A model generated the notes under the pieces. That model did not search any database. It saw only the letters and a program-made list of their open reading frames with translations, and had not been told where the DNA came from. The position numbers and the translations under genes were made by a program. Source: Lachnospiraceae bacterium (GTDB lineage: Bacteria; Bacillota; Clostridia; Lachnospirales; Lachnospiraceae). From it: a DNA stretch of 35,089 nucleotides. Positions 1 to 35,089 of this stretch are shown here, one piece after another (the first letter of the stretch is position 1; each line of letters opens with the position of its first letter). The stretch covers positions 1-35,089 of the forward strand of contig JAQXVT010000013.1 in NCBI GenBank assembly GCA_029225065.1, read 5' to 3'.

Positions 1-93
1 AAATCAAAAGCTGAAAATCTGGAAAAAATAAAAAACAGAAACCCAGAATTAACGGCAAACCTTTCTGACTTTTCCAGTATGTCTTCACAGTAG
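1..93 (+). CDS. C-terminal end of a phage protein (partial)
   Basis: Frame 1 is open from the first base and stops at TAG 91-93, giving a 30-residue tail that is rich in Lys, Asn and Ser and ends ...SDFSSMSSQ. The start lies outside the window. The next gene's ribosome-binding site (GGGAGG) follows the stop at once, so this is probably the upstream gene of the same late (tail/lysis) operon. No domain can be recognised in so short a piece; function unknown. It is called coding because the frame is open to the edge and the stop is placed just before a good Shine-Dalgarno. Confidence 0.55.
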   Translation, partial: KSKAENLEKIKNRNPELTANLSDFSSMSSQ

Positions 94-108
94 GGAGGTA
101 CATTCTGT

Positions 109-1650
109 ATGACAGATAGTTTGGAAAAGGCAGCGGCTGAAAAAGCCGCTGTTATTATTTATGGCAATGAGGGAAATTATGGTTCAGTAAACGCAAACGA
201 CAATGGAGCCGTGAGCGTGGGGAAAGTTCAGTGGCACGGTTCCCGGGCGCTGGATTTGTTAAAGACGATCATTAAGACACTGGGACAACAGGCAGCAACA
301 GTTATTCTGGGCGCAGATTTCTATAATGAGATCAAAACCGCCGTGCAATGGAACGGCAGAACTGTGACGGCAACGGAGAAAAGCAAATTAACTGCACTGC
401 TTACCACGCCTGCAGGAAAAGCGGCGCAGGATGCACTAGCTGAAAAAGATGTTCTTTCGTATGTCGAACACGGGGCAAGTATGGGAATTGAAGATGCGCA
501 GGCACTTGTATATTTTGCCGATCTGGAAAATCAAGGCGGTTCTGGTGCGTCTGCCAGAGTGACAAAGGCCGCAGCAGCACAGGCAGGAACAATGGCAAAA
601 GTAAATCTTTCTGCGCTGCACAAAGCAGCACTGGCAGATCGGGTAATGGGTAAATATGCAGCAAGAAGAAAAGAGACATACAGCAAAGCTGCAGCACTCA
701 CATTTTCTTCCGGGAACAGCAACGCAAATAAAACACAGACAGGAGGTAAAGGAACAATGGCAACAATGATTTCAAACAGCGGACATGATGAAAACGGTAA
801 ATATTCCGGTGGGCAGGCCGGGGACAACAACGGCACAGAATGGGCAGTTATTCCGTGGTACAACAGGCCGTGGAACTGCGTATTGCGCCACCCGGACCCT
901 GCAACTAGAAAACTGATTGCAGAACTGGCAGTAGAAGCAGCAAACAATAATCATATCGGGTACGATCAGTACCAGAGGGAAACTTTCTGGGCACAGCTTC
1001 AGAAAGTAGGTTATCATCCGTCAAAGATCACTGTGAACTGCGAAGCAGACTGCAGCGCAGGCGTGTGCGCAATCGTAAAGGCTGTTGGACATTTAATAGG
1101 AAACAGCAAACTGCAGAACCATACCGGAACATATACGGGCAATATGAAACAGGGACTGAAAGCGGCTGGCTTTGAAGTCCTTACAGAAAGCAAATATCTG
1201 ACAAGCGGCGATTATCTGCTTGCAGGTGATATTCTGCTGAATGAAAGCGCACATACTGCAACAGCGGTTACAGATGGAGCAAAGGCAAACAGCAGCACAT
1301 CTGGCAGCACATCCGGCAACACATCCGGTAGCAACGCCAGCGGTGAACAGACATACACTGTAAAAGCGGGTGATACCCTTTCAAAGATCGCTGCTGCCTA
1401 CGGCACTACATATCAGAAGCTTGCAAGCTACAACGGGATTGCGAACCCGAATATTATCAATGTGGGGCAGATCATTAAAATTCCGGCATCCGGCATCACG
1501 ACATATACCGTAAAAGCAGGTGACAGTCTGTGGGCTATCGCAGACAAAAAACTGAATGACGGCACACGTTACAATGAGATCAAGCAGTTAAACGGTCTGA
1601 AAAATGATACGATCTATGCAGGACAGGTGCTGAAAATTCCGGCAAAATAA
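109..1650 (+). CDS. Phage endolysin: lysozyme-like + NlpC/P60-like + two LysM
   Basis: A 513-residue lysin that should cut host peptidoglycan at the end of the lytic cycle. Start ATG 109 has GGGAGG about 9 bases upstream. Residues ~10-200 form an N-terminal domain with Glu21, Asp31 and Ser36 spaced roughly like the Glu-Asp-Thr triad of phage lysozymes (EGNYG, then [13 protein letters not shown]); glycosidase activity is inferred. Residues ~240-395 look like an NlpC/P60-type Cys peptidase: Cys315 in DCSAGVC and His382 in [11 protein letters not shown] Ser/Gly/Thr linker (~395-413) precedes two LysM domains (415-460 and 465-512, each opening TYTVKAGD) that bind glycan chains. No signal peptide, which fits export by the holin encoded 15 bases downstream. 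Confidence 0.85.
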
Positions 1651-1665
1651 AGGGAGGAAAAGGAA

Positions 1666-2229
1666 ATGGATAAAATCATATTTATTGCGGTAGAACTGGG
1701 AATTGCTGTGGCTTTCTTCTGTATGGGGAAATTTGTTTTCCCCAACATTCCGAAGACAGCTTTTGAAAAGCTTACAACATTATCTGACTGGGCAGCAAAG
1801 TTCGTGGTATGGGCCAGAGAGTTCTTGAAGACAAGCACCGGGCCAGAGAAAATGGAAATGGTAGTAGAAAAGCTGAAAGCCATTGCAGATCGCGCGGGCA
1901 TCGACATTACAAAAGAAGAATTACAGGCAATCGCACAGACGGCGTATGAAGCCATGAAAGCAGGCGAAAAAGAAGCTGCAGCCACAGCGCAGCCGCTGGA
2001 AGCAGTAACGGCAGCGGCGCCAACGGTAAACATTTACACGGGCGGTCAGAAGCCCGCAGAGGGCACTACAGCGATTGCAACTGATAATGTACCGGATGGG
2101 GCACTTGAACCGAATGAAGATGGCACAGTAAATGTCTATAATGCTGCCGGGGAAAAGGTGGGGATAGCCACACCGGAAGAGGTAGAAGCAGCAGAAAAGA
2201 ATGTCACAAGAATTGCCGTAGAAGAATAA
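1666..2229 (+). CDS. Holin-like phage protein (LLH type)
   Basis: A 187-residue protein with one N-terminal membrane segment (about residues 4-25), then a charged helical region (~45-90) of the kind seen in the phage_holin_LLH / superfamily 6 holins. The rest (~95-187) is an Ala/Glu-rich, low-complexity tail. The family call rests on architecture, size and position directly behind the endolysin with its own site (AGGGAGG); I see no catalytic motif. Its role would be to open the membrane or time lysis so that the signal-less endolysin reaches the wall. The tail is longer than in typical holins and could be a phage-specific extension. A strong hairpin follows the stop. Confidence 0.7.
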   Translation: MDKIIFIAVELGIAVAFFCMGKFVFPNIPKTAFEKLTTLSDWAAKFVVWAREFLKTSTGPEKMEMVVEKLKAIADRAGIDITKEELQAIAQTAYEAMKAGEKEAAATAQPLEAVTAAAPTVNIYTGGQKPAEGTTAIATDNVPDGALEPNEDGTVNVYNAAGEKVGIATPEEVEAAEKNVTRIAVEE

Positions 2230-2235
2230 AAAACA

Positions 2236-2275
2236 GAAAGCCCGCAGGCATTACGCTTGCGGGCTGTATTTATTT
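2236..2275 (+). terminator. Intrinsic terminator after the lysis genes
   Basis: A GC-rich inverted repeat (AGCCCGCAGG ... CTTGCGGGCT, short loop) directly follows the holin stop and is followed by a T-rich run (GTATTTATTT). It should end the phage late transcript. The facing gene on the minus strand ends at 2278, so it may act in both directions. Confidence 0.8.
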
Positions 2276-2277
2276 GA

Positions 2278-2571
2278 TTAAACTGCAAGTGCAAGTTTCA
2301 TCAAGTCTTCATGATAAAGAATTTTGTATGCGCCATTCTCAAAATACATGATACTTATTTCGCGTTTGAGCGGATTGCTAAAGTTGAAAAATTCAATTTC
2401 AATTTTATTTTCACCGCCAGCATCAAAGACAAGTGAATTATCATCGGTTTCATATACGCTTTCAAAATCATATGTATTCAAGAAATGTGCAAGGCAATCA
2501 TGACCGATAGAAGAACATCCGAAAGATTTCATAAGGTTGCAAATATCAAAAAGTGTAAATGTATTTTTCAT
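2278..2571 (-). CDS. Hypothetical small phage accessory protein (97 aa)
   Basis: A 97-residue, acidic and aromatic-rich cytosolic protein, oriented against the lysis operon. Start ATG 2571 has a GGGGG-containing site about 9 bases upstream. It has no membrane segment, signal peptide or motif I recognise; a central stretch (VFDAGGENKIEIEFFNF) looks like beta strands. Its opposite strand, low GC and place between the lysis genes and the phage end suit a 'moron' gene expressed from the prophage. It lies downstream of the 47-residue gene at 2683-2826 and may share its promoter, although two hairpins lie between them. Confidence 0.6.
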   Translation of the reverse strand: MKNTFTLFDICNLMKSFGCSSIGHDCLAHFLNTYDFESVYETDDNSLVFDAGGENKIEIEFFNFSNPLKREISIMYFENGAYKILYHEDLMKLALAV

Positions 2572-2617
2572 GGTTTATACCCCCATATAGAATTTTTTGA
2601 TTATTGGATTTTCACCC

Positions 2618-2676
2618 CGCCAGTATTTAGCCGCTGGCGGTCACTGTTGCTGAACTGTATGCCCCGGCAACCGGGC
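2618..2676 (-). other. Two hairpins between two small minus-strand genes
   Basis: Two inverted repeats lie between the stop of the 47-aa gene and the start of the 97-aa gene: CCGCCAG/CTGGCGG (about 2618-2640) and GCCCGG/CCGGGGC (about 2660-2676). Neither has a clear T-run on the minus strand. They could slow or partly stop transcription, or stabilise the upstream message. Confidence 0.45.
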
Positions 2677-2682
2677 TATATA

Positions 2683-2826
2683 TTATTTAAAACTATTTAC
2701 AATAGGTTTAATAATTCCACATTCCAGAAAGGCTTTTGCCATAGCTTCTGCAACTGTTTTATCAATTCCCTGTGCGATCAGATCATTTTTATATGCTTTC
2801 TTTGCTTCTTTCTCTGCTTTTGTCAT
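2683..2826 (-). CDS. Small phage accessory protein, 47 aa
   Basis: An ORF of 47 codons (ATG 2826 to TAA 2683). It encodes a Lys/Ala-rich, mostly helical peptide beginning MTKAEKEAKKAYKND and ending IIKPIVNSFK. It is accepted as real because it has a good Shine-Dalgarno (AAGGGG) about 8 bases before the start and a near-consensus sigma-A promoter on the same strand (-35 TTGATT at 2885-2890, 17-base spacer, -10 TATAAT at 2862-2867). No function can be assigned. It is divergent from the ribbon-helix-helix gene and shares its operators, so it may belong to the same phage regulatory switch. Confidence 0.6.
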   Translation of the reverse strand: MTKAEKEAKKAYKNDLIAQGIDKTVAEAMAKAFLECGIIKPIVNSFK

Positions 2827-2861
2827 TTTAGGTTTTTCCCCTTTCGTTATCTTATGATTGT

Positions 2862-2890
2862 ATTATATACTTACGGAAGTATAAAATCAA
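2862..2890 (-). promoter_or_regulatory. Sigma-A promoter for the minus-strand small genes
   Basis: Read on the minus strand: -35 TTGATT (2885-2890), 17-base spacer, -10 TATAAT (2862-2867). The spacer is almost filled by one operator copy, so a bound repressor would block polymerase. Confidence 0.7.
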
Positions 2891-2947
2891 TAGTCATAAT
2901 ACCCAAAGTTACGGAAGTATATTTGTGTATTTTATATACTTCCGTAA
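2866..2947. repeat. Three 13-bp operators in a divergent promoter region
   Basis: TTACGGAAGTATA occurs at 2871-2883 and 2909-2921, and inverted at 2935-2947. Copies 2 and 3 form a perfect 14-bp inverted repeat (2909-2922 / 2934-2947) with an 11-base gap. Copy 1 extends to a palindrome TATACTT-ACGG-AAGTATA (2866-2883). Copy 1 covers the minus-strand promoter spacer; copy 3 covers the expected -35 of the plus-strand promoter (-10 TATAAT at 2963-2968). The adjacent ribbon-helix-helix protein is the obvious candidate ligand (inference). Confidence 0.85.
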
Positions 2948-2962
2948 TAAAAGAAACGGTGA

Positions 2963-2968
2963 TATAAT
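2963..2968 (+). promoter_or_regulatory. -10 box of the ribbon-helix-helix gene
   Basis: TATAAT sits 30 bases before the ATG at 2999. The matching -35 position (2940-2945) is poor and lies inside the third operator copy, as expected for an autoregulated promoter. Confidence 0.6.
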
Positions 2969-2998
2969 ATCAATAAATAGAAATGGAGGTCATACCAG

Positions 2999-3250
2999 AT
3001 GGAACAATCAGAAGAGAAGAAAGCGTGGGATATACCCAGAGGACCGGCAGCCAACAAAGCAAAGCAAAAATATAAAAACGCAAATTATGATCGTGGGGAA
3101 CTGGCGCTGCCGAAAGGTATGAAAAAAGCAGTGCAGGAAGCAGCGAAAACACAGGGGCAATCTTTCAATGCATATGTGGAGCAGGCGATAAAAGAAAGAT
3201 ATAAGAGAGAGACAGGAAAGGAGTTAGAATGGAAGAAGACGGATGCTTAA
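2999..3250 (+). CDS. Ribbon-helix-helix (Arc/CopG-like) DNA-binding protein
   Basis: An 83-residue basic protein. Residues ~33-70 fit a ribbon-helix-helix fold: a short strand (GELALPKG), helix A (KKAVQEAAKTQG), the turn QSFN and helix B (AYVEQAIKERYKRETG). The N-terminal 30 residues are polar and probably flexible. Dimers of such proteins insert the strand into the major groove. GGAGG lies 9 bases before the ATG. It is encoded next to three repeats of TTACGGAAGTATA covering its own and the divergent promoter, so autorepression and control of the divergent genes is the likely job. It could alternatively be an antitoxin for the overlapping downstream gene. Confidence 0.75.
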   Translation: MEQSEEKKAWDIPRGPAANKAKQKYKNANYDRGELALPKGMKKAVQEAAKTQGQSFNAYVEQAIKERYKRETGKELEWKKTDA

Positions 3251-3615
3251 AAGGCAGGCAGATGACACGCAAGAAAATGTGCAGGATTTTAAGGTGGGCC
3301 AGAAACCGGAAACTGCCATTGAAGATAAAAAAAGAATATAATGACAGCATGGGATATAGCCGCTTGCGAGAGTATTATGGAATTATAAAAGATTTTACAA
3401 TAACAGAATATGAGGGAAATTTTAAACTGAAAATTTTATTTACAAGCGGGGAAACTGCGGAAGAGTATTTGACAAGCTGGTATGAGTTCATGGGAAAATA
3501 TAATCCAGAAAGGCTTGTTTTATATTATACTGCAAGTGGTCCAATATGTTATTTTTCAATGAGACAGCTTACCAGAGAGGAACAAAAGGAAAGGTTAGGG
3601 CAGGTAACACAGTAA
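3229..3615 (+). CDS. Hypothetical phage protein coupled to the RHH gene (128 aa)
   Basis: A 128-residue basic protein whose ATG lies inside the 3' end of the ribbon-helix-helix gene (22-base overlap), with its own site (AAAGGAG), so the two are translationally coupled. The N-terminal ~35 residues are very Lys/Arg-rich; the middle (YYGIIKDFTITEYEGNFKLKILFTSG) reads as beta strands and the C-terminus is helical and charged. I recognise no family. The overlap with a small DNA-binding protein recalls toxin-antitoxin or regulator-effector pairs, but nothing in the sequence proves it. It is the last gene before the element's right end; a strong terminator follows. Confidence 0.6.
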   Translation: MEEDGCLKGRQMTRKKMCRILRWARNRKLPLKIKKEYNDSMGYSRLREYYGIIKDFTITEYEGNFKLKILFTSGETAEEYLTSWYEFMGKYNPERLVLYYTASGPICYFSMRQLTREEQKERLGQVTQ

Positions 3616-3637
3616 CGGAAAGGTATATTGAAAAGAG

Positions 3638-3669
3638 ATACCCGGCAGCAGGTCTGCCGGGTATTGTTG
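3638..3669 (+). terminator. Intrinsic terminator at the prophage right end
   Basis: A perfect 11-bp stem (ATACCCGGCAG 3638-3648 / CTGCCGGGTAT 3654-3664) with a 5-base loop, then TGTTGT. It separates phage transcription from the host transporter genes and lies about 20 bases before the junction. Confidence 0.85.
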
Positions 3670-3700
3670 TACTAATGTTACATAGCCAACCGGCGCGCTC
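3665..3700. other. Probable phage-host junction (attR region)
   Basis: From 3686 rightwards the frame reads PTGALDSRATDELL, the conserved segment after the Walker B motif of ABC ATPases, where a Glu should precede Pro. The codon just before is TAG (3683-3685), and all sequence to the left is phage-like. The homology break therefore falls at about 3683-3690. The exact core cannot be fixed without the left end. Confidence 0.7.
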
Positions 3701-3937
3701 GATTCACGGGCAACCGATGAACTGCTGAGGCTCTTTTCTTCGGTGAACGACGATGGGCAGACGATCGTGATGGTGACACATTCCGTGAAGGCAGCCAGCC
3801 ATGCGAACCGGGTGCTCTTCATCCGTGACGGAGAGGTATTTCATCAGATTTACCGCGGCACCAGCACAAATGAGCAGCTGTATCAGAAGGTGGCAGACAC
3901 TTTGACAATGCTCGTGACAGGCGGTGATCGGGCATGA
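3686..3937 (+). pseudogene. 3' fragment of an ABC-transporter ATPase (BceA-like), cut by the prophage
   Basis: The last 84 codons of an ABC ATPase: P-T-G-A-L-D-S (the end of Walker B and the D-loop), then DGQTIVMVTHSVKAAS (switch His region) and the C-terminal helices. The Walker A, Q-loop, LSGGQ signature and the catalytic Glu are missing; they would lie beyond the left end of the element, outside this window. An in-frame GTG at 3743 could start only a fragment without any nucleotide-binding motif. The stop overlaps the permease start (ATGA at 3934-3937), the usual arrangement for BceAB-type pairs. Truncation is by insertion, not decay: the remaining codons show no frameshift. Confidence 0.85.
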
Positions 3938-5970
3938 AAAAGAATATTTATCCCAAACTTGCAATTACAGGTATGATTAAAAACAGCAGAACATACGTAC
4001 CGTATCTCATGACCTGCATCTGTATGGTTTTTGTCAATTACCTGTTTCGGTTTCTGCAGATGAACAAAAGAGTTACCAGGCTTCGCGGCGGTGCTACGCT
4101 GCAGAGCATGCTTTTGTTTGGAAGCGAGATCTTCTGTATTTTTGCACTGATCTTTCTGTTTTATACAAACTCGTTTCTGATCCGGCGCAGAAAGCGCGAA
4201 TTTGGCCTTTATAATATCCTTGGAATGGGAAAATGGAACATTGTGCGAATTCTGATCTGGGAGAGTATTTTTATGCTGCTGATTTCTCTTGGCGGAGGGC
4301 TTGGACTTGGAATTCTGTTTTCAAAGCTTGGAGAACTGTGCATTGTAAAAGTGCTTGGCGGAACGATCAGCTATGCATTTTCGGTGGAAGGAGCGGCGGT
4401 CAGCTCTACTGTTACCCTGTTTGTGATCATTTTTGCAGTGATTTTACTGAATTCACTGCGTCAGATCCGCATGGCGAATCCGATTGAACTGCTGCACGGC
4501 GGTGTGCAGGGAGAAAAACCGCCGAAAGGAAACTGGTTTGTCGCGCTTGCCGGACTTGTCATGCTTGGCATTGCCTACTATCTTGCAGTCACGATTCAGA
4601 ATCCGGTGAAGGCGCTGGAAACTTTTTTTCTCGCAGTATTGCTGGTAATTATCGCGACCTACCTGCTGTTTATTGCGGGCTCGGTTGTATTCTGCCGGAT
4701 CCTGAAGAAGAACAGACACTATTATTATCAGGCGAAACATTTTGTGTCCGTTTCCGCGATGATGTACCGGATGAAGCGCAACGGTGCCGGTCTGGCATCG
4801 ATCTGTGTGCTTTCCACGATGGTATTGGTCATGGTGTCGGCGACGATCTGTCTTTACAGCGGAAAAGAGCAGGCGCTGAGAAGACAGTATCCGCGTGATA
4901 TCCAGGTGACAGTGCGCAGTCTGGATGAGACGTATTTAAATGAGATCCACGGTGCGGTCAGCCAGGCAGAAAAGGAAAGCGGAATTACCGAAAAAAACAG
5001 AAGCCAGTATCACTGCCTGACTTTTGGCGGAATAATTGATGAAGATCAGGTAACTTTGAGCATCGATAATATTGTCGCAGCATCCGGCATGGTCGATTAT
5101 GGAAAAATCACGGAGCTTGTCTTTGTGCCGCTGGAGGATTACAATGCCCTGACCGGAAAAGAGGAGACATTAAAAAGCGGCGAAGTCCTGTTGTGCTGTA
5201 CAAGAGAGGGCAAATACAATTATGATACGATTTCCATTGAAGGAATGGAGAAGCTGCAGATAAAGGCACAGGTGCCGGAATTTGTCTCAAACGGCGAGGT
5301 ATCCGCAGTCATAATGTCGGCGATTTACATCGTTGTGCCAGACCTCGGTACACTTGAAAAGGCAGACGCAGCGCAGAAACAAGCCTACGGAGAAAATGCC
5401 TCTGAGCCGTATGAATACTACGGACTTGATCTGGATGGAGGGGACGATCAGCAGCTGGCTGTAACGGACCGTATTCTGGAAAAACTTGGAGGAGTGGCAG
5501 AGCAGAATCCGGAATCAGGCACGTATTCCGTTTCCTGTATTGCAAATGAGCGGGCCTATTTCTATGGAATGTATGGCGGAATTTTTGTGCTCGGCATCAT
5601 TCTTGGAAGCGTATTTATTGTCGCAGCGGTTCTGATCATGTATTATAAACAGGTTACGGAAGGATACGAGGACTGTGGGCGGTTCGAGGTCATGCAGAAG
5701 GTCGGTATGACGAAAAAAGAGATCAGAATAAGCATCAATTCGCAGATGCTGACGGTATTTTTTGCCCCACTCCTGATGGCAGGACTGCATCTCGGATTTG
5801 CGTTCCCGTTCGTATACAGGCTGCTGATGCTCTTCGGACTTTACGACCGGCTTTTCCTTCTGGAAGTGACCGGTGCGTGTTATCTCGTGTTTGCACTGTT
5901 TTACGTTGTGGTGTACGGGATCACGTCGCGGGCGTATTATCGGATTGTGAGCGCGGGGGAGAACCGGTAG
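3934..5970 (+). CDS. BceB-type ABC transporter permease (FtsX-like)
   Basis: A 678-residue permease of the antimicrobial-peptide (bacitracin/BceB) class. About ten membrane segments are visible: one near 18-40, three at ~57-180 with the FtsX-like stretch RRRKREFGLYNILGMGKWNI, two at ~200-255, one at ~285-307, and three at ~547-675. Between segments 7 and 8 lies a ~240-residue extracellular domain (~308-546), the hallmark of BceB proteins that sense peptide or lipid-II complexes. It works with an ATPase partner, and the gene that should supply it, overlapping by 4 bases upstream, is only a fragment here. No BceRS two-component genes are in the window; they may lie left of the prophage. The coding sequence itself is intact. 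Confidence 0.9.
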   Translation: MKKNIYPKLAITGMIKNSRTYVPYLMTCICMVFVNYLFRFLQMNKRVTRLRGGATLQSMLLFGSEIFCIFALIFLFYTNSFLIRRRKREFGLYNILGMGKWNIVRILIWESIFMLLISLGGGLGLGILFSKLGELCIVKVLGGTISYAFSVEGAAVSSTVTLFVIIFAVILLNSLRQIRMANPIELLHGGVQGEKPPKGNWFVALAGLVMLGIAYYLAVTIQNPVKALETFFLAVLLVIIATYLLFIAGSVVFCRILKKNRHYYYQAKHFVSVSAMMYRMKRNGAGLASICVLSTMVLVMVSATICLYSGKEQALRRQYPRDIQVTVRSLDETYLNEIHGAVSQAEKESGITEKNRSQYHCLTFGGIIDEDQVTLSIDNIVAASGMVDYGKITELVFVPLEDYNALTGKEETLKSGEVLLCCTREGKYNYDTISIEGMEKLQIKAQVPEFVSNGEVSAVIMSAIYIVVPDLGTLEKADAAQKQAYGENASEPYEYYGLDLDGGDDQQLAVTDRILEKLGGVAEQNPESGTYSVSCIANERAYFYGMYGGIFVLGIILGSVFIVAAVLIMYYKQVTEGYEDCGRFEVMQKVGMTKKEIRISINSQMLTVFFAPLLMAGLHLGFAFPFVYRLLMLFGLYDRLFLLEVTGACYLVFALFYVVVYGITSRAYYRIVSAGENR

Positions 5971-6019
5971 AGAAGCATCAGACATAAAATAAAAAATAGA
6001 GAGAACTGGATTCCCGGAC

Positions 6020-6151
6020 GCAGCCGCAGGGCAGAGTTTCGCAGTCCACCTAGTCTTTCTGACAGTTGTTCGCCTGCGGCGGATTTCATCCACCTCGGTT
6101 CGGACAACTGTCGCAGACATGTGGACAGCTGAAGCTCTGCCCTGCGGCTGC
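6020..6151. repeat. Long nested hairpin, MITE-like or bidirectional terminator
   Basis: Three nested perfect arms: 17 bp (6020-6036 / 6135-6151, beginning GCAGCCGCAGGGCAGAG), 6 bp (6044-6049 / 6121-6126) and 9 bp (6061-6069 / 6104-6112). The whole 132-base block can fold into one long stem. It lies between two convergent genes. No T-run follows the outer stem, so a palindromic mobile repeat is as likely as a terminator. Confidence 0.7.
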
Positions 6152-6187
6152 TGTGGATAAAAAGCAGGGAGGACACCATAGTTATAA

Positions 6188-6598
6188 TCAATTCAATTTT
6201 TTGAGAAGTTCGGTCGGTTCGATTGCAGAAATTGTGGAGGTTTCGAAATCGGCAGTATTGCGTGTAACAATGTAATTTGCTGATACGTGTTCGGCACAGC
6301 GATCCTGAAGACAGTCTTCGAAGTCTTTGAAATTTTTCATTCTAATAGCTGTCAGAACTTCTTCCTGTGATGCAGTTGCAATTTTCAGAATTTTGCATAA
6401 TTTTTCAAGCCAGTCTCTTCGAATTTCATCAGGAACCTTTCTTAAGATGTACCAGATATTTGGAAGCGAATGAAATGCAATATAACCATCCACTTCTTCT
6501 GAAGCACATTTTTCAATGATTTGTGCTGCTGGCTGATAGAATGGTTCTCGGGCAATGAGAAAATCAATGATAACATTTGTGTCAATCAAGATTACCAT
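6188..6598 (-). CDS. PIN-domain ribonuclease toxin (VapC-like)
   Basis: A 136-residue PIN-domain protein when started at ATG 6598 (MVILIDTNVIIDFL). This is preferred to the in-frame ATG at 6640, which would put 14 non-PIN residues in front. Conserved acidic residues are visible: the Asp in LIDTNVIIDF, a Glu/Asp pair around KNFKDFEDCLQD, and Asp in the C-terminal strand region VTRNTADF. These coordinate Mg2+ for RNA cleavage in the family. It overlaps the upstream gene by 17 bases, the usual type II toxin-antitoxin layout. RNA target and toxicity are inferred from family membership only. It could also be a stand-alone PIN nuclease. Confidence 0.8.
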   Translation of the reverse strand: MVILIDTNVIIDFLIAREPFYQPAAQIIEKCASEEVDGYIAFHSLPNIWYILRKVPDEIRRDWLEKLCKILKIATASQEEVLTAIRMKNFKDFEDCLQDRCAEHVSANYIVTRNTADFETSTISAIEPTELLKKLN

Positions 6599-6851
6599 AG
6601 CGTTCCTTTCTGGCTGCTTCCAGTTCGGCCTCTGGATCAAAATCTTCAGGAATATATTTTTGAATTTCTTTTCTTGAGGCGGCTAATTCTTTAAATGCCT
6701 GCATTTTTTCGCTTGGATTAGCAGGGCTGGCTGCTGGTTTCGTGTATGCTCTGGAAGGAATGAGCCTTTGAATGATTTCTATCAGAAAGCTCAGATTATC
6801 GTCAGACATATTTTGAATCAGTTGAACTGCCTGTTTTTGCAGCATTGTCAT
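6582..6851 (-). CDS. Antitoxin partner of the PIN toxin
   Basis: An 89-residue acidic protein started at ATG 6851, which has AGGAGG 10 bases before it; an ATG at 6926 would overlap the promoter. The N-terminal half is helical (MTMLQKQAVQLIQNMSDDNL, then LIEIIQRL), followed by a Pro/Ala linker and a charged helical tail (DFDPEAELEAARKERYGNLD) of the kind that wraps around a toxin. I do not see a named DNA-binding fold with confidence. The assignment rests on order (antitoxin first), overlap with the toxin, size, and a palindrome over the promoter that suits autoregulation. Confidence 0.65.
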   Translation of the reverse strand: MTMLQKQAVQLIQNMSDDNLSFLIEIIQRLIPSRAYTKPAASPANPSEKMQAFKELAASRKEIQKYIPEDFDPEAELEAARKERYGNLD

Positions 6852-6897
6852 TTTTATTTCGCCTCCTGTATGGGTGATGTGGTTTTCTATATAAGGT

Positions 6898-6948
6898 ATT
6901 ATAGCTGTTTTCTGTGCTTTTCTCAATCTGTATTTACAGATATTGAGA
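6898..6948 (-). promoter_or_regulatory. Promoter and palindromic operator of the toxin-antitoxin pair
   Basis: Minus strand: -35 TTGAGA (6921-6926), 17-base spacer, -10 TATAAT (6898-6903). An interrupted palindrome, TCTCAAT-CTGTA / TACAG-AT-ATTGAGA (6921-6948), starts at the -35. It is a likely site for repression by the antitoxin or the complex. Confidence 0.7.
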
Positions 6949-7146
6949 GAAATGTACGTGCAGTTGACGAATCCCCCCTAAGATGATAGAGTACAGATGT
7001 TAGTTAACCGAGTCAAGCAAGTAGCGAAGCGGATTGCGGATATCCGTTTTGACGTTTGACTGCGAATATCCACAAATACACCGGCGCTTGGATAAAGTCT
7101 GTCTGCACGAAATCCGGGCGCCGGGACAGAAAATGAGGTTTACAGG

Positions 7147-8055
7147 ATGGAAATTAAAAGTGTAGCAATTGTCGGCATGGGCGCTCTTGGGATGATGTAT
7201 GGCACCCATATGCTGGATGCAGGCGAAAAAAATGTCTGCTTTGTGATGGATGAAGCGCGTGTTCAGAAATATGGACCGCGCACCTTTTATAAAAATGAGA
7301 AAGCATATCAGCTTCCGATGCAAAACTGTGAGAAAATGAATCCGGTGGATCTGGTGATCGTGGCGGTGAAGTACAATGCGCTTCCGTCAGCGCTTGAGAC
7401 GATGCGGCGCTGTGTCGGGGAGCACACCGTGATTTTGTCGGTGATGAATGGAATCACAAGTGAGGAGATCATCGGGGAGCGGTACGGCAAAGAACACATG
7501 ATCTACACCGTGGCACACGGCATGGACGCGATGAAGTTCGGAGAAAAACTGACGTACACGAAGATGGGGGAACTGCGGATCGGAGCGCGCGAAGCCTGCC
7601 AGGAGGAAAACGTGAAGGCGGTGGAAGCATATTTTAAGCGCATCGGGATGCCGCATCATGTGGACGAGGATATCATGCACCGGCTCTGGAGCAAATTTAT
7701 GCTGAATGTCGGCATCAATCAGACCTGTATGGTGTACGAGACGACTTACGGCGGCTGTCTGGTAAAAGGCGAGCCGAACCGGACGATGATTGCTGCCATG
7801 CGTGAAGTGATCGCGCTGGCACAGGCCGAGGGGATCAGGCTTGGAGAGGCGGATCTGAATGAGTACATTGGAATCTTAAAGACACTTCTGCCGGAAGGAA
7901 TGCCGTCGATGCGGCAGGACGGAGTGGCACACCGCAAAAGTGAGGTGGAGATGTTTGCCGGGACGGTAATCCGTCTGGCGAAAAAGCATGCGCTGTATGT
8001 ACCGGCGAATGAGTTCCTTTATGAGCGCGTGAAGGAGATGGAAGCAGAGTATTGA
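7147..8055 (+). CDS. panE: 2-dehydropantoate 2-reductase family protein
   Basis: 302 residues. The ApbA/PanE family reduces ketopantoate to pantoate with NADPH, a step towards CoA. The N-terminal Rossmann motif is clear (AIVGMGALGMMYG, Gly10-x-Gly12-Ala-x-Gly15). The catalytic Lys is in RLWSKFMLNVGIN (Lys183) with the conserved Asn four residues later, and the C-terminal helical domain has the family length. Start ATG 7147 lies just after an AGG-containing purine run (ACAGGATGG). The gene leads an apparent operon with two membrane proteins rather than sitting with panB/panC, so it could be one of the family's many paralogues acting on another 2-oxo acid. Confidence 0.85.
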   Translation: MEIKSVAIVGMGALGMMYGTHMLDAGEKNVCFVMDEARVQKYGPRTFYKNEKAYQLPMQNCEKMNPVDLVIVAVKYNALPSALETMRRCVGEHTVILSVMNGITSEEIIGERYGKEHMIYTVAHGMDAMKFGEKLTYTKMGELRIGAREACQEENVKAVEAYFKRIGMPHHVDEDIMHRLWSKFMLNVGINQTCMVYETTYGGCLVKGEPNRTMIAAMREVIALAQAEGIRLGEADLNEYIGILKTLLPEGMPSMRQDGVAHRKSEVEMFAGTVIRLAKKHALYVPANEFLYERVKEMEAEY

Positions 8056-8102
8056 TCAGCTTTACCCGCTGTTTTGCCGGAGAAAGGATTACGGAAGAAA
8101 CA

Positions 8103-9425
8103 ATGCAGTATACCAATTATGAACTGCTGTGGCTTTTTTTTGTCTACTCAGTGCTCGGATGGGCTGTCGGAGTAGTGGTTGCCGCAGTAAAACGGAAAAA
8201 ATTTGTCAACACCGGCGTGCTCAGCCTGCCAATGTGTCCGGTATACGGATTCGGCGCGGTGCTCAACGCCATTTTCCTGATCGATCTGAAAGAAGCCCCA
8301 ATATTCCTTGCGATCGGCGGTGCAGTGCTCAGCTCGTTTCTGGTGGTTGTGACCGGCGTGGTGCTCGAGCACATTTTCCACCGGAAATGGTGGGATTACA
8401 GTGAAAAGAAACTGGGATTTGGTTACATTAATGTACCACTTCTGCTGACGTACGGTGCATCTGCCGCGGCAGAGCTGTATCTTGGCAACCCGCTGATCCT
8501 GAAAATCGTACATATCATTCCGCACGGACTTGGAAAGATTGTTCTTCTGGTGATAGGGATCCTGTTTCTGATCGATTTATCCGGTGCACTTGCGGTTGTC
8601 TGGAAATGGAGACGACACATCAACCGCGTCGCAAATCTGACGGAAAACATGCAGATGTTCTCAGATTCGTTTGAGAATGTGATCACGAAAGCGGTCCGGA
8701 AACGTCTGGAAAAATCGTATCCGAATATCGAGACGGAAAAAATCCTGAAGGCGCGAGAGGCTGAAAAAGAAGAGGAAAAGACAAGATTTGCACAGGGCTG
8801 CGGATTTTACAAGCTAGTCTGGCTGTTTTTAATCGGCGCACTGCTCGGCGATCTGGTGGAAACGGTGTTCTGCCGTTTCACGCTTGGCTGGTGGATGAGC
8901 CGCAGCAGTGTGGTCTACGGACCGTTCAGTGTGGTCTGGGGCATGGGCTGCGCACTCCTGACGGCGTTTCTCTATAAATATAAGGATAAAAGCGACCGCT
9001 ATATTTTCTTTTATGGAACCGTAGTTGGAGGCGCATATGAATATCTCTGCAGCGTGGTGACGGAGCTGGTATTTGGAACGACGTTCTGGGATTACAGCAG
9101 CCTGCCGTTCAATCTCGGCGGAAGGATCAACCTGCTGTACTGTTTTTTCTGGGGCATTGCGGCGGTTGTCTGGCTGAAAGGAGTCTACCCGTTCCTTGCA
9201 AAGTGGATTGAAAAAATACCGAAAAAGATTGGTCCGGCGCTGACCTGGATTCTGATTGTTCTGATGTGCGCGGATATGCTGATTTCATCTCTGGCGCTTT
9301 CAAGGTATTCATCCCGCCAGATGGGAGAACCGGCGAATACGAAGCTGGAGCAGGTGCTCGATGAGCATTTCTCGGATGAGCGGATGGCGCGGATTTATCC
9401 GAAGGCAAAGTTTGTGGAGAAGTAA
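8103..9425 (+). CDS. Tandem-duplicated CmpB-type membrane protein (PF06541)
   Basis: A 440-residue integral membrane protein. ATG 8103 is chosen; a TTG at 8052 overlapping the previous stop would add 17 polar residues before the first helix. The protein repeats one module. The first copy (~1-165) has FFVYSVLGWAVG, MCPVYGFG and HRKWWDYSEKKLGFGYINVP; the second (~235-375) has LIGALLGDLVET, VVYGPFSVVWG and TTFWDYSSLPFNLGGRIN. These are the conserved blocks (xxGxxxE/VVYG/WDYS...N) of the 'putative ABC-transporter type IV' family. A Lys/Glu-rich cytosolic helix (~185-230) separates them. Function is not established; no ATPase is next to it. It probably works in the envelope with the acyltransferase 2-14 bases downstream. 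Confidence 0.75.
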   Translation: MQYTNYELLWLFFVYSVLGWAVGVVVAAVKRKKFVNTGVLSLPMCPVYGFGAVLNAIFLIDLKEAPIFLAIGGAVLSSFLVVVTGVVLEHIFHRKWWDYSEKKLGFGYINVPLLLTYGASAAAELYLGNPLILKIVHIIPHGLGKIVLLVIGILFLIDLSGALAVVWKWRRHINRVANLTENMQMFSDSFENVITKAVRKRLEKSYPNIETEKILKAREAEKEEEKTRFAQGCGFYKLVWLFLIGALLGDLVETVFCRFTLGWWMSRSSVVYGPFSVVWGMGCALLTAFLYKYKDKSDRYIFFYGTVVGGAYEYLCSVVTELVFGTTFWDYSSLPFNLGGRINLLYCFFWGIAAVVWLKGVYPFLAKWIEKIPKKIGPALTWILIVLMCADMLISSLALSRYSSRQMGEPANTKLEQVLDEHFSDERMARIYPKAKFVEK

Positions 9426-9439
9426 AAATGGGGGAGCGT

Positions 9440-10537
9440 ATGAAAGAGCGAAACCTGAATGCGGACCTGATCCGCTGCGTGGCGGTTTTCAGTGTCGTAT
9501 CGGTACATTTTCTGAAAAATAATGGTTTTTACAGCACACCGGTCGTCGGATGGGATATGCTGCTTATGTGCATTTACCGCTCCTTTTTTATGGCGTGTGT
9601 GCCGCTGTTTCTGATGCTGACCGGCTTTCTGATGTGGAAAAAGCAGCTCTCGCGGCAGTATTACAAAGGGATCGTAAAGACACTGGAAATCTATGTGCTG
9701 GTGAGCATCGCGGATCTCATTTTCAAGGCGGCAGTGCTCGGCGAGGAGGTGACACTCTGGTCAGCGATCCGCGGGATTCTGGCATTTGAGGCGGCGAATT
9801 ATGCGTGGTACATTGAAATGTACATTGGATTGTTTCTGATGATTCCGTTTTTAAATCTGGCTTATCACGGGCTGAAGGATCGGAATCAGAAGCAGGTACT
9901 TCTGGCTACGATGGTGTTTTTGACGATGGTGCCGAAAATGGTCAACAATTTTAATCTGACCGATCTTTCCTGGTGGGCATCACCCGGCTCTTCCACCGAT
10001 TACGATAAACTGGTTCCATCCTTTTTTACGGCGATGTATCCGATTACCTATTATTTTCTCGGTGCGTATCTGAGGGAATACGGAAAAGAAATGAAAGGCA
10101 GGCCGTGGAAAAAGCTGGTTCTTCTGCTGCTCGTGGTGGCGGCGTTTGGCTGCTATAACTATTACCGCAGTGACGGCGCAAAATTTGTCTGGGGCTCGAA
10201 TAATACCTGGGGCGGTGAAAATCTGATCACGGCGGTTCTGCTGTTTTCACTGCTGCTGGACGTACGGATGGAGCGGTGGCCGCAGGCGGTAAAGAGCGGA
10301 ATCGTGTATCTCTCCGGCATCGCGCTTGGCGTGTATCTCATGTCGTGGATGTTTGACAAGATTGTATATGACGCGTGGTTTCTGCCGCAGGTCGCGGATG
10401 TACATGCCCGTTTTAAATATTACCCGATTGTGGTACCTGCTGTATTTCTCGGAGCGGTCGGCGGCGCGTCGGTAATTTATGGAGTGAGGAAATGGATTCA
10501 TGCACTGCCTGGCTTAAAACCGAAAGGAAAAAAATAG
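9440..10537 (+). CDS. Membrane acyltransferase family 3 (OafA/YrhL-like)
   Basis: About 365 residues; an ATG at 9428 would add four residues, but ATG 9440 has GGGGAG 4-9 bases before it and is preferred. The family motif is visible at the N-terminus: NADLIRCVAVFSVVSVHFL with the conserved Arg and the catalytic-type His. About ten membrane helices follow (for example FFMACVPLFLMLTGFLMW and YAWYIEMYIGLFLMIPFLNL). Such proteins move acetyl or other acyl groups across the membrane onto surface sugars, peptidoglycan or teichoic acids. The acceptor is not knowable from sequence. The gene directly follows the CmpB-like gene and precedes a secreted SGNH hydrolase, so an envelope O-acylation/deacylation set is plausible. 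A terminator follows. Confidence 0.85.
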   Translation: MKERNLNADLIRCVAVFSVVSVHFLKNNGFYSTPVVGWDMLLMCIYRSFFMACVPLFLMLTGFLMWKKQLSRQYYKGIVKTLEIYVLVSIADLIFKAAVLGEEVTLWSAIRGILAFEAANYAWYIEMYIGLFLMIPFLNLAYHGLKDRNQKQVLLATMVFLTMVPKMVNNFNLTDLSWWASPGSSTDYDKLVPSFFTAMYPITYYFLGAYLREYGKEMKGRPWKKLVLLLLVVAAFGCYNYYRSDGAKFVWGSNNTWGGENLITAVLLFSLLLDVRMERWPQAVKSGIVYLSGIALGVYLMSWMFDKIVYDAWFLPQVADVHARFKYYPIVVPAVFLGAVGGASVIYGVRKWIHALPGLKPKGKK

Positions 10538-10583
10538 AAGACGCGGTGCAATTCAGAAAATGCAAATAAGAGAATGAAATAGG

Positions 10584-10630
10584 AAAGACAGCTGGCAGAT
10601 GAAAATTTGCAGCTGTCTTTTCGTTTTATT
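10584..10630 (+). terminator. Intrinsic terminator after the acyltransferase gene
   Basis: An 11-bp perfect stem AAAGACAGCTG (10584-10594) / CAGCTGTCTTT (10610-10620), followed by TCGTTTTATT. It ends the panE-like/CmpB/acyltransferase unit. Confidence 0.8.
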
Positions 10631-10810
10631 CCCGCGAGCAACGAGCCAAGCAGCCATGCAAGTCCCCTGCTTTAATTGCAGGAAGCAAGAAACAGAGGAA
10701 TGGTCAGGCGGCGGAGCGGAAGATAGATATTTGTGTTGATAATGAAATGGGGAAAAATTACGAAAAAATTACAAAATAATGACGAAACATTTCGAAATGG
10801 TTAAAACGAG

Positions 10811-10839
10811 TTGACAAAAGATAAAAATTGAGGTATAGT
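10811..10839 (+). promoter_or_regulatory. Consensus sigma-A promoter of the SGNH hydrolase gene
   Basis: TTGACA (10811-10816), exactly 17 bases, TATAGT (10834-10839). It lies 83 bases before the proposed ATT start, in an A-rich context typical of strong Gram-positive promoters. Confidence 0.85.
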
Positions 10840-10921
10840 GAGCATAGTTATGTACATTATGTGGCGAAAAATTGCCATATGATGTCAGAAATCAAGCGAC
10901 TATGAAAAGGAGGGACCTGGT

Positions 10922-12163
10922 ATTAAAGCAAAACACAGAAATCTGCTGTTTGTGATCCTGTTCTTCTGTTTCCTGTTTGCAGCACCGACGCATGGCGCGC
11001 AGGCGGCAGGAATCAATGTGGTCACATCGGCAAAAAAAGTATCGACCGGAAAATGGGTAAAGGATTCGAAGGGATATAAATACCGCTACAAAAACGGAAT
11101 TTATGCGAAAAATACCTGGCTGAATATCGGTGGGAGCATTTATCGAATTGGCACAGATTCATATCGGAAGACGGGTGCTTTTCAATGGAACGGAAGCATA
11201 TATTATACAGATCAGTCAACTGGAAAACTCTATGTGAAACGCTGGATGACTGTAAACAATGCAGCTAAATTTTATTATAAGGCGGACGGAACCAGGGCTG
11301 TCAATCAGTGGGTGACGATCGGATCAGCGAAATACTTTTTTCAGTCAAATGGAAAATTGGCAGTGAATCAGATCATCACATATAATGGAAACTATTATTA
11401 TGTAAACCGTACAGGCGTACAGCTTACGAATACCTGGCTTGTGAAAGGGGGAAAGCAGTATTATATTACCGGAACTGGTATTTTCCTCTGCAAAAGCTGG
11501 ATGCAGTCACAGGGGAAATATTATTACCTCGGTACAGATGGGGCAGTACTCACGAACCGCTGGGTTGGCAGCTACTATGTTGGTTCAAACGGAGCCAGAT
11601 TGACTGACTGTGTAAAGGATGGCTGGTATCTCGATACAACCGGCAAAAAGGCTTACAAAGTATTTAGCGGTAAATATATTTTTGTTGGTGATTCGCGAAT
11701 GGTAGGCATGGAAAATGCTGTTGCATCGACGGATACCCTCTATATCGCCAAGGTAGGCATGGGATATGCCTGGCTGACCAGTACGGCGGACAAGACGCTG
11801 CGCGAGCAGCTGAAAGCACGGCCGACCTTGACGGTAGTATTCGGTTTTGGAGTCAATGATCTTGGAAATATTGAAAAATACATTACGTATTATCGGCAGA
11901 TAATCAAAGATTTCCCAAAAGCGAAATTTTATTTCCTTTCCGTCAATCCGGTGGATGAGGTGAAGGAAGCGAAATATGGATATAAGGTGAAAAATTCAGC
12001 AATTGCATCGTTCAACCGCCGACTTTATCTGGCATTTCGGACAAAGTACGTCAACAGCTATGCGTATTTAAAGCAGAACAGTTTTGCAACAGTTGACGGC
12101 GTGCATTATACACAGGCGACCTACAGAAAACTGAGGAATTTTATTATCACAAAGATTCGATAA
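10922..12163 (+). CDS. Secreted SGNH hydrolase with cell-wall-binding repeats
   Basis: 413 residues if translation starts at ATT 10922, seven bases after AAGGAGGG. No ATG, GTG or TTG lies in frame between there and GTG 10952. The ATT start gives a proper signal peptide: KAKHR, a hydrophobic run LLFVILFFCFLFAA, then cleavage near HGAQAA; GTG 10952 would remove the positive N-region. Residues ~40-240 are about nine ~20-residue aromatic repeats (W-x-x-x-x-G-x-Y-Y-x-x-x-x-G pattern) of the choline/glucan-binding type. Residues ~250-413 are an SGNH/GDSL esterase domain: GDS with Ser258, Gly-x-Asn at Asn312 (GFGVNDL) and Asp392-x-x-His395 (DGVHY). It probably removes O-acyl groups from a wall polymer; the substrate is inferred from the neighbouring acyltransferase. 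Confidence 0.8.
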   Translation: MKAKHRNLLFVILFFCFLFAAPTHGAQAAGINVVTSAKKVSTGKWVKDSKGYKYRYKNGIYAKNTWLNIGGSIYRIGTDSYRKTGAFQWNGSIYYTDQSTGKLYVKRWMTVNNAAKFYYKADGTRAVNQWVTIGSAKYFFQSNGKLAVNQIITYNGNYYYVNRTGVQLTNTWLVKGGKQYYITGTGIFLCKSWMQSQGKYYYLGTDGAVLTNRWVGSYYVGSNGARLTDCVKDGWYLDTTGKKAYKVFSGKYIFVGDSRMVGMENAVASTDTLYIAKVGMGYAWLTSTADKTLREQLKARPTLTVVFGFGVNDLGNIEKYITYYRQIIKDFPKAKFYFLSVNPVDEVKEAKYGYKVKNSAIASFNRRLYLAFRTKYVNSYAYLKQNSFATVDGVHYTQATYRKLRNFIITKIR

Positions 12164-12209
12164 AACAGAATTCGGACGTTGCAGACAGGCCCGAGAGCAT
12201 AAAAGACAT

Positions 12210-12262
12210 AAAAAGAAGGATAAATGACACAGATTCATGACATTTATCCTTCTTTTTCGTTT
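12210..12262 (+). terminator. Long A/T-flanked terminator hairpin
   Basis: A perfect 17-bp stem: AAAAAGAAGGATAAATG (12210-12226) / CATTTATCCTTCTTTTT (12241-12257), 14-base loop. The arm's own A- and T-runs make it a bidirectional terminator for the SGNH gene and for anything read from the right. Confidence 0.85.
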
Positions 12263-12305
12263 TAATAAAAGTAACGGATTCAATTCTCCCAAAAGGGGTG
12301 CAGCC

Positions 12306-12518
12306 TGGAGCCTGTTTGAAAAATCATTCCCGCAATCTAACAGGCTCATAAGGAATCCTCCCGCAAGCGGATCCCACCTTATGAGATTGTACTCCCCACT
12401 TTGCGGTATATTTCGCCTTCATTCGGTTGACGTAGCCCGCTGCGCTGCCCTCATTCAGACGAAATCTCCCACAAATTGTGGCGCACATCTTGCAGAAAGC
12501 ATTTTTCAAACACGCTCT
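12306..12518. mobile_element. MITE-like palindromic element
   Basis: About 213 bases with inverted ends: TGTTTGAAAAAT...GCAA on the left (from ~12312) and TTGC...ATTTTTCAAACA on the right (to ~12511). Inside are further hairpins: GAGCCTGTT/AACAGGCTC (12308-12316/12339-12347), CTCATAAGG/CCTTATGAG (12345-12353/12377-12385) and CCACAAATTGTGG near 12469-12481. It encodes no transposase. A ~50-base piece of its right end recurs at 34539-34590 (42 of 49 aligned bases identical). The right edge overlaps the stop codon of the XRE gene at 12517. Confidence 0.75.
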
Positions 12519-12756
12519 AAGCGTCTTCCCGGAATTCGAAAAGAAGCTTTACGGGAATCTGCAGTGCATCCGCAATGTCGAAGAGCTTATCGAGTGAGAT
12601 GGAAGTGCGCACGTTCGGGGCTTCGATGTTGCTGATATGGGTGCGGCTTAAGTTGACATCCTCGGCAAGCTGCATCTGGGTGATGCCGTGCAGCTTACGG
12701 TAATAGGCTATTGTAAGGCCGAGCTGACGGTACTGATTTTCACGCTTTGCGGTCAT
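12517..12756 (-). CDS. Small XRE-family transcriptional regulator (79 aa)
   Basis: A 79-residue protein that is almost only a helix-turn-helix: LGLTIAYYRKLHGITQMQLAEDVNLSRTHISNIE is a classic Cro/C1-type HTH, followed by two helices (SLDKLFDIADALQIPVKLLF). ATG 12756 has AGGAGG 8-13 bases upstream. An inverted repeat TACTA-TAGTT-TAGTA (12776-12790) sits in its promoter region and is a candidate self-operator. The TAG stop lies at the very edge of the MITE-like element, so insertion may have trimmed or replaced the original 3' end. No target genes can be named. Confidence 0.8.
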   Translation of the reverse strand: MTAKRENQYRQLGLTIAYYRKLHGITQMQLAEDVNLSRTHISNIEAPNVRTSISLDKLFDIADALQIPVKLLFEFREDA

Positions 12757-12775
12757 TTCGTCTCCTCCTTTGTCT

Positions 12776-12790
12776 TACTATAGTTTAGTA
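12776..12790 (-). promoter_or_regulatory. Candidate operator for the 79-aa XRE regulator
   Basis: Inverted repeat TACTA-TAGTT-TAGTA 20-34 bases before the start codon. It contains TATAGT/TACTAA -10-like hexamers on the minus strand, so a bound protein would block initiation. Confidence 0.45.
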
Positions 12791-12843
12791 TGCCCGGGAG
12801 AAAAACGAAACAAAACGTGACATTGCAAATGCAAAGGTAAATA

Positions 12844-12872
12844 TTGCTTTAGAAAAACAGTATTGGTATAAT
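12844..12872 (+). promoter_or_regulatory. Plus-strand promoter with no following gene
   Basis: TTGCTT (12844-12849), 17-base spacer, TATAAT (12867-12872) with an extended TGG before the -10. It is followed by a ribosome-binding-like AAAGGAG (~12896-12902), but then runs antisense into the 3' end of the second XRE gene. Confidence 0.55.
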
Positions 12873-12903
12873 GTAAACGAAAAATGTGCAGACAGAAAGG
12901 AGC

Positions 12904-13248
12904 TCAGTCAGGCAGCTGCTTTTTGAACTCAATAAATTCAAGAACCTCTCTGCGCTTTGGTTCGGACAGATCCGTATAACCGCTGAGTAGCTGATCCCGT
13001 TCGGGGGAAGGAAGCTCACTTCCGTCAGAGGCTATGACCGGCATCTGATCCAGAAGCAGAGAATCCAGAGTGACATGATAAATACCGGAGAGCGCAACGA
13101 TGATCTCGAGCGGCGGCACGCGCAGTGCATTTTCATAATTAGAGTAGGTCTGGCGCTGAATGTTCAGCATACGGCTTACTTTGTCCTGTGTGTAACCGGC
13201 ATCTTTGCGCAGTTTTCGTATTTTTGTGGAAAAAACAGTTGCTCCCAT
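12904..13248 (-). CDS. XRE-family regulator with C-terminal extension (114 aa)
   Basis: A 114-residue regulator. Residues ~7-62 are an HTH of the Cro/C1 type (FSTKIRKLRKDAGYTQDKVS, then LNIQRQTYSNYENALRVPPLE); ~63-80 is the helical packing segment. The tail (ERDQLLSGYTDLSEPKRREVLEFIEFKKQ) is the short helical pair common in SinR/phage-repressor-like proteins and likely mediates dimerisation. ATG 13248 has GGAGGG 6 bases upstream and an extended -10 (TGGTATAAT) on its strand at ~13273-13281. The target is unknown. A promoter on the opposite strand at 12844-12872 points into its 3' end. Confidence 0.85.
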   Translation of the reverse strand: MGATVFSTKIRKLRKDAGYTQDKVSRMLNIQRQTYSNYENALRVPPLEIIVALSGIYHVTLDSLLLDQMPVIASDGSELPSPERDQLLSGYTDLSEPKRREVLEFIEFKKQLPD

Positions 13249-13367
13249 TGATTACCCTCCAATCGCTGTTCCATTATACCAATATTTTTTTTAAATATCT
13301 TTGAATGCAACAATACGAATACATACAACGAATAAATGCCACAAATCGTGACGAAAAGGAGATGCAA

Positions 13368-13571
13368 ATGGATTTACTGGAATATGGAATGAAAAACGAA
13401 AACAGCGATAACAGTATCACGCGTGCAATGGCAAAGGGAGCGCTTGCAGCGCTTCGGCTCCATGCGGATCTTTACGAAAAATATCTGGAGCGGAAAATTC
13501 CGCTTTCACCAGAGTTTGGAGATGATCAGGAGATGCTTGCGCGGATTCTTGAGCGTGTGAAGGAAAAATAA
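13368..13571 (+). CDS. Small orphan protein (67 aa)
   Basis: 67 residues, acidic and helical, no membrane segment, no recognised domain. It is started at ATG 13368 because AAAAGGAG lies 7 bases upstream; an ATG at 13362 is too close to that site. The sequence (MDLLEYGMKNENSDNSITRA, then MAKGALAALRLHADLYEKYL) suggests two or three helices. It is divergent from the XRE gene at 13248 and ends in a very strong terminator, so it is a monocistronic gene. It could be a partner or target of that regulator, but this is only positional inference. Confidence 0.65.
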   Translation: MDLLEYGMKNENSDNSITRAMAKGALAALRLHADLYEKYLERKIPLSPEFGDDQEMLARILERVKEK

Positions 13572-13575
13572 AAAC

Positions 13576-13610
13576 GAGATTTCGGTCGCTGGCCGAAATC
13601 TCATTTTTTT
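13576..13610 (+). terminator. Strong intrinsic terminator
   Basis: A 10-bp stem GAGATTTCGG (13576-13585) / CCGAAATCTC (13593-13602), 7-base loop, then ATTTTTTT. It ends the 67-aa gene and faces the end of the CYTH gene. Confidence 0.9.
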
Positions 13611-13637
13611 GCAGGTACAACCGGTACGTGAACGGTT

Positions 13638-14084
13638 TTACTCCTGACTTAAATGCGAATTGTGATACCGTCCGTCAAACGTGACATCCTCTCCGAACCA
13701 GGCAGGCGGCGTGAAGCGGTTCGCCTGTTCCTCACTTTCAAATTCGACCTCGACGATTCGAAGTCCTTCGTGACGGCCTTCAAAAATATCAAGTTCGGCC
13801 TTGAGATTTTCCGTGCCAAGCGGAAGTACGTAGCGCTTTTTTGTGATGACGATGCCGTCTGCCTTTGGGAGCAGGTGCTCATAGCTTTCTTTCGTGAGTG
13901 GGAGATTGTATTCCTCGCGTGCCATCATACCGCTTCCTTTATAAGTAAGGATAAAATCGTCATCCTGTCTGCGGATGCGCACGACCGGAGAAGTACACAG
14001 GTAAGCCTGCTCGATGAGATGGCACGGACAGGAAGCGAGGTTTTCCGGCAGAACCGGAACGAGAAATTTACGTTCGATTTCCAT
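13638..14084 (-). CDS. CYTH-domain (triphosphate tunnel metalloenzyme) protein
   Basis: 148 residues. The N-terminal signature ExExK is present (MEIERKF: Glu2, Glu4, Lys6). Alternating charged strands follow (VRIRRQDDDFILTYKG, VITKKRYVLPLG, KAELDIFEG, RIVEVEFESEEQA), the acidic and basic residues that line the tunnel of CYTH enzymes. Family members hydrolyse triphosphate, thiamine triphosphate or other organophosphates with Mg2+/Mn2+; some are class IV adenylyl cyclases. The single-domain size matches bacterial tripolyphosphatases better than the longer CYTH-CHAD proteins. ATG 14084 has AAAGGA before it. No neighbour points to a substrate. Confidence 0.85.
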   Translation of the reverse strand: MEIERKFLVPVLPENLASCPCHLIEQAYLCTSPVVRIRRQDDDFILTYKGSGMMAREEYNLPLTKESYEHLLPKADGIVITKKRYVLPLGTENLKAELDIFEGRHEGLRIVEVEFESEEQANRFTPPAWFGEDVTFDGRYHNSHLSQE

Positions 14085-14412
14085 GAAAGATACATCCTTT
14101 CTTAATGTGCAGACAGAGCCTTTTGATCAGGTCAGGCAAATCTCCGGCAGGGTGGGCAGAAATCTGCGCTGACTTTGTTCTGCTGTCTGTTCCAGTTTTA
14201 TTTTTTATACAGTATATCCCGTTTTTAAGGAAAAATCATCCCCTATTTGTTTGACTTTGTCACAGCAGTCTGCTAGACTGTGCGTGGTGAATAAAATTTT
14301 AGGATCTGACACAATTTTCTGCTTTACCACAGGTCGCGAAGCGGCTGAGTTTATGAGCAGGCAGCGAAAAGAAATTCATCTTGAATAATAATAAAATTGG
14401 AGGGCAACGACC
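14085..14412. other. Intergenic region between two divergent genes
   Basis: 328 bases. The left half is the leader of the CYTH gene (minus strand); short complementary segments such as CAGACAG (~14111) and CTGTCTG (~14183) suggest structure, but I recognise no riboswitch. The right half carries the promoter at 14251-14279 of the DJ-1-family gene and its ~130-base leader. Confidence 0.5.
14251..14279 (+). promoter_or_regulatory. Sigma-A promoter of the DJ-1/PfpI gene
   Basis: TTGACT (14251-14256), 17-base spacer, TAGACT (14274-14279). Confidence 0.65.
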
Positions 14413-14961
14413 ATGGAAAAAGCATACGTATTTCTTGCAGATGGATTCGAGGAGATCGAGGGCCTGACCGTAGTTGATATCCTGCGCAGGGCAGGGGTAG
14501 ATACACAGACTGTGTCCATCATGGGACGCAGGGAGATCACCGGCAGCCACCGCATCGCACTGCAGGCGGATCTTGTATTTGAGGAGACATCCTTTGAGGA
14601 TGGCACACTGTTCGTGCTTCCGGGCGGCATGCCAGGCACAAAGCATCTCGGGGCACATGAGGGACTGACTGCTCTTTTGAAAAAAGCTGCGGCAGAAGGA
14701 AAGAGAGTCGCTGCAATCTGCGCGGCACCGAGCGTACTTGGCGATCTTGGACTGCTGGAAGGAAAGCATGCGGCCTGCTATCCGGGCTTTGAAGATCGTT
14801 TAAGAGGTGCACATGTGGAGCTTACCCCGGTTGTGACCGACGGCAATATCACGACGAGCCGCGGTATGGGAACGGCGATTCCGTTCGCACTTTCCCTTGC
14901 GGCACAGCTGACAGACGCAGAAAAAGCAGAAGAACTTGCAAAAGGTATCATTTACAAGTAA
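14413..14961 (+). CDS. DJ-1/PfpI family protein (YajL/ThiJ-like)
   Basis: 182 residues, the family's usual length. The nucleophile elbow is clear: AAICAAPSVLG with Cys103, and the conserved acidic residue that tunes the Cys lies in LADGFEEIE (Glu14). FVLPGGMPG is the strand-loop before the elbow and SRGMGTAIPFAL carries the C-terminal family block. Members act as protein/glyoxal deglycases or redox-stress chaperone-like proteins; which activity applies here is not decided by sequence. It has its own promoter, and an in-frame site (TTGGAGGG) 9-15 bases before the ATG. It sits just ahead of the trigger factor/Clp/Lon block, consistent with a protein-quality role. Confidence 0.85.
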   Translation: MEKAYVFLADGFEEIEGLTVVDILRRAGVDTQTVSIMGRREITGSHRIALQADLVFEETSFEDGTLFVLPGGMPGTKHLGAHEGLTALLKKAAAEGKRVAAICAAPSVLGDLGLLEGKHAACYPGFEDRLRGAHVELTPVVTDGNITTSRGMGTAIPFALSLAAQLTDAEKAEELAKGIIYK

Positions 14962-14988
14962 AAAAAGCTGGCGTTTTCGGGGCTGTTG

Positions 14989-14997
14989 TGCTATACT
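14989..14997 (+). promoter_or_regulatory. Extended -10 promoter of tig
   Basis: TGCTATACT, a TGn extended -10 with no good -35 at the matching distance. It lies about 100 bases before the tig start. Confidence 0.5.
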
Positions 14998-15099
14998 ATC
15001 AAAATGACTGCATATGGGTGAAGTGTGCAGTTTTTGACTGACGAAAATAGAAGACTGGTCGTCAGTGGCCGGTTTAGATTTAAGGAGGAATAGGACACA

Positions 15100-16416
15100 A
15101 TGAGTGTACAGGTCGAAAAACAGGAAAAAAACATGGCTAAGCTGACGATTGAGGTTTCAGCAGAAGAGTTTGGAGCTGCACTGGAGAAAGCTTATCAGAA
15201 AGATAAGAAGAAAATCAACGTTCCGGGCTTCCGTAAAGGAAAAGCACCGAGAAAGATGATCGAGAAAATGTACGGCGCAGGCATCTTTTATGAGGATGCT
15301 GCAAATATCGTAATTCCGGAAGCATATGCAGCAGCTGCAAAAGAGTGCGATGAGGAGATCGTTTCCCAGCCGCAGATCAGCGTAACCCAGATCGAGGAAG
15401 GCAAGCCGTTCATCTTTACAGCAGAAGTAGCTCTGAAGCCGGCTGTAACACTTGGCGATTACAAGGGCGTTGAAGTGGAGAAAACCGTAATCGAGGTTTC
15501 TGAAGAGGAAGTTGATAAGGAAGTAGATAAGGAGCGCGAGAACAACTCCAGAATGATCGACGTGGATGACAGAGCAGTAGAGAAGGGCGATATCATCAAG
15601 CTTGACTTTGAAGGTTCTGTAGACGGCGTACCGTTCCAGGGCGGCAAGGCAGAGGATTACTCCCTGACGATCGGTTCCGGAAGCTTTATCCCGGGATTCG
15701 AGGATCAGCTGATCGGCGCTAAGATCGGCGAGGAGCTGGATGTAAATGTTACCTTCCCGGAGGAGTATCATGAGGCAAGCCTGAAGGGCAAACCGGCTGT
15801 ATTTAAGTGCACCGTAAAAGAGATTAAAGTAAAAGAGCTTCCGGCAGCAGACGATGAGTTTGCAAAGGATGTTTCTGAGTTCGATACACTGGCTGAGTAC
15901 AAGGATGATATCCGCAGCAAGCTGGTAGAGAAGAAAGAGGCTCAGGCAAAGCGCGAGAAGCAGAACAAGGCTGTTGACAAGGCTGTTGCAAATGCACAGA
16001 TGGAGATTCCGGATGCGATGGTTACCGAGCAGGTAAGACGTATGGCTGACGACTTCGCAAGAAGACTGCAGAGCCAGGGACTTACCGTTGAGCAGTATAT
16101 GCAGTTCACAGGAATGACCGCTGACAAGCTGCTGGAGCAGATGCGTCCGGAGGCTCTGAAGCGTATTCAGAACAGCCTGGTACTTGAGGCAGTTGCAAAG
16201 GCTGAGAACATCGAGATCGGCGATGATAAGGTAAAAGAAGAGATCGAGAAGATGGCAACAGCATACAAGATGGAGTTCGATAAAGTAAACGAGCTGATCG
16301 GTGCTGAGCAGAGAGAGCAGATGAAGGCTGATCTTGCAATCCAGGCAGCAGTAGAGCTGATTGCAGATGCAGCAGTAGAGGTTGAGGCAAAAGAGGAGCC
16401 GAAGACTGAGGAGTAA
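15100..16416 (+). CDS. tig: Trigger factor, ribosome-bound chaperone and peptidyl-prolyl isomerase
   Basis: 438 residues, normal length. It binds the ribosome exit tunnel through the signature loop GFRKGKAP (residues 43-50) and shields nascent chains. Domains in order: N-terminal ribosome-binding domain (~1-115), FKBP-type PPIase domain (~155-245, with [16 protein letters not shown] and [11 protein letters not shown]), and the helical C-terminal chaperone arms (~115-150 and 250-430). A site AAGGAGGA lies 11 bases before ATG 15100. It is followed by clpP and clpX, the common Firmicutes order. The codon choice is uniform and strongly biased, as for a highly expressed gene. Confidence 0.97.
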
Positions 16417-16511
16417 GAAATACGTTTCAAGGCCGGAGCGCTGCAGTGCGGCAATCCGGCGCGAAACTGCGCAGCAGGCAGAAGTGGCTGCCTGATACAG
16501 GAGGGGATTTC

Positions 16512-17093
16512 ATGAGCTTTATACCGTACGTCATTGAACAGACCGGAAGAGGAGAGCGTTCTTATGACATCTTTTCCAGATTGCTGAATGACCGTATTAT
16601 TTTTCTGGGCGAGGAAGTGACAGACGTCAGTGCAAACCTGGTGGTTGCACAGCTTCTGTTCCTCGAGTCGGAGGACCCGAACAAGGATATCCAGCTGTAC
16701 ATCAACAGCCCGGGCGGTTCGGTGACAGCCGGCATGGCAATCTATGATACAATGAATTACGTAAAATGTGACGTTTCCACTATTTGCATGGGCATGGCGG
16801 CAAGCATGGGCGCATTCCTGCTTGCGGGCGGCGCAAAGGGCAAGCGTTTTGCTTTGCCGAACGCCGAGATCATGATCCATCAGCCTTCCGGCGGAGCGCA
16901 GGGACAGGCAACGGACATCCAGATCGTTGCAGAGCAGATTCTTCGCACCAAGAAGAAGCTGAATGAGATCCTGGCAGCAAATACCGGACAGTCACTGGAG
17001 ACAATCGCTGCCGATACAGAAAGAGACAACTGGATGACGGCAGAGGAAGCAAAAGCATACGGTCTGATCGACGAGCTCGTCAGATCAAGATAG
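16512..17093 (+). CDS. clpP: ATP-dependent Clp protease proteolytic subunit
   Basis: 193 residues started at ATG 16512 ([11 protein letters not shown]), which has AGGAGGGG directly upstream; a start at 16446 would add 22 residues unlike any ClpP. The catalytic triad is intact: Ser98 ([11 protein letters not shown]), His123 (IMIHQPSGG) and Asp172 (ERDNWM). The N-terminal propeptide region precedes the axial-loop segment ([15 protein letters not shown]). Fourteen subunits form the chamber; ClpX, encoded 74 bases downstream, feeds it unfolded substrates. No CtsR-type operator was seen in front of it. Confidence 0.97.
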
Positions 17094-17167
17094 GTATAAA
17101 ATGGGGCTGTTGCAAGTGGTCTTGTGACAGTCCCAAAGTTGGTTATAAATAATAAAGAGGTGTGAAC

Positions 17168-18454
17168 ATGCCGGGAAAAAACGGGGAAAAAATCAGATGT
17201 TCCTTCTGTAACAAGACAGAGGATCAGGTACGCAAGCTGATTGCAGGACCGAGCGGTGTCTATATCTGCGACGAGTGCGTGGAAATCTGTTCTGAGATCA
17301 TTGAAGAGGAACTGGAAGATGAGTACGCGGCAGAGGATGATCAGGAGATCAATCTGCTGAAGCCTGCACAGATCAAGGAGTTTCTGGATGAGTATGTCAT
17401 CGGGCAGGATGAGGCAAAAAAAGCGCTTTCTGTTGCTGTGTACAATCACTACAAGAGAATTACCAGCGGAAAATATCTCGACGTGGAGCTGCAGAAAAGT
17501 AATATTCTGATGCTCGGACCGACTGGATCAGGAAAAACGATGCTGGCACAGACACTGGCCCGCCTTCTGAATGTACCGTTTGCAATCGCAGACGCGACTT
17601 CACTGACCGAGGCAGGATACGTAGGAGAAGACGTAGAGAATATTCTTCTGAAAATTATTCAGGCAGCAGAGTACGACATTAAAAAAGCAGAATACGGTAT
17701 CATTTATATCGATGAGATAGATAAGATCACGAGAAAATCGGAAAATGCATCGATCACACGAGATGTTTCCGGAGAGGGTGTACAGCAGGCACTGTTAAAG
17801 ATTCTGGAGGGAACCGTCGCATCCGTTCCGCCGCAGGGTGGTCGGAAGCATCCGCATCAGGAGCTTCTGCAGATTGATACGACGAATATCCTGTTCATCT
17901 GCGGAGGAGCGTTTGAGGGTCTGGAAAAGATTATTGAGTCACGTCTTGACCGCAAGGGCATCGGTTTCAATTCCGAGCTTAGCGAGAAGGAGCAGCACAA
18001 CGTTGGAGAGGTGCTGAAAAAAGCGCTGCCGCAGGATTTCATCAAGTTTGGTATGATTCCGGAGTTTATGGGACGTGTTCCGGTGGTGGTATCTCTCGAC
18101 GAGCTGGATAAGGATGCGCTGGTACGGATCCTGACCGAGCCTAAGAATGCAATCATAAAGCAGTATCAGGGTCTTTTCGGACTGGACGATGTAGAGCTGG
18201 CCTTTACACCGGAGGCAGTAGAAGCGATTGCGGACAAGACCATCAAGCGTAAAACCGGAGCGAGAGGTCTGCGGGCGATCATGGAGAGCGTGATGATGGA
18301 TCTGATGTTCAAAATTCCATCTGACGAGACAATCGCAACGTGCACGATCACGAAGGAGACAGTGGAAGGAACAGGAGAGCCGGAGCTGACATACCGTGAG
18401 GGAGTGCGCGGAAGAAGAAAACACAGAATCAGCAAGATTGAAGAAACTGCATAA
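17168..18454 (+). CDS. clpX: ClpX, AAA+ unfoldase of ClpXP
   Basis: 428 residues from ATG 17168 (a GTG six bases earlier is less well spaced from AAGAGG). The N-terminal zinc-binding domain has Cys11, Cys14, Cys34 and Cys37. Walker A is GPTGSGKT (117-124), Walker B is IIYIDEID (~179-186), and the pore loop GYVG lies in [12 protein letters not shown]. The sensor-2 Arg is in [11 protein letters not shown]. The ClpP-docking loop is expected between ~255 and 270 ([16 protein letters not shown]); I read IGF there, the ClpP-binding tripeptide. It unfolds tagged proteins with ATP and passes them to ClpP. Confidence 0.97.
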
Positions 18455-18806
18455 TGTGATTTCTGTTCTGAGGTGTCTCTGGACAGGAAATAGATATGTA
18501 TGAGACAGGCTGCATCCGGCTGCCCCGATCCTGAAAGCAGCTGCCATTTTTGGAAAAAGTTTTGACTGGAAGGTTTTTCTGAAAATGACAGTAACCAGGT
18601 GTGGACAGAAGGGAGCGGCCTGTTTTATTATGAAAAAATAACTGTACAGCAGAAGAATCAAAGCGAATATTTGCAATTCAATATGCTGAGGATCATAAGG
18701 AAACTTTCCCGATCCGGTTAAAAAGCATCTGACGGTTGTGAGAGGAAATTGCGAGATTTACTTTGAGACAAAATTTGTGTATGTAAGAAAAACGAGGAAA
18801 CCAAAA
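18455..18806. other. Intergenic region between clpX and lon
   Basis: 352 bases. There is no convincing terminator and no CIRCE or CtsR-type repeat. A weak candidate promoter (TTGACT at ~18562-18567 with ATGACA 17 bases on) and an A/T-rich stretch near 18628-18680 are the only hints. Lon therefore probably has its own promoter, but I cannot place it firmly. Confidence 0.4.
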
Positions 18807-21125
18807 ATGGACGAAATGATAAGGACATTGCCGATGATTCCGCTGCGCGGACTGACTGTGCTGCCGCTTATGATAGTCAATTTTGATATCAGCCGGGAAA
18901 AATCGATCCGCGCGGTGGAGGCCGCGATGGAACAGGATCAGACGATTTTTCTGGTGACACAGAGGGATCCGGAGGAGAATCAGCCGGGAATCGACGGACT
19001 TTACCATACCGGAACCGTGGCAAAGATTAAAAATATTGCGAAGCTTCCGAAAAATATCGTGCGTGTGATGGTAGAAGGCATCGGGAGAGGCCATCTGCTT
19101 GCCATGCAGGACGGCGCGGGATATTTGCTTGGACAGGCTGAGCTTTCAGAAGAAGAAAAAGTGGAATTGGATGAGCTGACAAAGACTGCAATGGTACGGG
19201 CACTGCAGGACCTGCTGGGACGCTACGGGCAGATCAATCAGAAATTCGGCAAGGATATGATGCAGCAGCTGATGGCGATTTCGGATGTGGAGGCGCTGGT
19301 TGCGGAAGCGGGCGCACATCTTCCACTTTATTATGAGGAGCGGCAGCGGATTCTCGATGCGGAAAATTTTTCTGATCGCTATGACGCGCTGTGTACTGTG
19401 ATTGCAAATGAGGTGGAGATCATTCAGATCCGCAACGAGCTGCAGCAGAAGGTAAAAGAGCGGGTCGACAAGAATCAGAAGGAGTACATTCTGCGGGAGC
19501 AGCTGAAAGTCATTCAGCAGGAACTTGGTGAGGATACGCTGCTTACCGACGTGGAGAATTATAAAAAGCAGGCGAAAGCCCTGACTGCTTCTGATGAGGT
19601 GAAGAATAAAATCATCAAAGAGGCGGAGCGGCTGAAGAGCCTCGGCGGCAGTTCGGCGGAAAGCTCTGTGCTGCGCGGTTATATTGAGACGCTTCTGGAG
19701 CTGCCATGGGATAAGGTCTCAAAAGACAATCAGGATCTGAAAAATGCGGCGCGTGTGCTGGATGAAGATCATTACGGCCTGGAAAAGGTGAAGGAGCGCG
19801 TGCTGGAATTTCTGGCGGTGCGCACGCTGACAAACGGCGGCGACAGCCCGATTCTCTGTCTGGCAGGCCCTCCTGGAACGGGCAAGACCTCGATTGCACG
19901 CTCGATTGCGCGGGCACTTGATAAGAAATACGTCCGAATCAGCCTTGGCGGTGTGCGCGATGAGGCGGAAATCCGCGGTCACAGACGGACGTACGTCGGA
20001 GCGATGCCGGGACGCCTTGCAAACGGACTGAAGCAGGCGGGCGTGAAAAATCCGCTGATGCTGCTCGATGAGATCGACAAGGTGAGCAGCGATTATAAGG
20101 GAGACACGGCATCCGCGCTTCTGGAGGTGCTGGATTCTGAGCAGAACTGCCGATTCCGCGATCATTATGTGGAGCTTCCGCTGGATCTTTCGGAGGTACT
20201 GTTTATTGCAACGGCAAACGATCTGCACACGATTCCGCGGCCGCTGCTTGACCGTATGGAGATCATTGAGGTTTCCAGCTACACGGCAAATGAAAAATTC
20301 CACATCGCAAAGGAGCACCTGATTCCGAAGCAGCTGGAGCGAAACGGCCTGAAAAAAGAACAGCTGACGATCACAAAATCTGCACTGGAGGATCTGATTG
20401 AGCTGTATACAAAGGAGGCCGGTGTGCGTCAGCTGGAGCGCAGAATTGGCGAGATCTGCCGGAAAGCGGCGCGCAGGATTCTGGAGGAGCACGTGGAGAC
20501 GGTGCGTGTGACCGGAAAGAACATCGAAAGCTTTCTTGGAAGAAAAATTTATACCTTTAAAAAGCGGAATGAGAAGAGTGATGTGGGGATTGTGCGTGGT
20601 CTTGCATGGACGAGTGTCGGCGGTGATACGCTTCAGATTGAAGTAAACACGATGCCGGGCAAGGGCGAGTTCCTGCTGACCGGCCAGCTTGGCGATGTCA
20701 TGAAGGAATCGGCACGCACGGCAATCAGCTATGTGCGTTCTGTGAGCGGAAAATATCACATCGATCCGGAATTTTTTGCAAAAAATGATATTCATATCCA
20801 TATCCCGGAGGGTGCAGTGCCAAAAGACGGACCGTCGGCCGGCATCACGATGGCGACGGCAATCCTTTCTGCAATCACAAAGATTCCGGTGCGCGCGGAC
20901 GTTGCGATGACCGGAGAGATCACGCTGCGCGGACGTGTCCTGCCGATCGGAGGCCTCAAAGAAAAGCTGCTTGCGGCAAATCAGGCCGGGATGAAGACCG
21001 TGATTGTGCCGTCACAGAACAAGGCGGATGTCGAGGAAATCGCTGAGGAGATCAAAAAGGGTATGGAGATTGTCTATGCGGAGAGCATGAAGGAAGTGCT
21101 GAAGACAGCGCTGGAGCATGTTTGA
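18807..21125 (+). CDS. lon: ATP-dependent protease La
   Basis: 772 residues from ATG 18807 ([20 protein letters not shown]), with GAGGAAA before it; an upstream in-frame GTG at 18738 would add residues outside the family pattern. Domains: N-terminal substrate-binding domain (~8-205), coiled coil (~205-260), AAA+ module with Walker A GPPGTGKT (354-361) and Walker [10 protein letters not shown], and a C-terminal protease domain with the Ser677-Lys720 dyad ([10 protein letters not shown] and GGLKEK). It degrades damaged and short-lived regulatory proteins as a hexamer. Neighbours on both sides are proteostasis and ribosome-assembly genes. Confidence 0.97.
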
Positions 21126-21353
21126 AAACGTGAGGACATTATTTTTGGACATATGCTCATATGCAGAAACCAGAGATTTGGCAGAAGAAATGTGTAAAAA
21201 CAGGTATTTGTACAGTGAAAGTGTGGAAAGGTCATGGGCTGAGCAGTGAGTGTGTGGAAAAGTTATGACTGGAACAGCAAAAAGTGGAAATCTCTGTCTG
21301 AAAATGAATAATAGGTGGAATAGAGAAAGAAATAGGTGAGAGGAGCTGATAAA

Positions 21354-21980
21354 ATGGTCATTAAACAGGTAAGTCTGGAAACGGTGTGTGGTATCACGAG
21401 TGTACTTCCGAAAAATCAGAAGCCGGAAATCGCTTTTGCCGGAAAATCGAACGTCGGAAAATCGTCCCTGATCAACAGTCTGGTGAACCGCAAGGCGCTG
21501 GCGCGTACGAGTTCGCAGCCGGGCAAGACGCAGACCATCAACTTTTATAACGTAAACAATGCACTGTATCTTGTGGATCTTCCGGGATACGGCTATGCGA
21601 AGGTACCGCAGAGTGAAAAGGAAAAATGGGGCAAACTGATCGAGCGGTATCTGCACGGCTCCGATCAGCTGCGCGCCGTCTTCCTTCTGATCGACATTCG
21701 CCATGAGCCGGGGGCAAATGATAAGATCATGTACGACTGGATCTGTCACAACGGCTATGAGCCGATCATCATTGCGACGAAGCTGGATAAAATCAAGCGC
21801 AGCCAGATCCAGAAGCAGGTAAAGCTGATCCGTGAGGGACTGAAGGTACGCCCGGGCACACAGATTATTCCGTTTTCTTCCGAGACGAAGCAGGGAGTGA
21901 CGGAGGTGTGGAATCTGATGGAGTCCTTATGTTTTCCGGCGGAGGAGCAGGAAAAAGCAGAGCCGCAGGATGAGGCGTGA
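21354..21980 (+). CDS. engB: Ribosome-biogenesis GTPase EngB/YsxC
   Basis: 208 residues from ATG 21354 (MVIKQVSLETV), with GAGGAG about 8 bases upstream; an earlier in-frame start at 21336 overlaps that site. GTPase motifs: G1 GKSNVGKS (30-37), G2 around the Thr in GKTQTINFY, G3 DLPGYGYAK and G4 TKLDK. It has the compact TRAFAC single-domain size. In Bacillus YsxC binds the 50S subunit and is essential for its maturation. Its place right after lon matches B. subtilis. The acidic tail (EEQEKAEPQDEA) is a lineage-specific extension. Confidence 0.95.
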   Translation: MVIKQVSLETVCGITSVLPKNQKPEIAFAGKSNVGKSSLINSLVNRKALARTSSQPGKTQTINFYNVNNALYLVDLPGYGYAKVPQSEKEKWGKLIERYLHGSDQLRAVFLLIDIRHEPGANDKIMYDWICHNGYEPIIIATKLDKIKRSQIQKQVKLIREGLKVRPGTQIIPFSSETKQGVTEVWNLMESLCFPAEEQEKAEPQDEA

Positions 21981-22361
21981 TGCTCGAAGACAGAGATTAG
22001 ACTGTACGGATGCGGGAATTCTGTATCAAAGTATCCAGGGAGATGTATTAATCGAATTAAACAGAGAATGAAGCGGATTGCGAATAGTCTCTTTGAGTTG
22101 CTTTGAAAATTACAAAAGACAAAACAGAAAAACAGAAAAACAGAAAAACAGAGAAAACAGAAACGCCCTGGCGATATCATTCATAAGGCGAAACGTTTTC
22201 TCTGTTTTTGTCTGCTTCAATATAGTAATAATAGTAATATATTGCTTCTTGGCGGAAGGAAAGCAGACGAAGATGAAATGGAGAACGCTTTACCTGCTCA
22301 TGAAATTGCAGCAGAAAAAGGTGCACCCAAATGAAATACAGATATTTCCGCAATTACAAAA
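21981..22361. other. Intergenic region with a short tandem repeat
   Basis: 381 bases between convergent genes. An 8-base unit ACAGAAAA is repeated about four times at 22124-22160 (last unit altered). The rest has no terminator, promoter or RNA that I recognise. An open frame through 22078-22374 reads low-complexity Lys/Asn/Gln sequence across the repeat and has no ribosome-binding site, so I do not call it a gene. Confidence 0.5.
22124..22160. repeat. Short tandem repeat, ACAGAAAA x ~4
   Basis: Units begin at 22124, 22132, 22140 and 22148, with a degenerate fifth at 22157. A repeat of this type is prone to slippage; no gene depends on it here. Confidence 0.75.
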
Positions 22362-23012
22362 TCACAGCAGATAGAAATACATGCAGATAAAATGGCAGAT
22401 GCTCCCGCCCATCACGAAGAGATGAAAAATCTCATGTGATCCGAATCCCTTGTGGTGCGCGTTGAAAATTGGCAGCTTCAGCGCATAAATGACACCGCCT
22501 ACGGTATAGAGCAGACCGCCTGCGAGCAGCCAGAGAAAAGCCGGGCGCGGCAGCGTATGGAACAGCTGACCGAATACCGAAAGGCAGGACCAGCCCATTG
22601 CCACATAGATAATGGAAGAAACGTATTTCGGACAGGTCACCCAGAAGAGTTTGAACAGCATTCCGGCAGCAGCGATTGCCCAGACCGTGACGAGCAGCCG
22701 ATGGCCGTCGGCAGGATTTAAGACGAGCAGGCAGACCGGCGTGTAGGAACCGGCGATCAGCACAAAGATCATCATGTGATCGATTTTCTGGAAAAACCGC
22801 AGGCTGTGACCGCGTAGATTGACGGAGTGGTACAGGGTGCTGGCGGTATAGAGCAGGATCATGCTGGTCATAAAGACCGCCATAGCGATGAGACCAGTGC
22901 GTGTGGAGACCAGGGAAGCCTTGACCAGCATCGGAATCGTAGCAAAAATGGCGAGCACCATACCGATAAAATGTGTGATGGCGCTGCCCGGTTCACGGAT
23001 TGTGATTGTCAT
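22362..23012 (-). CDS. Haemolysin-III/PAQR-type membrane protein (YqfA-like)
   Basis: 216 residues from ATG 23012 (MTITIREPGSAITHFIG), which has AGGAGG 8-13 bases upstream; an ATG at 23069 would add a non-conserved leader. Seven membrane helices are visible. Family blocks: GSAITHFIGMVLA near the start, TASTLYHSV with the conserved Ser-x-x-x-His, FQKIDHMMIFVLIAGSYTP with the conserved Asp, and SHEIFHLFVMGGSICHF with the C-terminal His residues that form the metal site in PAQR proteins. Despite the name, most bacterial members are not proven haemolysins and may be metal-dependent hydrolases or membrane-homeostasis proteins. A long palindrome lies ~75 bases upstream. Confidence 0.9.
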   Translation of the reverse strand: MTITIREPGSAITHFIGMVLAIFATIPMLVKASLVSTRTGLIAMAVFMTSMILLYTASTLYHSVNLRGHSLRFFQKIDHMMIFVLIAGSYTPVCLLVLNPADGHRLLVTVWAIAAAGMLFKLFWVTCPKYVSSIIYVAMGWSCLSVFGQLFHTLPRPAFLWLLAGGLLYTVGGVIYALKLPIFNAHHKGFGSHEIFHLFVMGGSICHFICMYFYLL

Positions 23013-23087
23013 AAGAATACCTCCTGAAAAGCCAGAGCAGAAATTCTCTGCATAGCATGTGAATGTCAATAATTTCTAAAAACCATA

Positions 23088-23112
23088 AGATATAGTTTTT
23101 AAAACTATATCT
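23088..23112. promoter_or_regulatory. 25-bp near-perfect palindrome, likely operator
   Basis: AGATATAGTTTT-T-AAAACTATATCT: two perfect 12-bp arms around one base, upstream of the PAQR-type gene and ~160 bases before the nucleoside operon promoter. It contains TATAGT/ACTATA on both strands. Dimeric regulator binding site is the simplest reading; a weak rho-independent hairpin is the alternative. Confidence 0.6.
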
Positions 23113-23274
23113 GTTATGCGCATGGTATCACAGAAAGAAGAGCGTGTCAAGAGTGAAATTACTTTCGTTTATTGAGAAAAACGTATCGATATCCGTCGAA
23201 TTATCCAAGAAAAGGTCGTTTAAAATAGTTTTTTTGCCAGTTCTGCCGAAAAAAGTTTTCATTTCCGTTTTCAT

Positions 23275-23303
23275 TTGACAAGCAGGAACGAAGTTGCTAG
23301 AAT
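23275..23303 (+). promoter_or_regulatory. Consensus promoter of the nucleoside-import operon
   Basis: TTGACA (23275-23280), 17 bases, TAGAAT (23298-23303). Transcription would start a few bases before the riboswitch aptamer. Confidence 0.85.
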
Positions 23304-23319
23304 TTAATTAAGTATTGTT

Positions 23320-23388
23320 ATCCGATATAAGTCTGTGAAGAGGGTTCAGACGTTTCTACCGCACGCCGTTCAGTTGCGACTATTGGGT
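23320..23388 (+). ncRNA. Purine riboswitch aptamer (guanine-type)
   Basis: P1 pairs 23320-23325 (AUCCGA) with 23383-23388 (UUGGGU). J1/2 is UAUAA; P2 is GUCUG (23331-23335) / CAGAC (23347-23351). J2/3 is GUUUCUACC (23352-23360), identical to the conserved purine-riboswitch junction; P3 is CGCA (23360-23363) / UGCG (23375-23378). J3/1 contains GACUAU. The base equivalent to position 74 is C (23380), which in this class selects guanine or hypoxanthine. The two loops are longer than usual but keep a GGG (L2) and a CC (L3) that could kiss. Confidence 0.88.
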
Positions 23389-23403
23389 GGATGTAAATCG
23401 TCT

Positions 23404-23439
23404 GCAGATGTACAGAATGAATTTGTACATCTGCTTTTT
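23404..23439 (+). terminator. Riboswitch-controlled intrinsic terminator
   Basis: A perfect 11-bp stem GCAGATGTACA (23404-23414) / TGTACATCTGC (23424-23434), 9-base loop, TTTTT. Placed 15 bases after the aptamer P1 and 100 bases before the first gene, it is the expected off-switch when ligand stabilises the aptamer. Confidence 0.9.
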
Positions 23440-23538
23440 AGTTGGCAGAATCAGAAATAGATCTGGTTCGCAGCGTAGTGAAAAGGATTTTCCGGTATGG
23501 ATTTGTGTCGGTATCACATCAAGAAAGGGAGAAAAGAC

Positions 23539-24735
23539 ATGAAAAAGTGTACGAAACTGATCCTTGCAGCAACAACGATGGTTACACTGGGGGCATTTAG
23601 CGGCCTTGCAGCAAATGCAGAGGAGACTACAGTCAAAGCCGGATTTATTTTCCTGCATGACGAGAACTCTACTTATGACCTGAACTTCATCAACGCAGCA
23701 AAAGAGGCGTGCGAGAAGATGGGCATCGAGTATGTATTCAAGACCGGTATTCCAGAGGGCCAGGAGTGCTACGAGGCAGCATGTGAGCTTGCAGATGAAG
23801 GCTGCAATTTCGTATTTGCAGACAGTTTTGGCCATGAGGATTATATTATTGAGGCAGCAAGAGAGTTCCCGGATGTTCAGTTCTGCCACGCAACCGGTAC
23901 AAAGGCACACACCGAGGAGATGGACAACTTCCACAATGCATTTGCTTCCATCTATGAGGGACGTTACCTGGCAGGTGTTGCAGCAGGAATGAAGCTGAAC
24001 GAGATGATCGCTGACGGCACAATTACAGAAGACCAGGCAAAGATGGGCTACGTTGGAGCTTATACTTATGCAGAGGTTATTTCCGGTTACACTTCTTTCT
24101 TCCTTGGCGCACGTTCCGTATGCCCGAGCGTTACGATGGAAGTTACTTTCACAGGATCCTGGTATGATGAGACCGCTGAGAAAGAAGGCGCAAACAAACT
24201 GATCGAGGATGGCTGCGTACTGATCAGCCAGCATGCAGATTCCATGGGTGCCCCGACCGCATGCGAGACCGCAGGCGTTCCGGATGTTTCCTATAACGGA
24301 AGCACTGAGAGTGCATGCCCGAACACTTTCATCGTTTCTTCCAGAATTGACTGGGCTCCGTACTTTGAGTATGCAATGGGCTGTGTAGAAAGCGGCGACG
24401 AGATCGCAGCAGACTGGACCGGAGATCTTTCTACGGGATCTGTTGTACTGACCAGCCTTGGTACCGCAGCAGCTGAGGGCACACAGGAAGCAATCGATGA
24501 GGTTACCGCAAAGCTTGAGTCCGGTGAGATCCATGTATTTGATATTGATACCTTCACCGTAAACGGCGAGAAGCTTGAGAGCTACATGGCAGACGTTGAT
24601 ACCGATGCAGATTACGAGGGTGACCATGAGGCAGTATCTGACGGATACTTCCACGAGTCTGCAGAGGGTTATCGTTCCGCTCCGTACTTTGATGTACAGA
24701 TCGATGATATTTCACTTCTTGATACCGCATTCTAA
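23539..24735 (+). CDS. BMP-family nucleoside-binding protein of an ABC importer
   Basis: 398 residues from ATG 23539 (MKKCTKLILAATT), with AAAGGGAG 8-15 bases upstream. BMP (PnrA-like) proteins bind purine nucleosides outside the cell and hand them to the permease; B. subtilis NupN is a relative. Seen: a signal peptide, the fold opening TVKAGFIFLHDENSTYDLNFINAAKEAC, the Asn/Phe-rich nucleoside site start, and the FADSFGHEDYI segment. The signal ends LAANAEE and has an A-x-A signal-peptidase-I site but no lipobox Cys, which is unusual because most Gram-positive members are lipoproteins. The gene is controlled by the upstream purine riboswitch. Codons are strongly biased, suggesting high expression. 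Confidence 0.9.
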   Translation: MKKCTKLILAATTMVTLGAFSGLAANAEETTVKAGFIFLHDENSTYDLNFINAAKEACEKMGIEYVFKTGIPEGQECYEAACELADEGCNFVFADSFGHEDYIIEAAREFPDVQFCHATGTKAHTEEMDNFHNAFASIYEGRYLAGVAAGMKLNEMIADGTITEDQAKMGYVGAYTYAEVISGYTSFFLGARSVCPSVTMEVTFTGSWYDETAEKEGANKLIEDGCVLISQHADSMGAPTACETAGVPDVSYNGSTESACPNTFIVSSRIDWAPYFEYAMGCVESGDEIAADWTGDLSTGSVVLTSLGTAAAEGTQEAIDEVTAKLESGEIHVFDIDTFTVNGEKLESYMADVDTDADYEGDHEAVSDGYFHESAEGYRSAPYFDVQIDDISLLDTAF

Positions 24736-24773
24736 TCCGGTACAGGAATCCGCTTCAGTGTGAAGCACAATGA

Positions 24774-24808
24774 GCGGTGCAGCGAATTTCGCCGCACCGC
24801 ATTTTTAT
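24774..24808 (+). terminator. Attenuating terminator after the binding-protein gene
   Basis: GCGGTGC (24774-24780) / GCACCGC (24794-24800) with an inner GCGA/TCGC, then ATTTTTAT. The operon continues beyond it, so it probably lets only part of transcription through, favouring binding protein over transporter. Confidence 0.75.
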
Positions 24809-24835
24809 GTAAAAGGTAAACAGTTCAGGACACAA

Positions 24836-24893
24836 GAAAATGGAAAAGCAGATCACAGCAAATTTATTTGCTGTGGGCTGCATTTCCATTTTC
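24836..24893 (+). promoter_or_regulatory. Long stable hairpin in the intercistronic region
   Basis: Arms: GAAAATGGAAA-A-GCAG (24836-24851) with CTGC-A-TTTCCATTTTC (24878-24893), and inside CACAGCAAAT (24854-24863) with ATTTGCTGTG (24866-24875). About 25 base pairs in all. It sits 60-120 bases before the ATPase start; likely a stability or processing element for the two message halves. Confidence 0.7.
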
Positions 24894-24969
24894 GGAGCAA
24901 ACGTGTCTGCGGATTGGGGCCGGAACGTCCGGTACCAGCCAGAATGAAAGGCAGAAGGAGGAACAACTC

Positions 24970-26502
24970 GTGGAGGGCAAAACGGCTGCGGTGACACTGA
25001 AAAATATCACCAAAAAATTCGGCCCGGTCGTGGCAAACGACAAGGTATGTCTCGACATTTACAAAGGCGAGATCCTGGCGCTGCTGGGGGAAAACGGCAG
25101 CGGCAAGACGACACTGATGAATATGCTTTCCGGGATTTATTTTCCGGATGAGGGACAGATTTTTATAAATGGAAAAGAGACGGTGATTCGTTCTCCGAAA
25201 GATGCATTTGCGCAGGGAATCGGCATGGTGCACCAGCATTTCAAGCTGATTGATGTGCTTAGCGCGGCAGAAAATATCGTGCTCGGTATGCCAGGCAGAC
25301 TGAATCTGAAGCAGGCGACGGAAAAGATCCGCTCGATCTGCAGCAGGTACGGATTTGAGGTAGATCCGGAGCAGAAGATCTACAGCATGTCCGTTTCACA
25401 GAAACAGACCGTCGAGATCATCAAGGTGCTCTACCGCGGTGCGGACATCCTGATCCTCGATGAGCCGACGGCGGTACTGACCCCGCAGGAGACCGAAAAG
25501 CTGTTTGCGGTGCTTCGCAACATGCGTGACGACGGGAAATCGATCGTCATCATCACTCACAAAATGCATGAGGTGGAGAGCCTCTCTGACCGTGTGGCGG
25601 TACTGCGGCGCGGCTGTTTCGTCGGTGATATGATGACGAAGGATACGAACGCGCAGGAGATGACCGATATGATGGTTGGCCATAAGGTTACCTTAAACAT
25701 CACAAGACCGGAGCCGGTAAATCCGCAGCCGCGTCTGGAGGTAAAGGGTCTGACGGTGCGCAGTGAAGAAGGAATCGTGAAGTTAAAAGACGTATCCTTT
25801 ACGGCTCGCAGCGGCGAGATCCTTGGTATTGCCGGAATTTCCGGCTGCGGTCAGAAGGAGCTGCTGGAGGCGATCGCCGGACTGCAGCCGACGGAAAGCG
25901 GTTCGGTTGTCTATATTGAAGAGGACGGCACGCGGGAGGAGTTGCTTGGAAAAGATCCGCAGAAGATCATGGATCTTGGCGTTTCCCTTTCCTTTGTCCC
26001 GGAGGACCGCCTTGGTATGGGACTGGTCGGCGATATGGATCTGACGGACAACATGATGCTCCGTTCGTTCCGTCGGGGACATTCCATGTTTACGGACCGG
26101 AAGACACCGAAAAAGCTGGCGAAAACCGTTGTCAGTGAGCTCGAGGTATCGACACCGGGACTTTCGACGCCAGTGCGCAGACTTTCCGGCGGAAATGTGC
26201 AGAAGGTTCTGGTCGGAAGAGAGATCTCCTCTGATCCGACTGTTCTGATGACAGCGTACGCGGTGCGCGGACTCGACATCAACTCCTCCTATACGATCTA
26301 CAACCTGATCAACGCGCAGAAGGAAAAGGGTGTGGCAGTCATTTTCGTAGGTGAGGACCTGGACGTACTGCTGGAGCTTTCGGACCGGATTCTTGTGCTG
26401 TGCGGCGGCGAGGTCAGCGGAATCGTAGATGGAAGAACTGCGGATAAAAATACCGTCGGCATGATGATGACGCGTGTGGGAGGTACGAAGAATGAACAGT
26501 AA
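24970..26502 (+). CDS. Nucleoside ABC importer ATPase with two nucleotide-binding domains
   Basis: 510 residues from GTG 24970 (AAGGAGG at 24955-24961). An upstream in-frame start at 24868 would run through the intercistronic hairpin. It has two fused ABC domains as in NupO/sugar-type ATPases. NBD1: Walker A GENGSGKT (40-47), signature MSVSQKQTVEI, Walker B ILILDEPTAVL, switch His in IIITHKMHEVE. NBD2: degenerate Walker A GISGCGQKEL, signature LSGGN (405-409), Walker B region VLMTAYAVRGLD. In NBD2 the usual (Q)PTRGLD is AVRGLD, so catalysis probably rests on NBD1, as is common in this family. It energises purine-nucleoside uptake with the two permeases downstream, which overlap in reading. 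Confidence 0.93.
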   Translation: MEGKTAAVTLKNITKKFGPVVANDKVCLDIYKGEILALLGENGSGKTTLMNMLSGIYFPDEGQIFINGKETVIRSPKDAFAQGIGMVHQHFKLIDVLSAAENIVLGMPGRLNLKQATEKIRSICSRYGFEVDPEQKIYSMSVSQKQTVEIIKVLYRGADILILDEPTAVLTPQETEKLFAVLRNMRDDGKSIVIITHKMHEVESLSDRVAVLRRGCFVGDMMTKDTNAQEMTDMMVGHKVTLNITRPEPVNPQPRLEVKGLTVRSEEGIVKLKDVSFTARSGEILGIAGISGCGQKELLEAIAGLQPTESGSVVYIEEDGTREELLGKDPQKIMDLGVSLSFVPEDRLGMGLVGDMDLTDNMMLRSFRRGHSMFTDRKTPKKLAKTVVSELEVSTPGLSTPVRRLSGGNVQKVLVGREISSDPTVLMTAYAVRGLDINSSYTIYNLINAQKEKGVAVIFVGEDLDVLLELSDRILVLCGGEVSGIVDGRTADKNTVGMMMTRVGGTKNEQ

Positions 26503-27604
26503 AGCAAAAGATCCGCTTTTTAATATTGTAAAGAGAGACGTGCTTCCGTGGTATCAGACTCTTGGAATCCGTCTTCTGGCGATTGTGGCGGCGCTGATCG
26601 TCTGCGCAATTGTTACGACGATCACGACCGGAATCAATCCGCTTGAGGTATACAGTACGATCTTCCTCGGAGCATTTGGTACGGCGCGAAAGACCTGGAT
26701 TACCTTTCAGAATGTGGCAATTCTGCTGCTGATCTCCCTGGCGCTGACACCGGCATTCCGGATGCGGTTCTGGAACATCGGAGGTGAGGGACAGGTGCTG
26801 ATCGGCGGTCTGGCATCGGCGGCCTGCATGATCTGTCTGGCTGATAAGCTTCCAAACGTGGTGGTAATCATTCTGATGATTGCCGCAAGTATCGGAGCAG
26901 GTGCGCTGTGGGGCGCGATTCCGGCATTTTTCAAGGCAAAATGGAACACCAACGAGACACTGTCGACTCTGATGATGAACTATATTGCGACCCAGCTGGT
27001 AGCATTTTACACGATCGTGTGGGAGATGCCGAAGGGCTCCGGAAAGATCGGTATCATCAATCAGAAGACGAACATCGGCTGGCTGCCGGAAGTGTTCGGT
27101 TCCAAATATCTGCTGAGCATTATTGTGGCGGTGATTGTGACCGTCCTCATGTATATTTATTTTACGTACAGCAAGCAGGGCTATGAAATCTCTGTTGTCG
27201 GCGAGAGTGTACAGACGGCGCGCTACGTCGGCATCAAGGTAGAAAAGGTTATTATCCGTACAATGCTGATTTCCGGCGGTATCTGCGGTCTGGTCGGTCT
27301 GCTGTTAGTCGGCGGCATCAACCATACCGTGACGACCACAATCGCGAACGGACAGGGCTTTACCGCTGTTATGGTATCGTGGATGGCAAAATTCAATCCG
27401 TTTGCGATGATTTTCACAAGCTTCCTGATCATTTTCATGAATCGTGGAGCAAGTGAGATCTCCACGGCATTTGGTCTGAACCAGTCGTTTGGAGATATTC
27501 TGACCGGAATAATCCTGTTTTTCATCATCGGATGTGAGTTCTTCATTTCGTATCAGATTCACTTCCGGAAAAAATCGGAGAGGAGCGTGAAAGTCAATGA
27601 TTAA
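26492..27604 (+). CDS. Nucleoside ABC importer permease 1 (NupP-like)
   Basis: 370 residues from ATG 26492 (MNSKAKDPLFNIVKRDVLPW), with GGGAGG 11 bases upstream, overlapping the ATPase end by 11 bases. BPD_transp_2 (branched-chain/ribose-type) permease: about nine helices, for example LLAIVAALIVCAIVTTITTG, and the conserved FRMRFWNIGGEGQVLIGGLASA block that contacts the ATPase/substrate path. Also seen is the cytosolic loop GYEISVVGESVQTARYVGIKV, the EAA-like coupling element. It pairs with the next gene to make the channel. Substrate inferred from the BMP protein and riboswitch. Confidence 0.92.
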   Translation: MNSKAKDPLFNIVKRDVLPWYQTLGIRLLAIVAALIVCAIVTTITTGINPLEVYSTIFLGAFGTARKTWITFQNVAILLLISLALTPAFRMRFWNIGGEGQVLIGGLASAACMICLADKLPNVVVIILMIAASIGAGALWGAIPAFFKAKWNTNETLSTLMMNYIATQLVAFYTIVWEMPKGSGKIGIINQKTNIGWLPEVFGSKYLLSIIVAVIVTVLMYIYFTYSKQGYEISVVGESVQTARYVGIKVEKVIIRTMLISGGICGLVGLLLVGGINHTVTTTIANGQGFTAVMVSWMAKFNPFAMIFTSFLIIFMNRGASEISTAFGLNQSFGDILTGIILFFIIGCEFFISYQIHFRKKSERSVKVND

Positions 27605-28586
27605 TCTTGCGGCATTTATTCCAAGAGCAGTAGTGCAGGGCATTCCGCTTCTGTTCGGAAGTACGGGAGAAATCCTGACTGAGAAATCCGGAAACTTAAA
27701 CCTGGGAATCCCAGGCGTCATGTATGTCGGCGCAATCAGTGGTGTCATCGGTTCATTTTTCTATGAGCAGTCGACGGACAACATGAATGGTGTGCTCGCG
27801 ATTCTGATTCCGGTGCTCTGCTGTCTGGGCGCTTCCTTCCTGATGGGACTTCTGTACAGCTTCCTGACCGTAACGCTGCGTGCAAATCAGAACGTAACCG
27901 GTCTTGCAATGACAACGTTCGGTGTTGGTTTCGGAAACTTTTTCGGAGGTTCACTGATTAAGCTTTCCGGCAGCGACGTGCCGTCGATCGCACTTTCAGC
28001 GACGAGCAGCTATTTCAGTAAATCCCTGCCGTTTGCAGACAGTCTTGGCTGGTTTGGAAAGGTATTTCTTTCCTACGGCTTTTTGGCGTACGCGGCAATC
28101 GTAATCGCAATCATCTGTGCTTACGTGCTGAATCATACGCGTGTGGGACTTCATTTAAGAGCAGTCGGCGAGGATCCGGCAGCGGCAGATGCGGCTGGCA
28201 TTAACGTTACAAAGTATAAGTATCTTTCCACCTGCATCGGCTGTATGATCGCAGGACTCGGCGGACTTTACTACGTTATGGATTACGCCTGCGGCGTATG
28301 GTCCAACGATGCATTCGGTGACCGCGGCTGGCTGGCAATCGCGCTCGTTATCTTCACGATCTGGCGTCCGGTTGTGAGCATTTTCTCCTCGATCTTTTTC
28401 GGAGGACTGTACATTCTGTATCTCTACATCCCGACCGGAATGGATCACATGGAATTCCAGGAGCTTTACAAGATGATTCCGTACGTGGTTACGCTCGTCG
28501 TACTGGTGCTGACCAGCATGCGCAACAAGCGAGAGAATCAGCCGCCGAAATCACTGGGACAGTCGTATTTCCGTGAGGAGCGGTAA
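27597..28586 (+). CDS. Nucleoside ABC importer permease 2 (NupQ-like)
   Basis: 329 residues from ATG 27597, overlapping the previous gene by 8 bases, with GGAGAGG in front. Second BPD_transp_2 permease: STGEILTEKSGNLNLGIPGVMYVGA near the N-terminus is the family's signature, and the coupling loop is VGLHLRAVGEDPAAADAAGINV. About nine helices. It forms a heterodimer with permease 1; the set NBD-permease-permease with a BMP protein is complete. A terminator follows at 28672-28725. Confidence 0.92.
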   Translation: MINLAAFIPRAVVQGIPLLFGSTGEILTEKSGNLNLGIPGVMYVGAISGVIGSFFYEQSTDNMNGVLAILIPVLCCLGASFLMGLLYSFLTVTLRANQNVTGLAMTTFGVGFGNFFGGSLIKLSGSDVPSIALSATSSYFSKSLPFADSLGWFGKVFLSYGFLAYAAIVIAIICAYVLNHTRVGLHLRAVGEDPAAADAAGINVTKYKYLSTCIGCMIAGLGGLYYVMDYACGVWSNDAFGDRGWLAIALVIFTIWRPVVSIFSSIFFGGLYILYLYIPTGMDHMEFQELYKMIPYVVTLVVLVLTSMRNKRENQPPKSLGQSYFREER

Positions 28587-28671
28587 AGCGCGGTGCATCT
28601 CCTCCAAGCTGTCTGGGAAACATAGGAGGAAGTGTGAGGGCAAGCTTTAGCATCAATGCAAAGTATATGGA

Positions 28672-28725
28672 AAAAGGTGTCTTTTCGCCGAAAATAAAAC
28701 CGGGGAAAAGACACCTTTTATTTGC
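28672..28725 (+). terminator. Terminator of the nucleoside-import operon
   Basis: A perfect 15-bp stem AAAAGGTGTCTTTTC (28672-28686) / GAAAAGACACCTTTT (28705-28719), 18-base loop, then ATTT. Confidence 0.88.
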
Positions 28726-28791
28726 CAAAAACGGGAAAAAGCAAGAAAGAGCTAATGGACAGAAAATTTCGCAGGGAAGAAGAAAGAGTAC

Positions 28792-28819
28792 TTGCGATAA
28801 GAAGAAAGTATGTTAGAAT
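28792..28819 (+). promoter_or_regulatory. Sigma-A promoter of pepF
   Basis: TTGCGA (28792-28797), 16-base spacer, TAGAAT (28814-28819); about 165 bases before the GTG start. Confidence 0.6.
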
Positions 28820-28986
28820 AGGGATTACGTGACAGATCGCAGCGAATCAGACGCCATCAAAGATCTGTCTGCCGGACAAAAACGAAGCGAAAGAGAAAAA
28901 GAACAAAACGAAAAAAACAAGACGGAAAAGCAAAACAGACATTTACAGGGAGCCGTGATAAAAGCGGCAGAAAGGTGTAAAACAAG

Positions 28987-30783
28987 GTGAAACGACAGGA
29001 ACAGCAAATAGAAAACACCTGGAAGCTGGAGGATATCTATGCTTCACAGGAATCATATGACAAAGACGTGGCGACGCTGAAGGCACAGATTTCAGAGTTT
29101 GCCGGATACAAGGGAAAAATCAGTGACGGCCCGCAGATGCTGCTTAAGATTTTGAAAAAGAGAGAGACAATGGCAGAGATCATGAGCCGTTTGATCGTTT
29201 ACTCAAATCAGCATTACCACGAGGACACCGGAAACGCCGTGTATCAGAAACTGGTCGGAGAGGCGCAGACGCTTTCTGTACATTTCTCGCAGGCATGTGC
29301 GTGGGTGGAGCCGGAGCTTCTGGCACTGGAGCCGGAGCGGCTTGAGGCGTATTTTGAAGAGCTGCCGGAGCTGGAGGATTACCGCAGAACGATCACGCAG
29401 GTGACGAGAATGCGCAGCCACATCCTGGATGCGGCGACGGAAGCACTGCTGGCGAAGGTGGAAGAGGTCGCAGAAGGACCGTCGAACATCTTCTCCATGT
29501 TCAACAATGCGGATGTGCGGTTCCCGGATGTGGTGGGAGAGGATGACAAAAAGCATCCTCTGACGATTGGAAGTTACATTTCTTATATGGAAAGTAATGA
29601 CCGGAGTCTTCGAAAATCAGCATTTCAGGGTCTTTATTCGACGTACGCACAGTATAAAAATACCGTTTCCGCCCTGTATCAGGCGAATGCGAAGCAGGCG
29701 GATTTCTTTGCAAAGCAGAGAGGGTATCAGGATGCAAGGGAAGCAGCGCTGGATGCAAATGCGATCCCGGTTTCCGTATATGACAATCTGATCGAGGCGA
29801 TCCACGAGAAGCTTCCGCTGATGCACCGCTACGTGCAGCTGCGCAGCAAGATGATGGAGTTAGACGATCTGCACATGTACGATGTGTATGCGCCGCTTGT
29901 GAAAATGCCGGAGAAAACGTATTCGTTTGAGGAGGCAAAGGAGATTGTAAAGCGTGGCCTTTCACCGCTTGGGGAGGATTATACCGCGCTTCTGCAGGAA
30001 GGGTTTGACAACCGCTGGATCGACGTTTATGAAAACGAAGGAAAACGAACGGGCGCGTATTCCTGGGGCGCTTACGGCACGCATCCGTACGTGCTGCTGA
30101 ATTACCACGGAAGACTGGGCGATGTCTTTACGCTGGCGCATGAGATGGGGCATTCCCTGCATACCTGGCATTCGAACCATGCGCAGCCGTATCGCTACGC
30201 TTCCTACCGTATTTTCGTCGCGGAGGTGGCTTCGACGTGCAACGAGGCGCTGTTGATCCATGATCTTCTTGGCCGCACGGAGGATGAGACGGAGAAAAAA
30301 TATCTGATCAACTATTTCCTTGATCAGTTCAAAGCGACGATGTATCGCCAGACCATGTTTGCGGAATTCGAGCGCATCACACATCAGGCGGTATCGCGCG
30401 GTGAGACGCTGACGGCAGAAGGGCTGTATGAGACGTACCTGAAGCTGAATCAGGATTATTTTGGCCCATCGATGACAGTGGATCAGGAAATCGGCTATGA
30501 GTGGGAGCGCATTCCGCATTTCTATACGCCATTCTACGTTTATCAGTACGCGACGGGATTTGCGGCGGCGATCGCGATCAGCAGCAAAATCCTTGCCGGG
30601 GAGCCGGGCATTGTGGAAAAATACAAGAAGTTTTTGAACAGCGGAAGCTCCATGGATCCGATCGATCTTTTGAAAATCTGTGGCGTCGATATGTCTTCTC
30701 CGCAGCCGGTGCTGGATGCGCTTGGTGTGTTTGAGGAATATCTTGTAAAAATGGAACTGGAAATGTCAGAAAAAGAAGCGTAG
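28987..30783 (+). CDS. pepF: Oligoendopeptidase F (M3B metallopeptidase)
   Basis: 598 residues, the usual PepF length. Start GTG 28987 has AAAGGTG about 8 bases upstream and gives the conserved N-terminus ENTWKLEDIY. The zinc site is His385-Glu386-x-x-His389 (AHEMGHSLHTW) with the third ligand Glu413 in FVAEVASTCNEALL. The N-terminal helical cap (~10-190) precedes the catalytic M3 domain. It is cytosolic (no signal) and cuts peptides of roughly 7-17 residues, finishing the work of Clp/Lon or imported peptides. It has its own promoter; no peptide transporter is adjacent. Confidence 0.95.
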   Translation: MKRQEQQIENTWKLEDIYASQESYDKDVATLKAQISEFAGYKGKISDGPQMLLKILKKRETMAEIMSRLIVYSNQHYHEDTGNAVYQKLVGEAQTLSVHFSQACAWVEPELLALEPERLEAYFEELPELEDYRRTITQVTRMRSHILDAATEALLAKVEEVAEGPSNIFSMFNNADVRFPDVVGEDDKKHPLTIGSYISYMESNDRSLRKSAFQGLYSTYAQYKNTVSALYQANAKQADFFAKQRGYQDAREAALDANAIPVSVYDNLIEAIHEKLPLMHRYVQLRSKMMELDDLHMYDVYAPLVKMPEKTYSFEEAKEIVKRGLSPLGEDYTALLQEGFDNRWIDVYENEGKRTGAYSWGAYGTHPYVLLNYHGRLGDVFTLAHEMGHSLHTWHSNHAQPYRYASYRIFVAEVASTCNEALLIHDLLGRTEDETEKKYLINYFLDQFKATMYRQTMFAEFERITHQAVSRGETLTAEGLYETYLKLNQDYFGPSMTVDQEIGYEWERIPHFYTPFYVYQYATGFAAAIAISSKILAGEPGIVEKYKKFLNSGSSMDPIDLLKICGVDMSSPQPVLDALGVFEEYLVKMELEMSEKEA

Positions 30784-30868
30784 TACGAGCAGTAACTGTT
30801 TTGGTGACAATTATTTTTGACAGTAATGTACGTGGAACTGCCGATAAGTATGGCAGAATGGAGAAAAT

Positions 30869-32221
30869 ATGGAAAAACAATTTGTATGTGATATGACGAC
30901 CGGAAACGAGACCTCGCTTCTGATTCGTTTTTCACTTCCGATGCTGTTTGGAAACGTTTTTCAGCAGTTTTACAACATGGTGGACTCGATCGTGGTTGGA
31001 AACTACGTCGGAAAAAATGCGCTGGCGGCGGTCGGCATGACATCTTCCCTGACATTTTTCTATTTTTCCCTGTGCAACGGGTTTGCGACAGGAGCAGGCG
31101 TGCTGATGTCGCAGTACTTCGGTATGAAAAATGAAAAACGTGTCAAGGATGCACTCGGCAACTCGATTTATCTGATGTTTGGAATGGGAATCCTGGTGAG
31201 TATCATTTCTGTGCTTCTGGCGAGGCCGATTCTGACGCTTTTAAATACACCGGAGTCGATTTTTGATGACGCACTTCTGTATACGCGCATTGTGTGCGGC
31301 GGTGTGCTTTCTGTCGTGCTCTACAATGGCATTTCGGCGATGCTGCGGGCACTGGGCGATTCCGTTACGCCGCTGATTTTTCTGATCATCGCAAGTATTT
31401 TAAATGTGATCGGAGATTTGCTCTTTGTGCTCGTTTTCCACATGGGTGTGGCAGGGGTGGCAGTGGCGACAATTGTGGCACAGACCCTGTCGGCGCTTGG
31501 ATGTATCGTCTATGCGGTACTCAAAAATCCATATTTTCGACTGAAAAAGGAAAATATGAAGCCGGATAAAATGCTGCTGAAGAAATGCTTAAAATTGGGC
31601 ATCCCGTTCGGCATGCAGGGAAGCCTGATTGCGTTGTCCTGCATTGCCCTCCAGTCGGTCATCAACCGGTTCGGCGAGAATGTCATCGCAGCATTTGCGG
31701 CGACCTCAAGAATCGAGCAGCTGGTGCAGCAGCCGTACAATTCCCTTGGCACCGCGGTGGCGACGTTTACGGCGCAGAATCTCGGTGCCAGAAATGTGGA
31801 GCGTGTCAAACGCGGCTACTGGCGCTCAGCGATGCTGGTCGTCATTTTCAGCCTTTTTATGTGCGCGGCGATGTTCCTCTGGGGCAGCTCATTTGTCGGC
31901 ATTTTCGTCGATGACGCGGAGGTTATCGCGATCGGCGGCCGTGCAATTCGCATCACGAGCCTGTTCTATATCCCACTTGGCATGATTTATGTGGCACGCA
32001 GTCTCTTAAACGGTGCGGGCGATTCGATGTTTGCCTTTATCAGCGGACTCGCTGAGGTCGTCGGCCGAATCGGCTTTTCCCTTGGCCTTGCGGCGATCCC
32101 AGCGCTCAGCTACTGGGCCGTCTGGTACACGACCGGCCTGACCTGGCTGATTACCGGCGCGGTGTGCATGCTGCGGTATGCGCAGGGGAAGTGGAAGAAG
32201 ATTGTGCTGGTGGAGCGGTAA
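30869..32221 (+). CDS. MATE-family multidrug/Na+ antiporter
   Basis: 450 residues with twelve predicted membrane helices and two MatE repeats (~15-175 and ~235-400). Typical blocks: SLLIRFSLPMLFGNVFQQFYNMVDSIVVGNYVG at the start of repeat 1, and KLGIPFGMQGSLIALSCIALQSVINRFG at the start of repeat 2. MATE proteins export cationic drugs or metabolites in exchange for Na+ or H+; the substrate is not predictable. ATG 30869 has TGGAGA 5-10 bases upstream. The gene is 85 bases after pepF in the same direction; a TTGACA at ~30816 suggests its own promoter, though no good -10 is at 17 bases. Confidence 0.93.
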   Translation: MEKQFVCDMTTGNETSLLIRFSLPMLFGNVFQQFYNMVDSIVVGNYVGKNALAAVGMTSSLTFFYFSLCNGFATGAGVLMSQYFGMKNEKRVKDALGNSIYLMFGMGILVSIISVLLARPILTLLNTPESIFDDALLYTRIVCGGVLSVVLYNGISAMLRALGDSVTPLIFLIIASILNVIGDLLFVLVFHMGVAGVAVATIVAQTLSALGCIVYAVLKNPYFRLKKENMKPDKMLLKKCLKLGIPFGMQGSLIALSCIALQSVINRFGENVIAAFAATSRIEQLVQQPYNSLGTAVATFTAQNLGARNVERVKRGYWRSAMLVVIFSLFMCAAMFLWGSSFVGIFVDDAEVIAIGGRAIRITSLFYIPLGMIYVARSLLNGAGDSMFAFISGLAEVVGRIGFSLGLAAIPALSYWAVWYTTGLTWLITGAVCMLRYAQGKWKKIVLVER

Positions 32222-32247
32222 AATTTGGCTATAAGATTGATTAGATT

Positions 32248-32358
32248 GTGAATGAAAATGATCTGGCTCATCTGTATTTGAATTTGAATGGCGATGGAGC
32301 GATGTATGAGTTCTCCGAAGAAATGTTAAAGAATGGCCTGGTGGATATTCGCAAATAA
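32248..32358 (+). pseudogene. Remnant C-terminal coding fragment (36 codons)
   Basis: An open frame from GTG 32248 to TAA 32356-32358 reads NENDLAHLYLNLNGDGAMYEFSEEM... and ends VDIRK. Its composition is protein-like, but there is no ribosome-binding site and a TAG lies two codons upstream. It looks like the end of a decayed gene, or a very small orphan gene with a poor start. A terminator-like hairpin follows directly. Confidence 0.4.
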
Positions 32359-32362
32359 AATA

Positions 32363-32435
32363 ATATGCTGTCTGTTATCGATGATAATCCGGATCCATGT
32401 ATGAGATTATTGCGATGACAGGCAGCATATTTTAT
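32363..32435 (+). terminator. Terminator-like hairpin
   Basis: An 18-bp stem 32363-32380 / 32413-32430 (ATATGCTGTCTGTTATCG against CGATGACAGGCAGCATAT), complete if two G-U pairs are allowed, followed by TTTATGC. It probably served both the fragment before it and the MATE transcript. Confidence 0.65.
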
Positions 32436-32755
32436 GCAATACAGTGCTATTTCCGTTTGCAGAGATTTAAAATTTGCGAAAAAGCAAAATAAGAATCTTG
32501 AATTTCTTATGATCGTATGAGTAACGAGATGGTTAAAAGCACGACCTTAAAATCCTGGCAAAATCCTCCATGTACCCATCCGAGTTTGTTTTTTTCCGGA
32601 ACGCACAGTACGTCTTTTTTATGGATTTGCCATTGCGGACAAGCGGAATTTTGATGACTGGGCTTTTTGCTGGGAACATGGCATTATGCTCATTATATAA
32701 TGATTAGCGTCATGGCGCAGTCGGTAGAGTGGGGCAAACGCGGCGCAACGGCCTC
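32436..32755. other. Non-coding stretch with a tRNA-like fragment
   Basis: About 320 bases with no credible gene; all three forward frames have short, unlike pieces. At 32703-32757 the sequence TGGCGCAGTCGGTAGAG recalls a tRNA D arm, and GGCCTCTTAATC ahead recalls a Lys(CTT) anticodon arm, but there is no T-arm or acceptor 3' strand. A TATAAT lies at 32696-32701. Confidence 0.45.
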
Positions 32756-33412
32756 TTAATCTTCATTTTCCTCAGACGGAACCTCCACGGTACCTGAGTT
32801 TTGCTCCTGAACTTCATCCCAGCGGTGCACTGATTCATTCATCATGGCGCGCTCATGAAGGCTTTTTTTCTGGACGGGTGCAGCGGCTTTTTTCTGCTGC
32901 TCGCGGGCCTTCTTTGTATTGACGGCGGTCTTGCGGTCCGGATAGATCTTTGCAAGCTTGCGCAGCCTTGTGGCGCTCCAGAGGAGATAGGCTGGAATGA
33001 CGATTGAGGTAATCAGAAGGGAAAGATTCATCAGACCGGTCAGAAACAGGAAGACTTGCATCAGAATTTCGACACCGAGCAGGAGCGCTGCGGCTCTTAC
33101 GGTAAAGACAGCCTTGTCAAGCCGGTTGGAAAGTGCTGCGCAAAGGGCGCCGACGGCAAGCTCTGCGATGGCAGCGATGATAAAGCAAACTGCCGCGATC
33201 TGAATCAGGGAAATGCTGACATTTGCACTCGCCAGGATTTCCAGACACTCCGCATCTCCATTAGATGCATTGGAAGCCAGAGAGAAAAAGTTGATTCCGT
33301 ACATCAAGGTGGAGGAGAGGGCTGTGAAGATCAGCAGTACACCGCCGGCCATCAGCCCCATCCGGCCGCTCATGGCCATTTTTAATTCCTTTTGATCCTT
33401 AAATTCACCCAT
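32756..33412 (-). CDS. Hypothetical four-helix membrane protein (218 aa)
   Basis: 218 residues with four membrane segments (about 18-45, 68-95, 102-125 and 127-147), then a ~70-residue cytosolic tail rich in Lys, Ala and Glu (ATRLRKLAKIYPDRKTAVNTK, ending VPSEENED). ATG 33412 has AGGAG 11 bases upstream. No family is recognised; the short polar loop between helices 1 and 2 has one Cys. The gene is transcribed alone; the XRE gene upstream on the same strand is separated from it by a terminator. A regulator or assembly role for the tail is possible but unproven. Its 3' end touches the tRNA-like fragment. Confidence 0.75.
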   Translation of the reverse strand: MGEFKDQKELKMAMSGRMGLMAGGVLLIFTALSSTLMYGINFFSLASNASNGDAECLEILASANVSISLIQIAAVCFIIAAIAELAVGALCAALSNRLDKAVFTVRAAALLLGVEILMQVFLFLTGLMNLSLLITSIVIPAYLLWSATRLRKLAKIYPDRKTAVNTKKAREQQKKAAAPVQKKSLHERAMMNESVHRWDEVQEQNSGTVEVPSEENED

Positions 33413-33590
33413 ATAAAATTCTCCTGTTCACTCCAGAAGGGCAGATGAGAATGACTGCCGTGGAGATTTTGTGCATATTTTGCAACGAGAGTATGTTCTG
33501 CGGTGTGTACTCTCTTTGCGGACACATTACTCTTATTATAAGGCGAAGCAGAGGGGATTGCAAGGATTTCCTGGAAAGTAGGGCAAACAG

Positions 33591-33631
33591 AAAAGCCGCA
33601 TGACATCAAAACTGATGTACATGCGGCTTTT
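33591..33631 (-). terminator. Bidirectional terminator after the XRE gene
   Basis: A 12-bp stem AAAAGCCGCATG (33591-33602) / CATGCGGCTTTT (33620-33631) with an inner ACATCA/TGATGT pairing. It carries T-runs in both directions and stops the transcript of the XRE gene that ends at 33695. Confidence 0.85.
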
Positions 33632-33633
33632 TT

Positions 33634-33679
33634 CATTGTAAAAAAGCTGAGACTCTTTTACAATGTTGTCCCCCGACAA
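33634..33679. repeat. Two further small hairpins
   Basis: CATTGTAAAA (33634-33643) / TTTTACAATG (33656-33665), then TTGTC-CCCC-GACAA (33666-33679). They lie between the terminator and the XRE stop; probably part of the same transcript end. Confidence 0.5.
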
Positions 33680-33694
33680 TAAGTTCCAAAAAGT

Positions 33695-34024
33695 TTAACG
33701 GCCGCTGCCGTCTGTAAGGCCCTGCATATATGCAAGCGCACATTTTCGCTGATCTGCTGACAGCGATGTAAAAAGTGTAAGACACTCTGACTGCTCAGGT
33801 GTCAGTCCCGTAAGACTGCGATCCGGTTCAAAGAAATCGGTTACTGAAATACCGAAACCTTCGCACAGCTTTAAAAGTGTTGGAAGAGTAGGCATATTCT
33901 GTTTGTTCAGCATAGTGCTGAGCGTCGAGTATGCAATACCGGATGCTTTTGCGAGCTGGTAACAGGACCAGCCGCGTTCTTCACAAAGTTCCTGGATTCG
34001 TTTTAATGGATCAAAGTTGTTCAT
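33695..34024 (-). CDS. XRE-family regulator (109 aa)
   Basis: 109 residues from ATG 34024 (MNNFDPLKRIQELCEERGWSC), with GAGGCAG 4-10 bases upstream; an earlier ATG at 34111 would add residues unlike the family. The HTH is at ~8-62 (CYQLAKASGIAYSTLSTMLNKQNMPTLPTLLKLCEGFGISVTDFF). The tail (LTPEQSECLTLFTSLSADQRKCALAYMQGL) is the short helical extension common in Firmicutes Cro/C1 regulators. No operator is proved; two TTTGGCA motifs occur in its upstream region. It is a lone gene whose target cannot be named. Confidence 0.85.
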   Translation of the reverse strand: MNNFDPLKRIQELCEERGWSCYQLAKASGIAYSTLSTMLNKQNMPTLPTLLKLCEGFGISVTDFFEPDRSLTGLTPEQSECLTLFTSLSADQRKCALAYMQGLTDGSGR

Positions 34025-34900
34025 ATTCTGCCTCGTTATTTTCTGCCAAATTAATACTTCTATGTTCCATAATATCTCAATTTGCCAAAAACGCCAGATA
34101 GTAATGGACAAAGTAGATATAACGGATTGACAATGCCAAGAAATAGGCGTTTCTAGCTGGTGAAGAACGTTATTGTCATGGGATTTTCAGTAGCAATTTA
34201 TTATTATAAAGTGTAACACGAAAAAGGTCAAATGCAGGTGAACATTAGTCATATAATGTAGATTCGTGGGTCAAAATATCAGGGGGACAAAGTTTTGCAT
34301 GACAAAAATTTCAGGCATGCTGCGGCAAGTACGGAAAAGGTGGGAAATACAGGGTTTTTGAAGGCGTTTTGCTGAAAATACTTCTATTATATAAGAAAAA
34401 TAAAAGACGGATACTTAAAACAGAATTCCAGGCAGGCGAAAAAAACAGGAATGACGGGGAAAAACGGCGCAGAAATATACAGAAACTTAGCATGTGTCTG
34501 AACGCAGGCTGCGAATATCTGTTTAACAAATCATTTCAACAAATTGTGACGCGCATCTTGCGGAAAGCATTTTTCGGGCACGCTTTAGAGAGGCAAAACA
34601 AGGAAGTCCAGGTAATTGTGAAAAGATACTACCTATTATATATAGAAAGATTTGTCAGGCAGGACCAACGCTTTAAAGCAAAGTGGGTATTCGCACTCCG
34701 GTTCTCCGCTTGTAAGAGTACAAGGAATTCAGGTTCGTAAGAAGGCTTGAGATATTTCATGGCCGCTGTTATGAGTGAGTTTATTTCGCTTATGATACAA
34801 ACAGGTGACTTGCCTGACTTGACTAAAATTGTCTGAAATATATAAAAAATAGATACAAAATATAAAATACAAAAAATTTGAAAAATTTCAAAAATAAGTG
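34025..34900. other. AT-rich non-coding region
   Basis: About 880 bases without a convincing gene. It contains the leader of the XRE gene (to ~34130) and the partial copy of the MITE-like repeat at 34539-34590. Around 34640-34750 there is degenerate sequence. A 123-codon frame at 34369-34740 runs through the repeat, is extremely basic and has no ribosome-binding site, so it is not called. Confidence 0.55.
34539..34590. repeat. Partial second copy of the MITE-like element end
   Basis: Begins ACAAATTGTGACGCGCATCT and matches 12471-12519: 42 of 49 aligned bases agree, and all seven differences are transitions. It is only the right end; no matching left end is found within ~250 bases. Confidence 0.8.
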
Positions 34901-34929
34901 TTGACATCTGAGGACAGGAGTGGTATTAT
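34901..34929 (+). promoter_or_regulatory. Strong promoter P1, probably of an rRNA operon
   Basis: TTGACA (34901-34906), 17 bases, TATTAT (34924-34929), preceded by an A/T-rich UP-like stretch (34840-34895). Confidence 0.7.
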
Positions 34930-35037
34930 GTAACACGTCGCTGCGGAAGACACCGCAGAGACACAAAAAAACCGGATGCGAAGCTCAGAAATGAGAACCG
35001 CACCGAGAAATAAAAATAAAAAAGTTGAAAAAAGTTG

Positions 35038-35066
35038 TTGACAAACCGAAAACACTGTGATATGAT
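35038..35066 (+). promoter_or_regulatory. Strong promoter P2, probably of an rRNA operon
   Basis: TTGACA (35038-35043), 17 bases, TATGAT (35061-35066), preceded by an A-rich tract with AAAGTTGAAAAAAGTTG. Two near-consensus promoters in tandem with no gene between them, running off the right edge, is the typical layout ahead of rRNA genes in Clostridia; the gene itself is not in the window. Confidence 0.75.
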
Positions 35067-35089
35067 ATCAGAGTTGCTCCGGTAGAGAG

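What the first reader, a model, noticed from the sequence alone, without database searches (positions are those of the whole stretch)
3600..5970. Prophage inserted in the ATPase gene of a BceAB-type antimicrobial-peptide transporter: possible excision switch
Seen: phage lysis and accessory genes end at a terminator, and at ~3683 the sequence becomes, in frame, the post-Walker-B part of an ABC ATPase (PTGALDSRATDELL...). It overlaps by ATGA an intact BceB-type permease. The element thus splits the ATPase at a codon block that is almost invariant in ABC ATPases. The remaining 3' piece is undecayed, which suggests recent or reversible insertion. Known: reversible prophage excision that repairs a host gene ('active lysogeny', as with Listeria comK) exists. 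Inference: lysogens lack this bacitracin/peptide-resistance transporter, and excision restores it, so peptide stress and phage state could be linked.
Basis: partly seen in the sequence, partly recalled or inferred. Interest (0 to 1): 0.72.

Follow-up and report, generated by a model that had tools for sequence, protein, structure and literature searches.

The report
Prophage splitting a peptide-transporter ATPase gene
A virus has inserted itself into a gut bacterium's gene for a peptide-defence pump, using as its landing site the stretch of DNA that encodes a motif shared by many such pumps, and related viruses land at the same motif in other pump genes.

Summary
The window starts inside a prophage whose right end (to ~3690) splits a PsdA/BceA-type ATPase at its DEPTG codons. 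The missing left end lies on contig C85 of the same genome: a large serine integrase, the reciprocal attachment half-site, the 5' ATPase piece, then kinase and regulator genes. The half-site pattern has exactly two mismatch-free matches in the genome, at the two junctions. In 98 of 98 loci of other genomes that hold both ATPase pieces beside the permease (duplicates included), the pieces are contiguous.

The main new result concerns the integrase, not a switch. Of 19 related integrase loci (60% identity or more, flank readable), 11 are integrated; 8 of these 11 sit in the DEPTG block of an ABC ATPase, one of them another PsdA/BceA-type gene. The other eight carry an intact attP, so relatives do excise. 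This looks like a phage clade addressed to the codons of a protein motif. In a lysogen the transporter should be dead. That excision serves as a peptide-responsive switch is not shown, and the many targets argue against a dedicated link. The C. difficile phage phiCD27 is a likely precedent (recalled).

The parts
1..3690 (+). Right-end part of the prophage (contig C13 begins inside it; the rest of the phage is not on this contig)
   Evidence: Endolysin, holin and HicB-like genes; homologues of all three lie in attP-bearing contigs L102, L106 and L160. The ORFs at 2278-2571 and 3229-3615 had no match there at 1e-6
109..1650 (+). Phage endolysin (ELLD domain plus two LysM)
   Evidence: Pfam PF25309 E 3.2e-67, PF01476 E 1.4e-36; 66% identical over 326 aligned residues in L160
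1666..2229 (+). Holin, LLH type
   Evidence: Pfam PF09682 E 7.6e-12; 52-57% identity in L102, L106, L160, L163
2999..3250 (+). Small HicB-like phage protein (weak, just below the Pfam cut-off)
   Evidence: PF05534 19.7 bits against a cut-off of 21; 53-61% identity in L096, L102, L104, L106, L160, L163
3638..3664 (.). Stem-loop, terminator-like (called on the minus strand only); could limit transcription across the right end
   Evidence: 11-pair stem; 2 terminator-like hits in 2900-4100 against 1.0 +/- 1.2 in shuffles; fold -20.6 kcal/mol, z -5.06
3665..3688 (+). attP-derived arm of attR; imperfect inverted repeat of the arm at L086:3140-3163
   Evidence: The only two exact matches of the half-site pattern in the genome are here and on C85; reading
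3689..3690 (+). Predicted crossover dinucleotide AC, inside the Thr codon of DEPTG
   Evidence: Centre of symmetry of the two 24-nt arms; the corresponding GT is at the same place in 11 of 11 host junctions and 7 of 8 intact attPs of related integrases (not L162), read by eye. Inferred, not measured
3686..3937 (+). 3' piece of the PsdA/BceA-type ATPase (D-loop and H-switch side), stop overlapping bceB by ATGA
   Evidence: contiguous with the 5' part in 98 of 98 testable loci
3934..5970 (+). Intact PsdB/BceB-type permease, 678 aa
   Evidence: PF02687; PDB PsdB E 1.7e-41, BceB E 6.4e-27; the only match to it in its own genome at E <= 0.001

Best explanation
A temperate phage of a gut bacterium (probably Lachnospiraceae) has integrated by a large serine integrase into the PsdA/BceA-type ATPase gene of a BceRS-AB-like module. 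Its attB is the DNA that encodes the conserved Walker B/D-loop junction (DEPTG), and the crossover is probably at the AC of the Thr codon. Shown: both ends, reciprocal half-sites, complementary ATPase pieces, contiguous homologues in other genomes, and use of the same codon block in other ABC ATPase genes by related integrases. Inferred: the lysogen makes at most an ATPase fragment without D-loop and H-switch plus a short phage-encoded tail, and a permease without a partner, so the transporter is off; and precise excision would leave the gene uninterrupted, because serine integrase recombination is conservative. The disruption is then a by-product of an integrase addressed to a motif-coding sequence present several times in the genome, not a regulator evolved for this transporter.
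For: Other end found on C85 with integrase, half-site, 5' ATPase piece and kinase/regulator genes. Half-site exact only twice in the genome. Integrase has Resolvase, Recombinase and Zn-ribbon domains. The two 24-nt arms are near-perfect inverted repeats around AC. Right-end genes of the window and the first C85 gene both have homologues in the same attP-bearing contigs, e.g. L102 and L163, so the two contig ends belong to one phage type. ATPase pieces contiguous in 98 of 98 loci that hold both; 4 of 102 lack one or both (duplicates included). Of 19 related integrase loci at 60% identity or more with flank, 8 carry intact attP (L163 and L164 identical where shown) and 11 are integrated; 8 of 11 are at DEPTG of an ABC ATPase (Pfam confirms 7; the eighth, L099, has only ~20 host codons, read by eye). 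L166 is an insertion in another PsdA/BceA-type gene. G292 holds a whole prophage of ~38.3 kb with both ATPase halves.
Against: The prophage is split over contigs and its middle was not found (portal PF04860 and terminase PF03354: no match), so linkage of C13 and C85 is inferred. No same-species empty site was available; the best-scoring permease of another genome is 58% identical (G023). Three of 11 integrated relatives are not in ABC ATPases (phage minor tail protein, FeoB, Toprim protein). L098 and L161 come from one metagenome and near-identical genes, so the 8 may not all be independent. Loss of function is inferred, not measured.
Confidence: 0.88

Rival explanations
1. Active lysogeny: the prophage is a reversible genetic switch. 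It excises under peptide or other stress without killing the host, the ATPase gene is uninterrupted again, and resistance returns.
For: Both ATPase pieces are open, with no internal stop and no significant excess of changes. The integrase is intact, and relatives show excised attP. The genome has a single match to this permease, so no close paralogue would compensate.
Against: Related integrases use several different ABC genes and some unrelated genes, so no specific link to this transporter has been selected clade-wide. No excised form shows in the assembly. Open pieces are equally expected after a recent insertion. The 3' piece has more own-unique than sister-unique changes in 12 of 16 comparisons (4 ties), none significant (smallest p 0.11).
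Confidence: 0.12
2. A recently integrated or defective prophage, now fixed: plain insertional inactivation with no return. (This and the switch are alternatives within the best explanation, not against it.)
For: Portal and terminase families are not found in the assembly. Slight, non-significant tendency to extra changes in the 3' piece.
Against: Integrase, endolysin and holin are intact, and both half-sites are well kept. Missing phage genes are just as well explained by binning loss or by other protein families.
Confidence: 0.35
3. Assembly artefact: C13 and C85 ends come from different strains or from chimeric contigs.
For: Draft genome in 88 contigs; the prophage is cut by contig ends.
Against: Reciprocal half-sites, complementary gene pieces, each exact half-site once, and the same junction architecture in independent contigs including one of 444 kb.
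Confidence: 0.03

Closest known systems
Temperate phage phiCD27 of Clostridioides difficile and its serine integrase
   Same: Integrase 39.5% identical over 98%. Its attP beside the integrase has inverted arms around a centre that on the other strand reads CCAAGTGG, which could encode Pro-Ser-Gly (read by eye; the script mislabelled this phage record as a host junction). I recall that its attB was reported inside an ABC transporter ATPase gene (Williams et al. 2013; title seen only in the reference list of PMC4430133; the paper itself not held).
   Different: Different host, different phage, different core; its target gene was not verified here.
Multi-targeting large serine recombinases (Durrant et al. 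2022, PMC10083194; passages read)
   Same: One integrase group, several target genes; [quoted passage not shown]
   Different: The multi-targeting clade described there is TndX-like, 63% with DUF4368. Here the integrase has no DUF4368 match and the recurrent site is a codon block of a protein motif. 'ABC transporter' does not occur in that main text; its supplements were not seen.
Gene-splitting prophages with regulated excision (SP-beta in spsM, PMC4191935, start of abstract seen in listing; Listeria comK, recalled)
   Same: Prophage splits a host gene; excision would leave the gene uninterrupted.
   Different: No regulated excision shown here, and the target is not fixed across relatives.
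PsdRS-AB / BceRS-AB peptide sensing and detoxification modules
   Same: ATPase and permease match PsdA/BceA and PsdB/BceB best among solved structures; two-component genes adjacent.
   Different: ATPase split by a prophage; substrate unknown.

Membership tests
Large serine recombinase prophage | Integrase with Resolvase, Recombinase and zinc-ribbon domains at one end of the element | tested here: met
   PF00239 E 3.3e-31, PF07508 E 1.2e-9, PF13408 E 5e-10
Large serine recombinase prophage | attP of about 50 bp with inverted arms and short core; hybrid sites at both ends | tested here: met
   Two 24-nt arms around AC/GT at C13:3665-3690 and C85:3140-3165; intact attPs of similar form in 8 related loci
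Large serine recombinase prophage | Complete set of phage structural genes between the ends | tested here: inconclusive
   Endolysin and holin present; portal PF04860 and terminase PF03354 not found; middle not located in the assembly
BceAB/PsdAB-type transporter | Closest solved relatives are PsdA/BceA and PsdB/BceB | tested here: met
   5' ATPase piece: PsdA E 3.5e-50, BceA E 2.6e-48; permease: PsdB E 1.7e-41, BceB E 6.4e-27, the only two matches
BceAB/PsdAB-type transporter | Curated NCBIfam model at or above its cut-off | tested here: not met
   ATPase piece: 185 families match, none of the 25 shown reaches its cut-off (best LolD 182 of 308 bits; the piece is truncated); permease: no family. 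No Bce/Psd model appeared among those shown, so this says little either way
BceAB/PsdAB-type transporter | Adjacent two-component system | tested here: met
   Histidine kinase L086:4041-5045 and response regulator 5042-5722 next to the 5' ATPase piece; named from NCBIfam matches below their cut-offs; similar kinase and regulator upstream in many of the relatives
BceAB/PsdAB-type transporter | Confers resistance to bacitracin or lantibiotics | not testable with these tools
   No assay
Active lysogeny (phage regulatory switch) | Conditional excision that restores gene function without lysis | not testable with these tools
   No reads or cultures; only the integrated form shows in the assembly
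TndX-like multi-targeting recombinases | DUF4368 domain (in 63% of that clade per PMC10083194) | tested here: not met
   Only Resolvase, Zn_ribbon_recom and Recombinase match the integrase at E <= 0.001

The most novel reading that the evidence does not exclude
A phage clade has made the coding sequence of a conserved protein motif its chromosomal address: DEPTG of ABC ATPases (LolD/MacB/BceA-like in those tested) for the closer integrases, and Pro-x-Gly codons in other motifs (collagen-like repeats and others) for more distant ones. A host then offers several sites. Lysogeny switches off one envelope or peptide-defence transporter at a time, and excision would leave that gene uninterrupted again, so phage state and peptide tolerance are coupled in gut populations.
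Probability: 0.4. Interest if true: 0.72.

Novelty: new variant of a known kind. Interest (0 to 1): 0.55.

Why it matters
Integrases often aim at one tRNA gene or one other gene. An integrase aimed at the DNA of a protein motif shared within a transporter superfamily would explain how one phage clade can enter diverse hosts, makes the lysogen's transporter defect predictable from sequence, and offers a natural set of related integrases and att sites for studying how serine integrases read attB. It also gives a testable prediction: lysogens should lack particular envelope or peptide-defence transporters.

Tried and rejected
Rejected: chance or pseudogene reading (complementary pieces, reciprocal half-sites). 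Rejected: the four serine recombinases on C58 as the integrases of this phage; they lie together in what looks like another element, beside a relaxase-like ORF named by reading only. Rejected as proof of reversibility: the open 3' piece; the rate test is not significant either way. A first intactness criterion (ORF ending at the permease start) gave 78 of 102 intact, 18 not, 6 too short. It failed where the permease match begins late or lies on the other strand, so I replaced it by contiguity of the two separately aligned pieces: 98 of 98 loci with both pieces, while 4 of 102 lack one or both: L019 and L131 at contig edges, L139 a second part of the L127 gene cut by the locus edge, and L037 without an ATPase there. 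The 102 include duplicates between the two collections. The criterion tests only the DEPTG junction: L001, for one, has a frame break further upstream. Led nowhere: two DNA patterns with a wrong spacer gave no match and were rerun corrected; portal and terminase searches; ten paper searches. None of their listings, nor the passages opened, describes DEPTG-directed integration, but the word DEPTG itself was not searched, listings were capped, and the library holds only open-licence papers. The distant integrases G989 and G1086 (42%) end near repeat-rich genes (named by eye), but their att sites could not be delimited; G105 and G749 (34-37%) and the other loci under 60% are not in the 8 of 11.
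Full report
What is there. The window is contig C13:1-35089 of an 88-contig draft genome. From its first base to about 3690 it is the right end of a prophage: an endolysin with LysM repeats, an LLH holin, a HicB-like small protein and a 128-aa protein, then a stem-loop at 3638-3664. At 3686 the sequence passes in frame into PTGALDSRATDELL..., the part of an ABC ATPase after Walker B, with the D-loop and the H-switch (names of motifs recalled). The ATPase overlaps by ATGA an intact 678-aa permease.

The other end. A search of the same genome for serine recombinases gave five matches, four on C58 and one on C85. C85:1-8000 (L086) reads: phage-side ORFs, a 458-aa serine integrase (1763-3139), a half-site (3140-3163), then on the minus strand the first 173 codons of an ATPase that end LILADEPT, then a histidine kinase (4041-5045) and a response regulator (5042-5722). 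A pattern made from the half-site, allowing three mismatches, has seven matches in the genome, and its backward control also seven (3 + 4); but only two are exact: C13:3667-3687 and C85:3142-3162. The two arms, 24 nt each, are near-perfect inverted repeats around AC (GT on the other strand). This is the expected geometry of a serine-integrase attP, and it places the crossover in the Thr codon of DEPTG (inference).

One phage, two contigs. The contigs end inside the prophage, so the link is inferred. It is supported by relatives: attP-bearing phage contigs in IMG/VR carry, across the attP, homologues of the window's right-end genes and of C85's left-end genes. For instance L102 has endolysin 48%, holin 53%, HicB-like 61%, the C85 first gene 51% and the integrase 76%. 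Three of the eight ORFs tested, window 2278-2571 and 3229-3615 and C85 1348-1638, had no match in the loci searched. The middle of the phage was not found: no match for portal PF04860 or terminase PF03354.

The host gene. The 5' piece is closest among solved structures to PsdA and BceA (E 3.5e-50, 2.6e-48), and the permease to PsdB and BceB (E 1.7e-41, 6.4e-27). In NCBIfam the permease matches nothing, and none of the 25 models shown (of 185) for the ATPase piece reaches its cut-off, so the name rests on the solved-structure matches and on the neighbouring two-component genes. Of 47 genomes of the genus, own included, 29 have a match to the permease at any strength; the best-scoring one outside the own genome is 58% identical (G023), and the own genome has only one match. 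In 102 loci from other genomes (duplicates included), both ATPase pieces lie next to the permease in 98, and in all 98 they are contiguous at the DEPTG junction. None of these shows the split without a phage. The pieces in this genome show no internal stop. Relative-rate tests against two sisters and eight outgroups are not significant for either piece, though in the 3' piece own-unique changes outnumber sister-unique ones in 12 of 16 comparisons, with 4 ties (smallest p 0.11); of residues invariant in 12 relatives, 1 of 101 (5' piece) and 2 of 46 (3' piece) are changed here. That fits a recent insertion and also a reversible one.

What the integrase does elsewhere. IMG/VR scans gave 33 integrase loci of all identities. 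Genome searches, in most of which only four candidates per genome were scored, gave a few more: 2 of 397 genomes in the family at E <= 1e-100, 5 of 392 in the order at 1e-80, 2 of 48 in G616's family, both already known, 1 of 1 in G292's genus, itself, and 3 of 391 in the class at 1e-120; the own genome is counted. Of 22 relatives with at least 60% identity, 3 end at the integrase (L095, L097, L109) and 19 have readable flank. Eight of these 19 carry an intact attP (L096, L102, L104, L106, L160, L162, L163, L164; the last two are identical over the stretch shown). Eleven are integrated: eight in the DEPTG codons of an ABC ATPase (L098, L099, L100, L103, L105, L161, L166, and L157 from G292), three elsewhere (L155 a phage minor tail, tape-measure-like protein at LPTG; L156 FeoB at QHTG; L101 a Toprim-domain protein). 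The junction calls were read by eye from the script output. Pfam confirms ABC_tran in the seven ABC fragments long enough to test and names the other three. L098 and L161 come from one metagenome and hit near-identical genes, so they may not be independent. Among solved structures, L166 is closest to PsdA/BceA. For L105, L157 and L161 the top row is an unnamed ABC ATPase (5xu1), with LolD high in each list and BceA second for L157. L103 is a mixed case: Rv1281c and DppD chains and MJ0796 rank at the top, with PsdA, MacB and LolD a little lower. All 11 host junctions have GT at the core, and so do 7 of the 8 attPs, L162 being the exception. G292 has the whole prophage in a 444-kb contig, from about 40,194 to 78,459, with the 3' ATPase piece at one end and the 5' piece at the other. 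A second contig, IMGVR_3300010270_000007, bears both ends (L100 and L190). Four further contigs show the 3' end in PTG(A)L(D/N) ATPases (L188, L189, L191, L192), but the pattern that found them required this sequence, so they add variety, not a rate, and some may be the other ends of prophages already counted.

How rare is the site? The codon pattern for DEPTG occurs eight times in this genome, the occupied site included (backward control: none), against 125 ABC_tran matches, a lower bound because 150 of 195 candidates were scored. Four of the eight lie in listed ABC domains; the other four were not identified. So the address selects a small subset of ABC ATPases.

More distant relatives. At 55-60% identity, L107 and L165 join host genes at LPDG and LPEG, and L108 has an attP. 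At 43-45%, L167 and L169 are in collagen-like Gly-x-y repeats. phiCD27 (39.5%) has an attP centre that fits Pro-Ser-Gly codons. These hint that Pro-x-Gly codons, rich in CC and GG, are the wider preference; this is exploratory and read by eye, L165 and L162 do not keep the GT core, and since attL carries phage sequence beyond the core, the Gly codon there is not host evidence.

Mechanism and meaning. The lysogen's ATPase piece keeps Walker A, Q-loop, signature and Walker B but loses D-loop and H-switch, and runs into a short phage-encoded tail. In frame with the 3' piece there is a stop just upstream, and its first start codon is at 3743. The stem-loop could limit transcription across the right end, though the scan calls it only on the minus strand. 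The transporter is therefore very likely inactive (inference). In BceRS-AB systems the transporter is needed for signalling (recalled), so the operon should also stay uninduced. Excision by a serine integrase with its directionality factor would be precise (established knowledge), and relatives do excise (intact attP). But several targets, including genes unrelated to peptides, argue that the choice of this gene is incidental. I therefore keep the active-lysogeny reading as a minor rival.

Literature. Ten full-text searches listed nothing that describes DEPTG-directed integration; the word DEPTG was not itself searched. Passages of PMC10083194, PMC4430133, PMC11222575 and PMC8637289 were read; the other listed papers were seen only as titles and abstract starts. 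The phiCD27 att-site paper is not held; that its target is an ABC ATPase gene is my recollection.

Noticed in passing
G000:C58 (L087:4656-11137): Four large serine recombinase genes in a row on one strand, near a relaxase-like ORF (by reading): probably an unrelated mobilisable element with an unusual recombinase cluster.
   Followed up: no
window 6041-6140; L086 3852, 6516, 7478: A dispersed imperfect palindrome of about 100 bp (GCAGTCCACCTAGTCTTTCTG...CAGACATGTGGACAGCTG) in or near intergenic DNA, one copy between the kinase and ATPase genes and one downstream of the permease; no Rfam match there.
   Followed up: partly
window 6188-6926 (minus strand): PIN-like toxin and antitoxin-like gene pair directly downstream of the permease (by reading the ORFs; not tested).
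   Followed up: no
window 23303-23402: Purine riboswitch aptamer (Rfam RF00167, 50.2 bits) upstream of what reads as a substrate-binding protein and an ABC importer (23497-28586), probably nucleoside uptake.
   Followed up: partly
L167, L169: Integrases 43-45% identical to this one are integrated in collagen-like Gly-x-y repeat sequences.
   Followed up: partly
L155 (G616:C26): A relative's attL lies in a phage minor-tail (tape-measure-like) gene: apparently a prophage inserted in other phage DNA.
   Followed up: no
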